Shown here piece after piece: positions 1 through 64,000 of a stretch of DNA of 64,000 nucleotides. Made by a program: the position numbers and the translations under genes. The DNA is from Providencia rettgeri. Its GTDB lineage: Bacteria > Pseudomonadota > Gammaproteobacteria > Enterobacterales > Enterobacteriaceae. The stretch is from the NCBI RefSeq assembly GCF_041075285.1, contig NZ_CP163512.1, positions 682,001-746,000 on the forward strand, read 5' to 3'. The notes under the pieces are model-generated. The model worked only from the letters and a program-made list of their open reading frames with translations, was not told the origin of the DNA and searched no databases. How positions within the stretch are numbered: the stretch's first letter is position 1; the number at the start of each line of letters is the position of its first letter.

Positions 1-1088
1 ATAAAGTGAAAACAGGCTCGCTGATCATGACCTTTGAAGTGGCCGGTGCAGCACCTGCTGCGGCGCCTGTTGCTCAAGCCAGCGCTCCTGCTCCAGCAGC
101 AACGCCAACTGCGGCGGCTTCTGCGCCAACGAAAGCGGCTGATAGCAAAAATGAGTTTGTTGAGAACGACGCATACATTCATGCAACACCGGTTATTCGC
201 CGCTTAGCGCGTGAATTTGGTGTGAACTTAGCAAAAGTGAAAGGTACAGGTCGTAAAGGCCGTATCTTGCGTGAAGACGTTCAAGCTTACGTTAAAGAGG
301 CCGTGAAGCGTGCTGAGTCTCCAGCAGCGGCAGGTGGCGGGTTACCGGGTATGCTGCCATGGCCGAAAGTGGATTACAGCAAGTTCGGCGAAGTAGAAGA
401 GGTTGAACTGGGCCGCATCCAAAAAATCTCGGGTGCTAACCTGAGCCGCAACTGGGTGATGATCCCGCACGTTACGCTGATGGAAGAAGTGGATACCACT
501 GAAGTTGAAGAATTCCGTAAGCAGCAAAATAAAGAAGCAGAGAAGAAAAAACTGGACGTGAAAATCACGCCACTGGTTTTTGTTATGAAAGCCGTTGCTC
601 GTGCTTTGGAAGAAATGCCGCGCTTTAACAGTTCGATTTCTGAAGATGCACAGCGTCTGTTCCTGAAAAAATATATCAACATTGGTATCGCGGTTGATAC
701 GCCAAATGGCTTAGTTGTTCCTGTCTTCAAGGACGTGAACAAAAAAGGCATTTTAGAGTTATCTCGCGAACTGATGGAAGTTTCTAAGAAAGCGCGTGCA
801 GGTAAACTGACTGCGGCTGATATGCAAGGCGGCTGTTTCACTATCTCTAGCCTTGGTGGTATCGGTACAACCGGTTTTGCACCAATCGTGAACGCACCAG
901 AAGTGGCTATTATGGGGCTGTCACGTTCTTCAATGAAACCTGTTTGGAATGGTAGCGAGTTTGTTCCTCGCCTGATGCTGCCTATGTCACTGTCCTTTGA
1001 CCATCGTGTTATCGATGGGGCTGATGGAGCACGCTTCATCACCTTAGTAGGGCAATTAATGAGCGATATTCGCCGTTTAGTGATGTAA
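1..1088 (+). CDS. aceF: Pyruvate dehydrogenase E2, dihydrolipoyl acetyltransferase (5' truncated by window)
   Basis: The E2 core of the pyruvate dehydrogenase complex transfers the acetyl group from lipoyl-lysine to CoA. The reading frame is open from base 3 and the true start lies before the window; about 361 C-terminal residues are visible. In order they show the end of a lipoyl domain (KTGSLIM), an Ala/Pro-rich flexible linker, the peripheral subunit-binding domain (about nt 170-300, with [13 protein letters not shown] and [13 protein letters not shown]), and the acyltransferase domain carrying the catalytic HRVIDGADG motif near nt 1005-1025. lpd follows in the same direction after a terminator hairpin, as in the E. 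coli aceE-aceF-lpd cluster. The family assignment is very secure; the number of lipoyl domains cannot be seen. Confidence 0.97.
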
Positions 1089-1095
1089 TTAATAG

Positions 1096-1124
1096 GACCG
1101 GCTGATAGGCCGGTCTGTTTTATT
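1096..1124 (+). terminator. Rho-independent terminator after aceF
   Basis: A 7-bp perfect stem (GACCGGC with GCCGGTC, loop TGATAG) is followed by a T-rich run. It lies 8 bases after the aceF stop, so lpd probably relies partly on its own promoter in 1125-1290. Confidence 0.8.
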
Positions 1125-1292
1125 TAGGCTGAGGCAGAATTTTTTGCTGCTGCTACAAAAGGTTGGGAGTTACATCACGAAATGAGCCTTTTCAGGGTGT
1201 TAACAATTCTGTAAACTGCTCTCGGTGTGTACTTTTCCAGTGGAAGATCGTTTATTCAGCAGTACCGCTGGACAAAACAAAAAGAGGTCATG

Positions 1293-2720
1293 ATGAGTAC
1301 TGAAATTAAAGCCCAAGTCGTTGTGCTTGGTGCAGGCCCAGCAGGCTATTCTGCGGCTTTCCGTTGCGCTGACTTAGGTTTAGAAACTGTTTTAGTAGAA
1401 CGTTATTCAACCCTTGGTGGTGTTTGTTTAAACGTTGGTTGTATCCCTTCTAAAGCTTTACTCCATGTTGCAAAAGTAATCGAAGAAGCAAAAGCTTTAG
1501 CAGAACACGGTATCGTTTTTGGTGAGCCAAAAACCGACATTTCCAAAGTTCGCTTATGGAAAGAGAAAGTGATTAATCAGCTGACTGGTGGTCTGGCTGG
1601 TATGGCGAAAGGCCGTAAAGTTAACGTAGTTAACGGCTTCGGTAAATTCACTGGTGCTAATACGCTGGTTGTTGAAGGTGAAAATGGTAGTACAACTATC
1701 AATTTCGATAACGCAATCATTGCAGCGGGTTCACGTCCAATTCAATTACCATTTATTCCTCATGAAGACCCACGTATTTGGGATTCAACTGATGCGTTAG
1801 AATTGAAAGAAGTTCCTGAGCGCCTTCTGGTTATGGGGGGGGGGATCATCGGTTTAGAAATGGGAACTGTGTATCATGCTCTGGGTTCTCAAATCGATGT
1901 GGTTGAAATGTTTGACCAAGTCATCCCTGCGGCGGATAAAGACGTGGTTAAAGTCTTCACCAAACAAATCAGTAAAAAATTCAATCTGCTGTTAGAAACA
2001 AAAGTCACCGCAGTTGAAGCAAAAGAAGACGGTATCTACGTTTCTATGGAAGGCAAAAAAGCGTCCGCAGAACCACAACGTTACGATGCTGTCTTAGTGG
2101 CTATTGGTCGTGTCCCTAACGGTAAAAATTTAGATGCTGGGAAAGCCGGCGTTGAAGTTGACGATCGCGGCTTTATCCATGTGGATAAACAAATGCGTAC
2201 TAACGTGCCGCATATCTTCGCAATTGGTGATATCGTTGGTCAACCAATGTTGGCTCACAAAGGTGTTCACGAAGGTCACGTTGCCGCAGAGGTTATCTCT
2301 GGTCTGAAACACTACTTTGACCCGAAAGTTATTCCATCTATCGCTTATACTGAGCCAGAAGTTGCTTGGGTTGGTTTAACTGAGAAAGAAGCGAAAGAGA
2401 AAAATATTAGCTACGAAGTGGCAACTTTCCCATGGGCGGCATCAGGTCGTGCGATCGCCTCTGACTGCTCTGAAGGTATGACTAAACTGATTTTCGACAA
2501 ACAATCTAACCGTGTTATTGGTGGTGCGGTTGTCGGCGTGAACGGTGGCGAATTACTGGGTGAAATCGGCCTAGCAATCGAAATGGGTTGTGATGCAGAA
2601 GATTTAGCATTAACTATCCATGCTCACCCAACACTGTATGAATCAATTGGTATGGCAGCAGAGATCTACGAAGGTAGCATCACTGACTTACCAAACGCGA
2701 AAGCGAAAAAGAAAAAGTAA
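1293..2720 (+). CDS. lpd: Dihydrolipoyl dehydrogenase (E3)
   Basis: E3 reoxidises dihydrolipoamide with FAD and NAD+ and is shared by the pyruvate and 2-oxoglutarate dehydrogenase complexes and the glycine cleavage system (gcvTHP lies at 22.6-27.4 kb here). The 475-residue length matches the family. Visible motifs are an N-terminal FAD-binding VVVLGAGPAGYSAA, the redox-active disulfide GGVCLNVGCIPS, a second Rossmann GGGIIGLEMG, and the C-terminal His-Glu pair in HAHPTLYE. The start is the second of two adjacent ATGs because it gives the family N-terminus MSTEIKAQV and sits 5 bases after an AAAGAGG ribosome-binding site. The Rossmann glycines are encoded by an uninterrupted run of ten G (1835-1844), which is unusual. 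Confidence 0.97.
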   Translation: MSTEIKAQVVVLGAGPAGYSAAFRCADLGLETVLVERYSTLGGVCLNVGCIPSKALLHVAKVIEEAKALAEHGIVFGEPKTDISKVRLWKEKVINQLTGGLAGMAKGRKVNVVNGFGKFTGANTLVVEGENGSTTINFDNAIIAAGSRPIQLPFIPHEDPRIWDSTDALELKEVPERLLVMGGGIIGLEMGTVYHALGSQIDVVEMFDQVIPAADKDVVKVFTKQISKKFNLLLETKVTAVEAKEDGIYVSMEGKKASAEPQRYDAVLVAIGRVPNGKNLDAGKAGVEVDDRGFIHVDKQMRTNVPHIFAIGDIVGQPMLAHKGVHEGHVAAEVISGLKHYFDPKVIPSIAYTEPEVAWVGLTEKEAKEKNISYEVATFPWAASGRAIASDCSEGMTKLIFDKQSNRVIGGAVVGVNGGELLGEIGLAIEMGCDAEDLALTIHAHPTLYESIGMAAEIYEGSITDLPNAKAKKKK

Positions 2721-2752
2721 TTTTCTTTTTTAGCAAGTAACGGATGAATTGA

Positions 2753-2784
2753 AGGCTAAAGCAGAAATGTTTTGGCCTTTTTTA
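2753..2784 (+). terminator. Rho-independent terminator after lpd
   Basis: The 8-bp stem AGGCTAAA with TTTTGGCCT (one G-U pair) is followed by a T run. It ends the lpd transcript. Confidence 0.8.
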
Positions 2785-2882
2785 TTTTAATTAGTAAAAC
2801 AGTATCAACTTATTTTCTTAATTATATAAATATTATGATTGCTATAATTTTGATATTCACACTTAGTTGGCTATAAAAAATT

Positions 2883-3159
2883 TTGAATTTAATTTCTTTG
2901 CTGTTTTTAAATGACAACAAGGATGTTAATTATGCTTTAGATAGATACAATGATTATTACAGTTTCACCTTTACCTCCTTGAGCTCGATGAACAAAGAGT
3001 TAAGCAATATTCAATTCAAGTTTCTAATAGAAAAATGAAATTAAAGAGTTAGTTGAATATGATAATAGTCGATCTGGCATTCAAATAGGAAATAAGACGT
3101 TAATTGAAATACCTGCGGTTCTATGGAAAGATGAATCCGGAAAATATGTAGCTTGCTAA
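2883..3159 (+). pseudogene. Decayed gene remnant, function unknown
   Basis: Between lpd and the VOC gene a protein-like reading can be followed only by changing frame twice. It begins as a frame reading NDNKDVNYALDRYNDYYSF (about 2910-2966), continues in a second frame reading LELDEQRVKQYSIQVSNRK (to about 3033), then in a third as NEIKELVEYDNSRSG and on to a stop at 3157-3159. The second shift lies in an A run at 3031-3035 and looks like loss of one A. No start codon or ribosome-binding site is obvious; TTG at 2883 only marks the open frame. I do not recognise the family. It could also be chance, but the amino-acid character is coherent across all three pieces. Confidence 0.4.
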
Positions 3160-3421
3160 ATTTTCTGTTTAATTAGTTTTAGGTCAATAAAAAATTCCTT
3201 AGATTAACCTGTAAATAGTTCTGCATATTTACAGGTTCAATATATCAGCTATTCTTCGCTATTTATCTGAAAAAATATAATATAATCTGACTTGATGACG
3301 TTAATGGTGTAAGTAATGGCAGATCTGTTCATTGTTTAAACTTCATCTGTATCTACTAGCTTCGCTCATTCGTGTAAACTAAACAGAATAATTCATCTAA
3401 ACATATCAATAAGAAAGTTCA

Positions 3422-3772
3422 ATGAAACTAAAACCGACTGCAATTTTAATTCACGTACCTGATGTTCAAGCAGGTTTGGCTTGGTACCAACAAGCTTTTC
3501 CACAAGCTAGAGCAGAATATCTACCGGAATTCGATTTCACCTTATTACATGTCGAGGACTTCACGATTGAGGTGGTGCAAGCGGATGAAAAAGTCAGTGA
3601 AGGTAAAAAAGGGACTGTATTGTATTGGCAAGTCGATAATTTTGATTTAGCTTTTGAGCATTTCACTCAGTTAGGGGCTAAGTGCTATCGCGGACCGATG
3701 TTAATCGATTGTAGCAACCGCATGTGCCAGTTTGTTGATCCCTTCGGAAACTTGCTTGGAATTAAAGGTTAA
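3422..3772 (+). CDS. VOC (glyoxalase/bleomycin-resistance/dioxygenase) superfamily protein
   Basis: This 116-residue single-domain protein has the vicinal oxygen chelate fold pattern: an N-terminal strand ILIHVPDVQAGLAWYQQAFP and a C-terminal MCQFVDPFGNLLGIKG, the usual closing strand of the family. Members bind a metal through His/Glu residues and act as lyases, dioxygenases or drug-binding proteins. The substrate here cannot be told, and small family members often dimerise. It stands alone between lpd and acnB, with its start in the AT-rich context aagttcaATG and no strong ribosome-binding site. E. coli does not have it at this position, so it is an accessory gene. A second, broken VOC gene lies at 8008-8398. 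Confidence 0.8.
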   Translation: MKLKPTAILIHVPDVQAGLAWYQQAFPQARAEYLPEFDFTLLHVEDFTIEVVQADEKVSEGKKGTVLYWQVDNFDLAFEHFTQLGAKCYRGPMLIDCSNRMCQFVDPFGNLLGIKG

Positions 3773-4216
3773 TAAAATCAATTAAATCCTTTAAAAAAAT
3801 TTAAACCAATCGCAATGATTTACCTTATCAATTAATAATATAAATAAAATAGCGATAGAAAATATAATTTGTGATTGCTGATGAAAAAAGGCACTAATTA
3901 GGGTGCGTTAAATTCGAAAATGCATTATAAAAAGTATGGTTTTCTCAGCGTTTTATGATGATAAATAGTATCTTAAGCTGAAAACTAACCCGTAATTAAG
4001 CGTTAAGGCGTAAAGTTAGCAGATAAATGTTACTTTCTTGTGAATGAATTAACATTACGGTTAAATTCTGCTATGCTGAGAGCCCGAAGCTGGGCATAAT
4101 TTTACTGCCATTGAGATTATGCGAGCAAATTCCTCTGACCTGGCACCGGATGATAATTTTGTCAGTTTGGTGCAGACAGCCGGGTATATAAATAACAAAG
4201 AAGCGAGGAGAACGTC
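3773..4216 (+). promoter_or_regulatory. acnB promoter and structured 5' leader
   Basis: This gene-free stretch contains no open frame of note. Its last 140 bases can fold: a 7-bp perfect inverted repeat GCATAAT/ATTATGC (4094-4100 with 4116-4122), and a second arm CTGGCACC (4139-4146) that can pair with GGTGCAG around 4170, with one bulge. The GTG start of acnB follows a clear GAGGAG site. Promoter elements were not resolved. The folding is read by eye, not computed. Confidence 0.45.
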
Positions 4217-6814
4217 GTGCTAGAAGAATACCGTAAGCACGTAGCCGAGCGTGCCGCTCAAGGGATTGTCCCTAAGCCATTAGATGCGTCACAAGTAGCT
4301 GCACTGGTAGAGTTACTGAAAAACCCACCCAAAGGTGAAGAAGATTTCTTGTTAGACCTGCTGACCAACCGCGTTCCCCCTGGTGTTGATGAAGCAGCGT
4401 ACGTAAAAGCTGGATTTTTAGCCGCTATCGCAAAAGGCGAAACTTCCTCCCCTCTGATCTCCCCTGAAAAAGCCATTGAACTGTTAGGTACTATGCAGGG
4501 TGGATATAATATCCATGCACTGATTGAAGCGCTGGATGATGCTAAATTAGCACCTATCGCCGCAAAAGCCCTTTCCCACACTTTATTAATGTTTGATAAC
4601 TTCTATGATGTAGAAGAAAAAGCGAAGGCGGGAAATGTACACGCGAAGCAAGTTATTGAATCATGGGCTAACGCTGATTGGTTCAAAGAACGTCCTGAAT
4701 TAGCAGAAAAAATGACCGTTACGGTCTTTAAAGTGACCGGTGAAACGAATACTGATGACTTATCACCTGCGCCAGATGCATGGTCACGTCCAGATATTCC
4801 TCTGCATGCGCTAGCAATGTTGAAAAACCCGCGTGACGGTATCGTGCCGGATGAGGCGGGCAGTATCGGTCCAATCAAACAAATCGAAGCATTGAGTAAA
4901 AAAGGCTTCCCACTGGCTTATGTTGGTGATGTGGTGGGGACTGGTTCTTCGCGTAAATCTGCGACTAACTCCGTGTTGTGGTTTATGGGTGATGATATCC
5001 CATTTGTACCTAATAAACGCGGCGGCGGTGTGGTATTAGGCGGTAAAATCGCGCCTATCTTCTTTAATACTATGGAAGATGCGGGGGCACTGCCAATCGA
5101 AGTGGATGTGTCTAAACTGAATATGGGTGATGTGATTGATATCTATCCATTTAAAGGTGAAGTCCGTAACCACGAAACCAATGAATTACTCGAAACGTTT
5201 GAATTAAAAACAGATGTATTGATTGATGAAGTACGTGCAGGCGGTCGTATTCCATTGATTATCGGTCGTGGTTTAACCAGCAAAGCGCGTGAATCATTAG
5301 GTTTAGAAGCGACAGATGTGTTCCGTCATGCGAAATCCGTTGCACAAAGCAATCGTGGCTTCTCATTGGCACAAAAAATAGTTGGTCGCGCTTGTGGTCG
5401 CCCAGGTATTCGTCCTGGCGAGTATTGTGAGCCGAAAATGACTTCAGTCGGTTCGCAAGATACGACTGGGCCAATGACACGTGATGAGTTAAAAGACTTA
5501 GCGTGCTTAGGCTTCTCTGCAGATTTAGTAATGCAGTCATTCTGCCATACAGCAGCCTATCCAAAACCCGTTGACGTAACCACTCACCACACATTGCCAG
5601 ACTTTATTATGAATCGCGGTGGTGTTTCTCTGCGTCCGGGTGATGGGATTATCCACTCTTGGTTAAACCGTATGTTGCTACCGGATACCGTTGGTACTGG
5701 CGGTGACTCTCATACGCGTTTCCCAATTGGTATTTCATTCCCTGCGGGTTCAGGTCTGGTTGCATTCGCTGCGGCTACAGGGGTTATGCCTCTGGATATG
5801 CCTGAATCTGTACTAGTTCGCTTTAAAGGCGAAATGCAGCCGGGTATCACATTACGTGATCTTGTCCATGCCATCCCACTGTATGCAATTAAAGATGGTC
5901 TGCTGACAGTTGAGAAAAAAGGTAAGAAAAATATTTTCTCTGGCCGTATTTTAGAAATTGAAGGTTTGCCTGAGCTAAAAGTAGAACAAGCGTTTGAACT
6001 GGCAGATGCCTCTGCTGAGCGTTCAGCGGCAGGTTGCACGATCAAACTGGATAAAGCCCCTATCATTGAATATCTGCAATCGAATATCGTCCTGTTAAAA
6101 TGGATGATCGCAGAAGGCTACGGTGATCGTCGTACTATCGAACGTCGTATTAAGGGCATGGAAAATTGGTTAGCGGATCCTCAACTGCTTGAAGGTGATG
6201 CAGATGCGGAATACGCGGCAGTGATTGAAATTGACCTCAATGAAATCAAAGAGCCCATTTTATGTGCACCAAATGACCCTGATGATGCGCGTTTGCTGTC
6301 TGATGTGCAAAACGAGAAAATCGATGAAGTGTTTATCGGTTCTTGTATGACTAACATCGGCCATTTCCGTGCCGCAGGTAAGCTGTTGGATTCTCATAAA
6401 GGCCAGTTACCAACACGTTTATGGGTTGCGCCACCAACCAAGATGGATGCAGCACAATTAACCGAAGAGGGTTATTACAGCGTATTTGGTAAGAGTGGGG
6501 CGCGAATTGAAGTGCCGGGCTGTTCGCTCTGTATGGGTAACCAAGCTCGCGTCGCTGATGGTGCAACGGTTGTTTCAACGTCAACGCGTAACTTCCCTAA
6601 CCGTTTAGGTACAGGGGCGAATGTGTATCTGGCATCGGCAGAGTTAGCTGCTGTTGCATCACTATTAGGTCGTTTACCTACGCCTGCTGAATACCTGCAA
6701 TATATGGATAAAGTGGACGAAACCGCGGCAGATACCTACCGCTATCTGAACTTTGACCAGTTATCACAATATACCGAAAAAGCGGATGGCGTGATTTTCC
6801 AAACCGCAGTATAA
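4217..6814 (+). CDS. acnB: Bifunctional aconitate hydratase B / 2-methylisocitrate dehydratase
   Basis: This is the main TCA-cycle aconitase, interconverting citrate and isocitrate. AcnB can also hydrate 2-methyl-cis-aconitate in the methylcitrate pathway, whose prpBCD genes lie at 51.5-55.1 kb here. The 865 residues equal the E. coli length and the sequence is near-collinear throughout: N-terminal HEAT-like domain, swivel domain ([11 protein letters not shown]), then the catalytic core. The [4Fe-4S] cysteines are in IGSCMTNIG and GCSLCMGN. The start is GTG, 6 bases after GAGGAG, giving the family N-terminus [15 protein letters not shown] strong terminator follows. In E. coli yacL comes next; here a DUF1266 gene and a broken VOC gene intervene. 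Confidence 0.98.
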
Positions 6815-6846
6815 AGCTTAACTAACAGCGAGTTTTATGTGTATAC

Positions 6847-6880
6847 AACCCCAGTAATGATGTTATTGCTGGGGTTTTTT
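6847..6880 (+). terminator. Rho-independent terminator after acnB
   Basis: AACCCCAG pairs with CTGGGGTT, extended by TAAT/ATTG bases, and is followed by six T. It lies 32 bases past the acnB stop. Confidence 0.9.
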
Positions 6881-6927
6881 ACGTATTTTAGTTTATGATT
6901 TAACCCGCGTTTATTTAATATAAATTT

Positions 6928-7845
6928 TTAACTATTTAAAGATTTAGGGAGTAAGCGGTAAGATATGCGAGCTTCTATATCGGGTAACGAAACGGGTGTT
7001 CCATCTTCATAAGTAAAGCCTAACCCTGCAACAGCTCGGGTAAATGAATCTAGGTTAAGGCTTGGTAAATCCATTTCCCAATTTTCTTGAGTGGTTGGGA
7101 AGCGCTCATCCGCCAAGATTTCTTTAATTTTATCAGCAAAGTCCTGCTGATCTTCCGTCCAAGTCGTATCCGTTGCAGCCCAAAACCAGCGAGTATTGAC
7201 AAAGCTCATCCAAAAATCGTCCCAGCTACTATAGATACGCTTGATCATTGATGTTGTGATCAATGACCAATCTTGAGCTTCTTGCTTAGTGATATAACCT
7301 GCCCGGCAGCCATCGAGGCATAATTTACTAAAGCGGGTAAAGTCCCACGCGATATATTTTACGTCGCGGATCCCATTGATATTATTAATCATCATTTCAA
7401 CTTGCCACAGTTGTTCCCGCTTATTTTCTTCACTATCTTCTGAATTTTTTATCTCTTGAGTGAGTACCTCTAACTCATATTCATCGGCATATGCCACACG
7501 ATCGCGAAGAGTATAGTAAGCGTCTGTATGACCAGAGGTGATGAGTATATATAATTGATAAATTAAGTCGTAACGATTAGTGATCCCCCATGCTTGTTTT
7601 AAACCACCATCATGCGGGCCAGGTTCATAATCATTGTAGGCGTGCCCATTAAAGCAGGAATAGGGTAAATTTAAAAATAGCCCCCATTCTTCGGGTTGTA
7701 GTGGTTTCACCTCTAATGAATCGAGTTCGCTGGTTGAGTATAGGGAAGGAGGGCTTTGTTCTCGTTTCTTTCTCGTTTTTTTATTGCTAAATACAGCCCA
7801 AGTTAGACCGAGAACAGCACCTACGGCGATAGTGATGACTGACAT
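6928..7845 (-). CDS. DUF1266 family protein
   Basis: This 305-residue protein has a short N-terminal hydrophobic segment (ITIAVGAVLGLTWAVFS) followed by basic residues, which suggests a membrane anchor with the bulk in the cytoplasm. The C-terminal two thirds carry the DUF1266 pattern: AWGITNRYDLIYQL, a central YIAWDFTRFSKLCLDGCRAGYI, the acidic-aromatic SWDDFWMSFVNTRWFW, and a closing WEMDLPSL segment. E. coli proteins of the YbeU/YbeR group share this domain; no biochemical function is established that I know of. It is convergent with acnB, has a long AT-rich upstream region, and is absent from this position in E. coli, so it is an accessory insertion. Confidence 0.8.
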   Translation of the reverse strand: MSVITIAVGAVLGLTWAVFSNKKTRKKREQSPPSLYSTSELDSLEVKPLQPEEWGLFLNLPYSCFNGHAYNDYEPGPHDGGLKQAWGITNRYDLIYQLYILITSGHTDAYYTLRDRVAYADEYELEVLTQEIKNSEDSEENKREQLWQVEMMINNINGIRDVKYIAWDFTRFSKLCLDGCRAGYITKQEAQDWSLITTSMIKRIYSSWDDFWMSFVNTRWFWAATDTTWTEDQQDFADKIKEILADERFPTTQENWEMDLPSLNLDSFTRAVAGLGFTYEDGTPVSLPDIEARISYRLLPKSLNS

Positions 7846-8007
7846 ATGACTCTCATTAATTTTTCAAATTCAAATATAGAAATCTTTCAAATAATTATCT
7901 GAATAACTATTTTTCATTTGAGTTGTAATTTACATCTTAAGTGAAATAAAAGCGAATATATCGGAAGTATTTTGTTTTTTGTCGCTTTAATAAAGCCATC
8001 ATTGACT

Positions 8008-8398
8008 CTATTTACTATCAGATTCAAGGTACTGGGAAATTTCTATTAAAGTTAAGTCGAAATCTCGTAGATAAATTGACACGATTGAGCCAGTAGCCCA
8101 TGTCCACTTAACAGGTCCTTCGATAATTTCTATGCTCGGTAGCTGAATATGTGCTTGGATTTCAACAAGCGGTTTTTCGCTAATAAAGCATAAATCCAGC
8201 GATCTGGGTACAGGCAAATGCGCTTTAGGTTCGAATTCTTTATCATATTGATGAATATTGATTTTTTTGTCCAAATTACAGGGCAAAACGCTGTTCCCCA
8301 AAAGTCACTACCGACATTTTTAAAACGCGTTGGTAGAAACCAAGGCAAGCATCAAGATGAGTTGTGGTGAGGACTAAATGGTTTAAGGGATTGATCAT
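8008..8398 (-). pseudogene. Broken VOC-family (glyoxalase-like) gene
   Basis: Reading leftward from ATG at 8398, after an AAGAGTG ribosome-binding site, the frame gives MINPLNHLVLTTTHLDACLG and then a typical VOC strand ending RFAL. An in-frame TAA stops it there. A few codons later a one-base gain in a run of seven A (8265-8271) shifts the frame. The rest then reads as the normal family C-terminus, with INIHQYDKEFEPKAHLPVP, LDLCFISEKPL and IVSIYLRDFDLTLIEI. Two independent lesions argue for a real pseudogene rather than a sequencing slip. The intact ancestor would have been about 129 residues. A downstream start could give a 97-residue fragment, but that lacks the first strands of the fold. 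Confidence 0.85.
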
Positions 8399-8578
8399 TG
8401 GCACTCTTATTCAAACGTTCATATTATTTGTCTTAATTTTAAGCGAACTTAATTAATGCTGCTTTGAATCTCATACCTTTATTGAAATATCGCGCAATAG
8501 CCGTTAATACCTCTCAACAAACTTAATTATCTCGCGTTATACTGAACCGTAACGACGCAAAGAGTAGAGGTATTGCAT

Positions 8579-8944
8579 ATGGACTACCAATTTTTCCAAG
8601 ATATTACCGGAGTCATCTCCGCAAAATTCTCGATGGATCATGAGGCGATTGGATATTGGCTGAATGAAGAGGTCAAAAATGACCTTAGTCTGCTTGATAC
8701 TATCGAAGAGAACTATGAAAAAATAAAGGGCAGTGAAAAACAGTGGGAACTGATTGGGCATGAATATACACTGCTGCTTGATGATGAAGAGGTGATGATT
8801 AGAGCGAATCAATTGTCATTTGAAACAGAGGGTCTCGAAGAGGGGATGAGTTACTACGATAATGAAAGCGTTGCTTTTTGTGGTATTGATGACTTCCTAT
8901 TAATGTTAAAGGACTATCGTCAATTTGTTATCGAAAATCGATAA
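8579..8944 (+). CDS. yacL: UPF0231 family protein YacL
   Basis: This 121-residue acidic protein is collinear with E. coli YacL (120 residues): MDYQFFQDITGV, HEYTLLLDDEEVMIRANQL and the EEGMSYYDNES block are all recognisable. The function is unknown. The start is ATG at 8579, eight bases after AGAGG, because it gives the family N-terminus MDYQF; an upstream TTG would add two residues. In E. coli yacL directly follows acnB. Here the pair is separated by about 1.8 kb of accessory sequence, and mscS follows in place of the E. coli neighbours, so a synteny break lies just after this gene. Confidence 0.92.
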   Translation: MDYQFFQDITGVISAKFSMDHEAIGYWLNEEVKNDLSLLDTIEENYEKIKGSEKQWELIGHEYTLLLDDEEVMIRANQLSFETEGLEEGMSYYDNESVAFCGIDDFLLMLKDYRQFVIENR

Positions 8945-9085
8945 ATTAATTTTTTTTAGTGATAAGTTTTGTGTTTTAACAAATTATCGCTATTATTTGC
9001 AGTGAATGGCTTGCTAATTGCCGTTTTAGTGCATCAATGGCGAGTAGAGTATATTTTTGATAACAAAAGCAAAAGGGATAATTAT

Positions 9086-9952
9086 ATGAATGCTGATGAT
9101 GTTACAGGTGCGTTGAATGATGCAACGAATTGGTTTGTCACAAACCAAGATCTGTTAGTTCAGTATGTTGTGAATATCGTTTCGGCTATCATCATCCTGA
9201 TTGTGGGTATGATGATTGCTAAATGGGTCGGTCGTGGCTTGCATCGTGTGATGACCATGAAAGGCATCGACACAACAGTAAGTGACTTTTTATCAGCGAT
9301 TGCCCGTTATACTATTGTTGCGTTTACCTTAATTGCTGTTTTAGGCAAAATTGGTGTTCAAACGGCTTCCGTGATTGCCGTTATGGGGGCCGCAGGTTTA
9401 GCCGTTGGTTTAGCATTACAAAATTCACTGGGTAACTTTGCCGCAGGTGTACTGCTGGTGGTATTTAGACCTCTGAAAGCTGGGGAATATGTGTCTATCG
9501 GTGCGGTTGAAGGCACAGTGCAAAATGTACAAATTTTTTCTACTACACTAAAAACGGCGGATGACCGGATCATTGTTATCCCGAATGGTAAGATAATAGC
9601 GGATAACATTATCAATACAACGCGCGAGCCAAACCGCCGTCAGGATATAATTGTGGGTGTGGCTTATGATTCTGATATCGATGTGGTAAAAAAAGTATTA
9701 GGGGACATTGTTGCTGCGGATAGCCGTATTCAGCATAGTAAAGGAGTTATTATTCGTTTGCATGATATGGCACCTTCCTCATTAAACTACTTAGTGCGTT
9801 TTTGGACAACGAATGGCGATGCATGGCCAGTATATTGGGATCTGTTAGAAGCCTTTAAACGTGCATTAGATAAGCACAATATTGGTATCCCATTCCCACA
9901 AATGGATGTACATTTACATCAACAGGGTTCACAGACCAATAAAATTCAATAG
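9086..9952 (+). CDS. mscS: Small-conductance mechanosensitive channel
   Basis: MscS forms a homoheptameric inner-membrane channel that opens under tension to release solutes during hypo-osmotic shock. The protein is 288 residues (286 in E. coli) with three N-terminal membrane segments, the glycine/alanine-rich pore helix in AAGLAVGLALQNSLGNFAAG, and a cytoplasmic beta/alpha-beta cage domain (ADDRIIVIPNGKI). ATG at 9086 is chosen because it follows AAAAGGGA at normal spacing and gives the family N-terminal length; the frame is open further upstream but that extension has no family counterpart. argO follows, as in E. coli, after a repeat element inserted in the mscS terminator. Confidence 0.95.
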   Translation: MNADDVTGALNDATNWFVTNQDLLVQYVVNIVSAIIILIVGMMIAKWVGRGLHRVMTMKGIDTTVSDFLSAIARYTIVAFTLIAVLGKIGVQTASVIAVMGAAGLAVGLALQNSLGNFAAGVLLVVFRPLKAGEYVSIGAVEGTVQNVQIFSTTLKTADDRIIVIPNGKIIADNIINTTREPNRRQDIIVGVAYDSDIDVVKKVLGDIVAADSRIQHSKGVIIRLHDMAPSSLNYLVRFWTTNGDAWPVYWDLLEAFKRALDKHNIGIPFPQMDVHLHQQGSQTNKIQ

Positions 9953-9976
9953 ATGTATTGTTAGTTAGACATGAAA

Positions 9977-10165
9977 AATGGCGCAATTTATAGCGCCATT
10001 TGAGGTTGTTGACAAAGTGGGATAAAAGCGTGGTTTTTCCCACTTTGTGTTATTAGGCGAAAATCAACATATTGATTTTCCTTATTTTTTCAAAACCTAT
10101 CCACCCTGCCGCCAAACATGTTATGTTTGTCAGCAGTCTGAATGGCGCAATTTATAGCGCCATTT
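9977..10165 (+). repeat. Interspersed palindromic element, copy 1, with duplicated flanking hairpin
   Basis: A perfect 25-bp hairpin sequence (ATGGCGC arm, TAGCGCCAT arm) occurs at 9977-10001 and again at 10141-10165. Between them lie 139 bp containing three further hairpins: ACAAAGTGGG with CCCACTTTGT, GAAAATCAA with TTGATTTTC, and CAAACAT with ATGTTTG. The same core occurs at 37.9 kb, at 48.2 kb (reversed) and, decayed, at 51.4 kb. The right hairpin with its T run works as the mscS terminator. No open frame is present, so it would need a helper to move if it is a mobile element. Confidence 0.8.
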
Positions 10166-10286
10166 TTTGCATATCGCCCAATCCTATAAGTCTTGCTTAT
10201 GGCCTATTAGAGTTAATCATTTCCACTGATAATAATTCATCGTTATTATTCATGCAGTTGAGTTGAATAATTATTAGGGTTTTTGC

Positions 10287-10919
10287 ATGTTTACAACATA
10301 TATACAAGGTGCGCTACTGGGTGCTGCAATGATTTTACCTATAGGGCCACAAAATGCTTTTGTTTTACAACAAGGTAGTCGTAAACAGTTTCATATGATG
10401 AGTGCATTTCTATGCGCTTTAAGTGATACAGTGCTAATTATTGGCGGGGTATTTGGTGGCAGTGCATTATTAAGCCAATCTGAAATATTGATGCAGTTAA
10501 TCACATGGGCGGGTGTTATTTTTTTAGCATGGTATGGCTACGGTGCATTTTGCACCGCACTTAGCCCCGATGATGTCATATTGCGAGCGGAAAATAAGGT
10601 CAGTACTCGCTGGAAAGTGATTGCGACATTGTTTGCGGTAACTTGGTTAAACCCCCATGTTTATTTAGATACTTTTGTGGTCCTTGGCAGCGTAGGCGGG
10701 CAGTTAGAGAGCCAGTTTCGCCCTTGGTTTACAGCGGGAGCATTAACAGCTTCTTTTGTATGGTTTTTTGCTTTAGCAATTTTGGCAGCATGGTTTTCAC
10801 CTGTATTGAACAAGCCTCGTTCACAGCGAATTATCAATATTTTTGTGGGTACGGTGATGTGGTTCATCGCAATTCAATTGGCAATACAAGGGCTTAAAGG
10901 TTTAGGTTTGATATCCTAA
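10287..10919 (+). CDS. argO: L-arginine exporter ArgO (LysE family)
   Basis: This inner-membrane exporter removes arginine, and its toxic analogue canavanine, from the cytoplasm. The 210 residues match the E. coli protein (211) in length and order: [20 protein letters not shown] at the N-terminus is the LysE family signature, followed by hydrophobic segments and the conserved [17 protein letters not shown]. In E. coli it is activated by ArgP with arginine as co-effector; the argP gene lies 0.9 kb downstream. The upstream region is AT-rich and fits such control, but no site is claimed. The intervening yggE-like gene and gene order match E. coli. Confidence 0.95.
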
Positions 10920-11074
10920 TGACAATATAACCTCAACAGAATGATAAATGTGGTGAATTTCTTACTATTCTGATCTGCACTTTTTTTATGATGTGTTACT
11001 GTTAATTTGTACTCGGGATAGTTTATGGTGAACTGTCCCTTTTTTAGCGACAAATTATTGTATTGGGAGGTTCT

Positions 11075-11806
11075 GTGAAATTAAAATCTTTAGTTCTCGC
11101 TGCCATGGTGGCAGGTACAGCGGTTCCTACCCTGTCATTGGCTGACGCGTTACCGAATGGTCCCCACATTACGACATCGGGTAATGCTGTCGTGAAAGCG
11201 ACGCCAGATATGGCAACATTGAATATTGTTGTTGAGGTGACGGCTAAAGACGCAGCGTCGGCAAAAGCCGCAGTCGACAAACGCGTTGCGGAGTATTTCG
11301 AATTTTTAAAGAAAAATGGAATAGAGAAACAGGACATTAATGCAGCTAATGTGCGCACGCAGCCAAAATATGATTACAGTAGCGTAAAACAAAAATCGAC
11401 GATTGAAGGTTATACGGCGATTCGTTCAGTGGAAGTGAAAGTGACTAAACTCGACCAACTGAATACATTGTTAGACGGTGCGTTAGCCGCAGGTTTAAAT
11501 GATATTAATTCCGTGCAGTTTGGCGTGGTGAACCCAGAGCAGTATCGCGATGCGGCGCGCACCCAAGCTATCAAAAATGCAACCGAGCAAGCTAATGTGC
11601 TTGCAAAAGGGTTTAATGCTCAATTAGGTCCTGTGTATAGCATTAATTATAATGCACCTGCTGCGGTGCCGTATCCAGTGGCGGCAAGAGCCTATGGGGG
11701 TAAGATGAAATCGGCCGTTCAAGATCTCAATATTGATGAGACCTATGAACAGCAGAGTATTGATTTTAATGACCAAGTTGACGTGGTTTTTGAGCTAAAA
11801 CGCTAA
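11075..11806 (+). CDS. yggE: Periplasmic SIMPL-domain protein YggE (oxidative stress defence)
   Basis: A 243-residue exported protein of the SIMPL (DUF541) family. An N-terminal signal peptide ([22 protein letters not shown]) precedes a mature part with [32 protein letters not shown] and QTYEQ-like [17 protein letters not shown] blocks seen in E. coli YggE. YggE is reported to lower intracellular oxidant levels; the mechanism is unclear. The start is GTG at 11075, five bases after GGGAGG; a TTG 12 bases upstream overlaps that site and is unlikely. The gene is convergent with argP and the two stop codons overlap by 3 bases (coding ends overlap by 4), a compact arrangement. Confidence 0.92.
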
Positions 11807-12720
11807 TCGTTAATTGCGATATCATCTTCTTGTTTTAACATCTGGCGTCCTGTTTTTAATAGGGCGTCAGTCACTTTTCTCATTGTCCGGCTTTCTGGCG
11901 CAAAACGGTGCCAGTACAGCATGCGTCGTTGGCATAATCCTGGCGTTAAATCGACTAATTCACGATTTTCTAACTCTTGAGCAATTTGTAAGTGTGGGAT
12001 CATACAACAGGTAGATCCTTGTTTAGCTAATTGCACAAAGGCCTCTGATGAATTAACGATATGACAAGGAACACTGCCCGGTGATAAGTCAAAGTTTTGC
12101 TGCACAAACGCTTGGTGCATATCATCCAAGTGGTCAAATGCCACTGCAGGTGCCTTCAATAAGGAAGAGCGAGTGACGCCATTAGGGAAATACTTGGCAG
12201 CGAAATCAGGCGAAGCAACAAAGATATAATCTAATGCGCCCAACTTATCGACTAGGCAGCCCGGTAAAGCCTGTGGCTGGATACTGATTGCGCCGACAAC
12301 TTCACCGCGTCTTAGACGTTCTTGGGTGCGTGTCTCGTCTTCCACTTGGATATTCAATCGGATAGGACTATTGCCTAACACAGGATTGAGCGCCGGGAGG
12401 AACCAGGTTGCTAAACTGTCGGCGTTGACCGCAAGGGAAAGCAACAATGGGGTAGAGCCTGTATTTTCGTCTCCGAGCCATTGTTCTTCCAACAATTCAA
12501 CTTGATGAAGCAGTGCTAACAGCTTTTGGCCTTGTTCGGTCGGCTTTGGCGGGACGGTTCGTACCAGCAAAGGTTGGCCAAATAAGTTTTCTAGCTGTTT
12601 TATCCGTTGTGAAACAGCGGATTGTGTAATGCATAGCTTCTGAGCTGCACGCTCAAAGCCGCGTTCGCGGATAACGGCATCCAGTGCTTGTAATGCGCGA
12701 TAATCGGGGCGCTTCATCAA
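11803..12720 (-). CDS. argP: LysR-type regulator ArgP (IciA)
   Basis: ArgP activates argO in response to arginine and modulates lysine-responsive genes. The N-terminal winged helix-turn-helix ([25 protein letters not shown] in two overlapping stretches) is nearly identical to E. coli ArgP, followed by the effector domain with [13 protein letters not shown] and [10 protein letters not shown]. Length is 305 residues against 297 in E. coli, with a slightly longer C-terminal tail rich in acidic residues. Two ATGs are adjacent at the start; the second, at 12717, gives the family N-terminus MKRPDYRAL. It is divergent from rpiA, as in E. coli. Confidence 0.95.
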
Positions 12721-12910
12721 AAAGTCTCCTTGTTGTTATTCTGCTAAGCACTATGCCATATTTTTATTGATAACACCTGCAATTATTGCGGGCACTCGAC
12801 AAATCGCAAGAAGTCACGCACAAATGCACAGAACAACACTGCAACTTATTGCTTGCTCGGTATATACTAATAGAAGATTAGGTCTCAATTAAATAGCAAA
12901 AGGCATAAGC

Positions 12911-13579
12911 ATGACGCAGGATGAATTAAAAAAAGCGGTGGGTTGGGCTGCACTTGAGTACGTTAAGCCGGGCACGATTGTCGGTGTCGGAACTGGGTCG
13001 ACCGCATCGCACTTTATTGATGCATTAGCCACAATAAAAGGGCAAATTGAAGGTGCCGTTTCTAGCTCCGAAGCTTCTACGCAAAAACTCAAATCATTGG
13101 GTATTCCTGTTTTTGATTGTAATGAAGTGGATTCATTAGATGTGTATGTTGATGGCGCAGACGAAGTTGACCACCATATGAACATGATCAAAGGAGGTGG
13201 TGCTGCGTTAACTCGTGAAAAAATTGTCTCTGCGATTGCCAAAACGTTTGTCTGCATCGTTGACCAATCAAAACTTGTCGATGTATTAGGTAAGTTCCCC
13301 TTGCCTGTTGAAGTGATCCCAATGGCCCGTAGCTATGTGGCGCGTGAATTGGTGAAACTGGGAGGGACTCCTGAATATCGCCAAAACGTGGTCACTGATA
13401 ACGGCAACGTGATTTTAGATGTTCACAATTTAACGATTGTTGATCCGGTGGCATTAGAAAACACTATCAACGGTATCGCTGGGGTTGTGACTGTTGGTCT
13501 ATTTGCCAACCGTGGTGCTGATATTGTCCTGATGGGCACAACGGATGCAGGTGTCAAAACGATTAAATTGCCATCGTAG
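12911..13579 (+). CDS. rpiA: Ribose-5-phosphate isomerase A
   Basis: RpiA interconverts ribose 5-phosphate and ribulose 5-phosphate in the pentose phosphate pathway. The 222 residues (219 in E. coli) show the phosphate-binding [13 protein letters not shown], the active-site DGADEVD and [11 protein letters not shown] motifs, and the closing [18 protein letters not shown]. The ATG follows AAAGG at suitable spacing. A strong terminator comes 30 bases after the stop. Position between argP and serA matches E. coli. Confidence 0.97.
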
Positions 13580-13611
13580 TGACTGACGATGAATTGATTT
13601 GTTTAGTCTAT

Positions 13612-13645
13612 AAGCCAGCAAGCGATTTAGCTGCTGGCTTTTTTT
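13612..13645 (+). terminator. Rho-independent terminator after rpiA
   Basis: AAGCCAGCA pairs with TGCTGGCTT and runs into seven T. Confidence 0.9.
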
Positions 13646-13787
13646 ATCCGATGCGCCTTATCTCCCCGTTCTTCTGAGCTGCACAGGGCAGAATCAATGC
13701 TCGGACTGGAGGCAGCGATCACGAAACAGTTTTATAAATATCATTAATTTAAAATTTATTTCATTTTTTTTAATATCCCGTTATTTT

Positions 13788-13803
13788 GGTGATATATCTC
13801 ACA
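13788..13803. promoter_or_regulatory. Candidate CRP site upstream of serA
   Basis: GGTGA-N6-TCACA differs at one base from the TGTGA-N6-TCACA consensus and lies about 280 bases upstream of serA, within a 500-base gene-free stretch (13580-14079) that holds only the rpiA terminator and AT-rich sequence. E. coli serA is known to be controlled by CRP and Lrp; use of this site is inference. Confidence 0.4.
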
Positions 13804-14079
13804 TTAATATGCATTGTGCAGGAAAAATCCTTATTTTGTGTTACTGCTCCTGATTTTCTGCCATTTAACTTCTTTTTCTTCGCGCTTTTTAGCATCTTTT
13901 AAGCAAACGGTTGTATTGATACTGCGCAGAATTTTGCTATGTTGGTATACGCTTTTCATACTTCAAGGTAGATGAATGTGCTGGTATGAATATGCCTTGA
14001 ATTATGTTGAGAAAAGTTATTAGTCAAACAAGCAAATTCATCTGTCACAAATTAAAAACGTTCACGATAGGGTAGGGAA

Positions 14080-15330
14080 ATGGTTAAGGTATCTTTGCAA
14101 AAAGACAAAATTAAATTTTTACTGCTAGAAGGTGTTCACCAAAGCGCGGTCGATAACCTAAAAGCCGCGGGTTACACCAATATTGAATATCATAAAAGTG
14201 CATTATCCGATGAAGAATTAAAACAAGCGATTAAAGATGCGCGTTTTGTGGGTATTCGTTCCCGTACTCATTTAACTGAAGAAATTTTTGCTGCGGCAGA
14301 AAAATTAGTGGCCGTGGGATGTTTCTGTATCGGAACCAACCAAGTGGATCTGGATGCCGCTGCAAAACGCGGTATCCCTGTCTTTAACGCACCTTTCTCA
14401 AATACCCGTTCTGTTGCTGAAATGGTATTAGGTCAGTTATTACTGCTATTACGTCGTATACCTGAAGCCAATATGCAAGCACACCGTGGCATTTGGGAAA
14501 AACAAGCGAAAGGCTGTTTTGAAGCGCGCGGTAAACGCCTTGGTATTGTTGGATATGGTCATATCGGTACTCAGCTGGGGATCTTGGCGGAAGGTATTGG
14601 TATGAATGTTTTCTTCTATGATATTGAAAACAAACTGCCTTTAGGTAATGCAACGCAAGTTCGTTCTTTGACTGAGCTGCTTAATATGAGTGATGTCGTC
14701 AGCCTGCATGTGCCAGAAACAGCCAGCACGAAAAATATGTTTGGCAAAGCGCAGTTTGACCGCATGAAACCAGGCTCTATTTTTATCAACGCGTCGCGTG
14801 GTACTGTGGTGGAGATCCCTGCATTGGCTGCGGCGCTGGAAAGCAAGCATTTATCGGGGGCAGCGGTTGACGTCTTCCCAAGTGAACCTGCGGCAAATAA
14901 TGATCCAAATGATCCTTTTGTTTCTGAGCTGATTAAATTCGATAATGTGATTTTAACGCCTCACATTGGTGGCTCTACTGAAGAAGCCCAAGAAAACATA
15001 GGATTAGAAGTTGCAAGTAAACTGGCAAAATATTCAGATAACGGTTCAACGCTTTCTGCGGTTAACTTCCCGGAAGTTTCTTTGCCTGTACATACTGAAG
15101 ACACTAACCGCTTCTTGCATATCCATGAAAATCGCCCAGGTATTTTGAATAGCATCAACCAAGTGTTTACTGAAAGCAATATTAACGTGGTTGGTCAATA
15201 TTTGCGGACATCGGGTAATGTTGGTTACGTCGTCATTGATGTCATGATGCAGACACCAAATCAAACAGATGAAGCGTTACAAAAACTCAAAGATCTGCCA
15301 GGTACTATTCGTGCACGCCTGTTGTTCTAA
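14080..15330 (+). CDS. serA: D-3-phosphoglycerate dehydrogenase
   Basis: This enzyme commits 3-phosphoglycerate to serine synthesis, using NAD+, and is feedback-inhibited by serine. The 416 residues (410 in E. coli) show the substrate domain (RSRTHLTEE, GTNQVDLDAAA), the NAD-binding Rossmann motif GIVGYGHIGTQLG, the catalytic-region HIGGSTEEAQENIG and a C-terminal ACT domain (HIHENRPGILNSINQVF) that binds serine. Serine made here feeds glycine and one-carbon metabolism together with gcvTHP and fau in the same window. The ATG follows a GGTAGGGAA site. Confidence 0.97.
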   Translation: MVKVSLQKDKIKFLLLEGVHQSAVDNLKAAGYTNIEYHKSALSDEELKQAIKDARFVGIRSRTHLTEEIFAAAEKLVAVGCFCIGTNQVDLDAAAKRGIPVFNAPFSNTRSVAEMVLGQLLLLLRRIPEANMQAHRGIWEKQAKGCFEARGKRLGIVGYGHIGTQLGILAEGIGMNVFFYDIENKLPLGNATQVRSLTELLNMSDVVSLHVPETASTKNMFGKAQFDRMKPGSIFINASRGTVVEIPALAAALESKHLSGAAVDVFPSEPAANNDPNDPFVSELIKFDNVILTPHIGGSTEEAQENIGLEVASKLAKYSDNGSTLSAVNFPEVSLPVHTEDTNRFLHIHENRPGILNSINQVFTESNINVVGQYLRTSGNVGYVVIDVMMQTPNQTDEALQKLKDLPGTIRARLLF

Positions 15331-15358
15331 TTTTGCCTAACACGTTTTATTTTTGATG

Positions 15359-15391
15359 ATATGGCGCAGGTATTGCTTACCAGCGCCATAT
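15359..15391. terminator. Terminator hairpin shared by serA and the fau coding end
   Basis: ATATGGCGC (15359-15367) pairs with GCGCCATAT (15383-15391) and is followed by T on the + strand. The right arm lies inside the last codons of fau (stop at 15377-15379), so the serA terminator is partly made of fau coding sequence. Confidence 0.75.
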
Positions 15392-15967
15392 TTTTTTCGG
15401 AGTAATAATTTCGGGTAATGGGATATCCCAATGCGCGGCGGGCAGTTGCTCAACAAGTTGGCAATCATGAGCTAGCCCTATTGGATAAAAACCCCGTTGT
15501 TGCCAATTCGCCAATGTCCTATCGTAAAAGCCTCCCCCCATACCTAGGCGTTGTCCATAGCTATCAAATGCCACTAATGGGATTAACATTACATCAAGTT
15601 GCTCTGGCGGCAGGACATCACGTACATCTAATGGGGGCTCTGCAATGTTAAAGCGATTGTTGACCAGTTGTGTATCTGGGCGATAGTGAAGAAAAAGTAA
15701 GTGATGGGCACTAACAGGGTGCAAAACAGGTAGATAAACCTGTTTATTTTGTTGCCATAAAGCATCAATAAGTGGCTGCGTATTGATTTCACCATCGAAC
15801 GATAAGAAGAGGGCGATGTTTTTTGCCTGCACAATTTTAGGATGTTGCAAGGCATTGACCTTAGCCTGTTCAGCGGCTATGTGTTGTTGTTCAGGTGTTA
15901 ACTGACGGCGAGCTTGCCGAATTGCTTGGCGGATATGTTGGCGTTGTGCGGAGTGTGTGTCTTGCAT
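15377..15967 (-). CDS. fau: 5-formyltetrahydrofolate cyclo-ligase
   Basis: The enzyme uses ATP to convert 5-formyl-THF to 5,10-methenyl-THF. 5-formyl-THF is a by-product of serine hydroxymethyltransferase that inhibits folate enzymes, which fits the neighbouring serA and gcv genes. The 196 residues contain LFLSFDGEINTQPLID, DVRDVLPPEQLDVMLIPLVAFD and the nucleotide-binding signature GMGGGFYDRTL near the C-terminus. It lies just downstream of the 6S RNA gene on the same strand, as in E. coli, and is probably co-transcribed with it. It ends convergently with serA. Confidence 0.95.
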   Translation of the reverse strand: MQDTHSAQRQHIRQAIRQARRQLTPEQQHIAAEQAKVNALQHPKIVQAKNIALFLSFDGEINTQPLIDALWQQNKQVYLPVLHPVSAHHLLFLHYRPDTQLVNNRFNIAEPPLDVRDVLPPEQLDVMLIPLVAFDSYGQRLGMGGGFYDRTLANWQQRGFYPIGLAHDCQLVEQLPAAHWDIPLPEIITPKKIWRW

Positions 15968-16100
15968 ATAAATAACCTACATTAAACGGCGATAGGAAAT
16001 AGCAATATTTAAAGCAGTATATCGCAAGCTTAGAGATAGTGTTGGTTAATAATCGGGTTTCAAAGATTTAATTGATTGAAATACAGCGAGATAAATATAG

Positions 16101-16282
16101 GGGGTCTCCAAGATGCCGTTGTAGACTGTAACCCTTGAACCCTTGGTTCAAGGTGAACGCAGTTTAGCAACCTTTAGGCTTCCTGAACGGATCAGGCATG
16201 CTCACCAGCGCAATAACCACATTCTATTTAGTTGAAATATCGGCTCAGGGGACTCGCCCACTCACGCGCATCTCAGAGAAAT
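16101..16282 (-). ncRNA. ssrS: 6S RNA
   Basis: Read on the minus strand, this 182-nt stretch aligns from memory along its length with E. coli 6S RNA: it opens with ATTTCTCTGAGATG, carries the AGTCCCCTGAGCCGATATTT block and GGTGAGCATGC, then CACCTTGAACCAAGGGTTC, and closes with GGCATCTTGGAGACCCC. The two ends pair into the terminal stem and the middle forms the open-promoter-like bubble. 6S RNA sequesters sigma-70 RNA polymerase in stationary phase. The position between zapA and fau is the conserved one. Ends are estimated by comparison and may be off by a few bases. Confidence 0.95.
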
Positions 16283-16393
16283 TTGGTTTGAGAACTTATT
16301 GTTACTCAGTGATTTCATTGTACGAAACTAGATTTAAAATGCAACCCTAATTTTGTATATTTTTTTCTACTAGTGTTTGATTAATAAGCAGAT

Positions 16394-16723
16394 TTACTCT
16401 AAGGGCAATACTTGTCTCTCAGTGATCTTAACCTGATCGTGCAACGCTTGTTCAATTGTATGTTGCAACATTTTTATCTTCTCTTCCATATTATAAGCAT
16501 AATCCCGCGTTTTTGTCTTTTCTTGTGCTAATTCGTGACAGACGTTCAATGCTACGATAAAAATAAGTTGTTCCATATTAGTCACGCCGCTTCTATCTTT
16601 CAGATTTTGCAAGCGTTGTTCTAACTCTTTAGCCGACTCAAGAAGGGCCTCTTTTTGTTCTGATGGGCAATTAACACGCATTGAACGGCCAAAAATTTGA
16701 ATGTCGACAGGTTGTGCGGACAT
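16394..16723 (-). CDS. zapA: Cell division protein ZapA
   Basis: ZapA binds FtsZ and cross-links protofilaments in the Z ring. The 109 residues equal the E. coli length: an N-terminal globular part ([19 protein letters not shown]) and a C-terminal coiled coil ([16 protein letters not shown]) used for tetramer formation. The start is ATG at 16723, preceded by GGAGG seven bases away; the frame is open further upstream but the extension has no ribosome-binding site or family match. It is divergent from ygfB and upstream of ssrS. Confidence 0.95.
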
Positions 16724-16862
16724 GAAACCTCCATACTGAATAATATTCGCCATAAATAGGGTCGTATTTGGCGCAATTAATAGATAAGACAAAAGCATAC
16801 TGGTTAGCGGCTACCCTTGATGGTAGCATATCACGAATCATAAGCTAACATGACGAATTCAG

Positions 16863-17441
16863 ATGTCTATACAAAAAACTTTACCAAACTATGAAACACT
16901 GGACAAACTACTACAACAGCACTCAATCGCACTTACTGCGGCGGAAATCCATGGTTTAATAACCGGGCTAATCTGTGGTGGGAGCCGTGAGCATGGCTGG
17001 CAAACCCTCGTTCACGACCTTGCTAACGATGGTTTAGCATTTCCACAAACAGTTGCTCAACCGCTGCGTGAGCTGTTCGATGTTACCTTTGAAGCCCTTG
17101 ATGACAGCGAATTTGCTTTTACTATGTTATTTCCTGATGAAGACGCTTCGATATTTGACCATGCTGATGCACTTGCTGGTTGGGTTAACCATTTTTTACT
17201 TGGTATTGGTGTGACACAGCCTAACTTGGCAGATAAAAAAGAAATCAGCGAAGTGATTACAGATTTGCGCAATATTGGGATGCTTGGTTACGATGAAGAT
17301 GAAGACCAAGAAGAACTCGAGCAGGCGCTAGAAGAAGTGGTTGAGTATGTGAGAGTGGCTGTACAATTATGTTATATCGCGTTGGTAGAGCCGAAAAAAG
17401 GCCCAACTGCCGTTGAGAATAACAAGCCGATCCTCCACTAA
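16863..17441 (+). CDS. ygfB: UPF0149 family protein YgfB
   Basis: A 192-residue acidic helical protein identical in length to E. coli YgfB. Family features visible are [13 protein letters not shown] near the N-terminus, [19 protein letters not shown] in the middle, and the strongly acidic [17 protein letters not shown] before a closing helix with [10 protein letters not shown] homologue in Pseudomonas has been linked to beta-lactam resistance regulation; the role in this group is not settled. It precedes pepP, ubiH and ubiI in the same direction, with 164 bases to pepP. Confidence 0.93.
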
Positions 17442-17605
17442 TTGCGACTCGCTTGTTATTTAGCACAAGTGACTTTGGTTTACCGATAGGTAAAGTGAAG
17501 TTATTTTCAGTTGGTTTTAATCAGTGTTAAATCATTATCGTCGCACATATTGCTGTTCGCAGTATGTTAGCAACCTAATAATTCAGATGATAAGGCAAAA
17601 ACGGT

Positions 17606-18937
17606 ATGAATAAACAGGAATTTATTGTTCGTCGCAACGCATTATTAGCTCAAATGCAAGCAGGGAGTGCGGCAATTATTTTTTCTGCCCCCCCTGCGCA
17701 GCGTAATGCTGATTGCGAATACCCGTATCGTCAACACAGTGATTTTCTGTATTTGACGGGGTTTAGTGAGCCAGAAGCGGTATTAGTGCTGATTAAAAGC
17801 GACGAAAGACATAGTCATACCGTTCTTTTTAACCGTGTTCGTGATTTAACTGCTGAAATCTGGTTTGGTCGCCGCTTGGGGCAAGACGCTGCACCAGAAA
17901 AACTGGGTATTGATAAAGCATTACCTTTTAATGAGATTGAAGAGCAACTTTATCAATTATTTAATGGATTGGATGTGATTTACCATGCTCAGGGTGAGTT
18001 TGCTTATGCTGATAAGCTGGTGTTTGATGCGCTAGAAACTTTACGTAAAGGCAGTCGTCGAAATCTCCGTGCGCCACAAACGATGATCGATTGGCGTCCA
18101 ATTGTGCATGAAATGCGTCTGTTCAAATCTGAGGCAGAGCTGAATGCGATGCGCGAGGCGGGGCGTATTTCTGCGTTAGCCCATATTCGTGCCATGGAAA
18201 CCTGCCGTCCAAATATGTATGAATATCAACTCTGTGGTGAATTAGAACATGAGTTTACTCGTCATGGGGCGCGTTTTCCTTCTTATAACTCTATCGTTGG
18301 TAGTGGCGAAAATGCCTGTATTTTGCATTACACCGAAAATGAATGCCAAATGAAAGACGGCGAGTTGGTGTTAATTGATGCGGGAGCGGAGTTTGACGGC
18401 TATGCAGGGGACATCACCCGCACTTTCCCCGTAAATGGTAAATTTAGTCAAGCGCAACGTGAAGTTTATGCTATTGTCCTCAAAGCGTTAGAGACAGCAC
18501 TCTCACTATATCGTCCCGGTACTAGCATCCCTGAAGTGACGCGCGAAGTTGTGCGGATTAAAACGCAAGGATTAGTGGAGCTTGGAATTTTACAAGGCGA
18601 TGTCGATCAATTGATCGAAAACAAAGCATATCAAGCCTTCTTTATGCATGGTTTAAGTCATTGGTTAGGGTTAGATGTACATGACGTTGGTTTCTATGGC
18701 GCAGATCGTGACCGTAAGTTAGAAGTTGGAATGGTGTTAACCGTTGAACCCGGCTTATATATCGCGCCTGATGCAGACGTACCACCACAATATCGGGGTA
18801 TCGGCATTCGTATTGAAGACGATATTGTGATCACTGAAGATGGTAATGAAAACTTAACGGACTTAGTCGTCAAAGATCCTGATGAAATTGAAGCCCTAAT
18901 GGCCGCAGCAAAACAGCGTTTAGGGTCGATGTGTTAA
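17606..18937 (+). CDS. pepP: Xaa-Pro aminopeptidase P
   Basis: This cytoplasmic metallopeptidase removes N-terminal residues that precede proline. The 443 residues (441 in E. coli) comprise an N-terminal creatinase-like domain (DCEYPYRQHSDFLYLTGF) and a C-terminal pita-bread domain. The dinuclear metal ligands can be read in LIDAGAEFDGYAGDITRTF (two Asp), HGLSHWLGLDVHD (His), TVEPGLY (Glu) and GIRIEDD (Glu). It is the first of three tightly spaced genes with ubiH (38 bases) and ubiI (24 bases), the conserved pepP-ubiH-ubiI unit. Confidence 0.96.
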   Translation: MNKQEFIVRRNALLAQMQAGSAAIIFSAPPAQRNADCEYPYRQHSDFLYLTGFSEPEAVLVLIKSDERHSHTVLFNRVRDLTAEIWFGRRLGQDAAPEKLGIDKALPFNEIEEQLYQLFNGLDVIYHAQGEFAYADKLVFDALETLRKGSRRNLRAPQTMIDWRPIVHEMRLFKSEAELNAMREAGRISALAHIRAMETCRPNMYEYQLCGELEHEFTRHGARFPSYNSIVGSGENACILHYTENECQMKDGELVLIDAGAEFDGYAGDITRTFPVNGKFSQAQREVYAIVLKALETALSLYRPGTSIPEVTREVVRIKTQGLVELGILQGDVDQLIENKAYQAFFMHGLSHWLGLDVHDVGFYGADRDRKLEVGMVLTVEPGLYIAPDADVPPQYRGIGIRIEDDIVITEDGNENLTDLVVKDPDEIEALMAAAKQRLGSMC

Positions 18938-18975
18938 CAGTAAAAGGTTAATCATAAAAAGGTAATAAACAACCC

Positions 18976-20154
18976 ATGAATGTGATCATCGTGGGTGGAG
19001 GAATGGCAGGGGCGACACTTGCACTGGCCATTTCTTCACTTAGCCAAGGAAAATTATCGGTTTCACTAATCGAGGCCTCTTTACCTGAAGGTAAACACCC
19101 CGGATTCGATGCACGTGCTATCGCATTAGCCCATGGTACGTGCCAATATTTAGCAAAAATAGGGGTATGGCCAGCGTTTACCGATTGTGTTACGCCGATT
19201 ACTCACGTTCACGTATCTGATCGTGGGCACGCAGGCTTTGTGAATATCAACGCAAATGATTATCATATTCCCGCACTTGGCAATGTGATTGAACTACACG
19301 AAGCGGGGACTCGTCTATTTTCTTTATTACGAAAGGCACCGGGGGTAACGCTGCATTGCCCTGCCAAAGTTGAAAAAATTCACCGTGAGCAAGATTCTGT
19401 GACGGTGATATTAGATACTGGTGAGACAGTAAGCGGTGCACTGTTAGTTGCTGCAGATGGTAGCCATTCTTTAGTGGGTAAAGCATGTAATATGCAATGG
19501 CAGCAAGATGATTACGGTCAAGTGGCTATCATCGCTAATGTGAAAACCGCCATAGACCCCAAAGGCCAAGCTTTTGAACGTTTTACCGAATTTGGGCCAT
19601 TGGCATTACTGCCGATGTCTCATGGTCGTAGCTCATTAGTTTGGTGCCATCATCAAGAACACGTAGATACAATTACGGCTTGGGATGATGCAACCTTTAT
19701 CAATAAATTGCAGACAGCATTTGGTTGGCGTTTAGGCAAAATTGAGGTAGCTGGTACACGCCACTGTTATCCGCTGGCACTGCGTAAAGCGCTTAATCCT
19801 GTAAGTCACCGAGTTGTATTAGTTGGTAATGCTGCACAAACTTTACACCCCATCGCTGGGCAAGGTTTTAACCTTGGTATCCGCGATGTAATGCAATTGG
19901 CGAAAATTGTGGTGAAAGCCCATAGGGAGCAGCAAGATATTGGGCGTTATGCGTTATTAAGCCAGTATCAACAAGCTCGAGCCATAGATAGAGAAAAAAC
20001 CGTTACCATGACAGATGGCTTAGTTCGTGTATTTGCTAATCGCTGTATCCCATTAATAGTGGGGCGAAATTTAGGTTTAATGGCAATGGAGATGTTGCCG
20101 CCTGTGCGCGATGTTTTGGCTCGTCAAACATTAGGCTGGGTTGTTCACCAATAA
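18976..20154 (+). CDS. ubiH: 2-octaprenyl-6-methoxyphenol hydroxylase
   Basis: An FAD monooxygenase of ubiquinone biosynthesis, hydroxylating ring carbon C1. The 392 residues match the E. coli length. The FAD-binding motif VIIVGGGMAGATLALA opens the protein, the NADPH/FAD DG motif is VAADGSHS, and the second FAD motif is VLVGNAAQTLHPIAGQGFN. The start is ATG at 18976. It is translated in a row with pepP and the paralogous ubiI. Confidence 0.95.
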   Translation: MNVIIVGGGMAGATLALAISSLSQGKLSVSLIEASLPEGKHPGFDARAIALAHGTCQYLAKIGVWPAFTDCVTPITHVHVSDRGHAGFVNINANDYHIPALGNVIELHEAGTRLFSLLRKAPGVTLHCPAKVEKIHREQDSVTVILDTGETVSGALLVAADGSHSLVGKACNMQWQQDDYGQVAIIANVKTAIDPKGQAFERFTEFGPLALLPMSHGRSSLVWCHHQEHVDTITAWDDATFINKLQTAFGWRLGKIEVAGTRHCYPLALRKALNPVSHRVVLVGNAAQTLHPIAGQGFNLGIRDVMQLAKIVVKAHREQQDIGRYALLSQYQQARAIDREKTVTMTDGLVRVFANRCIPLIVGRNLGLMAMEMLPPVRDVLARQTLGWVVHQ

Positions 20155-20178
20155 CCACGAAATAAAGAGGAAAAAAGT

Positions 20179-21408
20179 ATGCAATCGTTTGATGTGGTTA
20201 TCGCCGGTGGTGGCATGGTGGGGCTTGCCCTTGCATGTGGCCTTGAAGGAAGCGGCCTACGTGTTGCAGTAGTGGAGAATCATCCACCTAAAAAAATCTT
20301 TTCAGCATCGGAACCCTATGCATTACGGGTATCCGCGATTAATGCGGCAAGTGAAAAATTGTTAACCCATTTAGGCGTTTGGTCAACGATTAAAAGCATG
20401 AGAGCCGCAGCCTATCACGGCATGGAAGTGTGGGATAATAACAGCTTCGGTCGTATTACATTTTCAGCACAAGAGCGCAACCTTACCCATTTGGGGCATA
20501 TAGTTGAAAATAATGTGGTGCGCGATGCATTGTGGCAAAAGGCCTCTGAATTGCGTGATGTAACATTATTAGCGCCAGCAACGCTTAAAAAAGTGGTTTG
20601 GGGTGAAAATGATGTGTTTATCACGTTAGATGATGAAAGCATGCTAACCGCAAGGTTAATTGTTGGTGCTGATGGGGCTGGTTCATGGCTACGTAGCCAC
20701 GCTGATATTCCGCTAACTTTTTGGGATTACGAACATACTGCGCTGGTGGCCACTATTCGCACAGAAAAACCGCATGGGGATATTGCACGTCAATCCTTTG
20801 ACGGTGAAGGTATTTTAGCATTCTTACCACTGCCGGACCCCCATCTGTGTTCTATTGTTTGGTCACAACCTGCAACGGAAGCTGCAAGACGTCAAGGGCT
20901 GGATAAAACCGATTTTAATAAAGAATTGGCGGTTGCTTTTGATGTACAGTTGGGGCTTTGCCAAGTGGAAAGTGATCGTATGACTATTCCTCTAACAGGG
21001 CGTTATGCACGGCAGTTTGCGGCTCAGCGCTTAGCGTTACTGGGCGATGCTGCTCATACTATTCACCCACTTGCAGGGCAAGGTGTTAACCTTGGGTTTA
21101 TGGATGTGGCAATGTTAATGGGTGAAATTAAGCGTTTACATCGTGAAGGTAAAGATTTTGGCCAATATTTTTATTTACGCGATTATGAACGTAGCCGCAA
21201 ACATAGCGCTGCCTTGATGTTAGCGGGTATGCAAGGTTTCCGTGAATTATTTGACGGAAATAATCCAGCCAAAAAACTGTTGCGGGATATTGGGCTAGTG
21301 CTGGCGGATAGCTTACCTGGCGTAAAACCACAGTTATTAAACCACGCAATGGGGCTCTTTGATATGCCAAAGTGGCTTGAAGAATTACAGCTTGAAACGG
21401 TCGAATAG
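20179..21408 (+). CDS. ubiI: 2-polyprenylphenol C5-hydroxylase UbiI (VisC)
   Basis: A paralogue of UbiH that hydroxylates C5 of the ubiquinone ring precursor. The 409 residues (400 in E. coli) show VVIAGGGMVGLALACGLE, the DG motif IVGADGAGSWLRS, and LLGDAAHTIHPLAGQGVNLG. An AAAGAGG ribosome-binding site precedes the ATG. A perfect 12-bp terminator stem follows the stop; the next gene is an unknown accessory gene on the other strand, whereas gcvT comes next in E. coli. Confidence 0.95.
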   Translation: MQSFDVVIAGGGMVGLALACGLEGSGLRVAVVENHPPKKIFSASEPYALRVSAINAASEKLLTHLGVWSTIKSMRAAAYHGMEVWDNNSFGRITFSAQERNLTHLGHIVENNVVRDALWQKASELRDVTLLAPATLKKVVWGENDVFITLDDESMLTARLIVGADGAGSWLRSHADIPLTFWDYEHTALVATIRTEKPHGDIARQSFDGEGILAFLPLPDPHLCSIVWSQPATEAARRQGLDKTDFNKELAVAFDVQLGLCQVESDRMTIPLTGRYARQFAAQRLALLGDAAHTIHPLAGQGVNLGFMDVAMLMGEIKRLHREGKDFGQYFYLRDYERSRKHSAALMLAGMQGFRELFDGNNPAKKLLRDIGLVLADSLPGVKPQLLNHAMGLFDMPKWLEELQLETVE

Positions 21409-21422
21409 CCGTATTTTAATTG

Positions 21423-21454
21423 AGAAGAAGGACTGCAAAGGAAGTCCTTCTTCT
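21423..21454. terminator. Terminator-like hairpin between ubiI and the convergent unknown gene
   Basis: AGAAGAAGGACT pairs perfectly with AGTCCTTCTTCT over 12 bp with an 8-base loop. No long T run follows on either strand, so it may work bidirectionally or mainly stabilise 3' ends. Confidence 0.6.
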
Positions 21455-21484
21455 TGTATATTATATGCGCAATATTTGGTGTTG

Positions 21485-22060
21485 TTAGCCGAACTGGAGA
21501 GAGCCGCGATTATAGGTTAAGTCAGGCAGGTTTGCTGATTTACCTTTGGCTAATTCTGTAAGCGCTTGTATGTCACCGTATACTCGACCACTATGATGTG
21601 GGGCTACCATTTTTATAATTGAGAAATTAAGGTTATTTGGTAAAGAGCTTAATTCATTTTCACATTGGTAATAGTGAACTAATGCTCTAATGTACCCATC
21701 ACGCTCAAAATCAGTATACCCATCCGCCATACGACCATATACCCTATCCGTACCATCATTTTCCACCGTAAAGTAATGGTTTCTCATCCATTGAATATCA
21801 TCAGCTAATTGCTTCGCCATTTGTTTTATTTCATGGGTTAATTTCTTTGACTGAGAAATGGAATCTGTCTCTTTGAGTTTGTGAATCAATGTAGACATCG
21901 ATTTTTCTTCTGCTTCTGTAGGCATGTGATTTGCACTCAGCGCTGTTACAAAAGAATGTTGATGGCTTTCTATGTGCTTTTGCGGAATAAAACTCTGTGT
22001 GTTGTATTCGCTGAACTGGTTGAAATAAACGTTATCTTTGGCTTTGCTAACTTGAAACAT
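21485..22060 (-). CDS. Unknown 191-residue protein inserted between ubiI and gcvT
   Basis: I do not recognise this protein. It has no signal peptide or membrane segment. The first 60 residues are polar and rich in Ser, Gln, His and Asn (QSFIPQKHIESHQHSF); a helical charged middle follows (KLKETDSISQSKKLTHEIKQ), then a probable globular C-terminal part with TVENDGTDRVYGRMADGY, RALVHYYQCENEL and APHHSGRVYGDIQAL. The ATG sits behind AAAGGATGAAC, a good ribosome-binding site, and the frame has no shadow of a better gene. It interrupts the ubiI-gcvT junction conserved in E. coli and has a 500-base AT-rich upstream region. A disordered polar N-terminus without a Sec signal is compatible with a secreted effector, but that is only a guess. 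Confidence 0.7.
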   Translation of the reverse strand: MFQVSKAKDNVYFNQFSEYNTQSFIPQKHIESHQHSFVTALSANHMPTEAEEKSMSTLIHKLKETDSISQSKKLTHEIKQMAKQLADDIQWMRNHYFTVENDGTDRVYGRMADGYTDFERDGYIRALVHYYQCENELSSLPNNLNFSIIKMVAPHHSGRVYGDIQALTELAKGKSANLPDLTYNRGSLQFG

Positions 22061-22568
22061 AATTGTTCATCCTTTACGTGATATATAACATTTTTCCTTA
22101 TTGCCAGTTAATTATCCTGATTTTAACATTGAAAAATATCATATTTCGCCAAACGAATGTTTTTTGAACTATATGTGTTTTATTGTTCATCATGACTGAG
22201 AAAAACTAATCACATCACTTTTTCGCATTAGTTTTTCTAATTTTGCTAAGTTGCGGTGAATTTTGTCAATAATCTATTTATTAAGCTTTGTGGTGGTATT
22301 TTGAGCTAAATTATGTGCTATAGACCACTTTAGAGTGATCATTCTCAATTATTTAACAAAAATCGCTGGCAAAATCAGAGCGCAATCAGTAATACAGAGG
22401 GTAAGTCGCCCTATTTTTTTTTATAGGATCAAAGCGCAAATAGTGGTAGATTTTTTAACAGAAGTTATCGTTTGCGTCAGGTTAAAAATGCCTATTCAAT
22501 AATTACAAATTGCTATTTTTAACCCCGCAACCACCCCAAAATATCTTAATCGAGCACAGAGGGTATTC
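22061..22568 (+). promoter_or_regulatory. gcvT upstream region with a PurR-like box
   Basis: This 508-base AT-rich spacer holds the divergent promoters of the unknown gene and gcvT. At 22462-22477, read on the minus strand, ACGCAAACG matches the first nine bases of the PurR operator consensus, followed by a weaker second half. PurR repression of gcvTHP is known in E. coli. No glycine-riboswitch-like tandem structure was recognised. GcvA and Lrp sites cannot be assigned by eye. Confidence 0.4.
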
Positions 22569-23663
22569 ATGGTAAAGCAGACAACACTGTATGAAGAGCA
22601 TATTGCTTGCGGTGCAAAAATGGTGGATTTTCATGGCTGGATGATGCCGCTGCATTATGGTTCGCAAATTAATGAACATAATATTGTTCGAACGGATGCA
22701 GGGATGTTTGATGTTTCCCATATGACTATTGTCGATTTGCATGGTGATGGTTGTCGTGACTTTCTTCGTTACCTCTTAGCGAACGATATCAACAAACTTA
22801 CCGAGCAAGGAAAGGCATTATATACAGGTATGCTAAATGCGTCAGGTGGCGTGATTGATGACCTGATTGTGTATTACTTTGCCGACGATTTTTATCGTTT
22901 AGTGGTTAACTCGGCGACGCGGGAAAAAGATCTTGCATGGATAGAACAGCACTCAGAAGGCTATGCCGTCGAAATGTATGTGCGGGATGATTTAGCTTTA
23001 CTTGCCGTTCAAGGACCACAAGCGGCACAAAAAGTCCATACGCTACTAAGTGAAGAACAAAATCAAGCCATTGAAGGAATGAAACCCTTTTATGGCATTC
23101 AAACCGGTGATTTATTTATAGCTACAACTGGCTATACAGGTGAAAAGGGCTATGAAATAGCGATGCCCAAAGAGCAGGTCGTAGACTTTTGGCATAAGCT
23201 TCTGAAAGCTGGAGTACACCCAGCAGGGCTAGGGGCGCGTGACACATTACGCTTAGAAGCGGGAATGAACTTGTATGGTCAAGATATGGATGAGAGCATT
23301 TCACCCCTTGCGGCAAATATGGGGTGGACCATTGCGTGGAAACCTGAAGATCGCCAGTTTATTGGTCGTGAAGCTCTCGAAAAACTGCGTGAGCAAGGAA
23401 CTGAAAAACTTGTCGGTATTGTGATGCGTGATAAGGGTATACTGCGTGCAGGGCAAGTGGTTCGCTTTACTGATGATTTAGGTAAATTGCAAGAAGGGGT
23501 CATTACCAGCGGCTCTTTCTCACCGACTTTAGGTTTCAGTATTGCGTTGGCACGTGTCCCGAACGGAATTCAAGATAAAGCGATTGTTGAGATCCGACAT
23601 CGAGAAATGCCAGTTGAAGTAGTGAAACCGGGCTTTGTCCGCGAAGGTAACTGCTTAGTGTAA
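22569..23663 (+). CDS. gcvT: Glycine cleavage system T protein (aminomethyltransferase)
   Basis: T protein transfers the methylene group from H-protein-bound aminomethyl-lipoate to tetrahydrofolate, releasing ammonia. The 364 residues (E. coli 364) include [33 protein letters not shown] in the folate-binding region, and [18 protein letters not shown]. It starts the gcvT-gcvH-gcvP operon with 43 bases to gcvH. Together with serA and fau it points to an active one-carbon pathway, and Lpd is the fourth component of the complex. Confidence 0.97.
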
Positions 23664-23706
23664 TTTGGGCTGACCCAATCAATAACTTTAAAATGAGAGG
23701 CTAATA

Positions 23707-24099
23707 ATGAGCAATACACCTAAAGAGTTAATGTATACCCGTGAACACGAGTGGCTGCGTGATGAAGGCAATGGTGAATACACCGTTGGTATCACAGAGC
23801 ATGCGCAAGAAACTCTCGGGGATATGGTGTTTGTTGATTTACCCGAAGTAGGTAGTGTCGTCAGTGCAGGTGATGATGTTGCAGTGGTTGAGTCAGTTAA
23901 AGCGGCATCTGATATCTACGCGCCACTAAGTGGTGAGATTGTAGCTATCAACAGCGAGCTAAGTGATTCGCCAGAACTGGTCAACGAACAACCGTATCAA
24001 GAAGGCTGGATTTTCCGTATTAAAGCCTCAGATACCACAGAGCTGGCGGATTTGATTGATGCTGAAGGCTATACTTCGATGATTGAAGCTGAAGAATAG
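23707..24099 (+). CDS. gcvH: Glycine cleavage system H protein
   Basis: This lipoyl carrier shuttles the aminomethyl intermediate between P, T and L proteins. The 130 residues include the swinging-arm lysine in [18 protein letters not shown] and the conserved [22 protein letters not shown]. The ATG follows GAGAGG. The gap to gcvP is 384 bases, occupied by two palindromic repeats. Confidence 0.97.
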
Positions 24100-24227
24100 T
24101 TTATTCGTCATATTTTGTGTTGTGGCGGTATTGGCTTCGCTCATTCGCCCTAGCTACGTACTGGTGTATGCTTCAAGGGACTCTTTTGCTTGCCGCCTAG
24201 CCACAACGCAAACTAGATAGAATAAAC
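24099..24227. repeat. Long palindromic repeat, unit 1, between gcvH and gcvP
   Basis: The outer arms GTTTATTC (24099-24106) and GAATAAAC (24220-24227) and the inner arms TTGTGGCGG and CCGCC-tag-CCACAA are inverted repeats, and the centre contains a further imperfect palindrome. The left outer arm begins in the gcvH stop codon. In RNA the whole unit would fold into one long hairpin. It is a diverged sister of the unit that follows. Confidence 0.75.
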
Positions 24228-24232
24228 ATCTG

Positions 24233-24319
24233 TTGTGATGGTGTTGGCTGTACTCGATAACTCGGGTCACATACTTGAGTATGCCCCCTAAGGTTGTTTC
24301 GTTTGCCGCCTAGCCACAA
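24233..24319. repeat. Long palindromic repeat, unit 2, between gcvH and gcvP
   Basis: TTGTGATGG at the left and TTTGCCGCCTAGCCACAA at the right match unit 1. The centre is the hairpin CATACT-tg-AGTATG flanked by GGG and CCC. The two units share ends but differ in the middle, as is usual for enterobacterial intergenic palindromes. Bases 24320-24483 hold AT-rich sequence and the gcvP ribosome-binding region. Confidence 0.7.
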
Positions 24320-24483
24320 AATGAACTATTTAGAGGTTTGAATACGTATTTAGTATTTAGAGGGTTGAAAAATACTAAATTAGAAACAAGTTGCTACATC
24401 ACTGATTTTGAGTGTTATCTCGCAAGTTCCGTAACAATCGCCCGACAACTTATGCATAGCAGACAAAGGATGGGAACACAGAT

Positions 24484-27360
24484 ATGTCGATGTCACTGAG
24501 TCAATTAGAAAACCGTTCAGAATTTATCTCGCGCCACATTGGTTCTTCAGAACAACAAATAAAAACCATGTTAGACACTGTGGGAGCGTCATCGCTCGAT
24601 AACTTAATGGATAAAATTGTGCCGAAGGCCATTTTACTTGCTGAACCGCCAAGAGTCGGCGGTGGAGCGACAGAACAGGAAGCATTAGCTGAATTAAAAG
24701 CGATTGCATCCTTGAATAAACGCTACAAAAGTTACATCGGCATGGGGTATGCACCTGCGGTATTACCTCCAGTTATCTTACGTAACTTGCTGGAAAACCC
24801 AGGTTGGTACACGGCTTATACTCCCTATCAACCAGAGGTCTCTCAAGGGCGTTTAGAGTCTCTTCTCAATTTTCAACAATTAACCATTGACCTGACCGGG
24901 CTAGATCTAGCCTCTGCCTCCTTATTGGATGAAGCTACCGCTGCGGCAGAAGCCATGGCGATGGCAAAACGTATTAGTAAATTAAAAAATGCGGAACGTT
25001 TTTTTGTTGCAAATGATGTTCACCCGCAAACCCTAGATGTAGTGCGCACTCGTGCCGGTACTTTTGGCTTTGAAATTATTGTTGATAGTGCTGAAAAAGT
25101 GTTGGAACACGAAGGTGTTTTTGGCGCATTGCTACAGCAGGTTGGTACGACTGGTAATGTGCATGATTACACTGAACTGCTTGCACAATTAAAAGAGCGC
25201 CAAATTGTCAGTTGTGTTGCAGCAGAAATGATGGCACTTGTGCTATTAGTTGCGCCGGGTAAACAAGGGGCTGACATTGTTTTCGGTTCTGCTCAGCGTT
25301 TTGGTGTACCGATGGGCTATGGTGGCCCTCACGCGGCCTTTTTTGCTTGCCGTGATGAGTTTAAGCGGGCTATGCCGGGGCGTATTATTGGGGTTTCACG
25401 TGATGCAGCAGGCAATACCGCGTTACGTATGGCAATGCAAACCCGTGAACAGCATATTCGCCGTGAAAAAGCCAACTCGAATATTTGCACATCTCAAGTA
25501 TTACTGGCGAATATTGCCGCCATGTACGCAGTGTACCATGGTCCTGAAGGGCTTAAATTGATTGCAGGACGTATTCACCGTTTTACCTCGATTTTAGCAA
25601 AAGCCTTAGCAGATGCGGGGTTCCCGTCACGCCATAAAACATGGTTTGACACTTTAGCCATTGAAGTCGCTGATAAAACAGCGGTATTAGCCCGAGCAGA
25701 AAAAGCAAAAATCAATTTGCGTACCGATATCTATGGTGTGGTAGGTCTTACCCTAAGTGAGACGACAACGCGTGAAGATATCAATGAGTTATATGCTGTA
25801 ATAACAGGTTCAGATGTTAAATTAAATTTTGAAAAGCTAGACCAGCAAGTCGCCGCTGATGAACAAGCCATTCCAACGGCACTACAGCGTAAAGACGAAA
25901 TTTTAGCTCACCCTAATTTTCATCGCTACCATAGCGAAACCGAAATGATGCGTTATATGCACAGCTTAGAACGTAAAGATTTAGCACTGAACCAAGCAAT
26001 GATCCCGTTAGGCTCTTGTACCATGAAACTGAATGCTGCTGCGGAAATGATCCCCATTACGTGGCCAGAATTTGGGGAGTTACACCCATTCTGCCCAGCT
26101 GAACAAGCTCAAGGTTATCACCAAATGATCGAACAACTTTCTCATTGGTTGGTGCAATTAACGGGTTACGACGCTGTCTGTATGCAGCCTAATTCAGGTG
26201 CACAAGGGGAATATGCAGGCTTGCTAGCTATCCGTCGCTACCATGAAAGCCGTAACGAAGGCGCTCGCAATATTTGCTTGATCCCAGCCTCTGCACACGG
26301 CACAAACCCTGCTTCAGCGCATATGGCAGGGATGGAAGTGGTGGTGGTACGCTGTGATGATGAAGGAAATATCGATTTAACGGATTTACGTGAAAAAGCA
26401 GAGCAACACAGCAAAGAACTATCTTGTGTCATGGTTACTTATCCATCCACTCATGGTGTGTACGAAGAAAGCATTCGTGAAGTGTGTGAAATTGTTCACC
26501 AATATGGCGGGCAAGTGTACCTTGATGGCGCTAATATGAACGCACAAGTTGGGTTGACAACGCCGGGCTTTATTGGCGCTGATGTTTCGCACCTTAATTT
26601 ACATAAAACCTTCTGTATTCCTCACGGTGGTGGCGGTCCAGGTATGGGACCTATTGGTGTGAAAAAACATTTGGCCCCCTTTGTGCCGGGGCATTCAGTG
26701 GTTGAGTTGGATATGCTCACTGATCAAGGTGCGGTTTCTGCGGCACCATTTGGTAGTGCTTCAATCTTACCTATTAGTTGGATGTATATTCGCATGATGG
26801 GCTCCTATGGCTTAAGAAAAGCCAGTCAAGTGGCAATTTTGAATGCAAACTATATCGCTAAACGCCTTGCGCCTCGTTATGACATTCTATACACAGGTCA
26901 GGAAGGCTATGTGGCTCACGAATGTATCGTTGATTTACGTCCTATTAAGAAAGAGACAGGGATCAGCGAACTGGATATTGCTAAGCGTTTGATTGACTAT
27001 GGTTTCCATGCGCCAACCATGTCTTTCCCGGTGGCAGGAACCTTGATGATTGAGCCGACAGAGTCTGAAAGCATGACTGAAATCAACCGTTTCATTGATG
27101 CAATGTTAGCGATCCGCGATGAGATTGACCAAGTGGTTGAAGGGAAATGGACGCTAGAGGATAACCCACTGGTGAACGCGCCTCATGTGCAAACAGAGCT
27201 GGCGGGAGAGTGGTCTCACACTTATAGTCGTGAATTGGCGGTATTCCCAACAGCACAGACTAAAGCTAATAAGTATTGGCCAGCAGTGAAACGCCTTGAT
27301 GATGTCTATGGGGATCGTCATTTACATTGTTCATGTGTGCCGATTGAAGAGTATATGTAA
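24484..27360 (+). CDS. gcvP: Glycine dehydrogenase (decarboxylating), P protein
   Basis: P protein uses pyridoxal phosphate to decarboxylate glycine and load the aminomethyl group on H-protein lipoate. The 958-residue fused form (alpha plus beta halves) matches the enterobacterial length. The PLP-binding lysine lies in [18 protein letters not shown] in the C-terminal half; [16 protein letters not shown] and [14 protein letters not shown] mark the N-terminal half. The chosen ATG at 24484 is followed by a second ATG two codons later (MSMSLSQL). It is separated from gcvH by two palindromic repeats, so its expression relative to gcvTH may be altered. Confidence 0.97.
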
Positions 27361-27401
27361 CTGTTACTCATTAGTAAGATAGATACTTTCGGTTATATTA
27401 A

Positions 27402-27435
27402 TATTCGGCTTGCCTCCTTCTTTACGGGAGCAAGC
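27402..27435. terminator. Hairpin between gcvP and the convergent propeller gene
   Basis: GGCTTGC with GCAAGCC, extended by partly paired CTCC/GGGA, lies in the 95-base convergent gap. It lacks a clear T run on either strand, so the terminator role is tentative. Confidence 0.45.
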
Positions 27436-27455
27436 CTGATTATTCTGGTGTTACT

Positions 27456-28364
27456 TTAGCCAGAATATTGGTCAATGCCTGTATAGCTGTTACCTTGGTA
27501 AAGCTTTTCAACATGACCTGTTGTTATACAAACTTGGTAAATGCCACCACTGAGATCGGCGATATACATCAGTTGGGCCGACTTATCGTGCGTTAGGCCG
27601 ATGGTTTCTTTAAATCCCCGGCTGATCACGCGATAGTCTGTCAGCCCGTGAACAGTGACATTAGCGCAATTTAGGCTATTACCATCGGGTTCAGCCCCTC
27701 TATCCGTCCAGTATAAAATATTGGCATCTTCATCGAGCAATAAATCGATAGGCTCAGGCAAATTATCTAATAATAGCTGGATATCACTTCGATTTTCAGG
27801 GGATTGGGGATCTGCTGGTTTTAATGGCGCTCTAAATATGCGACCTAAATTTCCTTTGGCTGTGCCTTTTTGTGTCCAGTAAATCCAGTTATTATTAATA
27901 TCAATAGCAATGCCTACGCATTGATCTAATATATCGACCTGACCATTTTCATTGCGTGACCTTGCAATGTGTGTGGTTAAATCGGAACCATCAACGTAGC
28001 AGGATGAAACCATTCCTCCTTCACGATCACACCAATATAACCGTTGGTTCATCAAATCGAGTTGTAACTGTTTTGGTGTCCTTATGGCTCCTTGGCCTAC
28101 TAGCCTTTTTCTTTGGCGACCATCAAAATTCATGACATTAATTGAACCGTCATTAGCATCAAAATCATCGCCCATATTACTCCAATAGATCAAACGGCGA
28201 TCAGGATCCACCGCTATGCCATCGGGAGTACCACCAAGTCCTTCAATTAGCGGGGTTAACTGATGTGTCAACTTATTGAATCGAACAATTGAAGGGGAGT
28301 GAATATCAAGCAATAACAGATAAGGGCGTGTGTTGCGCTCATTTTTTGGCATATCTAACCTCAT
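27456..28364 (-). CDS. YWTD-repeat beta-propeller protein
   Basis: A 302-residue protein made of LDL-receptor class B style repeats: RLIYWSNMGDD, QRLYWCDREGG, NWIYWTQKG, NILYWTDRGAE and LMYIADLSGG recur at about 45-60-residue spacing, each followed by a glycine-containing strand. Such repeats form a six-bladed beta-propeller. There is no signal peptide, so it is probably cytoplasmic. Bacterial members have no established function; some related propellers are sugar lactonases, but the metal-binding pattern of SMP-30 is not evident. It lies between gcvP and the HD hydrolase, where E. coli has other genes, and starts with ATG at 28364. Confidence 0.8.
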   Translation of the reverse strand: MRLDMPKNERNTRPYLLLLDIHSPSIVRFNKLTHQLTPLIEGLGGTPDGIAVDPDRRLIYWSNMGDDFDANDGSINVMNFDGRQRKRLVGQGAIRTPKQLQLDLMNQRLYWCDREGGMVSSCYVDGSDLTTHIARSRNENGQVDILDQCVGIAIDINNNWIYWTQKGTAKGNLGRIFRAPLKPADPQSPENRSDIQLLLDNLPEPIDLLLDEDANILYWTDRGAEPDGNSLNCANVTVHGLTDYRVISRGFKETIGLTHDKSAQLMYIADLSGGIYQVCITTGHVEKLYQGNSYTGIDQYSG

Positions 28365-28541
28365 TGATCGCTAATCAAAAATATATGATAGATAAATGAA
28401 CAGATAATTATTTATCTAAGTATAGTTTAATTTGATTGAATCAGTATGTGGTTAATAAGGGGTATCGGTGTAGAGACTAGTCGATGAAGAGCAACCTTTA
28501 GGGGGTAGCTAAAGCGGCAAATAGCCACTTTAGCTTGTTAA

Positions 28542-29162
28542 TTAAAGCAACCAACCTTTTTGTTGGGCAAGCTCTAATTGTTGTTTAAGTTGTTGGTAGA
28601 ATTCAGGAAGTATTTGCTTAATGTAATCACATTTGCTGAGGACTTGCTCAAGGCGAATATGATTTTCCACCCAACTTTGCCCTTGATTATGTAGGTTCAT
28701 TAGCATTGGCATAGCTCTATCTATGGCGTTTGCGTAAACTGACTCAGGGGTTTCTAATGCATCATATTCATGCCACAGTGCGAGTAATGTGGCATTTTGT
28801 GGGGAGGGCAGAAGGTTAAAAATCCGGTTTGCTGCTTTAACTTCCTCAGCATGGATAGCATCACGAGCTGCATTATCGAAAACCAATACATCCCCTGCAT
28901 CAATTTCAACAATGTCATGAACAAGAGCAAGTTTAATTGCGTGTTCAATATTTACGCCTTCAACATATGGGGCAAAACTCATCGCCGCCACCGCAAATTG
29001 CCAACTGTGTTCAGCAGTGTTTTCGTGGCGTTCACGGTTAAGTAGCTTATTTTTGCGATAAATACTTTTAAGTTTATCAAGTTCCATTAAAAATTGGACG
29101 ACTTCAGTAAAAGCCCCAAAATTGACCACCTCAATGGGCTTGTTACTTAATGCAGATGACAT
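28542..29162 (-). CDS. HD-domain phosphohydrolase (YfbR/HDDC2-like)
   Basis: A 206-residue HD protein. Metal-binding residues are visible as His in RHENTAEHSWQFA, the HD pair in LALVHDIVEIDAGD and a later Asp in NAIDRAMPMLMNLH. The closest described relatives by pattern are the 5'-deoxynucleotidase YfbR and HDDC2 group, which dephosphorylate deoxynucleoside monophosphates; the substrate here is inference. It lies 11 bases downstream of ygfZ with an AGAGG site and is probably in the same transcript. Confidence 0.8.
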   Translation of the reverse strand: MSSALSNKPIEVVNFGAFTEVVQFLMELDKLKSIYRKNKLLNRERHENTAEHSWQFAVAAMSFAPYVEGVNIEHAIKLALVHDIVEIDAGDVLVFDNAARDAIHAEEVKAANRIFNLLPSPQNATLLALWHEYDALETPESVYANAIDRAMPMLMNLHNQGQSWVENHIRLEQVLSKCDYIKQILPEFYQQLKQQLELAQQKGWLL

Positions 29163-29173
29163 AAAAACCTCTA

Positions 29174-30160
29174 TTAATGTTCTTCTTCTAATGAATAAGG
29201 CAAAGGTGCGATGGTTAAATGACTTTGTTCATCAGCGATAACACGAAAAACACTGTCAGCTTCCATATCGTTATTCATAATAATTTGTACATAAATTTCG
29301 CCATTTCCTAGGCGCACAGCGGCAAGGACAGTACCAGTACGACGCCATTTATCACCCAATTGCCATTCCACACCATCTCCAAGAGCAGGAAGCGTTGTTG
29401 CCGTCCCTTTTAACAAATACATCGCGCGTTTATTGGCACCGCGGAATTTTGCTCTTGCCACCATTTCTTGACCAGTATAACAACCTTTTTTAAAGCTGAT
29501 CCCATGGGGAAGCGCTTGTAGATTGGCGGCTTGCGGTAGGTGTTGTGCGCTATTTTCTTGGTCGATAACAGCAAAACCCGCTTCGAGATCTAGCGCGAGC
29601 CATTGGTCATCACTGACTTGCGTCGCTCCTAGTGTTTCCGTTATTTTTTGTGCGGTTACTTCATTGGTGATCACTAAAAAGCGTTCGGCGGGTAACGAGA
29701 AATACAACAACGTCGTATCACCATCAGTGATCACTTGGTTTTGCTCATCAGGTAAAGTGCTAAACAACGTTGTGAGTGCTTCTCTTGCTCCTTTCCCTGC
29801 GATACCCAGTAATTTCAGTTCGGGTTTTTTCGCAAAAGTAACCTTAGAGAACACGGCATATTTTTTGAGCTCGGCTAATTGCGTATCAACAACACTGCGT
29901 CTAAGCAAATAAGAAAGGCCGTCTAAATGATGGAATAAACGCAGGTCACTCCACATTTTACCTTTTGGGTCACAATGAGCCGTTAAGGTGTGAGCTTGTG
30001 CTAACGTCGCGATATCTGCGGTGACTTGGCCTTGCAGATATTTTTCGGCATCAAGGCCTGTAAGGTGAATGAGTTCCCAGTTTTCCAGTGAAATCAAAAC
30101 AAGTGGTAAAGACTGTGAACCAAAGGGAAATTGTTGTGTACTATCAATGTGGGTAGTCAT
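29174..30160 (-). CDS. ygfZ: tRNA-modifying/iron-sulfur assembly protein YgfZ
   Basis: YgfZ is a folate-binding protein related to GcvT that supports assembly of certain Fe-S enzymes, including the tRNA methylthiotransferase MiaB. The 328 residues show the signature [18 protein letters not shown] with its conserved cysteine, and [16 protein letters not shown] near the N-terminus. The start is ATG at 30160, eight bases after AGGTGA; the frame extends 22 codons further upstream without a family match. It is divergent from sdhE, as in E. coli. Confidence 0.94.
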
Positions 30161-30408
30161 GATTTCACCTGCTGTTCTTTGATAGATAAAGGGGCTTAAT
30201 GGTAAAATAGCTAGATAACATTGCAAGTAGTTATTATGATGCAGCTTGCATTATCTCGGATTTTTTATCATCGGTTTGTAGAAAAACGGCATTTTACTAC
30301 TAAAATTACAACAATGTAGTCTATGGCATGTTTTCTTTGCAGATAATCTGTTAGAGTATTGAAAATAATCAATCTTATCAGTTAACTGCAACAAAAGGTC
30401 GTAGTGGA

Positions 30409-30675
30409 ATGGATATTGAGAATAAAGCACGAATTCATTGGGCTTGTCGGCGTGGGATGCGTGAGCTAGATATTTCAATCATGCCTTTTTTTGAGTATGA
30501 ATACGATAGCTTAACGACACAAGACAAACAAACCTTTGTTCGCTTATTAGAATGTGCGGACCCAGACTTATTCAATTGGTTAATGAATCATGGTCGTCCA
30601 GAGGATGACGAGCTGTTCCGTATGGTCAAACTCATTCAGGAAAAAAATAAAAATCGTGGTCCTGTGGAAATCTAA
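30409..30675 (+). CDS. sdhE: FAD assembly factor SdhE
   Basis: SdhE promotes covalent flavinylation of succinate dehydrogenase and fumarate reductase flavoproteins. The 88 residues contain the conserved RRGMRELD motif, FFEYEYDSL and [14 protein letters not shown], matching the family over its full length. It overlaps the next gene, ygfX, by 20 bases, which implies translational coupling. Divergent ygfZ and downstream ygfX, fldB and xerD give the E. coli order. Confidence 0.96.
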
Positions 30676-31066
30676 TCTCTCCATTTCATGGAAGACACAA
30701 TTTTTTTCTACCTGTATTCATGGTGCAGTCGGTATTCTTTTGCTGTTTGCACCATGGTCACCGGGTAATTCGATGTTTTGGTTACCGTTGCTAGTTGTGG
30801 TCGTGGCAAGTTGGGCAAAAAGCCAAAAAAATATCAGTAAAGTAAAAGGCGTTGCCGTGTTAGTGAATGGCAATAAAGTTCAATGGAAGAAAAACGAATG
30901 GAATATTGTGAAAGCGCCATGGCTGACTCGCTATGGAATTTTGCTTACATTGGAAGCGCTACAAGGAAAAGGGCAGAAAATCCATTTGTGGGTCGCAAGG
31001 GATTCAGTATCAGAAGAGAACTGGCGGAATCTCAATCAGTTATTGCTCCAATATCCTGATATCTAA
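30656..31066 (+). CDS. ygfX: Membrane protein YgfX (CptA)
   Basis: A small inner-membrane protein with two adjacent hydrophobic segments ([16 protein letters not shown] and [14 protein letters not shown]) followed by a cytoplasmic domain ([19 protein letters not shown]). E. coli YgfX was described as a toxin acting on FtsZ and MreB with SdhE (YgfY) as antitoxin; SdhE is now better known as a flavinylation factor and the toxin role is debated. The start is GTG at 30656 inside sdhE, which gives 136 residues (135 in E. coli) and the family-like N-terminus [11 protein letters not shown]. Confidence 0.88.
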
Positions 31067-31122
31067 ACGTTAGGGCAATAAAAAAGCCTAATTGGAATAA
31101 GATATACCGCCAGAATTTTGCC

Positions 31123-31641
31123 TTAAAGAGACGCTTCGATTTCTTGTAAAATTTGCACGCACCACTGGGCAATTCGCTCATCAGTTTGTTCAAATTGATG
31201 CACTTCATCAAGGGCAAGTCCAACAAACATGTCACCCGTCTCATTTAATGCTTTTGGACTATCAAAGGTATATCCCTCTGTTGGCCAAAAACCAACAAAT
31301 TGGACGCCAGTGGGTTTAAGTTGATGGTAAAGCAATCCAAGTGCATCAAGAAACCATTCGCTATAATCTATTTGATCGCCTAACCCATACATAGCAACAA
31401 TTTTGCCTGTTAAGTTTAAGTTGGGAAGGGCATCCCAAATTTCTAGCCAGTCTTCCTGTATTTCACCGAAGTCCCACGTAGGTATTCCCAAAATGAGAAT
31501 ATCATACAGCTCCATTTCGCTGGGTGGTGTATCATTGACATTATGCAGGGTGACAAAATCATTACCGAGAATATCACGTATTTTTTCAGCAACCATTTCG
31601 GTATAACAGGTACTAGAACCGTAAAAAAGACCTATTTTCAT
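31123..31641 (-). CDS. fldB: Flavodoxin 2
   Basis: A 172-residue long-chain flavodoxin that carries electrons with FMN. The phosphate-binding loop is [16 protein letters not shown], and the FMN ring-binding loops [15 protein letters not shown] and [13 protein letters not shown] are intact. The match is closer to FldB than to FldA, for example in YGSSTCYTE. In E. coli fldB belongs to the SoxRS stress response and cannot replace fldA. It is convergent with ygfX and divergent from xerD. Confidence 0.95.
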
Positions 31642-31758
31642 ATATATTATTACTATGTCCAGCTATGGTTTTGATCACAAGGAGGGTATTGTAACAGATG
31701 CCCCCCCTTTCAGGCATAATAGAATTGTGTGGTATTATTCAAAGGAAGCGAATCACCA

Positions 31759-32661
31759 GTGGAAACAAAGCACCTCAATCCATTAATTGAGCAATTTCTT
31801 GATACGATTTGGCTTGAGCAAGATTTGGCCGAAAATACGTTAGCATCGTATCGTAATGACCTTCAATCCCTTGATAAATGGCTTGATGCACATCATTTGC
31901 ATTTAGAAAGTGTTCAATCAATTGATTTGCAAGCTTTTCTCGCCGAGCGTATTGATGGCGGTTATAAGGCAGCAAGTTCAGCTCGTTTATTAAGCGCGAT
32001 GCGGCGTTTATTCCAATATCTATATCGGGAAAAATTGCGTAGGGATGATCCTTCAGCCGTCATTGCTGCGCCTAAAATACCCCAGCGATTGCCAAAAGAT
32101 CTGAGTGAGCAGCAAGTGGAGGATTTGTTAAATGCGCCCGCAACGGAAGATCCCCTAGAGCTTCGGGATAAAGCGATGTTAGAGGTTTTATACGCTTGTG
32201 GTCTGCGAGTTTCCGAATTAATTGGTTTAACCTTTTCTGACATCAGTTTACGCCAAGGGGTTATTCGGGTTGTCGGGAAAGGGGATAAAGAAAGGTTGAT
32301 CCCCTTGGGGGAAGAGGCAATATATTGGTTAGAAAAATATATTGATGAAGGTCGCCCTGATTTATTGAATGGCAAAGCCAGTGATATTTTGTTTCCGAGC
32401 AAGCGTGGAACAAAAATGACACGGCAAACATTTTGGCATCGAATAAAATACTATGCGGTACTTGCTCAAATTGATACGGAATTGCTCTCGCCTCACGTTC
32501 TTAGGCATGCTTTTGCAACCCATTTACTGAACCACGGGGCAGATTTGCGTGTCGTACAGATGTTATTAGGCCACAGTGATTTATCAACAACCCAAATTTA
32601 TACTCATGTTGCCACTGAGCGGTTACGTGCGCTGCATGAGCAACATCATCCAAGAGGATGA
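31759..32661 (+). CDS. xerD: Site-specific tyrosine recombinase XerD
   Basis: XerD acts with XerC at dif to resolve chromosome dimers at division, controlled by FtsK. The protein has an N-terminal SAM-like DNA-binding domain (DLAENTLASYRNDL) and a catalytic domain with the R-H-R-H-Y set: Arg in ACGLRVSELIGL, His and Arg in SPHVLRHAFATHLL, His in LLGHSDLSTTQIYTH and the nucleophilic Tyr just after. The GTG start at 31759 is chosen because it follows AAAGGAAG and gives 300 residues (298 in E. coli); an upstream in-frame start would add ten unmatched residues. dsbC and recJ follow closely. Confidence 0.95.
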   Translation: METKHLNPLIEQFLDTIWLEQDLAENTLASYRNDLQSLDKWLDAHHLHLESVQSIDLQAFLAERIDGGYKAASSARLLSAMRRLFQYLYREKLRRDDPSAVIAAPKIPQRLPKDLSEQQVEDLLNAPATEDPLELRDKAMLEVLYACGLRVSELIGLTFSDISLRQGVIRVVGKGDKERLIPLGEEAIYWLEKYIDEGRPDLLNGKASDILFPSKRGTKMTRQTFWHRIKYYAVLAQIDTELLSPHVLRHAFATHLLNHGADLRVVQMLLGHSDLSTTQIYTHVATERLRALHEQHHPRG

Positions 32662-32677
32662 TAACTAAGGATTATCT

Positions 32678-33382
32678 ATGAAAGGCAAATTGCTATTGTT
32701 GGCAGCAACGTGTTTTGCTGCAATCACCTCGAGTGCATATGCGGCTACAGAAGAGAAAGTCATTCGTGACACCCTAGCAAAATACGATATGACGGTGGAG
32801 TCGATTAAGCCATCGCCGATTGTGGGGTTGAATGTGGTGGAAACTAACACAGGTGTTGTGTACATCACCGATGATGGTAAGTATTTACTTCAGGGGCCAA
32901 TTTACGATATGAGTGGGAAAACCCCGTTAAATATCAGTAATCAGCCATTGCTGAAAAAAATCGAAGCTCTGAAAGATGAAATGATTTATTTCAAAGCACC
33001 GCACGAAAAATATGTGGTCACAGTGTTTACCGATATTAGCTGCGGTTATTGTAAGAAACTTCATGAAACCGTAGGAGAGTTAAACAGTAAAGGAGTGACA
33101 GTGCGCTATCTTGCCTACCCACGCCAAGGTGTACAAAGCGATGTGGGTAAAAAAATGGCGTCTATCTGGTGCAATGGCCTACCGCAAAATGCATTAACGC
33201 AAGCGTTTAAGGGCGAGGATATTGCAATGATCGATAACTGTAAAATTGACTTAAGTAAACATATGAATGTCGGTAACTTATTTAAAGTCACGGGGACACC
33301 CGCTATTATTTTACCGAATGGTCAAATGCTAGCAGGTTTCCTAAAACCGGATGCCCTTATTCAATTACTTGATGAAAAATAG
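32678..33382 (+). CDS. dsbC: Thiol:disulfide interchange protein DsbC
   Basis: DsbC is the periplasmic disulfide isomerase, kept reduced by DsbD. A signal peptide (KGKLLLLAATCFAAITSSAYA) precedes a dimerisation domain and a thioredoxin-like domain whose active site is Cys122-Gly-Tyr-Cys125 in DISCGYCKKLHE. A second, structural cysteine pair lies in IWCNG and DNCKID. The cis-Pro loop is VTGTPAIIL. The 234 residues agree with the family. Spacing is 16 bases from xerD and 9 to recJ, the conserved xerD-dsbC-recJ operon. Confidence 0.96.
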   Translation: MKGKLLLLAATCFAAITSSAYAATEEKVIRDTLAKYDMTVESIKPSPIVGLNVVETNTGVVYITDDGKYLLQGPIYDMSGKTPLNISNQPLLKKIEALKDEMIYFKAPHEKYVVTVFTDISCGYCKKLHETVGELNSKGVTVRYLAYPRQGVQSDVGKKMASIWCNGLPQNALTQAFKGEDIAMIDNCKIDLSKHMNVGNLFKVTGTPAIILPNGQMLAGFLKPDALIQLLDEK

Positions 33383-33391
33383 TTAATTATT

Positions 33392-35125
33392 GTGAATGTA
33401 GAAACTTTTTTACGACAACGGCAGGTCGATGGAGAGCCGACGAAGCTTCAAGGGCTCCCTGAATTATTGCAGCGCATTTACCTGCACCGTGGTATTACGG
33501 ATATATCACAGTTAGAGCGTAAAGCCACAAATTTGCTGGATTATCGTTCATTGTCAGGCATTGAAAATGCACTTGTGCTGCTTTACCGAGCACTGGTCGA
33601 GCATCAATCTATTACTATTGTGGGGGATTTTGATGCAGATGGTGCAACGAGCACCGCACTGGCTATCCGTGCACTTAAAGGGATGGGCTATGTTAATTTA
33701 AATTATATTGTGCCAAATCGTTTTGAGAATGGTTATGGATTAACGCCATTAGTCGTTGAAGAAGCCAATAAGCGGGGGACGAATTTAATTATCACTGTGG
33801 ATAATGGCATTTCATCCCACGAAGGTGTCGCTGCGGCAAAACAATATGGTATCAACGTCATTATTACCGATCACCATTTACCCGGAGAAACACTGCCAGA
33901 AGCCGATGCCATTATTAATCCAAATCTCAATGACTGTCATTTTGGTTCAAAAGCGTTAGCGGGTGTTGGGGTAACATTTTATTTAATGTCAGCATTGCGG
34001 GCACACTTACGCCAAAAAGAGTGGTTTACCCAACAAGGTTTAAATGAACCCAATTTAGCCGAATACCTTGATTTAGTAGCATTAGGGACGGTGGCTGATG
34101 TTGTTCCCCTTGATACGAATAACCGGATATTGGTTCACCAAGGTTTAAATCGTGTTAGAGTTGGTCGTTGTTGTGCGGGCATTAAGGCTTTAGTTGAAGT
34201 TTCAAAGCGAGACATCGCCAGGTTGGTGGCAAATGATTTTGGTTTTGCCCTTGGGCCTCGGTTAAATGCGGCGGGGCGGCTCGATGATATGTCCGTGAGT
34301 ATTGAATTATTGTTAACTGATGATATGGCTTATGCGCGGGAACTGGCTAATGAATTAGACGGGTTGAATCAAACTCGTCGTGATATCGAACAGGGAATGC
34401 AACAAGAGGCATCGGTTTTTTTTAATCAGTTTGAGTACAGCGATAATCAACTGCCGAATGGTCTTGCGATTTACCACCCAGAATGGCATCAAGGGGTTGT
34501 CGGGATTTTAGCCTCTAGAATTAAAGAGCAATTTCATCGCCCTGTTATTGCTTTTGCGCCCGCAGGGGATGGGGTTCTCAAAGGATCAGGTCGTTCCGTG
34601 CAAGGTGTCCATATGCGTGATGCCCTTGAACGTTTAAATACACTGCAACCTGGTTTGATGCAAAAATTTGGCGGTCATGCGATGGCAGCAGGTTTGACAT
34701 TAGAAGAAAATAAATTTGCAGACTTTAAGCACCATTTCGAGCTGTTAATGGGAGAACTTATTAACCCCGATCAACTGGCAGGTGTGGTTTGGAGTGATGG
34801 CGAACTTTCGCGCAACGAGTTTTGCTTAGAAGTTGCGGAATTGATCCGTGAAAGTGGACCATGGGGGCAATCTTTTCCTGAGCCAGTGTTTGATGGGCAC
34901 TTTCAGCTATTACAGCAACGGTTAGTGGGAGAGCGCCACCTTAAACTTATGTTGGAGCCAGTGAATGGCGGGCCAATGTTAGATGCGATAATGTTTAATA
35001 TTGATGTGCGTAGATGGCCTGACAACAGTATTAAAAAAGCTAAAATCGCCTTTAAACTCGATGTAAATGAATATCGAGGGCAAAAAAGCGTGCAGTTGAT
35101 GGTTGAACATATTTGGCCTGATTAA
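33392..35125 (+). CDS. recJ: Single-stranded-DNA-specific exonuclease RecJ
   Basis: RecJ is a 5'-3' exonuclease in recombination and mismatch repair. The 577 residues match the E. coli length. DHH-family motifs are present in order: GDFDADGATSTALA, VTVDNGISSHEG, TDHHLPGETLPEADAIINPN and GTVADVVPLDTNN; the DHHA1 part has KGSGRSVQGVHMRDAL and GGHAMAAGLTLEE. The start is GTG at 33392. The coding end contains the perfect palindrome CCTGATTAATCAGG (35118-35131), which spans the stop. Confidence 0.96.
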   Translation: MNVETFLRQRQVDGEPTKLQGLPELLQRIYLHRGITDISQLERKATNLLDYRSLSGIENALVLLYRALVEHQSITIVGDFDADGATSTALAIRALKGMGYVNLNYIVPNRFENGYGLTPLVVEEANKRGTNLIITVDNGISSHEGVAAAKQYGINVIITDHHLPGETLPEADAIINPNLNDCHFGSKALAGVGVTFYLMSALRAHLRQKEWFTQQGLNEPNLAEYLDLVALGTVADVVPLDTNNRILVHQGLNRVRVGRCCAGIKALVEVSKRDIARLVANDFGFALGPRLNAAGRLDDMSVSIELLLTDDMAYARELANELDGLNQTRRDIEQGMQQEASVFFNQFEYSDNQLPNGLAIYHPEWHQGVVGILASRIKEQFHRPVIAFAPAGDGVLKGSGRSVQGVHMRDALERLNTLQPGLMQKFGGHAMAAGLTLEENKFADFKHHFELLMGELINPDQLAGVVWSDGELSRNEFCLEVAELIRESGPWGQSFPEPVFDGHFQLLQQRLVGERHLKLMLEPVNGGPMLDAIMFNIDVRRWPDNSIKKAKIAFKLDVNEYRGQKSVQLMVEHIWPD

Positions 35126-35254
35126 TCAGGGAGATTATGGGATAAGCTTGGGTGGAAATAGCGCCTCCTAGTGCTATAAACCTGCAATAAATTCCGTTAT
35201 ACTAACCGATTTGTAAATATAAAATTATTTTTGACCAACCATAAGATATTGAAA

Positions 35255-36356
35255 ATGACGTTTGAAATAAACCCAGTAAAAAGTAAGATCCAGGACCTGT
35301 CTGATCGGACATTGGTTCTGAGGGGGTATCTTTGACTATGATGCCAAGAAAGAACGCTTAGAAGAAGTCAATGCAGAGCTTGAGCAGCCAGATGTCTGGA
35401 ATGAACCAGAAAGAGCGCAAGCACTGGGTAAAGAACGTTCTTCCCTTGAGGGAATTGTTGAAACCATTGATCAACTTACGCAAGGCCTTGAAGATGTTGA
35501 AGGTTTATTAGAGCTGGCGGTTGAAGCTGATGATGAAGACACATTCAATGAAGCGGTTGCTGAATTAGACCAACTGCAAGGCAAATTAGAGCAACTTGAA
35601 TTTCGCCGTATGTTTTCTGGCGAATATGATAGTGCTGATTGTTATATTGACCTTCAAGCAGGTTCTGGTGGTACTGAAGCTCAAGATTGGGCAAGTATGT
35701 TATTGCGCATGTACTTACGTTGGGCGGAGTCAAAGGGCTTTAAAACCGAGATTATCGAAGAGTCTGATGGTGATGTTGCGGGTTTAAAATCAGCAACAGT
35801 AAAAATTATTGGTGATTACGCATACGGCTGGTTAAGAACCGAAACGGGGGTCCACCGTTTAGTTCGTAAGAGTCCATTTGACTCGGGCGGGCGTCGTCAT
35901 ACTTCATTTAGTTCGGCCTTTATTTATCCTGAAGTTGATGACGATATTGATATTGAAATTAACCCAGCGGATTTACGTATAGATGTTTATCGCGCTTCTG
36001 GAGCTGGTGGTCAACACGTCAATAAAACGGAGTCAGCGGTACGTATCACTCATATTCCAACGAATATTGTGACGCAGTGCCAGAATGATCGTTCTCAGCA
36101 TAAAAATAAAGACCAAGCAATGCGCCAGTTAAAAGCGAAACTATACGAACTGGAAATGCAAAAGAAAAATGCGGACAAGCAAGCGATGGAAGAGAATAAG
36201 TCAGATATTGGCTGGGGAAGCCAGATCCGTTCTTACGTCCTTGATGATGCAAGAATAAAAGATTTACGTACTGGTGTGGAAACGCGTAACACGCAAGCCG
36301 TGCTGGATGGTGATTTGGATAAATTCATTGAAGCTAGTTTAAAAGCTGGCCTGTGA
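35255..36356 (+). CDS. prfB: Peptide chain release factor RF2 (programmed +1 frameshift)
   Basis: RF2 terminates translation at UAA and UGA. The gene is read in two frames: codons 1-26 from ATG at 35255 end at CTT, followed by in-frame TGA at 35333. A +1 slip at CTT-T continues as [16 protein letters not shown] to the stop at 36356, giving 366 residues. The shift is promoted by an internal Shine-Dalgarno-like AGGGGG at 35321-35326, three bases before the slip codon, so low RF2 levels raise RF2 synthesis. The peptidyl-transferase motif is [13 protein letters not shown]. The residue before SGAGGQ is Ala, the usual form; E. coli K-12 has Thr there. It lies 7 bases upstream of lysS. Confidence 0.97.
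35321..35336 (+). promoter_or_regulatory. RF2 programmed frameshift site
   Basis: AGGGGGTATCTTTGAC contains the stimulatory Shine-Dalgarno-like element, the CTT slip codon and the UGA stop with C as following base, the same as the E. coli site. Confidence 0.97.
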
Positions 36357-36363
36357 GGAAAAA

Positions 36364-37881
36364 ATGTCTCAAGAGCAACAGGGTGTAGAGCAAGCTCCCG
36401 ATTTGAACAACGAACTAAAAACGCGTAAAGAAAAACTCGCGGCGTTACGTGAAAAAGGTATTCCATTTCCGAATGATTTTCGTCGTGAAAATGTTTCAAA
36501 CACTATTCATGCTCAGTATGGTGAAAAGTCATCGGAAGAGTTAGAAGACTTGAATATTGAAGTCTCCATTGCAGGTCGTATGATGACTCGTCGTATTATG
36601 GGGAAAGCCTCATTTGCAACGTTGCAAGATGTCGGTGGACGTATTCAAATTTACGTATCACGGGATGATTTAGCGGAAGGCGTTTACAACGAGCAGTTCA
36701 AAAAATGGGACTTAGGTGACATTTTAGGCGCGAAAGGGCGTTTATTCAAAACCAAAACGGGAGAACTCACCGTTCACTGTCACGAAGTACGCTTATTAAC
36801 CAAGGCATTACGTCCATTACCCGATAAATTCCACGGTTTATCAGACCAAGAAACACGTTATCGTCAGCGTTATCTTGATTTGATCGCAAATGATGAATCA
36901 CGTCACACGTTTATCGTTCGTTCTAAAATCTTGGCGGAAGTTCGTAATTTCATGGTAGCTCGCGGCTTCATGGAAGTTGAGACCCCTATGATGCAGGTCA
37001 TCCCTGGTGGTGCATCAGCACGCCCATTTATCACGCACCATAATGCGTTAGATATCGACATGTATTTGCGTATCGCGCCTGAGTTGTACTTAAAACGATT
37101 AGTGGTAGGTGGTTTTGAACGGGTTTTCGAAATTAACCGTAACTTCCGTAATGAAGGTTTATCACCACGCCATAATCCTGAGTTCACAATGATGGAACTC
37201 TATATGGCATACGCTGATTACCGTGATTTGATTGAATTAACAGAAGATTTATTCCGTACGCTGACGCAAAAAGTGTTAGGCAATACGGTCGTTCAATATG
37301 GCGATCAACAATTCGATTTTGGTCAACCCTTTACTAAATTGACCATGAAGCAAGCTATCTGCAAATATCGTCCAGAAACCGATGTGGCTGACTTAGACGA
37401 TATGGATAAAGCGGTTGCGATTGCACAATCTTTAGGGATTAAGGTTGAGAAAAGCTGGGGCTTAGGCCGAGTCCAGTGTGAAATCTTTGAAGAGGTTGCG
37501 GAAAGCCATCTAATTCAACCTACTTTCATCACTGAGTACCCTGCGGAAGTTTCACCGTTAGCGCGTCGCAATGATGACAATCCTTTTATCACCGACCGTT
37601 TTGAATTCTTTATTGGTGGTCGTGAAATTGGTAATGGTTTCTCAGAATTAAATGATGCAGAAGACCAAGCAGAACGTTTTGCTGAACAAGTTCGACAAAA
37701 AGACGAAGGTGATGATGAAGCCATGTTCTACGACGAAGACTATGTGACTGCGTTAGAGCATGGTTTACCACCAACGGCTGGTCTTGGTATCGGTATAGAC
37801 CGCATGGTGATGTTATTTACTAACAGTCATACTATCCGTGACGTTATTTTATTCCCTGCTTTACGTCCAACAAAATCTTAA
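36364..37881 (+). CDS. lysS: Lysyl-tRNA synthetase (class II)
   Basis: Charges tRNA-Lys with lysine. The 505 residues (E. coli LysS/LysU 505) comprise an N-terminal OB-fold anticodon-binding domain ([19 protein letters not shown]) and a class II catalytic core: motif 2 in [20 protein letters not shown] and motif 3 in [13 protein letters not shown]. It is co-directional with prfB at 7 bases. It is the last gene of the E. coli-like block before the large accessory region. Confidence 0.97.
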
Positions 37882-37910
37882 GTGTGACTTGTGCCTAGGG
37901 GCGGTAAAAA

Positions 37911-38101
37911 CAGCAGTCTGAACAGCCCTTAGGGGTGTTCAGGTTGTTAACAAAGTGTGGTTCAAACTTGGCTTTTCCCACTTTGTGTTATCAGCCGACA
38001 ATCGACAAATTGATTTTCCTGGTCTATTTTCAAAACCTATCTAACTTGCTGGCAAACCTAATCGGTTTGTCAGTAGTCTGAGCAACCCTTAAGGGCTGTT
38101 T
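37911..38101 (+). repeat. Interspersed palindromic element, copy 2, in the lysS terminator region
   Basis: The core (about 37940-38080) reads GGTTGTTAACAAAGTG through the CAAACC...GGTTTGTCAG arm, in the same order as copy 1. It is flanked by hairpins AACAGCCCTTAGGGGTGTT (37921-37939) and a similar CCCTTAAGGGCTGTT on the right. The element's terminal CAG(C/T)AGTCTGA sequence precedes both hairpins, so a fragment of a further unit lies on the left. The flanking hairpins are alike but no longer identical, suggesting an older insertion than copy 1. Confidence 0.75.
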
Positions 38102-39084
38102 ATCGTTGTCTAATGATTTTTTCTAGATCATAAGTTAAATTATTAAAAAATGGCACTGCATTGGCGACATTTTGTGGGGGGATCTCGCTATGTATCTCAC
38201 ATAAGTTGGCGTTGTGTTTTAATTATTGGTGAAACAATTCGACTGCATTATCAGACGTTCATAAAATAGACAAAAAAACAGCAACCCGCTAGGTGTATCA
38301 ATAACACCTATTATGTTCAGTGCTCCCTTCTTTATTCAATCCGACTGCTAACGGTATAAATCAGCTATCTAATAGCAAAATGATATGTATTAAATTATTT
38401 TTTTCTACGTGTTCGCTAATTAGTAAATAATGGACTATATAATAAGGTTGAAAATTAATTTGAGTTACGAATGGTATCAATTTAGTATAAGTAATTGTGC
38501 CTGAAAGTTGGTATGATCACTTAGGTTGCTTTTATGATTACCTTAACTCTGTTTTATTGCAGACTATTGAATCTAAATGATGTTTTCAAGGTGTTGCTGA
38601 TAATGAATGATTAGGTCTAATGCCTTAATCATAAAGTGGGTGAGCATATTTAGACATTTTTAGAACAGCATATTTTTGCGAAAAAGAGCAAAAAACACTT
38701 TTTTGGAGTGTTTAAGGTTATTTAATTTGTTAGCAAATGTTTCCATGTGAAGACAAAAAAGAAACTTTGGCAAACTGTTATTGAACTGTTGAATTTATGG
38801 TTACATTAACCAGTAAAATAATGTTTAGATAACAGAATATAATTAATTTCCACCTTAAACGTGTTAATTTATCACTGACTTAGTGTATTAATAAGAATAA
38901 GCTCATAAAAATGACGAAAGGGTAGCGATAAAATAAAATTAAAACTAAAATTATTGTAATCATAAAATTATGAGATGACTCTATTTCTACATTCGGACTT
39001 ATAGAAAATAGCTAGTTTTTAGCTTACACTAGGTTTCTTGGACATCATTATAATAGCGAAGAAAAGTACTGGTAAGGTAACCAT
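38102..39084. other. Gene-free AT-rich stretch upstream of the lipoprotein operon
   Basis: About 980 bases hold no open frame that I can support, no RNA gene I recognise, and no repeat other than the end of copy 2. A possible promoter for the following operon is TTACAC (39024-39029) with TATAAT (39049-39054) at a long 19-base spacing, 30 bases before the lipoprotein ATG. Its length and AT content would fit a heavily regulated, possibly H-NS-silenced locus; this is inference. Confidence 0.5.
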
Positions 39085-39648
39085 ATGTTTTTAAAAAATA
39101 AATTTTATGTTGCATCTTTGCTTATAGCAGGTACGGCTCTTCTTTCCGGCTGTACATTTGGCTCAGACACATACAATACAGCAGCACCTAATACAGCAAC
39201 ACCGAATACCCCAAGTAAACAAACAGTAAATGCCAATACGACTCCTGTTGCCGAACAACCCGTTGTAAATGCATATCAAGCTGATGATTCATATCCTGAA
39301 TCTCAAAAAGTTTTAAATAGCGCTATTAATCGCACACCAATAGCGACAACAACTTATGGGCAAAGTGGCGCTGAACAACAAACATTTGCTCACCTAAATA
39401 CGTGTGTTAAGGAACTCAATGCACTAAAAACACTTTCACCCAAAGATTACAATCGTTTGGTAGGTTCATTTAAGGAAGTGAGTGAAATCAACCGCCTCTA
39501 CAGAGAAGTTGAAGGCACTGCTAGCCCTGATACCATTGAATTACTACAAATGGCGATCGAGTCTAAAACGAAAGTACTCTGTGCAAAAGTTCGCTATAAC
39601 TCAGTATTGTCTACCGAATCAACATTGAAGAAAATTAGTGGATTATGA
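39085..39648 (+). CDS. Predicted lipoprotein, partner of the giant coiled-coil protein
   Basis: A 187-residue exported lipoprotein: signal peptide with lipobox LLSGC, making Cys23 the lipidated residue, followed by Thr (no Asp at +2), which favours the outer membrane. Residues 25-80 are a low-complexity Asn/Thr/Pro linker. The remaining half is helical, with FAHLNTCVKELNAL and LCAKVRYNSVL carrying two cysteines that could form a disulfide. I do not recognise the family. Its stop overlaps the next start (ATGA), so translation of the two genes is coupled and their products probably work together. The ribosome-binding site is AAGGT. Confidence 0.8.
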   Translation: MFLKNKFYVASLLIAGTALLSGCTFGSDTYNTAAPNTATPNTPSKQTVNANTTPVAEQPVVNAYQADDSYPESQKVLNSAINRTPIATTTYGQSGAEQQTFAHLNTCVKELNALKTLSPKDYNRLVGSFKEVSEINRLYREVEGTASPDTIELLQMAIESKTKVLCAKVRYNSVLSTESTLKKISGL

Positions 39649-42600
39649 GAATAAACCTTAGGCTTTGTGTGTCGCTGGCACTTTTTACGACATTTTTTAG
39701 TCATGCTCCGAAAGCAGAGAAATTTAATAGCGTTATTGATGATTTTGATACTTACCTTCAATTAGAAAGAGAAGGCAAAGTAAAAGAGCAAAAGCAACAA
39801 CAACAGCCGGTGAATACACAAGCTCAAGGTTACGATATTTTCTCTTCATTATCGACGGTGCCTGCGCCCAAGGAAAAACAAAAATCTGCGGCGGCGAATA
39901 AAGGAGCCAGAGGTAAAACGACAAGTAAAGGACGGTCGGGGGCTGCATCGGCAAAAACGGCTGATGCGGCTAAAACGACGCCAATAGAAGAACCAGGAAA
40001 AAACACTTTTTCTGATGTCTGTGTGGTGGCAACAGATAGCCCATCTGCACCAATTTTACTTTCATCCTACCCTTACTTTTTTCAAAGTAATCAATGGAGC
40101 CCTGAGTATTTAGCAAGAGACTTTGCTAAATATCAGTTAGTTCTTGATCCTCTTGGGTTGTATGCCTCTAAATTTGCCAGACCATCTGGGATAGATGCTT
40201 CTGCTTATCTTGAACAGCTTGCAAAATTAATTGAACGCCAGCAACTGACGAGTTTGTATCAGTTTGGTATAGCACAGGGTGTTGGCCAACTTATTGGTTA
40301 CAATAATCTGTTAAATGACCAGCAACTGGTTGCTGAGCTTATTAATCACAATAAGAGTATTGCACAATTAACGCATACGATTACAGAAAAAGAATTTGAA
40401 ATTAATAAACTTAATGAAGATATTAAGAAAAATAAAAATCAAATCACACAATTACAAGCACAGCTAAATTCATCAACTGATGATCAAACGTTAATTGAAA
40501 CATTAAATCATAAACTTGCGGAAGCAGAAAAAACGATTGAGCAAAAACAGAATAACTTAACACAGCTCAGTCAAGAAAATCAGCAGACACAAGAAACGAT
40601 CGCTCAACTTGAAAAACAATTAAATGAAAGTGCTATTGAGCAATCTAAAATAAAGCAACAACTAGCTGAGAAAGAGCAACAGTATGCGGCTGCCAATTTG
40701 AAGATTGAGCAGTTAACAGCAGATATTGCTAAATTAGAGTTGGATGCGAAAAAACAATTACAACTTGTTGGAAACACTGATGAACAAATGAAATTGGTGG
40801 CCACTGAGTTGTTACAGCAAAAAGAATTACTCAAACAGAAAGAAGCTGAACTTGCTACGGCAAAAAACGAAAAAGATGATGTCCAATCGGCACTTGCTAC
40901 ACAGCAAGCGAGTGCGAAACAACTAGAACAACAAAATCAGCAATTATTGGCTCAATTAGCAGAAAAAGAGCAGTTAGCTGAAAAAATACAGGCTTCTTTA
41001 GCAGAAAAAACGGCTGAGGCTGAGCAAAAGGTTGCTTTAGAGAAAGCGTTAAAAGATGCACAAATTGCACAAGAGACGCTAACTTCCCAATTAGCGTCCA
41101 GCGAAAAGCAACAAGCGGAGCTACAAGCTAAATTAGCGCAGCATGAGCAGAATTACGCGGCAGCAAAAGCTCAGTTGCAGCAAGCGAATGCGGATCTACA
41201 ACAACTGCGTACCGATGTTGAAAAACAGACGGCGCTGTTAAACCAAGCCAGTGATGAACAAGTTAAAACCATCACGGCGGAGCTAAATAAACACATTGTC
41301 TTGCTCAAGCAAAAAGAAAATGAGTTGAAAAAAGCCGAAGCGGCGAGCCAATCAACACATGATGCGTTAGCTCAGCAGCAAGCGGTCGCCAAAGAGCTTG
41401 AGCAGAAAAATCAGCAGCTTGCTCAACAGCTCAGCGAAAAAACGAAGCAGGCAGATAAAATCCAAGCCTCGTTAGCGGAACAAACGGCGAAAGCGGCGGA
41501 TAAAGCGGCACTGGAAACGGAATTAGCGGCGGCTAAAAAACAGTTGGCGGAGCATGAAACGCAGCAAAATACGCTAGCCAAGCAACTCGCGTCCAGCGAA
41601 AAGCAACAAGCGGAGCTACAAGCTAAATTAGCGCAGCATGAGCAGAATTACGCGGCAGCAAAAGCTCAGTTGCAGCAAGCGAATGCGGATCTACAACAAC
41701 TGCGTACCGATGTTGAAAAACAGACGGCGCTGTTAAACCAAGCCAGTGATGAACAAGTTAAAACCATCACGGCGGAGCTAAATAAACACATTGTCTTGCT
41801 CAAGCAAAAAGAAAATGAGTTGAAAAAAGCCGAAGCGGCGAGCCAATCAACACATGATGCGTTAGCTCAGCAGCAAGCAGTCGCCAAAGAGCTTGAGCAG
41901 AAAAATCAGCAGCTTGCTCAACAGCTCAGCGAAAAAACGAAGCAGGCAGATAAAATCCAAGCCTCGTTAGCGGAACAAACGGCGAAAGCGGCGGATAAAG
42001 CGGCACTGGAAACGGAATTAGCGGCGGCTAAAAAACAGTTGGCGGAGCATGAAACGCAGCAAAATACGCTAGCCAAGCAACTCGCGTCCAGCGAAAAGCA
42101 GCAAGCGGAGCTACAAGCTAAATTAGCGCAACATGAGCAAAATTACGCGGCAGCAAAAGCTCAGTTGCAGCAAGCGAATGCGGATCTACAACAACTGCGT
42201 ACCGATGTTGAAAAACAGACGGCGCTGTTACACCAAGCCAGTGATGAGCAAGTCAAAACCATCACAGCGGATCTGAATAAACAAATAGCCTTGCTCAAGC
42301 AAAAAGAAAATGAGTTGAAAAAAGCCGAAGCGGCGAGCCAATCAACACGGGATGCGTTAGCTCAGCAGCAAGCGGTCGCCAAAGAGCTTGAGCAGAAAAA
42401 TCAGCAGCTTGCTCAACAGCTCAGCGAAAAAGCGAAGCAGGCTGATAAAATCCAAGCCTCACTAGTGGAACAAACGGCGAAAGTGGCGGATAAAGCGGCA
42501 CTGGAAGCGGAATTAGCAGCGGCTAAAAAACAGTTGGCGGAGCATGAAACGCAGCAAAATACGCTCGCCAAACAACTTGCGTCCAGCGAAAAGCAGCAAG

Positions 42601-44675
42601 CGGAGCTACAAGCTAAATTAGCGCAGCATGAGCAAAATTACGCGGCAGCAAAAGCTCAGTTACAGCAAGCGAATGCGGATCTACAACAACTGCGTACCGA
42701 TGTTGAAAAACAGACGGCGCTGTTACACCAAGCCAGTGATGAGCAAGTCAAAACCATCACGGCGGATCTGAATAAACAAATAGCCTTGCTCAAGCAAAAA
42801 GAAAATGAGTTGAAAAAAGCCGAAGCGGCGAGCCAATCAACACGGGATGCGTTAGCTCAGCAGCAAGCGGTCGCCAAAGAGCTTGAGCAGAAAAATCAGC
42901 AGCTTGCTCAACAGCTCAGCGAAAAAGCGAAGCAGGCTGATAAGATCCAAGCCTCACTAGCGGAACAAACGGCGAAAGCGGCGGATAAAGCGGCACTGGA
43001 AACGGAATTAGCGGCGGCTAAAAAACAGTTGGCGGATCATGAAACGCTACAAAATACGCTAGCCAAGCAACTCGCGTCCAGCGAAAAGCAGCAAGCGGAG
43101 CTACAAGCTAAATTAGCGCAGCATGAGCAAAATTACGCGGCAGCAAAAGCCCAGTTGCAGCAAGCGAATGCGGATCTACAACAACTGCGTACCGATGTTG
43201 AAAAACAGACGGCGCTGTTACACCAAGCCAGTGATGAGCAAGTCAAAACCATCACAGCGGATCTGAATAAACAAATAGCCTTGCTCAAGCAAAAAGAAAA
43301 TGAGTTGAAAAAAGCCGAAGCGGCGAGCCAATCAACACGGGATGCGTTAGCTCAGCAGCAAGCGGTTGCCAAAGAGCTTGAGCAGAAAAATCAGCAGCTT
43401 GCTCAACAACTCAGCGAAAAAACGAAGCAGGCAGATAAAATCCAAGCATCACTTGTTGAGCAATCAGCTAAAGTTGCACAAAAAATTACGTTAGAGTCTG
43501 AGCTTGCTACGGCGAAGCAGCAATTGCAAGAGTATCAAGTCGCTCAAAATACACTCTCTAAGCAATATACAGAAAGCCAAAAACAGCAACAGCAACTTCA
43601 GGCCACATTGGCTCAAAATGAGCAAAATTATGCTGCTGCCCAGAAACAGTTAGCACAAGCTAATGCCAGTTTGCAAAAATTACAGAAAGATGTTGAAAAG
43701 CAAACGGCATTAATTGGGCAAGCGAGTGAGCAGCAAGTCAAAGAATTGACAGCAGATTTAAATAAACAACTGGCACTGTTGAAGCAAAAAGAAGCGGCTT
43801 TAGCTAAGCTTGATTCGGAGAAAAAAGGAATTCAAGATGCGCTTTCTGCACAAGAGAGTGAAAAGAAAAAACTTGAATTGCAAAATACGCAATTTGTTAA
43901 ACAGATAAAAGAGCAAGAAACGCAAATCAGTAAGCTTGAAACTGATATTGCAGCTAAAGTGAAAAAACAAACCGAGGTTGAGCTACAACTTGCGGATGCA
44001 AATAAACAAATTAGTGCCTTGAAATTAGATGCCCAAAAGTTGGCGTCTGCAACGAAAGCACAACAGGAACTTGTTTTAGCACAAGCGCAATTGAAAAAAT
44101 TACAGGCTGAGTTAGACGCACAGAAATCATTCTCAAGTGATGATGCGCTTAAGTCACAAATTATGGACTTAAATCGTCGAATTACGTTATTACAAGACGA
44201 AAACAATGCTCTTAAAGCGAAAGGCAAAACGGGTTCAAGTGCTGGACTAGCGGGTCGTGTGCCGCCAAGTAAAGACGCTAAAGTCGTTGCACAAGAAAAT
44301 GCCAAGAAAAATCAGAAGATAATTCAAGATATCACGGCGCAAAAATACAGTAAGTTGGATAATAATACGTATTATAAAATTATTCAGCGCGGTACGCCGA
44401 TAAAAGATGTTAAAAAGAAAGACATTACATTTATTATGAGGGAGCAGTTAACCGATGGAACGGTAACGGTAATGTATACCGATAAAAACCCGGTCACGCT
44501 ACCTTATAATGAGTTACCAACACCACTAAATTCGTTTGTTGAACGTGCTGGAGAAGGTGGGATGGTTAAGGTATATATTAAACCTGAAGGTGGTTATGGG
44601 GTTGAGGGGATACCCGGTGAAATACCGCCAAACTCTATGTCTATCATTGACTTGAAGATTATGAATGTGAAATAG
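39645..44675 (+). CDS. Giant exported coiled-coil protein with C-terminal FKBP-like domain
   Basis: A 1676-residue protein with an N-terminal signal peptide (to about residue 24). Residues 50-125 are low-complexity, rich in Lys, Ala and Thr. Residues about 130-235 are globular and include LYQFGIAQGVGQLIGYNNLL, which resembles the N-terminal dimerisation segment of FkpA/Mip. Residues about 240-1520 are an almost unbroken coiled coil of A, Q, K, E and L. The last 100 residues (from about 1575) resemble an FKBP prolyl isomerase: LTDGTVTVMYTDKNPVTLPY, GGMVKVYIKPEGGYGVEGIP and IPPNSMSIIDLKI. Several residues of the FKBP pocket seem lost. The coil contains five near-identical 165-residue repeats and diverged ones at both edges. 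Start and operon partner: ATGA overlap with the lipoprotein. Function unknown; a periplasmic or surface spacer/scaffold is a reasonable guess. Confidence 0.85.
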   Translation: MRINLRLCVSLALFTTFFSHAPKAEKFNSVIDDFDTYLQLEREGKVKEQKQQQQPVNTQAQGYDIFSSLSTVPAPKEKQKSAAANKGARGKTTSKGRSGAASAKTADAAKTTPIEEPGKNTFSDVCVVATDSPSAPILLSSYPYFFQSNQWSPEYLARDFAKYQLVLDPLGLYASKFARPSGIDASAYLEQLAKLIERQQLTSLYQFGIAQGVGQLIGYNNLLNDQQLVAELINHNKSIAQLTHTITEKEFEINKLNEDIKKNKNQITQLQAQLNSSTDDQTLIETLNHKLAEAEKTIEQKQNNLTQLSQENQQTQETIAQLEKQLNESAIEQSKIKQQLAEKEQQYAAANLKIEQLTADIAKLELDAKKQLQLVGNTDEQMKLVATELLQQKELLKQKEAELATAKNEKDDVQSALATQQASAKQLEQQNQQLLAQLAEKEQLAEKIQASLAEKTAEAEQKVALEKALKDAQIAQETLTSQLASSEKQQAELQAKLAQHEQNYAAAKAQLQQANADLQQLRTDVEKQTALLNQASDEQVKTITAELNKHIVLLKQKENELKKAEAASQSTHDALAQQQAVAKELEQKNQQLAQQLSEKTKQADKIQASLAEQTAKAADKAALETELAAAKKQLAEHETQQNTLAKQLASSEKQQAELQAKLAQHEQNYAAAKAQLQQANADLQQLRTDVEKQTALLNQASDEQVKTITAELNKHIVLLKQKENELKKAEAASQSTHDALAQQQAVAKELEQKNQQLAQQLSEKTKQADKIQASLAEQTAKAADKAALETELAAAKKQLAEHETQQNTLAKQLASSEKQQAELQAKLAQHEQNYAAAKAQLQQANADLQQLRTDVEKQTALLHQASDEQVKTITADLNKQIALLKQKENELKKAEAASQSTRDALAQQQAVAKELEQKNQQLAQQLSEKAKQADKIQASLVEQTAKVADKAALEAELAAAKKQLAEHETQQNTLAKQLASSEKQQAELQAKLAQHEQNYAAAKAQLQQANADLQQLRTDVEKQTALLHQASDEQVKTITADLNKQIALLKQKENELKKAEAASQSTRDALAQQQAVAKELEQKNQQLAQQLSEKAKQADKIQASLAEQTAKAADKAALETELAAAKKQLADHETLQNTLAKQLASSEKQQAELQAKLAQHEQNYAAAKAQLQQANADLQQLRTDVEKQTALLHQASDEQVKTITADLNKQIALLKQKENELKKAEAASQSTRDALAQQQAVAKELEQKNQQLAQQLSEKTKQADKIQASLVEQSAKVAQKITLESELATAKQQLQEYQVAQNTLSKQYTESQKQQQQLQATLAQNEQNYAAAQKQLAQANASLQKLQKDVEKQTALIGQASEQQVKELTADLNKQLALLKQKEAALAKLDSEKKGIQDALSAQESEKKKLELQNTQFVKQIKEQETQISKLETDIAAKVKKQTEVELQLADANKQISALKLDAQKLASATKAQQELVLAQAQLKKLQAELDAQKSFSSDDALKSQIMDLNRRITLLQDENNALKAKGKTGSSAGLAGRVPPSKDAKVVAQENAKKNQKIIQDITAQKYSKLDNNTYYKIIQRGTPIKDVKKKDITFIMREQLTDGTVTVMYTDKNPVTLPYNELPTPLNSFVERAGEGGMVKVYIKPEGGYGVEGIPGEIPPNSMSIIDLKIMNVK
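41100..43574 (+). repeat. Five tandem 495-bp coding repeats
   Basis: The SSEKQQAELQAKLAQHEQ unit begins at 41100, 41595, 42090, 42585 and 43080, exactly 495 bp (165 codons) apart. A diverged unit starts in register at 43575 and a more diverged one lies before 41100 at a spacing of 471 bp. Units 1 and 2 differ at a single base that I can see (41384 G, 41879 A). Units 3-5 share the variant HQASDEQVKTITADLNKQIA. The pattern shows recent unit duplication. Confidence 0.95.
44370..44672 (+). other. FKBP-like domain at the end of the coiled-coil protein
   Basis: YYKIIQRGTPIKDVKKKDIT, DGTVTVMY and PEGGYGVEGIP...IPPNSM...IDLKI align by eye with the FkpA C-terminal domain (YQVVEAGKG, DGKEFD, PELAYG, IPPNSTLVFDVEL). 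The FD pair and the pocket Trp of active FKBPs are not found at their places; the Tyr before Gly is kept. Likely a non-catalytic or weakly catalytic binding domain. Confidence 0.65.
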
Positions 44676-44699
44676 CGAAAAGTCAGTTTAGGTTCTTCA

Positions 44700-44737
44700 A
44701 AAGGGCAATTTGTCATTCAGGCTGATTGCCTTTTTTT
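44700..44737 (+). terminator. Rho-independent terminator of the lipoprotein/coiled-coil operon
   Basis: AAAGGGCAAT pairs with ATTGCCTTT and continues into seven T, 25 bases past the stop. Confidence 0.85.
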
Positions 44738-44806
44738 ATGACGAAATAAATGAAGAGAGCAAATAGAGATAGATGAAAAAAGTGAGGGTAATTGCTTGTT
44801 GCCTTT

Positions 44807-44848
44807 CTGTCAGATTATAGTTACATCAGAGATTTCTATAACTGACAG
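44807..44848. repeat. Inverted repeat downstream of the AraC-type gene
   Basis: CTGTCAG-A-TTATAG and CTATAA-CTGACAG form a 13-bp stem with one bulge and a 15-base loop. There is no T run, and it is not needed as terminator of the + strand operon. It might serve the minus-strand regulator transcript or be a protein-binding palindrome. Confidence 0.5.
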
Positions 44849-44880
44849 GGCATGTGTCTATGCTCGGCTTTATTGAGTTA

Positions 44881-45702
44881 TTAAGCAGTTACTCTTGATT
44901 TACTCGGGGTATAGCCAAATCGCTTGCGGTAGCTCTGAGTAAAATAAGATTGACTTGAGAAGCCTGCTTCCATCGATATTTCAACAATACTCATTGCAGT
45001 ATTTACCAATAATTGGTGTGCATACATAATCCGTTTTTCGCTGATCCATGCACGTGGTGACGTGGCGTAAACACTATGAAATAATTCTTTAAAGGTTGTT
45101 AGCCCCATACCAAAACTACGAGCGAATTCACTTAAATTCCACTCTTTCAAATAGTTATTTTCCATAAAAATTTGTAAACGTTGGGCTTGGCGGTTGCTTA
45201 ATTGCTTAAAGTTAGAAAGTAATATTGCACCTTGTTCACTATAGGATAATAACAGTAATAGTTCGCTGATGCGTAATGATACGATAGCGTCTGGGTAATC
45301 ATGAGTGATAATCGCATTTAAGCTATCTTGGATATTTTCAATTAAAGGATATGACGTAAATTTGATGATATCGGATGCGGTGTCTTCAAACCGTTCGATT
45401 TCACTTAACTGTGAGCCATGAACAGTCATAAACTCGCGTAAGAAGTTATCGTCTAAACTGACCCAAAGTAACTGACAATCTGTTGCAAGATCTGATGATT
45501 GAAATGAATAAGAGCCTTGTTTGTGGTATAAAATATCCCCTTCATTTAAAACTTGTGCACTTGCTGGCGTCTCTAACAATAAAGTACCTTTTTCGACAAT
45601 AATAATGCCTTTAGATGTTAAATCGATAATGGTATGTTGCGTATCACTATCGATAGTCATCTTTCGAATCACTTGCTGGTTTAAATTGCTGTTGAATTGC
45701 AT
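44881..45702 (-). CDS. AraC-family regulator, ExsA-like
   Basis: A 273-residue transcription factor with an N-terminal cupin-like regulatory domain (GIIIVEKGTLLLETPASAQV) and a C-terminal AraC DNA-binding domain with two helix-turn-helices. The latter closely resembles type III secretion activators ExsA/VirF (Yersinia)/MxiE: LSEFARSFGMGLTTFKELF, SPRAWISEKRIMYAHQLL, SIVEISMEAGFSSQSYFTQS and FGYTPSKSR. The start is taken as ATG at 45702, eight bases after AGGTG; a GTG three codons earlier overlaps that site. No type III secretion structural genes lie in the window, so it is either an orphan or acts at a distance. Nearly 1 kb of AT-rich DNA lies upstream. Confidence 0.9.
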   Translation of the reverse strand: MQFNSNLNQQVIRKMTIDSDTQHTIIDLTSKGIIIVEKGTLLLETPASAQVLNEGDILYHKQGSYSFQSSDLATDCQLLWVSLDDNFLREFMTVHGSQLSEIERFEDTASDIIKFTSYPLIENIQDSLNAIITHDYPDAIVSLRISELLLLLSYSEQGAILLSNFKQLSNRQAQRLQIFMENNYLKEWNLSEFARSFGMGLTTFKELFHSVYATSPRAWISEKRIMYAHQLLVNTAMSIVEISMEAGFSSQSYFTQSYRKRFGYTPSKSRVTA

Positions 45703-46658
45703 GGTAGTCACCTAAATAATCACATTCATACGATAAAAAAAACAGTATTAAGATTTAATGTCATAAAATGAAAATTTATTGATATAAAAAATAGACATTT
45801 CTTGTATGGTTGAAATTATATAAATCGATTATTTATGTGTCATTTTGTAATTCTAAATATAAATAAATGTTTCAAAATGTAGTTTTTACGAGTTATTTGT
45901 GACTTATGCTCGGTTATTTCGATATTTTTTATATGGCTATTTTATTATATTCTGATGTATTGCTGTTTGGTTGGTTTTTTATGCTGAGTTTATTATTGGT
46001 GTTGGTTGTAAATTTTTTTTGTTTTTTTACACATTATTGGTGTTTATTTTTGTTGATCTAACACGATCATCATTTTTAGTGTAGTTATCGGTTTTATTAC
46101 TGTGTTAATAATTGTGATAATATTCGTAAAAAATATTAATTATAAATAATTCTTATGTTTTATATAATTATTGAATTAAGTTATTTGTTTTTTTTATCTT
46201 TTTAATAAAATAATTTTATCAAGAAGGCAATTAATGCCTTTAAAATGAGATTTATGTCTCGCTTTTTTATTGATAGGCAGTAGTTATGGTTTTAATAGGT
46301 AATATAAATATAGATTTTGGTAATTAGTTATTTTGGGTTACTATTTTTTATCTGAGCGTTTCTTAATCATGAATAGTAAGAGTTACTCAGATAGCGTTAT
46401 TGAAGGCTAAACACCACCTGTAAATAGCAAAATAGTAAATTTTATAAAAATGCTAATAAAACAGTTAGATATTTATAAATGTCTATTTGGTGTGTTGCAT
46501 TGAATGAATAAAGCTTTCTTATATGTAAGGATATGCATGCCAAGTGAAAAGCGGTTGAAACTCAAAATCAAAGCTATTTAAGGCGACTGTAAGGAAACAA
46601 AAGAAGGGCTTATTGCTGAAGTCGCCTATTGACGTGTATTGATAGGGGCAATTCAATT
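45703..46658. other. Gene-free, very AT-rich stretch upstream of the ExsA-like gene
   Basis: No frame or RNA gene can be supported. Small hairpins are visible, for example AAGGCA/TGCCTT at 46224-46240 and GAGA/TCTC followed by six T at about 46247-46268, which could end an unseen short + strand transcript. The base composition stands out from the coding blocks on either side. Confidence 0.5.
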
Positions 46659-47006
46659 CTAAGGTGTTCGTTTACGGACTTTTGCTGGTAGAGCAGGGAC
46701 AGGCTTACGATCATCAAGTAAATGGCGAATAGCAAGTATTGGGTGATGTAATAGCATTTTAGGGCCAGACCAGCGCATGACCAATTTCATCTGCTCACGC
46801 ATCTTGGGCTGATAACAATGAATAGGGCACTGTTTACAAGCAGGTTTATCTTCACCGTACCGACATTTTTCTAAGCGATTAATGGCGTAAGAGAACAGTT
46901 TTTGATAATAATCCAAAGAGTCATTAGGGGCTGGGTGTGCTTTCTCATAGAGGCTGATCATTTTCTCGATGGTTTTAATTTCTCGATTTATTCGTTTGCC
47001 AGCCAT
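46659..47006 (-). CDS. ygbA: YgbA, nitrous oxide-stimulated promoter family protein
   Basis: A 115-residue basic protein of the YgbA family, with the cysteine-containing centre RLEKCRYGEDKPACKQCPIHCYQPKMREQM read in two overlapping parts, followed by GPKMLLHHPILAIRHLLDDR. Four Cys in this pattern suggest metal or Fe-S binding. In E. coli ygbA is repressed by NsrR and is induced by nitric oxide. The ATG at 47006 follows GGGAGG; an upstream extension of the frame runs through the NsrR-like box and is rejected. It lies downstream of ydcH on the same strand but behind a terminator. Confidence 0.9.
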   Translation of the reverse strand: MAGKRINREIKTIEKMISLYEKAHPAPNDSLDYYQKLFSYAINRLEKCRYGEDKPACKQCPIHCYQPKMREQMKLVMRWSGPKMLLHHPILAIRHLLDDRKPVPALPAKVRKRTP

Positions 47007-47028
47007 GATAACCTCCCTGCTAAAATCA

Positions 47029-47051
47029 AATATGCATTTAATATACATCTT
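47029..47051 (-). promoter_or_regulatory. NsrR-like operator upstream of ygbA
   Basis: Read on the minus strand this 23-base dyad begins AAGATGTATATT and ends AAATGCATATT. It departs at about two places from the published enterobacterial NsrR pattern of two inverted ATGCAT-type half-sites. It sits 22 bases upstream of the ygbA ATG, where bound NsrR would block transcription. Confidence 0.7.
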
Positions 47052-47124
47052 AATGGGTTCAATAGGAAGGTTATGCTGATTTATTGATCGATAGTTTGAT
47101 GACGTTCAATAATTAGCGCATTAA

Positions 47125-47160
47125 CGAAAAAGAGGGTTAGCTAGCAGGCTCCCCCTCTTT
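47125..47160 (-). terminator. Rho-independent terminator after ydcH
   Basis: On the minus strand AAAGAGGG pairs with CCCTCTTT and is followed by T, lying between the ydcH stop and the ygbA promoter. Confidence 0.65.
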
Positions 47161-47216
47161 AACTCAACCTCTTAGGTTCTCAATAAAAATAAGGTTATTG
47201 AGCTGTTTTTTAAAGG

Positions 47217-47432
47217 TCATCGACACGATTGCATGATTATTTTTTGCATTTCATCTTTTAGATGTAATTTTTCTTTTTTTAGTTTGGCAACGTGCTCGTT
47301 ATAACCAGCACCAGAAGGGCCTTCAAGCTGACTAATTTCTTTGTCGAGTTGATGATGTTTTTCGTAGAGCGTTTGAAAACGGGGATGTGTAGAGACTAAC
47401 TTTGAAACTAAATCTTGATCTGCTGATAACAT
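47217..47432 (-). CDS. ydcH: YdcH family protein (DUF465)
   Basis: A 71-residue helical-hairpin protein: SKLVSTHPRFQTLYEKHHQLDKEI followed by YNEHVAKLKKEKLHLKDEM, matching E. coli YdcH (74 residues) in layout. The function is unknown. The ATG has an excellent AGGAGG ribosome-binding site. It is transcribed leftwards alone. Confidence 0.88.
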   Translation of the reverse strand: MLSADQDLVSKLVSTHPRFQTLYEKHHQLDKEISQLEGPSGAGYNEHVAKLKKEKLHLKDEMQKIIMQSCR

Positions 47433-47696
47433 ACTACCTCCTCAGAATGTATTAAGCCTCAAAATTAGTATAAACAGTGTACATATTTTGTGCACTAAAT
47501 TAGCGGGTAATTTACATTATTTTTATTAATTTTATGATCTTTATACTAAAATTAAGTATTATTACGGTTATCTACTGCATGAAACCTATATTTTTGTAAT
47601 TAAGAATCATCTATAGTGATAATTACAGTGTAATTGACTTACCATGTAGTAAAGCTTGGAGTTTTTAATTGATTTTTTCTTTTGAAATAGGAATAA

Positions 47697-48176
47697 ATGA
47701 TGAAAAAAGCGATTTTATCTGTAATGGCAGCCGCACTCGTCTCATCTTGTGCAGTAGCAACTGAGGACTTGGAAAAGATCGCACCATATCCAAAAGCAGA
47801 ATCAGGTATGACTCGTTATGTGATCCAACTGGATCAGAAGCAGAATGAAAATAACTTTATGGTTGAGTTGGTCATTGGGAAAACAATTAAAGCAGATTGT
47901 AACCGTCAATGGTTTATGGGGGAGCTTGATAAGAAAACCTTAGAAGGTTGGGGTTATGATTATTATAAGCTAGATGAAGTGAAAGGACCTGCTTCGACGA
48001 TGATGGGTTGTACTCAGCCTGCTGAAGAGCGTTTTATTACGACCCAATTAGGTGATGATGCATTTGTTCGTTATAACAGTAAACTCCCTATCGTTGTGTA
48101 TGTGCCTGAAAAAATGGATGTAAAATACCGTATTTGGTCAACAGAAGATCAGCTAATTAATGCTATCAAAAAATAA
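47697..48176 (+). CDS. eco: Ecotin, periplasmic serine protease inhibitor
   Basis: Ecotin dimers inhibit trypsin-like proteases such as neutrophil elastase. The 159-residue precursor has a signal peptide (KKAILSVMAAALVSS) and a mature part with LEKIAPYPKAESGM, NKTLEGWGYDYY-like KKTLEGWGYDYYKLDEV, and YNSKLPIVVYVPEKMDVKYR. The reactive loop is STMM with P1 Met at residue 102, as in E. coli, and the neighbouring disulfide Cys residues are present. Two ATGs are adjacent (47697 and 47700); the second has better spacing to AGGA. The signal region contains VSSC, a lipobox-like sequence, just before a normal AVA signal-peptidase site. Confidence 0.95.
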   Translation: MMKKAILSVMAAALVSSCAVATEDLEKIAPYPKAESGMTRYVIQLDQKQNENNFMVELVIGKTIKADCNRQWFMGELDKKTLEGWGYDYYKLDEVKGPASTMMGCTQPAEERFITTQLGDDAFVRYNSKLPIVVYVPEKMDVKYRIWSTEDQLINAIKK

Positions 48177-48177
48177 A

Positions 48178-48363
48178 AATGCCGTTAATAGGCGGCATTT
48201 CTGAGTGCTGACAAACATAACATGTTTGGCGGCAGGTTGGATAGGTTTTGAAAAATAAGGAAAATCAATATATTGATTTTCGGCTGATAACACAAAGTGG
48301 GAAAAACACGCTTTTATCCCACTTTGTTAACAACCTCAAATGCCGCTGATTAGCGGCATTTTT
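48178..48363 (-). repeat. Interspersed palindromic element, copy 3 (reversed), in the eco/uspF terminator
   Basis: The 136-bp core (48201-48336) is the reverse complement of copy 1: GCTGACAAACATAACATGTTTG first, then AAAATCAATATATTGATTTT, then CACAAAGTGGG...CCCACTTTGT. Hairpins with identical stems (AATGCCG/CGGCATTT) but different loops flank it on both sides. The right-hand one has a T run, so the convergent eco and uspF-like genes are both provided with terminators. Confidence 0.8.
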
Positions 48364-48375
48364 TCACTCGTTATT

Positions 48376-48813
48376 TTAACGGATCACAAAGACAGATGTT
48401 TTTGCATGGCGAACAATTGCGGAAGCTGTTGAACCTAATAAATAGGTTGAAGTGCTTGGGCGATGAGATCCTACCATAATTAAATCTGTATCAATTTCTT
48501 GTGCATAATCCAAGATTTCATCTTTCGCTGAACCAATACTTACTTTGCAGTTAATCTGATTGTCCGGCACTTTAATGTCTTTAATAATTTCTTCTAGTGC
48601 TCGCATTGCTAAAATAGAACGTTCTGCGGAGTCTTTATGACTCTCTGGCAGTGCAGCGATTTCAATACCAAAAAATAATTCAACACTTGGAATAACGGAG
48701 ATGAAATGAATTTCAGGTGCCCCTAATGTGGCTAAAGCTTCTACATGTTTTATGATGTCCTGATTCAGTTCATCTTCTAACAAATCAATTGGAACTAGAA
48801 TTTTTTTATACAT
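48376..48813 (-). CDS. uspF: Universal stress protein, UspF-like
   Basis: A 145-residue single Usp domain. It matches the UspF/UspG group: MYKKILVPIDLLEDELNQ at the start, EIHFISVIPSVELFFG, and the nucleotide-binding tail GSHRPSTSTYLLGSTASAIVRHAKTSVFVIR. Such proteins bind ATP and accumulate under growth arrest. The start is ATG at 48813, six bases after GAGGTGG; an upstream in-frame start would add five residues. It is convergent with eco. The symbol is assigned from similarity and gene order does not confirm it. Confidence 0.85.
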   Translation of the reverse strand: MYKKILVPIDLLEDELNQDIIKHVEALATLGAPEIHFISVIPSVELFFGIEIAALPESHKDSAERSILAMRALEEIIKDIKVPDNQINCKVSIGSAKDEILDYAQEIDTDLIMVGSHRPSTSTYLLGSTASAIVRHAKTSVFVIR

Positions 48814-48998
48814 AGCCACCTCATCCATATGTTATTTAAAATCGATTATAGCAATTTACTATTAGTATACTATAAGTTAAATAAGCTAGCAGAAGTGCTA
48901 TTAAGTGCGCATTTATCGTTATTTTAAATAATGAATGCATTTGTAATCAAAAGTAAAACAATAGGCATTTTCATTTGTGGTATCTGATTACAATTTAC

Positions 48999-49014
48999 AG
49001 TGAGACATTTCACA
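48999..49014. promoter_or_regulatory. Candidate CRP/FNR-type site
   Basis: AGTGA-N6-TCACA in the 300-base divergent spacer (48814-49113) between the UspF-like gene and the cation transporter differs at one base from the CRP consensus. Either gene could be the target. Confidence 0.35.
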
Positions 49015-49113
49015 TTTAATGTGCGAATATTGACTTGTTTTTTGCTTAACTTATTGTTTTAAAAAGTTTATTTAAATGATAATTATTTTGTTTTTCATTA
49101 AAGAAATCACATT

Positions 49114-50043
49114 ATGAATAAAAATGAAGTCGTCACTCAGCCAAGCAAGGAATTTGTGGTCCAACAGGCTAAATTTAAGGCTGCGAAAAAAAGTACATTG
49201 ATTAGTGTGTTGGTTAATACCCTGTTATCTATTTGGCAGATCATCATCGGTATTTTTTCTCACTCATCAGGTTTAATTGCCGATGGGATCCATACCTTAT
49301 CCGATTTAATTGCGGATTTTGTTGTTCTGATAGCCAATAAAAAGAGCCACAAAAAACCCGATGAAGATCATCCTTATGGTCATTTTCGTTATGAAAATGG
49401 GGCGTCACTCATTCTGGGGATTATTTTATTGATTGTTGGGGTTGGGATGGTGTGGTCTGCCATTGAAAAGCTACTTAATCCTGATTTGATCCCTGAAGTT
49501 CACATGATTGCTCTGGTTGCAGCGTTGATAGCGTTAGTGGCAAAGGAAGGTTTATTCCGTTATATGTTACATGTAGCAAATAAAGTGAATTCGAGCATGC
49601 TAGTGGCAAATGCATGGCATGCACGCTCTGATGCTGCATCCTCTTTGGTTGTGGCTATTGGTATTGTCGGAAGTTTATGTGGGCTGCGCATTTTTGATCC
49701 TCTCGCAGCAATGATTGTGGGGACATTTGTTTTCAGAATGGGGTTTAAATTTACCAACCAATCGATGCAAGATTTAATGGATAAGGGTGCTGATGAGGAG
49801 ACGCTGCAAGAAATTCGTGAGGTATTAAATAATATCAATGAGTTATCTGGTTATCATGATTTGAAAACCCGTAAATCAGGGGATTTCTTATTCGTTGATG
49901 TACATTTAGAACTTGATGGAAATATGAGTATTACGCAAGGACATGATATTGCCGTGAACACCCGTAAAAAGTTAATGGAAAACCCACAAATACTCGATGT
50001 GATGACTCACTTAGACCCTTACGATAAACACACCAAGCATTAA
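49114..50043 (+). CDS. Cation diffusion facilitator family transporter
   Basis: A 309-residue CDF protein that exports divalent metal ions (Zn, Fe or Mn) in exchange for protons. It has about six membrane segments and the metal-site motifs HTLSD in SGLIADGIHTLSDLIAD and HARSD in ANAWHARSDAASS. A cytoplasmic C-terminal domain (YHDLKTRKSGDFLFVDVHLEL) ends with HDIAVNTRKKLM. It is related to FieF but lies in a different context from E. coli fieF, so metal specificity is open. The ATG follows an AAAGAAATC region with a weak ribosome-binding site. Confidence 0.9.
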   Translation: MNKNEVVTQPSKEFVVQQAKFKAAKKSTLISVLVNTLLSIWQIIIGIFSHSSGLIADGIHTLSDLIADFVVLIANKKSHKKPDEDHPYGHFRYENGASLILGIILLIVGVGMVWSAIEKLLNPDLIPEVHMIALVAALIALVAKEGLFRYMLHVANKVNSSMLVANAWHARSDAASSLVVAIGIVGSLCGLRIFDPLAAMIVGTFVFRMGFKFTNQSMQDLMDKGADEETLQEIREVLNNINELSGYHDLKTRKSGDFLFVDVHLELDGNMSITQGHDIAVNTRKKLMENPQILDVMTHLDPYDKHTKH

Positions 50044-50070
50044 TCAGTCTGTTACCAATCTGTTTCATTA

Positions 50071-50106
50071 ATAACCGAGCGTGGTAATTGCTCGGTTATC
50101 TGTTTA
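50071..50106 (+). terminator. Terminator after the cation transporter
   Basis: ATAACCGAGC pairs with GCTCGGTTAT over 10 bp, followed by a short T-rich stretch. Confidence 0.65.
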
Positions 50107-50280
50107 TCCCACATTAAAGAAATATCTGCTAATAAGTTATTGCACTCCATAGACAACCAGTGGAAAATCAATTTGTTGTTGTGGGATGGAACAACTTTCT
50201 GCTCACGTGGGGGCGGTTGAGCAAATATGAATTTTTACCCCCTTTTGTTAAATAGATTACTACCGAATATTGAGGAAAAA

Positions 50281-51321
50281 ATGCGGTTTACTCAAGAACA
50301 ACGTCACACTATCCGTTCGCCAAAAGTTATTGCTCTGACTAATCAAAATGGTATGAAAATTTTACTCACAAGTTTAGGGGCCAGTTGGGTCAGCTGCATA
50401 TTGCCTTTAGCGAGTGGCAAGCGAGATGTGGTTTTAGGGTCACCGAATATGGCGAAACAGATGGAACAGGGGGTTTATCTTGGTGCTACCGTGGGACGGG
50501 TTGCAAACCGCATTTGTGGCTCTCGGTTCAGGTTAAATGGGCAGCAATATGCGATTTCCAATAATCAAGACAACCACTGTTTACACGGTGGGAAAGACAA
50601 CTTTAGTTATCGAATTTGGGGAATTATTCAGCCAAGCCCTTGCAAGGCAATCTTTTCCTTAATTTCCCCTGTTGGGGATCAAGGCTTTCCTGGGGCATTA
50701 TCCGTTGAGGTAAGTTATGAACTAACGGAAGATAACCAAGTGGTTATTGATTATAAATACCAGTCAACGGAAGATTGCCCTGTTAATCTGACAAATCACA
50801 CCTATTTTAATCTGGCAGGAGAGGATTCGGCTCGAACCGCTTTTGAACATGACTTGCAAATTGAGGCTGATACCTTTTTACCGACAACCGATGAAGGGCT
50901 CCCGACAGGAGAGTGGCGCGATGTGACAGATACGCATTTTGATTTTCGCCAGAGAAAGCGTATAGGTCGTGATTTTTTACAGGATGATGTACAAGCCGCA
51001 GTGGGGGGATATGACCACACATTTATTTTCAATAGTGGTATGGCGGATGGGCAGCATACTGTGGCAACGTTGGGCGCACCTAATGGTGATGTGCAGATGA
51101 ACATCGCAACAACAATGCCGGCGATGCACGTTTATAGTGGCAATCAATTATTTGCTATTGCAGGAAAAAGCCAAACCTATACGGCGTATTCAGGTGTGGT
51201 ATTAGCGGCACAATTTCCACCTGATGGGATTAACCATCCTGAATGGGGCGAATTATACAGTGGTATTGCAGCGGCACAACGCATTTACACCAGTCAAACT
51301 CGCTATCAATTTATATTCTAA
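50281..51321 (+). CDS. galM: Aldose 1-epimerase (galactose mutarotase) homologue with altered catalytic residue
   Basis: GalM interconverts alpha and beta anomers of galactose and other hexoses. The 346-residue length equals E. coli GalM from the ATG at 50281, which follows TTGAGGAAAAA; an earlier in-frame ATG would add 18 residues. Visible are GATVGRVANRI, LHGGKDNF and the catalytic acid His173 in NLTNHTYFNLAG. The catalytic base, Glu309 in E. coli (LESEF region), is replaced: this protein reads VVLAAQFPPDGINHPE, with Ala at position 309. The gene stands alone, not in a gal operon. It may be inactive, altered, or use another base. Confidence 0.85.
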   Translation: MRFTQEQRHTIRSPKVIALTNQNGMKILLTSLGASWVSCILPLASGKRDVVLGSPNMAKQMEQGVYLGATVGRVANRICGSRFRLNGQQYAISNNQDNHCLHGGKDNFSYRIWGIIQPSPCKAIFSLISPVGDQGFPGALSVEVSYELTEDNQVVIDYKYQSTEDCPVNLTNHTYFNLAGEDSARTAFEHDLQIEADTFLPTTDEGLPTGEWRDVTDTHFDFRQRKRIGRDFLQDDVQAAVGGYDHTFIFNSGMADGQHTVATLGAPNGDVQMNIATTMPAMHVYSGNQLFAIAGKSQTYTAYSGVVLAAQFPPDGINHPEWGELYSGIAAAQRIYTSQTRYQFIF

Positions 51322-51360
51322 TTGTGGTGTTAGGGATGGGCAAAATAATAAGGATAACAG

Positions 51361-51495
51361 CTTGGTTTTATTCACGTTTTGATATTTAGTGAAGGTTAAC
51401 ATATTGATTTTTCTGTTTTATTATAAAAACCATTCAACCTGCCGCCAAATTCTGTATGTTTATCCGTAGATTGAGCGCCGCAATTTCGCGGCGCT
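51361..51495 (+). repeat. Interspersed palindromic element, copy 4 (decayed)
   Basis: After galM the sequence AACATATTGATTTTTCTGTT, then AACCATTCAACCTGCCGCCAAA and a GTATGTTTAT arm, follow copy 1 in order but with many changes; the left hairpin is missing. It ends in a hairpin AGCGCCGC/GCGGCGCT (51474-51495) with a short T run, probably the galM terminator. Confidence 0.65.
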
Positions 51496-51513
51496 TTAGC
51501 ATTAAAGATGAAG

Positions 51514-52968
51514 TTAAATCACAAATAAATCCATATATTCATTCACTGGCATTTTCTCTAACATGGGTTTGTCGAGAGATGCCTGAAGGATGCGTAATTG
51601 CTGTGCTTCAGGAAATTGCCTTGCTAGATTTATCCTAAATTTCTGTAATAGCAGAGGTATCCCCTCTTTACGACGACGTTTATGACCAACCGGATATTCA
51701 ATCACGACCTCATCCAATACTTGGCCATCTTTTAACGTAATAGTTAATCCATTAGTAATTGAACGCTTTTCTGGATCATGGTAGTCGGCGGTAAATTGGC
51801 TGTCTTCATGGCAATGCATCTTGGCACGCAGTGCATCAATACGGCTATCTTGTGCAATATTGTCTTCATAGTCGGCGGCGGTGAGTCGACCAAAAATCAA
51901 TGGCACAGCCACCATATATTGAATGCAATGATCACGGTCAGCGGGGTTATTTAATGGCCCTTTTTTATCAATGATACGGATACAAGCTTCATGGGTACGG
52001 ATGGCAATTGACGCAATGTCATCCGCACTTTTACCCATCTCTGCTAATGTTTGATGAAGCTGTAATGCAGCCTCGACGGCAGTTTGTGAGTGAAACTCAG
52101 CGGGGAACGAAATTTTAAACAGCACGTTTTCCATGACATAGGAGCCATAAGGGCGCTGGAAACGAAGGGGCTGGCCATTAAATAAAACATCATAAAATCC
52201 CCACGTTTTCGCGCTTAATGCACTTGGATAGCCCATTTCCCCTTTTTGTGCCATCAATGCTAATCGAACAGCTCGAGAGGTTGCATCACCTGCCGCCCAC
52301 GATTTGCGTGAACCGGTGTTCGGCGCATGGCGATAAGTTCGCAAGCTATGCCCATCGATCCATGCTTGGGAAACGGCATTGAGGATCTGCTCTCGACTTA
52401 AACCTAACATTTGTGCGACAACAGCCGTTGATGCCACTTTGACCAAAATAACGTGGTCTAGCCCCACTTTATTAAAGGCGTTCTCCAGAGCAATACACCC
52501 TTGGATTTCGTGTGCTTTGATCATGGCTGTTAATACATCTTTGATGACTAACGGTTTTTTACCTTTTGCTAGATTTTCCCGAGATAACCAATCCGCCGTA
52601 GCAAGGATACCGCCTAAGTTATCTGATGGATGCCCCCATTCAGCAGCAAGCCAAGTATCATTAAAATCAAGCCAACGGCACATTGTGCCTATATTAAAGG
52701 CACCTTGGACCGGGTCTAACTGAAATTGCGTGCCAGGAATTTTAGTGCCATTTGGAACGACAGTTCCCGGTACTATTGGCCCCAGTAATTTTTTACAAGC
52801 GGGGTATTCCAATGATTCCATGCCGCAACCTAGGGTGTCTAGCAGGCAATGATAGGCGGTATCGTAGGCTAATTCAGAAACAATCGGATAATTCATTACA
52901 TAATCAACGATATCGCTGATCACGCTATCAAATTCAATGGGTTGAGAATTGTCGGTTTGTGTTGTCAT
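51514..52968 (-). CDS. prpD: 2-methylcitrate dehydratase
   Basis: PrpD dehydrates 2-methylcitrate to 2-methyl-cis-aconitate in propionate catabolism; AcnB can complete the hydration. The 484 residues match the MmgE/PrpD family, with [58 protein letters not shown] and [18 protein letters not shown] [16 protein letters not shown]. It is the last gene of the prpBCD operon, 13 bases after prpC. E. coli has prpE next; here the operon ends and galM lies convergent. Confidence 0.96.
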
Positions 52969-52981
52969 TATTTTACCTTAA

Positions 52982-54145
52982 TTAACGCTGTTCTATTGGA
53001 ATGAATAATTGATTTTCTGGCCCAATATAATTGGCTGATGGGCGAATAATTTTGTTGTCTTGCCGCTGTTCAAGAATATGTGCAGACCAGCCTGCTGTTC
53101 GCGCCATCACAAATAAAGGCGTAAACATATCAGTAGGCACCCCCATTAAGTGATAAGCCACTGCGGAAAACCAATCTAAATTAGGGAACATACCTTTTTC
53201 GCGCTTCATTACCGATTCAATACGGTCGGCGATACTATATAAGTGACGATTTACATTCTGCTCAGATAACTGCAATGCTACAGATTTAATGATGGGGTGG
53301 CGTGGGTCTGCAAGGGTGTAAACTGGGTGGCCAAAGCCAATAATAACCTCTTTATTATGAATACGGGCGATGATATCTTGCTCCGCTTCATCCATCGAGG
53401 CATAACGCTGTTGAATTTCTAATGAAACTTCATTTGCGCCACCATGCTTCGGACCTCGTAAAGCGGCTATTGCCCCGGTTATCGCCGAATAAAAATCGGT
53501 ACCAGTACCAGCAATCACGCGAGCTGCAAATGTTGAAGCGTTAAATTCATGTTCTGCATATAAAATGGCGGCTATATGCATAAATTTTTCCCATTGAACA
53601 GGGGGCTTTTTGCCATGCAGCAAATGTAAAAAATGGGCCCCAATTGAATCGTCATCAGTTTGTGTTTCTATACGACGACCATGGTGGCTGAAGTGGTACC
53701 AGTACAGCAGCATGGAGCCTAATGATGCCAATAAACGATCGGCAATCTCTTTTGCCCCTGAAAATGGGTGGGCGTCTTTTTCGGGCAGTACACACCCCAT
53801 CATTGATACCCCAGTTCGCATCACATCCATCGGGTGGGCGTTAGCAGGGATGGATTCCAAGGTATTTTTCACACTTGCAGGTAACCCGCGATAGGATCGC
53901 AGCTTTTCTTTATAGGCAATGAGCTCGGTTTGTGTGGGGAGCTTATCGTGGATCAGTAAGTGTGCGACTTCTTCAAATTCACATTGGGTGGCTAAATCAT
54001 GGATATCAAACCCACGATAATGAAGGTCGTTCCCATTACGCCCCACGGTACAAAGTGCGGTATTTCCCGCAGGAACACCTGAAAGCGCAACGGATTTTTT
54101 AGGTTTAAATTGTGGATTTTCAGTGCTACTAAGTTGTTCGTTCAT
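52982..54145 (-). CDS. prpC: 2-methylcitrate synthase
   Basis: PrpC condenses propionyl-CoA with oxaloacetate. The 387-residue citrate-synthase fold shows [21 protein letters not shown], the catalytic-region [38 protein letters not shown], and [16 protein letters not shown] with a late Arg in [15 protein letters not shown]. The pattern separates it from hexameric citrate synthase GltA. It is 53 bases downstream of prpB and 13 upstream of prpD. The ATG has an AAGGAAA ribosome-binding site. Confidence 0.96.
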
Positions 54146-54198
54146 CGTAATTTCCTTGTAAGGGAGAGTGGCGGTTCAACTTGGTGCCGTGGGGGTGC

Positions 54199-55086
54199 CT
54201 ATGATTTTTTTTGAGAAAATAGGGCATCCAATTTTTTTTCGTAATCGTAGTAATGAATACTTTGGTAAAGTTCATCACGCGTTTGCATCAGTGAAACGAC
54301 ATTTTTTTGCGTACCGTCATGACGTATGGCGGCATACACCTGCTCTGCGGCTTTATTCATTGCACGAAAAGCAGACAGTGGGTAAAGGGCGATAGCAATA
54401 CCGACACTGCGAAGTTCATCTAAAGTAAATAAAGGGGTTTGGCCAAATTCGGTCAGATTGGCGAGCACTGGGGCGGACGTGTTTTTCGTAAACTGTTGAT
54501 ACATTGACAGTTCGGTAATAGCTTCAGGAAATAGCATATCTGCGCCAGCATCAAGATAAGCTTGAGCGCGCTCAAGAGCAGCATCAAGACCTTCGACGGC
54601 TAATGCATCAGTGCGAGCCATAATGACAAAACTATCATCGGTACGGGCATCTACCGCTGCTTTGATCCTATCAACCATTTCTTGTGTTGATACGATTTCT
54701 TTATTCGGGCGATGACCACAACGTTTTGCGCCGACTTGATCTTCAAGGTGTAACCCCGCCGCACCTGCTTTACAAAATGATTTAACGGTGCGGGCAACAT
54801 TAAAGGCAGAAGGACCAAAGCCAATATCGGCATCAACCATCAGGGGTAACTCGCAGACATCGGTAATGCGGCGAATATCAATCAATACATCATCTAAGGT
54901 GGAGATCCCTAAGTCTGGCATACCCAAGGAACCCGCAGCGACCCCACCACCGGATAAATAAATGGCTTTATAACCTGCTTGTTGAGCTAAAAGGGCATGA
55001 TTAGCATTTATTGTCCCCACTAACTGAAGGGGCGATTCTTGAGTGACAGCATCGCGAAATTTTTGACCGGCAGGAATAAACGACAT
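54199..55086 (-). CDS. prpB: 2-methylisocitrate lyase
   Basis: PrpB cleaves 2-methylisocitrate to pyruvate and succinate. The 295 residues belong to the isocitrate lyase/PEP mutase superfamily: [17 protein letters not shown], the Mg-binding VDADIGFG, and the signature [13 protein letters not shown] with the catalytic Cys. It begins the prpBCD operon under a sigma-54 promoter and lies divergent from prpR. The ATG follows AGAGG. Confidence 0.96.
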
Positions 55087-55143
55087 AATGGCCTCTTAAT
55101 TGTTAATAAGTTGTCATGTATTTATGGTAACTATAATGATAGT

Positions 55144-55159
55144 AGCAATTGCCATGCCA
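55144..55159 (-). promoter_or_regulatory. Sigma-54 promoter of prpBCD
   Basis: On the minus strand TGGCATGGCAATTGCT fits the TGGCACG-N4-TTGC consensus with one mismatch and exact -24/-12 spacing. It lies about 58 bases upstream of the prpB ATG. E. coli and Salmonella prp operons use sigma-54 with PrpR. Confidence 0.88.
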
Positions 55160-55262
55160 ATTATTTTGAAAATGAATGTTTTTAATAAAAGCTTAAAAAT
55201 TAGTAAGTTAAAAAATATTGAGTTTGTGATAAAGAAAACAAATTTGGCATCATTGATTAGAT

Positions 55263-55310
55263 TGTTTCAATGAAACAGATTATTGTTAACTTAATGTATT
55301 ATTGAAACAT
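55263..55310. promoter_or_regulatory. PrpR enhancer sites
   Basis: TGTTTCA-A-TGAAACA (55263-55277) is a perfect 7-bp inverted repeat, and a second weaker copy with the arm TTGAAACAT ends at 55310. They lie 105-165 bases upstream of the sigma-54 promoter, the normal position for an enhancer-binding protein, and just in front of prpR, where they could also mediate autoregulation. Confidence 0.7.
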
Positions 55311-55331
55311 AACGATGAGGCAGTGAAACAG

Positions 55332-56954
55332 ATGGAAAAACCGATTATTTGGACCGTGTCTGTTTCGCGGTTATATACACTTTTTCGTGATATTAGCCCT
55401 GAATTTAGTGAGCAAGCAGAAATAACACCACTAAACCTCGGCTTTGAACAGGCGGTGGACGCCCTACGTGAGAGGCTAAAGCAGGGGCATTGTGATGCTA
55501 TCATCAGTGCTGGTTCAAATGGCGCCTATCTGAAAAGCCATGTTTCAGTCCCCGTTATTATTGTTAATATCAACGGGTTTGATGTTATGCAGGCACTTGC
55601 GAAAGCGCGGGAGATCAGCGATAAAATCGGCATTATTAATTATAAAACCACCATTCCTTCTTTAACCGATTTTCAACAGCGTTTTGCATTGCAAATTGAG
55701 CAGCGCAGTTATGTTACCGCTGAAGATGCGAGAGCACAGCTTAAGGCATTGAAAGCCATGGGGATCTCCGTCGTTGTCGGAGCCGGATTAATTATGGATT
55801 TAGCGGATGAAATGGGGATGACGGGGGTTTTTGTTTATTCAACTCAAACCATACGACAGGCCTTTTCTGATGCCATTGAATTAAGCCGTATGTCTCACCA
55901 TAACCGCCATTCATCAGACAAGTATTTGCCCGTATCTTCATCGAAACTTCGCTATACAATCAATGACTTAATTGGTTCTTCATTATCAATGGAGCGCGTA
56001 AAGCAGGCTATTATGCTGTATGCACGTTCAGACGCGACGGTGTTAATTCAAGGGGAGAGCGGAACAGGAAAAGAAATGGTGGCGCAAGCTATCCACCATG
56101 AATTTACTTTATTTAATCAACACAAGCGCAGTAAGCAGCAAATGCCGTTTGTTGCGGTTAACTGTGGTGCGATCCCTGAAACATTATTAGAAGCAGAACT
56201 ATTTGGTTATGAGGAAGGCGCATTTACGGGGTCACGGCGTGGGGGGCGAGCTGGCTTATTTGAGTTGGCTCATGGTGGTACATTATTTTTAGATGAAATT
56301 GGTGAAATGCCGCTAGCGTTACAAACACGGCTTTTACGTGTGCTAGAAGAGCGTTCTGTTGTACGAGTCGGTGGCTATAAACCCTTACAAGTCAATGTTC
56401 GTGTGATTTGTGCTACGCATTGCCATTTGGATGATTGGGTAAAACAAGGACGCTTTCGTGCCGATCTTTTTTACCGTTTAGGGGTGCTACGAATGCAAGT
56501 TCCTGCACTTACTGAACGAGGTGACGATATTTTTGTTCTTGCAGAACGGCTATTAAAACTGGCTTTTGCAGGGTTGGTCTTGCCGCTGCCCGCATTTCGT
56601 GTACAGCAGCTGTTAAGTTGTCGTGATTTTTTTCTCAATTACACGTGGCCGGGGAATGTCCGTGAGTTGCGAAATTTAATGGAACGGGTCGCACTTTATT
56701 GCAGCGCATACCCCGAAAAGCTTATTAGTGAGGAGATGCTGAGGAGCTTGTCTCCCGAGCGCAAATGGGTAACAGGTGACCATGATGCGGTAATGACTAA
56801 TAGTGAAGAATCACTTACTGACGTGATGGCTCGGTTTAATGGCGATCGCAAAGCGGTAGCGCGATATCTAGGTATTAGTAGAACAACGTTATGGCGTCGC
56901 CTTTGCGCGTTAGAAAAAACGGGATCGGTCAGTGACGATGCAAGCAATAATTAA
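55332..56954 (+). CDS. prpR: Propionate catabolism sigma-54 activator PrpR
   Basis: PrpR activates prpBCD with sigma-54 when 2-methylcitrate is present. The N-terminal PrpR sensor domain ([42 protein letters not shown]) precedes the AAA+ domain: Walker A GESGTGKE, the sigma-54 contact loop [11 protein letters not shown], Walker [13 protein letters not shown] and the sensor region [19 protein letters not shown] Fis-type helix-turn-helix closes it ([19 protein letters not shown]). The ATG at 55332 gives 540 residues; GTG at 55323 lies too near GAGG and TTG at 55302 overlaps an operator half-site, but the start is not certain. Confidence 0.94.
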
Positions 56955-57504
56955 TTTGTCGTCACGGAATAAGTATTTCGGCTAAAAATCGAATAAATTA
57001 ATGAGGGCGTGATAAAAGAGAGAATTAAATTATGTATATTTATCACCTAAGCTAAAAAGTTTCTTTGAATAAAATGATTAAGTGAGAGATGCAAGGGGGA
57101 ATGAAAATAAATAATTTTATCATTTAGCACATTTAGCACATTTAGCACATTTAGCATATGACTTAAGTTGTATCAAATCGTAACAAAAAAAAGTGATTTC
57201 GTGATTTTTTATTTTATTGATTTTTAATGATTTTGTTTGTTTTTTCTCGCGTTATTGACCTAAATTTCCCTTCGGGAAAAATGTGATTTTTCTCACATAA
57301 ATTATTTTACTAGTCACCATTAGATTTTCTCATTTTAACTTACCGAGTGAACGTTCTATATTGCGCTCAAATCAGTCTTATTTTTATATCTTACTACTGC
57401 ACTAATCGCCGAAATGTGCTCCTTTTCTAAGAGCACAGCCTTCTCGTATTCTACGATGTAGTTGCAGCGCATATTATTTATTTTTATTTGTTGGAGAGTG
57501 GGGC
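56955..57504 (+). promoter_or_regulatory. Regulatory spacer upstream of the MFS gene, with 9-bp tandem repeats
   Basis: This 550-base gene-free stretch contains four tandem 9-mers, ATTTAGCAC three times and ATTTAGCAT (57122-57157), a TTTCCC/GGGAAA palindrome (57265-57279), a consensus CRP site (57282-57297) and, near the gene, a hairpin TGTGCTC/GAGCACA (57415-57437) likely to be in the mRNA leader. Confidence 0.6.
57282..57297. promoter_or_regulatory. Consensus CRP site upstream of the MFS transporter
   Basis: TGTGATTTTTCTCACA matches TGTGA-N6-TCACA at all ten defined positions, about 210 bases upstream of the MFS start codon. Confidence 0.65.
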
Positions 57505-58668
57505 GTGAATCAGTCCACTACGATGATGCGCAAACGCGATAATGCATTCGTTCCTGTTGCAGGGTTAACCATTTTTGCTATTGCATCGGGTTATTTAATG
57601 AGCTTAATCCCATTATCAATGGGGAGTTTCGGAATTGATACGCAGTACGCTGGTTGGTTAGCGAGTGCCTACTATATCGGTTTATTAATGGGTTCTATGC
57701 TAATCGAACCTGTGATCGCCAAAATTGGTCACCGCCTTTCTTTTATTGGTTTTTTACTGATGTTAGCCGCAACGGTTGTTGTTTTGCCGTGGACACCCTC
57801 TGTTGAGGCATGGTTACCTAACCGTTTAATAGCAGGTATTGCTGTCGCGGGTATCTTTGTGGTCGTGGAATCTTGGTTACTGATAGGTGATAGCCCAAGA
57901 GAGCGCGCTAAACGTTTAAGTTTTTATATGACATCACTGTATGGTGGTACAACCCTAGGTCAGTTGGCTATAGGATTTATTGGAACTCAAGGCGCATACC
58001 CTTTTATGGTTGTTTTAGGTCTATTGTTATTAGCAATATGCCCCCCCTTATTTGTTCGTCAAGGGCAGCCTGATAGCGCTTCTCATCAAAAATTATCTTT
58101 GAAAAAGATTTCGAGACTTAGCAAGCCGGCCATTATTGGTTGTATGGTTTCGGGGATCACCATGGGAACAATTTACGGATTGATGCCATTATCATTGAAA
58201 AAAGATCAATTCACGACTGACCAAGTTGGGGTTTTAATGGCCTCGATTATATTAGGTGGTATGTTGATCCAGCCTGTAGTCAGTAAACTTTCAGTTCTGA
58301 TGAGTAAAACGTTGTTATTAGCCATGGTGTCTCTATTAGGAGTATTCGCGATGGGGGTTATCTATGTCTCTAGCGATTACTTAGTGATGATCGTGGCATT
58401 AGCCCTGTTAGGGATGTCTTCATTTGCGCTATACCCAATTGCAATTACTTTAGCGTGTGACAATCTCGACTCATCTTACATTGTTGCTGCAACACAAGTA
58501 ATGCTATTTAGTTATAGTATTGGTTCAGCAATGGGGCCAATCGCGGCGGGGACACTGTTAAGCCAGCATAATGGTTTAGTGGATTTCTTCTTTATTGTGT
58601 TGCTGGTGACGGCAATTTATATGCTAATAGCAAGCTTACGTCGTAAAGCGAGTGTCTTGGCAAATTAA
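57505..58668 (+). CDS. MFS transporter, YcaD-like
   Basis: A 387-residue inner-membrane major facilitator with about twelve hydrophobic segments. It follows E. coli YcaD in layout: AGWLASAYYIGLLMGS, RLIAGIAVAGIFVVVESWLL, and GMSSFALYPIAITLACDNLDS in the second half. The family substrate is unknown. The start follows GGAGAGTGGGGC, probably GTG at 57505. A consensus CRP site upstream suggests control by carbon status. A perfect terminator follows the stop. Confidence 0.85.
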   Translation: MNQSTTMMRKRDNAFVPVAGLTIFAIASGYLMSLIPLSMGSFGIDTQYAGWLASAYYIGLLMGSMLIEPVIAKIGHRLSFIGFLLMLAATVVVLPWTPSVEAWLPNRLIAGIAVAGIFVVVESWLLIGDSPRERAKRLSFYMTSLYGGTTLGQLAIGFIGTQGAYPFMVVLGLLLLAICPPLFVRQGQPDSASHQKLSLKKISRLSKPAIIGCMVSGITMGTIYGLMPLSLKKDQFTTDQVGVLMASIILGGMLIQPVVSKLSVLMSKTLLLAMVSLLGVFAMGVIYVSSDYLVMIVALALLGMSSFALYPIAITLACDNLDSSYIVAATQVMLFSYSIGSAMGPIAAGTLLSQHNGLVDFFFIVLLVTAIYMLIASLRRKASVLAN

Positions 58669-58694
58669 GTATCTAAATAAAAAAGTAGTTTCTT

Positions 58695-58726
58695 AAAAGC
58701 TCTGTGATCTCACAGAGCTTTTTTTA
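58695..58726 (+). terminator. Rho-independent terminator after the MFS gene
   Basis: AAAAGCTCTGTG pairs with CACAGAGCTTTT and is followed by T. It serves the + strand and probably also the convergent gene. Confidence 0.9.
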
Positions 58727-58731
58727 TGGAA

Positions 58732-59691
58732 TTATTTTTTCTTGTGGACTGGGGCTGTTGATAATCCCCCCTCTAGAGGGATGTAGCCTGAGGACTGAGT
58801 GATACGTTGTTCCCAGAGCTCCCCTAACTTGAAATCCCACGATAAGGGCGATATTTCTGTTCTTCCTGCATTGGGTGCAAAGGTGAGTTCACTAAAATAC
58901 AGGGTGTTCTCATCAGACATTAAAAAATCAGCGCGGCAATAATCAAATGGTGTGACGAGGATTTCAGCCAAGCGAAGCATTTCTTTAAACAGTGGCGGCT
59001 CGGGTACCGGCTCTAGCATATTTGGATAGCCAAAGGTGACGGGTTGTAGCTGCCAGTTGATATCGTAAATATTGATAAATTCTTCACCTGTTTCATCAGT
59101 ATAATCTATTTCTGCGTAAACGGGTTTGCCCGAAAAACAGTGTATCCGACAGGTTTCTGGGACTAGTTTTCTATTTTTATTCGCGAATAGGTCAATATAT
59201 TTTTCACAAATAATATAGGGTGAAATATTTTTATAGTGGCGTTCACGGGTAATATAATAAAGGTTTTTGATTAAATGGAATGACAATTTATTTTTAGCAT
59301 ATCGCCAATCAAATTTCGCTTTATCTCGACAAATAATACTACTGCCGCTGTCGTGATTGCATTTAAGAACAAATTTATCTGGAAGGGCATCAATATCTAT
59401 TTCATCGACATTCCGGTAAGTTGCTAAGATAGGAACTAAATATTCCTCTCCAATTGTCCGGCTGATGTAATCCCTAACGGCTAGTTTATCAGCATACTGT
59501 GTGTAAAGGGGGTTTTTATCGCGTAGCATTCTAAAGTTAACCTTTTCATTGAAGCTTTTAGGGGCTTTAAAATCAGGGCGATAATTCAGTTTTTTAGTAA
59601 ATTTATTAGCAAGATAGAGCTTATCACTAATAATAAGTGTACGTAGTTTTTTTATAATGTACTCTGCTTTTTTCATGCGAGTGTCAACCAT
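58732..59691 (-). CDS. TupA-like ATP-grasp protein
   Basis: A roughly 319-residue protein of the ATP-grasp TupA type, seen in cell-envelope polysaccharide loci, where members join amino acids to sugars or modify polysaccharide. Characteristic parts are FNEKVNFRMLRDKNPLYTQY, ADKLAVRDYI, PDKFVLKCNHDSGSSIICRD, YIICEKYI and the C-terminal RADFLMSDENTLYFSELTFAPNAG, the nucleotide/metal-binding end. The start is unclear: ATG at 59691 and at 59676 are both possible, neither with a good ribosome-binding site, and the frame is open further upstream. It stands alone rather than in a polysaccharide cluster. Confidence 0.8.
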   Translation of the reverse strand: MVDTRMKKAEYIIKKLRTLIISDKLYLANKFTKKLNYRPDFKAPKSFNEKVNFRMLRDKNPLYTQYADKLAVRDYISRTIGEEYLVPILATYRNVDEIDIDALPDKFVLKCNHDSGSSIICRDKAKFDWRYAKNKLSFHLIKNLYYITRERHYKNISPYIICEKYIDLFANKNRKLVPETCRIHCFSGKPVYAEIDYTDETGEEFINIYDINWQLQPVTFGYPNMLEPVPEPPLFKEMLRLAEILVTPFDYCRADFLMSDENTLYFSELTFAPNAGRTEISPLSWDFKLGELWEQRITQSSGYIPLEGGLSTAPVHKKK

Positions 59692-60051
59692 TCTATAAAA
59701 TGTAGTGTGTAAATTAGAAATATTATTTTTATATAGAGTATATTTTGAATAACTTAAATGGAGTGTCAATAAGTGTAATAGAGAGTTTAATAATTTCTTA
59801 ATAAATTAAAACTAAACAAAACATAAATGAGTAATAAATTAATTAATATTACAGGGTTTATTGATTAAATTTATATCAATAATCAAATCAATTGTTTTAA
59901 TTATTCATCAAAAACAATACGGGTATTTTATCGTTAAATAGTATCAAATTGAATATTGTTAAACCTTAAGAGTTATTTAAAAAAGCGTTAGTTAATTTAT
60001 TGAGTAACTATTGTTATATCACAGTTACTCAATTTGTTTAGCTAAATACAC
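59692..60051. other. AT-rich spacer between the TupA-like and desaturase genes
   Basis: About 360 bases of very AT-rich sequence precede the TupA-like gene and follow the desaturase gene, both on the minus strand. I see no gene, clear terminator or repeat. Confidence 0.4.
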
Positions 60052-61158
60052 TTAGCGCGGTTGAGTTCCCATCTGCTTTAAAAAACGGATCTGTGCAGCC
60101 ACTAGCGCATTATAGCTAATACAGCGATAAGGCATGTTGTGCTGTGCAGCTAACTTTTCCAAAATGTTTGCCAAAGCGGGATAATGACGATGATGCCAAT
60201 TGGGAAAAAGGTGATGAGTCAGGTGATAATTAAGCCCACCGGTTAAGCGCCATAGGCAGTGTGGCGTTGGTAGCCAATCACAGGCGGTGACAAAGTTATG
60301 ATGATACCAACCATGTTTAATTTGTTTATCTTCTGGTGCAGTAAAAAACTGTGTTTCAGCCCAATGTGTTCCTAACAGTAAATAGATAACAAAAATGGAA
60401 GCTATCATCTGGCTTAAAATGTATGTAGCTAAAATTGCCGTTATACCTATCCCATTATCATGGGCAAAAAATAAGGGTAATCCCAACATCAGCAATAAAT
60501 GCCCTAATTTGCTCCCAAGAAACAGTGCCCAGCCTTTTTTCCCTTGTAGTATCTTTTTATCTTTCAGACGAGTTTTTCCTGTTCTATCCGACCAGTCAAA
60601 AACCAGTGCAATCCAGGTTAAAGAAAAGGAAGCAATCAAAGGCCAATAGATATGTTGATACTTCATAAAAGGTCGCCATGTTTGAAACGGCGTTTGGCGA
60701 AAGATACCATTTTCTTCCGTATCTAAGTCATAATCTTCAATATTGGCAAAGTGGTGGTGATAGTGAACATGGCGAGTTCGCCAAAATTCTGGTTCTAATC
60801 CTAAGGGTAAGGTAACGAAACGGCCGAATACTCGATTCATCCAGCCTTTTTTAAATAGCGTATTATGGCATGCATCATGTTGTCCAATCACATTGAGAAA
60901 CATAATGAGCAGAACAAAAATAAAGTAGAATAAACTGTAGGTTAATGTGGATGAGGTAAACAGTGTAGGGAGGTAGCATAAAATTGCAATGCTGAATAAG
61001 GTGACGATCACAGCAATATCGATTGTACTCGCATATACATGATCCTGTTTACTTTGAAGATACTCTTGGCTGGCTTGCTTTAAAGCCATATGGAAATGCT
61101 GTTCATCATCACTGGAAAATGTTAGTTCAATCTTTTTTGGGGGCATAACAGCTCTCAT
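60052..61158 (-). CDS. Membrane fatty acid desaturase
   Basis: A 368-residue integral-membrane di-iron desaturase. The three histidine boxes are HDACH, HVHYHHH and the late LNYHLTHHLFP, placed between pairs of hydrophobic segments (IDIAVIVTLFSIAILCYLP, SLFYFIFVLLIMFL, AILATYILSQMIASIFVIYL). The set resembles bacterial acyl-lipid or linoleoyl-CoA type desaturases. E. coli makes unsaturated fatty acids anaerobically through FabA/FabB and lacks such an enzyme, so this is an accessory, oxygen-dependent membrane-fluidity function. Two in-frame ATGs (61158, 61146) are possible starts. Confidence 0.88.
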   Translation of the reverse strand: MRAVMPPKKIELTFSSDDEQHFHMALKQASQEYLQSKQDHVYASTIDIAVIVTLFSIAILCYLPTLFTSSTLTYSLFYFIFVLLIMFLNVIGQHDACHNTLFKKGWMNRVFGRFVTLPLGLEPEFWRTRHVHYHHHFANIEDYDLDTEENGIFRQTPFQTWRPFMKYQHIYWPLIASFSLTWIALVFDWSDRTGKTRLKDKKILQGKKGWALFLGSKLGHLLLMLGLPLFFAHDNGIGITAILATYILSQMIASIFVIYLLLGTHWAETQFFTAPEDKQIKHGWYHHNFVTACDWLPTPHCLWRLTGGLNYHLTHHLFPNWHHRHYPALANILEKLAAQHNMPYRCISYNALVAAQIRFLKQMGTQPR

Positions 61159-61679
61159 TGGTATTACTATTTTTTAGAGTATATCGTTGTTAACCCAAAA
61201 GTAGCAAAATATATATGAAAATTTAAAGTTATTTAGACTTATTCCTATAGATAAAATAATACAAATAAAATGAATTTATTTGTACAAATAAATAATATTA
61301 GCAATTTGTGCTTAATAATATTTTTTTAAGCTTGGCTAATAGTTTAATTTAATTGATGGTATTGGGGGCTGTATTTAACCAGTGTGATTGTATTTGCGAG
61401 TTTTTTAAGAAAGGATTGCCTACATCCGTGTAGAATAGTCCTTTAATAATAAGGTAACAAGGAAAGTTGTGTCTGTCTGTAATAAATTATAATGAAAAGT
61501 GTTTAAATCTATTTACAAGGTTAATTATAAATATATGTTATCATTTATACGCCTTTCAAGAGAGTGTATTTCAGATTTAGTTTTTAACCTAAGCCAAATT
61601 AGGAGCTTACTTATATCAATAAAATATAAATGTGATGAAATAGAGCTGATTTATATTATTTATGTATTTGGAGAATGAT
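61159..61679. promoter_or_regulatory. Divergent promoter region of the desaturase and DUF1090 genes
   Basis: A 520-base AT-rich spacer containing the promoters of both genes. No gene, RNA or repeat was recognised in it. Confidence 0.4.
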
Positions 61680-62006
61680 ATGAAAAAGATAATGGTAGTT
61701 ATTTTATCAGTGATGTTTATTTCATTATCTTCACAAGCTGATCCTAATTATTATGGTTGTGATAAGAAAATTTACCAACTTGAAAAACAGTTAAGGTATG
61801 CAAAAATGCATAATAACCATCACAGGGTTGCGGCGTTAGAGCGCGCTATTTCGAATGTACAAAACCGTTGTTATGACCACTATTCTGGGGCAACAGGCCC
61901 TACGAAATTAAATGGTCGATATTATTCAGATGAAAGTCGTCAATTAGAACGAGAAATTGATGCACTGCGTGATGAAATTGAACGCTTAAAATCGTTAAAA
62001 AACTAA
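61680..62006 (+). CDS. DUF1090 family periplasmic protein
   Basis: A 108-residue exported protein: signal peptide KKIMVVILSVMFISLSSQA, then the DUF1090 pattern with two cysteines, YYGCDKKIYQLEKQLRYAKMHNNHHRVAALERAI and NRCYDHYS, followed by a short charged helix ESRQLEREIDALRDEIERL. E. coli YqjC has the same layout; no function is known. The ATG at 61680 follows GGAGAATGAT. It is a single-gene unit with its own terminator. Confidence 0.85.
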   Translation: MKKIMVVILSVMFISLSSQADPNYYGCDKKIYQLEKQLRYAKMHNNHHRVAALERAISNVQNRCYDHYSGATGPTKLNGRYYSDESRQLEREIDALRDEIERLKSLKN

Positions 62007-62015
62007 GGTTTATAT

Positions 62016-62063
62016 AAATAAGGTAGATAGCAAAAATATTGCTTTCTACCTTATTTGTTTTTT
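62016..62063 (+). terminator. Rho-independent terminator after the DUF1090 gene
   Basis: AAATAAGGTAGATAGC pairs with GCTTTCTACCTTATTT (one mismatch), followed by six T. Confidence 0.9.
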
Positions 62064-62230
62064 CTTCCTCATAGCACTTCTTCGATTTCGTATTTCTTTA
62101 TTTAAAGCTCAAGATAGGCAACGTCAATGCGTTTATGCCTGCGGTGATTATGACATCATTTTTGTGTTTATTTCTTCTAAAATTGCGGTATTATGAGGTA
62201 AATTGCAGCTTTTTGCGGGGTTTTGCTGTG

Positions 62231-62974
62231 ATGCATAAACAAGCGAGACAGAATTATATTGTTGAAATAATAGCAAAAAAGGGGCAAGTGAGTGTTGCCG
62301 ACCTTTCTAATCAGCTACAGGTATCTACAGATACCATCCGCCGTGATTTAACGGAGTTAGAAAACCAAGGATTGGCACAAAAAAGTCATGGGGGGGCCGT
62401 GGGGTTCAATGTGCCACTTATGGCTCGCCGTGGACGGAATATGTTATTACCTGAAGTTAAAAAGCAATTAGGGCAACAAGTTGCTAACTTGATACCGAGT
62501 GGTTCAACGCTTTTTTTGGACTCGGGTAGTACGCTAATGGCTGTCGCGAGCTTTATTCAAGGACCAATGAAAATTATTACAACATCCTTAGATATTGCAG
62601 CGCACTTTAGTGATCGTCACGATATTCAATTAATTTTATTAGGTGGTGAATGGGATCCTCAGCAGCGTTTGTTTGCGGGAAGTGCGACCTTATCCATGTT
62701 GGGACGATATTGTGCGGATATTGCTATTTTAGGGGCTTGTGCTTTGCACCCAACATTGGGATTGAGCGCAACGCAGGAAGCAGATTGCGATGTAAAACGC
62801 GCAATGCTCGCGAATAGCCAACTACATTGGGTTGTTGCGGACAGTACAAAACTAAATCTATGCCAACCTTATTTGGTCGCTAATTTAGACGAAATTGATC
62901 AACTGTTCTTGGATTGCCATTGGGATGAACTGAGTCCTAATTGCAGGGTGACGGTAAATTCTCTTAGTATTTAA
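62231..62974 (+). CDS. DeoR-family transcriptional regulator
   Basis: A 247-residue regulator with an N-terminal DeoR helix-turn-helix (RQNYIVEIIAKKGQVSVADL, VSTDTIRRDLTELENQG) and a C-terminal sugar-phosphate-sensing domain of the isomerase-like fold (LFLDSGSTLMAVASF, ITTSLDIAAHF, LILLGGEWDPQQRLFAG, VVADSTKLN). Members usually repress a nearby sugar or polyol catabolic operon and respond to a phosphorylated intermediate. The ATG at 62231 gives the usual family N-terminus; the frame is open upstream. A YdgJ-like oxidoreductase begins 17 bases after its stop and is probably co-transcribed. Confidence 0.88.
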   Translation: MHKQARQNYIVEIIAKKGQVSVADLSNQLQVSTDTIRRDLTELENQGLAQKSHGGAVGFNVPLMARRGRNMLLPEVKKQLGQQVANLIPSGSTLFLDSGSTLMAVASFIQGPMKIITTSLDIAAHFSDRHDIQLILLGGEWDPQQRLFAGSATLSMLGRYCADIAILGACALHPTLGLSATQEADCDVKRAMLANSQLHWVVADSTKLNLCQPYLVANLDEIDQLFLDCHWDELSPNCRVTVNSLSI

Positions 62975-62990
62975 TGAACGGGGTAAGAAT

Positions 62991-64000
62991 ATGAGCAAAG
63001 AAATTAAGGTTGCATTAATTGGTTATGGCTTTGTGGGTAAAACATTTCATGCCCCTTTAATTAGGTCAGTTGACGGTTTGGATCTTGCTGTTGTGGCTTC
63101 CAGTGATGCAGAAAAAGTAAAACACGATATTCCAAATACCAGAGTTATCGCTTCTCCCCAAGAGGCGATCCTTCACCCCGATATTGATTTAGTTGTCATC
63201 GCGAGTCCAAATGCGACTCATGCTCCGCTAGCCAAGCTGGCTATTGAAGCGGGGAAAAATGTGGTGGTGGACAAGCCATTTACCTTAGACATGCAAGAAG
63301 CAAGGGAACTGATTGAATTGGCAAAAGCGCACAATGTCTTGTTATCGGTATTCCATAACCGCCGTTGGGACAGCGATTATTTAGCGATTAAAGAGGTTAT
63401 TGAACAAAAGCAGATTGGTGAAGTAAAACATTTTGAGTCTCATATTGACCGATTCCGTCCTGAAGTGAGAGTCCGCTGGCGTGAACAAAACTTGCCTGGT
63501 AGCGGTTTATGGTTTGATTTAGGGCCTCATTTGGTCGATCAGGCACTGCAACTTTTTGGTTTACCGCAATCGGTGCAAGGTAATATAGCGACTTTAAGAA
63601 ATAATGGTCAAATTAATGATTGGGCACATGTGCTATTAAATTACCCCACTCATAAAGTGATTTTACATTGCAGCATGTTAGCCGCAGGTGGGTTTACTCG
63701 CTTTACTGTACATGGAGATAAAGGTAGTGCAGTAAAATCTCAGCCAGATCAACAAGAAAAACAATTATTGCAAGGAATAACACCCCAAGATAAAGAATGG
63801 GGAGTTGATAATGACCCTATTATTTTAATCGATGAGACCTTGTCTGCTAAGCCGCAACAAACGCCGAAAGGCGACCAAAGCCAATATTATGTCAATATTC
63901 GCAATGCATTGAATGGCCAAGGGGCTAATCCTGTAACACCATTGGAGGCACTAGCGGTTATGGCTGTTTTAGAGGCGGCGGTAAAATCGGCACAGACAGG
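62991..64000 (+). CDS. ydgJ: Gfo/Idh/MocA family oxidoreductase, YdgJ-like (3' truncated by window)
   Basis: An NAD(P)-dependent sugar-type oxidoreductase. About 336 residues are visible; E. coli YdgJ has 346, so only the last few are missing. It opens with the Rossmann motif VALIGYGFVGKTFHAPLI. It continues with the family lysine motif VVVDKPFTLDM and SVFHNRRWDSDYLAIK, then SHIDRFRPEVRVRWRE and GLWFDLGPHLVDQAL with the probable catalytic His. The substrate is unknown. The ATG follows GGGGTAAG, 17 bases after the DeoR gene, suggesting a regulator-enzyme pair. Confidence 0.9.
   Translation, partial: MSKEIKVALIGYGFVGKTFHAPLIRSVDGLDLAVVASSDAEKVKHDIPNTRVIASPQEAILHPDIDLVVIASPNATHAPLAKLAIEAGKNVVVDKPFTLDMQEARELIELAKAHNVLLSVFHNRRWDSDYLAIKEVIEQKQIGEVKHFESHIDRFRPEVRVRWREQNLPGSGLWFDLGPHLVDQALQLFGLPQSVQGNIATLRNNGQINDWAHVLLNYPTHKVILHCSMLAAGGFTRFTVHGDKGSAVKSQPDQQEKQLLQGITPQDKEWGVDNDPIILIDETLSAKPQQTPKGDQSQYYVNIRNALNGQGANPVTPLEALAVMAVLEAAVKSAQT

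Follow-up and report, generated by a model that had tools for sequence, protein, structure and literature searches.

A lipoprotein gene coupled to a coiled-coil FkpA relative in Providencia rettgeri: a possible accessory module for surface adhesins

A two-gene operon of Providencia rettgeri, located in the 64,000-nucleotide stretch analysed here (the window), encodes a small lipoprotein and a very large exported coiled-coil protein with an FKBP-like end, hereafter FK. This locus raises the question of what such a protein does in the cell envelope and why its gene is joined to that of a lipoprotein. The original prediction saw in the pair a lipoprotein-anchored periplasmic or surface scaffold and knew of no described system with this layout. 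In the literature that we searched, no account of the pair was found, and a term search of the accessible portions of three papers on fimbriae and autotransporters (PMC3419637, PMC3559732, PMC6714894) returned nothing on it. As set out below, the observation behind that prediction was partly confirmed and its interpretation was partly supported.

Layout of the gene pair and its flanking signals

As predicted, the two open reading frames overlap by ATGA, with a putative promoter region in front of them and a terminator behind (Table 1). The region upstream of the pair is conserved in 15 of the 24 Providencia loci, these 15 being the ones aligned; all of them keep the operator-like block, and a recognisable version of it is present in L087. 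With up to three mismatches allowed, the block matched once per genome in five of the six genomes searched and nowhere in the sixth (G246), while the reversed-pattern control gave 0 matches; a genome-wide regulon was rejected because the genome of the pair itself holds a single site. The -10-like hexamer is retained in most rows of the Providencia upstream alignment, and a plus-strand scan for a consensus promoter at the lipoprotein gene gave none near 39049. The terminator hairpin was found by folding energy; the consensus terminator scan, which covers only loops of 3-8, misses it. At the Rfam gathering cut-offs, 6S RNA is the sole match in the whole window.

Table 1 Positions of the gene pair, its parts and its flanking features in the window
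Feature	Position	Strand	Description
Operator-like block ATAGAAAATAGCTAGTTTTTAGCTTACACTAGG	39001..39033	+	inside the ~120-bp conserved upstream region
TATAAT, -10-like hexamer	39049..39054	+	by reading the sequence; good -35 absent
Lipoprotein gene	39085..39648	+	187 aa; Pfam PF27278 family; lipobox Cys23, +2 residue Thr, Cys107, Cys166
FK gene	39645..44675	+	exported coiled-coil protein, 1676 aa, whose FKBP end is degenerate
FK probable Sec signal peptide, residues 1-24	39645..39716	+	by inspection; aligned N-termini
FK N-terminal region, residues 25-218	39717..40298	+	conserved short motif FNx(V/T)IxDFDxY; single Cys126; stretch of low complexity
FK coiled coil, residues 219-1526	40299..44222	+	local heptad periodicity, no Pro
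Tandem repeat array in FK	41094..43453	+	495-bp (165-aa) units, 4.8 copies
FKBP_C-like domain, ~residues 1571-1676	44355..44672	+	catalytic residues replaced
Intrinsic terminator hairpin, U tract	44699..44735	+	-17.6 kcal/mol, z -3.2
AraC-type regulator, ExsA_N domain	44881..45711	-	convergent neighbour of FK; PF22200 E 7.5e-28

Among the matches listed, an open reading frame similar to the ExsA_N AraC-type regulator adjoins FK in Providencia loci, and we regard the one in the window as a candidate regulator of the pair. This neighbour, together with the operator-like block and its one site, would suit an assembly sensor: the pair would detect adhesin subunits left unassembled in the periplasm and pass the signal to an adjoining regulator of the LuxR or ExsA/ExsD type. 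Consistent with such a sensor, a LuxR-type gene occurs in 30 of the 183 loci scanned (some places counted twice) and shares 4 nt with FK in L172, and an ExsD-like gene lies less than 4 kb from the lipoprotein gene in all four g107 genomes. However, no inner-membrane signalling component was seen, ExsD is absent from all 24 Providencia genomes, and regulators adjoining fimbriae are common in general, which makes this explanation quite improbable.

The coil and the FKBP-like end of FK

Both proteins had been predicted to carry export signals, and inspection by eye agrees, the lipoprotein having the lipobox LLSGC and FK a signal peptide. The long coil predicted for FK was also recovered: its roughly 1300 residues contain 0 Pro and 3 Gly. 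The hydrophobic period peaks at 3.48-3.54 in 165-residue segments of residues 250-1515 but at 3.44 over the entire coil, which indicates that the heptad register of FK is not continuous throughout. In the repeat array, units 1 and 2 share 99.8% DNA identity and the other pairs 86-97%.

The size of the coil varies widely. Across the 20 Providencia FK reading frames of at least 300 aa, five of which are N-masked, start-less or fragmentary (L033, L034, L041, L049, L051), the shortest has 1058 aa and the longest 1903 aa. Most have a repeat unit of 165 aa; in several it is 102 aa, and one N-masked locus has 89-aa units. Over all 20, the incomplete five included, the longest Pro-free stretch is 726-1568 residues; the median for 50 others is 229. 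A single Cys follows the signal region in 17 of the 17 Providencia reading frames that retain the N-terminus, and short family members also exist, for example of 375-462 aa. Thus variable in length, the coil could act as a load-bearing filament or spacer that the lipoprotein holds at the outer membrane, on its periplasmic face, with an FKBP end that only docks or caps and folds no client. Coil length being the most changeable feature speaks for such a structural scaffold, as does the single Cys, which could lock a dimer; but the short members are too small for long scaffolds, and the usher linkage described below and the descent from FkpA point to a protein that touches secreted substrates. 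We consider the scaffold a possible, somewhat doubtful reading and rank it second, behind an adhesin-accessory module.

FkpA/Mip-like parts had been predicted at both ends of FK, and this held for the C-terminal end but not for the N-terminal one. No similarity to FKBP_N was found in residues 25-218, and an FKBP_N domain at the N-terminus was rejected after a profile-profile comparison of the first 280 residues with the FKBP_N plus FKBP_C family matched the coil only. Toward the C-terminus, Pfam FKBP_C matches the window FK at E 0.0018, which fails the family cut-off; a family profile built without Providencia matches this end at E 1.9e-6 (search space set to one million). The FK family profile matches FkpA, the periplasmic FKBP of E. 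coli (PDB 1q6u), at E 5.6e-52. Both FKBP_N and FKBP_C are above cut-off in the three FK relatives scanned, FKBP_N there following the coil and not preceding it. Neither the Pfam scan nor the profile comparison found an FKBP_N dimer domain at either end of the window FK; the family profile built without Providencia overruns the coil end at its FKBP_N columns, and a remnant may be present there.

The active site was compared in a single MAFFT alignment with FkpA, comprising the window FK and 45 of the 50 fetched C-termini (5 near-duplicates dropped). Seven of the eight active-site positions (Y26, F36, D37, V55, I56, W59 and F99) are replaced in 46 of 46 members, and Y82 is kept in 44 of the 46; the catalytic positions Y26, F36, D37 and W59 are numbered as in FKBP12. 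Judged by sequence, FK is an FkpA descendant that has gained a coil and lost its catalytic residues, and its FKBP domain is predicted to be catalytically dead because the active-site positions are replaced. FkpA itself is said to have an 'Isomerase-independent chaperone activity', in the title of a study known from a reference list.

The lipoprotein family and its coupling to FK

A profile of 85 family rows, from which the Providencia lysS locus was excluded, matches the window lipoprotein at E 6e-23. PF27278 is precomputed on every lipoprotein homologue returned (32 of 32 in one search, 76 of 76 in another) and is absent among the window matches in the Pfam scan. Across 97 aligned members, no residue is invariant except three Cys: that of the lipobox and two others. 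At +2 there is no Asp and one Glu in the 89 of these 97 whose lipobox was recognised by the regular expression, the tally omitting the eight that fell outside it; from the lipobox Cys and the lack of Asp at +2, the lipoprotein is predicted to be of the outer-membrane type. Relatives in the PDB were rejected, as the best matches covered the signal peptide and linker and E was at least 0.24 over the domain. The family is present in 115 of 392 Enterobacteriaceae genomes and in all 24 Providencia genomes.

The two genes do co-occur. The lipoprotein is also held by 45 of the 50 genomes with a coil-containing FK (E<1e-55), where the 45 are 43 plus two more detected by a wider profile and the 50 are the 52 listed less two that match FkpA itself; FK candidates in G302 and G423 were rejected on this ground. 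The 4-nt overlap is exact in 34 of 50 FK genes outside Providencia and in 17 of 20 within it. In L144 and L167-L169 the lipoprotein lies on the opposite side of FK, at least eight FK genes have none detected in the fetched stretch (L222, L224, L225, L227, L228, L229, L230, L232), and none was found near FK in L120 either. Relatives of the pair are present in many enterobacteria, often adjoining fimbria genes; the pair is a wide enterobacterial family and not peculiar to Providencia.

FK is split or reduced in at least three of the 24 Providencia loci (L039, L041, which has an insertion sequence, and L046) and lacks a start in L033. These cases would fit an FkpA paralogue in decay, with recombination expanding its repeats and no function under selection. 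Retention of the lipoprotein in every Providencia genome argues against such a residue, as does the conservation of the coupling and of both ends over large divergence, and we hold it to be highly improbable.

Adhesin linkage and the proposed role of the pair

Within the fetched stretches (up to 19 kb), 22 of 53 FK loci have an usher no more than about 9 kb away, against an expectation of 0.040 per locus; an usher is on the same strand in 20 of the 22, and none was seen in the other 31. Fimbrial operons on E. coli, E. albertii and Salmonella plasmids contain an FK gene, and FK genes placed in such operons adjoin minor subunit and adhesin genes. The lipoprotein has a further link: of the 33 loci that lack FK, 14 have it upstream of a same-strand inverse autotransporter (expected 0.0084 per locus), at 340 nt or less in 11, with all 14 barrels confirmed by PF11924 and three of the 14 loci being near copies in one genome (G011). 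Counted over the 86 loci other than that of the window, the inverse autotransporter adjoins the lipoprotein in 14. Because the 80 extra loci were hand-picked among the matches listed and come from related genomes, binomial linkage figures overstate the significance. In this P. rettgeri genome, no usher lies within 300 kb of the pair (14 are over the cut-off, all elsewhere), so any adhesin role must act in trans; an inverse autotransporter (IAT_beta barrel) is absent from the genome, including the locus of the pair. The fimbria-linked wide family, the link between the lipoprotein and inverse autotransporters and the FKBP domain without catalytic residues are all beyond the reach of the window.

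Residence within fimbrial operons could also mean that FK is a surface protein, which crosses the outer membrane through an usher or in some other way, forms a fibre or coat there and is anchored at the surface by the lipoprotein. The repeats vary between species, and their length variation would be as expected for a protein that is exposed. However, FkpA is periplasmic, outer-membrane lipoproteins face the periplasm by default, and Pfam lists no domain for export across the outer membrane in FK, so we regard this as unlikely.

The explanation that we prefer, and advance tentatively, is that an accessory module for surface adhesins is widespread in enterobacteria and that the pair is its Providencia member; the module would consist of an outer-membrane lipoprotein and a tethered, catalytically dead FkpA-type holdase. 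From the family, architecture and gene linkage demonstrated above, we infer the following mechanism. The lipoprotein would reside, after sorting, in the inner leaflet of the outer membrane. Its C-terminal domain, which contains the Cys pair, would dock the N-terminal motif of FK, an anchoring suggested by the gene coupling. The low-complexity linker and the coil would then serve as a tether, and the FKBP heads at its far end, paired by the coil, would function as a holdase with no catalytic activity, binding secreted adhesin subunits (pilins, autotransporter passengers) and presenting them where they are assembled at the outer membrane. In Providencia, the targets of the pair would be chaperone-usher systems elsewhere, reached in trans, and its coil, which repeat amplification has lengthened, would need to run along the envelope and not across it.

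For the accessory module count the 4-nt overlaps, the co-occurrence of the two genes, the FkpA origin, the dead active site, the adhesin linkage, the lack of Asp at +2, and the binding of FkpA to the autotransporter EspP, as reported in the accessible part of one paper (PMC3297439). Against it count the 31 usher-less FK loci, the FK genes without the lipoprotein or with it on the opposite side, and the adhesin genes missing near the pair or from this genome. A holdase role is further weakened by the lack of a recognisable FKBP_N dimer domain in the window FK, by intimin, for which the available passage of a review names SurA, Skp and DegP and not FkpA, and by colicin M, on which the action of FkpA requires PPIase activity according to the available text of one report (PMC2615193). 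Gene linkage by itself falls short of a chaperone role for FK.

Taken together, there is a real chance, short of an even one, that the pair represents an undescribed, sometimes plasmid-borne envelope module of Enterobacterales, in which a pilot-like outer-membrane lipoprotein and a coil-tethered pseudo-FkpA serve chaperone-usher fimbriae, and inverse autotransporters recruit the lipoprotein as well, which gives two unrelated adhesin pathways an accessory protein family in common; in Providencia the tether would exceed 1000 residues. General periplasmic factors are believed to support both inverse autotransporters and chaperone-usher fimbriae, the latter with a dedicated chaperone in addition. 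If the proposal is true, a dedicated, tethered non-catalytic FkpA relative with its lipoprotein would be a component common to the fimbrial and autotransporter routes, and a periplasmic enzyme would have been turned into a binding domain, with a coil length that varies through repeat amplification.

Among known systems, the PulS/OutS pilotins (PF09691, including YacC) resemble the lipoprotein in being small and export-targeted with two spaced Cys, and a YacC-type gene lies just upstream of the lipoprotein-FK pair in genome G188; homology was rejected, as hhalign against PF09691 gave a probability of 0.5%. With SMC/Rad50-type coil proteins FK shares NCBIfam coil matches, which reflect coil composition, lie far below the cut-offs and were rejected as a coil artefact, and it differs from them in that Pfam lists no ATPase domain in it. 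With FkpA and Mip, the three relatives scanned share FKBP_N and FKBP_C domains, which they carry at the C-terminal end. The Providencia FK differs from FkpA and Mip in its lack of a recognisable FKBP_N, and the family differs in the replaced Y, F, D, V, I, W and F of the active site, in the long coil in front and in the partner gene that encodes a lipoprotein.

Coupling of the lipoprotein and FK genes

The original prediction of two open reading frames overlapping at ATGA was confirmed in the sequence: the first encodes a 187-aa lipoprotein belonging to the PF27278 family, and the second FK, a 1676-aa exported coiled-coil protein with a degenerate FKBP-like C-terminal domain. The terminator hairpin 3' of the FK gene is also present, and signal peptides were assigned by eye. 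A block upstream of the pair is kept in 15 aligned Providencia loci (of 24) and, with weaker conservation, in locus L087; a search of six genomes that allowed up to 3 mismatches found a single copy in each of five and none in the sixth (G246). The window also contains a 6S RNA.

Coordinates of features in the window and in the compared loci (L) and genomes (G, with contig C)
Feature	Location	Coordinates	Strand
Lipoprotein gene	window	39085-39648	
FK gene	window	39645-44675	
6S RNA	window	16101-16282	minus
ExsD-like anti-activator (PF16806)	L088	5283-6134	
ExsD-like anti-activator (PF16806)	G129:C34	3816-3974	
ExsD-like anti-activator (PF16806)	G320:C16	77187-77357	
ExsD-like anti-activator (PF16806)	G383:C4	97271-97429	
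Transposase-like ORF	L041	6472-7671	
Transposase-like ORF	L058	2255-3454	
Oligosaccharyltransferase-like gene	L175	6250-7986	
LuxR-type regulator gene	L172	9807-10472	
FK relative, K. pneumoniae NZ_OP378649.1	L170	116-1333	

The lipoprotein profile matched 115 of 392 family-level genomes (five of them Providencia) and 58 of 154 genera. We compared 86 loci, comprising 80 sites hand-picked among the matches listed, with most genera represented by one site or a few, and six stretches from the first search, three of which come from Providencia genome G011 but carry a distant lipoprotein type. An FK gene is present in 53 of these loci, with one gene counted twice as L118 and L119 overlap. Of the FK genes in these loci, 50 encode at least 300 aa. 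The overlap with the lipoprotein gene is exactly 4 nt in 34 of them and 1 nt in two; the others lie within 50 nt (n = 4), within 300 nt (n = 6) or farther away (n = 2), or have no upstream lipoprotein (n = 2). Co-occurrence of the pair was likewise borne out across genomes, the lipoprotein being found in 45 of 50 coil-FK genomes (E < 1e-55), 43 by the first profile and two by a wider one; these 50 are the 52 non-Providencia genomes listed minus two that were rejected because their match was FkpA adjoining an slyD-like gene.

With a query from fimbrial-type FKs, FK was found in Serratia, Erwinia, Pantoea, Enterobacillus, Pluralibacter, Trabulsiella, Pragia, Limnobaculum and Entomohabitans, among others. 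It is also carried on plasmids of E. coli, E. albertii and Salmonella, one plasmid-type gene being rare in complete E. coli genomes (2/5426). No lipoprotein gene was detected beside at least eight FK genes (L222, L224, L225, L227, L228, L229, L230 and L232); in the stretches of L228, L229, L230 and L232, FK adjoins an usher gene. The FKBP-annotated FK relative of K. pneumoniae lies immediately 5' of speE-speD, with no usher annotation in the 10 kb shown around it, and a YacC-type gene directly precedes the pair in genome G188.

Providencia loci and the FK coil

All 24 Providencia genomes examined carry the lipoprotein gene. Among the loci listed, the pair lies downstream of lysS, and in most an AraC-type gene follows FK; prfB-lysS is also nearby in L087 (genome G174) and L088 (genus g107). 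An FK reading frame of at least 300 aa is found in 20 of the 24 loci, with lengths of 1058 to 1903 aa, including three containing N stretches (L034, L049 and L051), one whose locus begins within the gene (L033) and one reduced to a fragment by an insertion sequence (L041). FK is matched by short pieces only in L039 and L046, and L048 and L050 stop close to a contig end. The transposase-like ORF interrupting FK in L041 (399 aa; genome G011) also lies near a plasmid-borne autotransporter in L058.

Further regulators neighbour the pair. An ExsD-like gene is close to an ExsA-type AraC gene and the pair in 4/4 g107 genomes; none was found in the 24 Providencia genomes, and G174 has a weak PF16806 match on a different contig. 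A LuxR-type gene is near the pair in 30 of 183 loci scanned, a set in which some places are counted twice, and overlaps FK by 4 nt in L172.

The coil spans about 1300 residues without proline and has local heptad periodicity; because the hydrophobic period of the whole coil peaks at 3.44, the heptad register is not unbroken. Its middle consists of 4.8 copies of a 165-aa unit in tandem, with 86-99.8% DNA identity, which, judged from sequence, marks the array as shaped by recent duplication. Repeat units in Providencia are 165, 102 or 89 residues long, the last in one N-masked locus. A coil serving as a load-bearing filament or spacer at the outer membrane, with the FKBP end only docking or capping, would, for Providencia alone, explain the extreme length as well as our proposed adhesin-accessory module; it fits poorly the short FK family members, such as one of 375 aa.

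Adhesin genes beside the family

The family is linked to adhesin genes. Ushers occur in 22 of 53 FK loci, on the same strand in 20, and in two loci without FK; the expectation is 0.040 per 19-kb locus (at least 510 usher matches in 262.7 Mb, 56 genomes), slightly low since the match count is a lower bound, and relatedness among the genomes means that their loci are not independent observations. An inverse autotransporter (IAT) gene lies 3' of the lipoprotein on the same strand in 14 of 33 FK-less loci (within 340 nt in 11; expectation 0.0084 per locus), three of the 14 being near copies within G011; all 14 barrels are also matched by PF11924. Eight of these loci have two lipoprotein genes, which flank the barrel gene (L124, L145, L148 and L153), stand in tandem (L164) or both lie upstream (L058, L059 and L089). 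FK-linked versus IAT-linked labels are clustered on the lipoprotein tree (0/500 shuffles as low), and neither forms a single clade (8 and 7 changes). In the genome from which the window comes, no IAT was found and no usher lies within 300 kb of the pair, all 14 over the cut-off being farther away.

A PglL/Wzy-type O-oligosaccharyltransferase-like gene stands between fimbrial genes and the pair in L175, where its domains were scanned; genes identified by sequence similarity occupy the corresponding place in L106, L111, L112, L120, L132, L133, L135 and L180. This hints at glycosylation of pilins or of the low-complexity FK linker.

FkpA ancestry and the proposed mechanism

The C-terminal domain of FK originates from FkpA, which its profile retrieves (1q6u, E 5.6e-52). 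FkpA-like parts had been predicted at both ends of FK; the C-terminal one held (E 1.9e-6, profile built without Providencia), and FKBP_N has no clear match in the window protein. Three FK relatives scanned have the order coil, FKBP_N, FKBP_C. The catalytic residues are lost: in an alignment against FkpA of 46 members (the window FK and 45 of 50 fetched C-termini), with positions in FKBP12 numbering, Y26, F36, D37, V55, I56, W59 and F99 are replaced in all 46, I56 always by proline, and Y82 is retained in 44. Because these seven positions are replaced throughout, FK is a pseudo-enzyme as far as its residues indicate.

The +2 residue is never Asp in the 89 of 97 lipoprotein rows with a recognised lipobox, suggesting that the lipoprotein would reside in the outer membrane. 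In the proposed module, the FK N-terminus would dock to it, the coil would pair FK into a dimer, and FK may act as a holdase. In one report, FkpA action on colicin M requires PPIase activity (PMC2615193), which counts against this mechanism. A review reports that FkpA binds the autotransporter EspP, and for intimin it names SurA, Skp and DegP instead of FkpA (PMC3297439).
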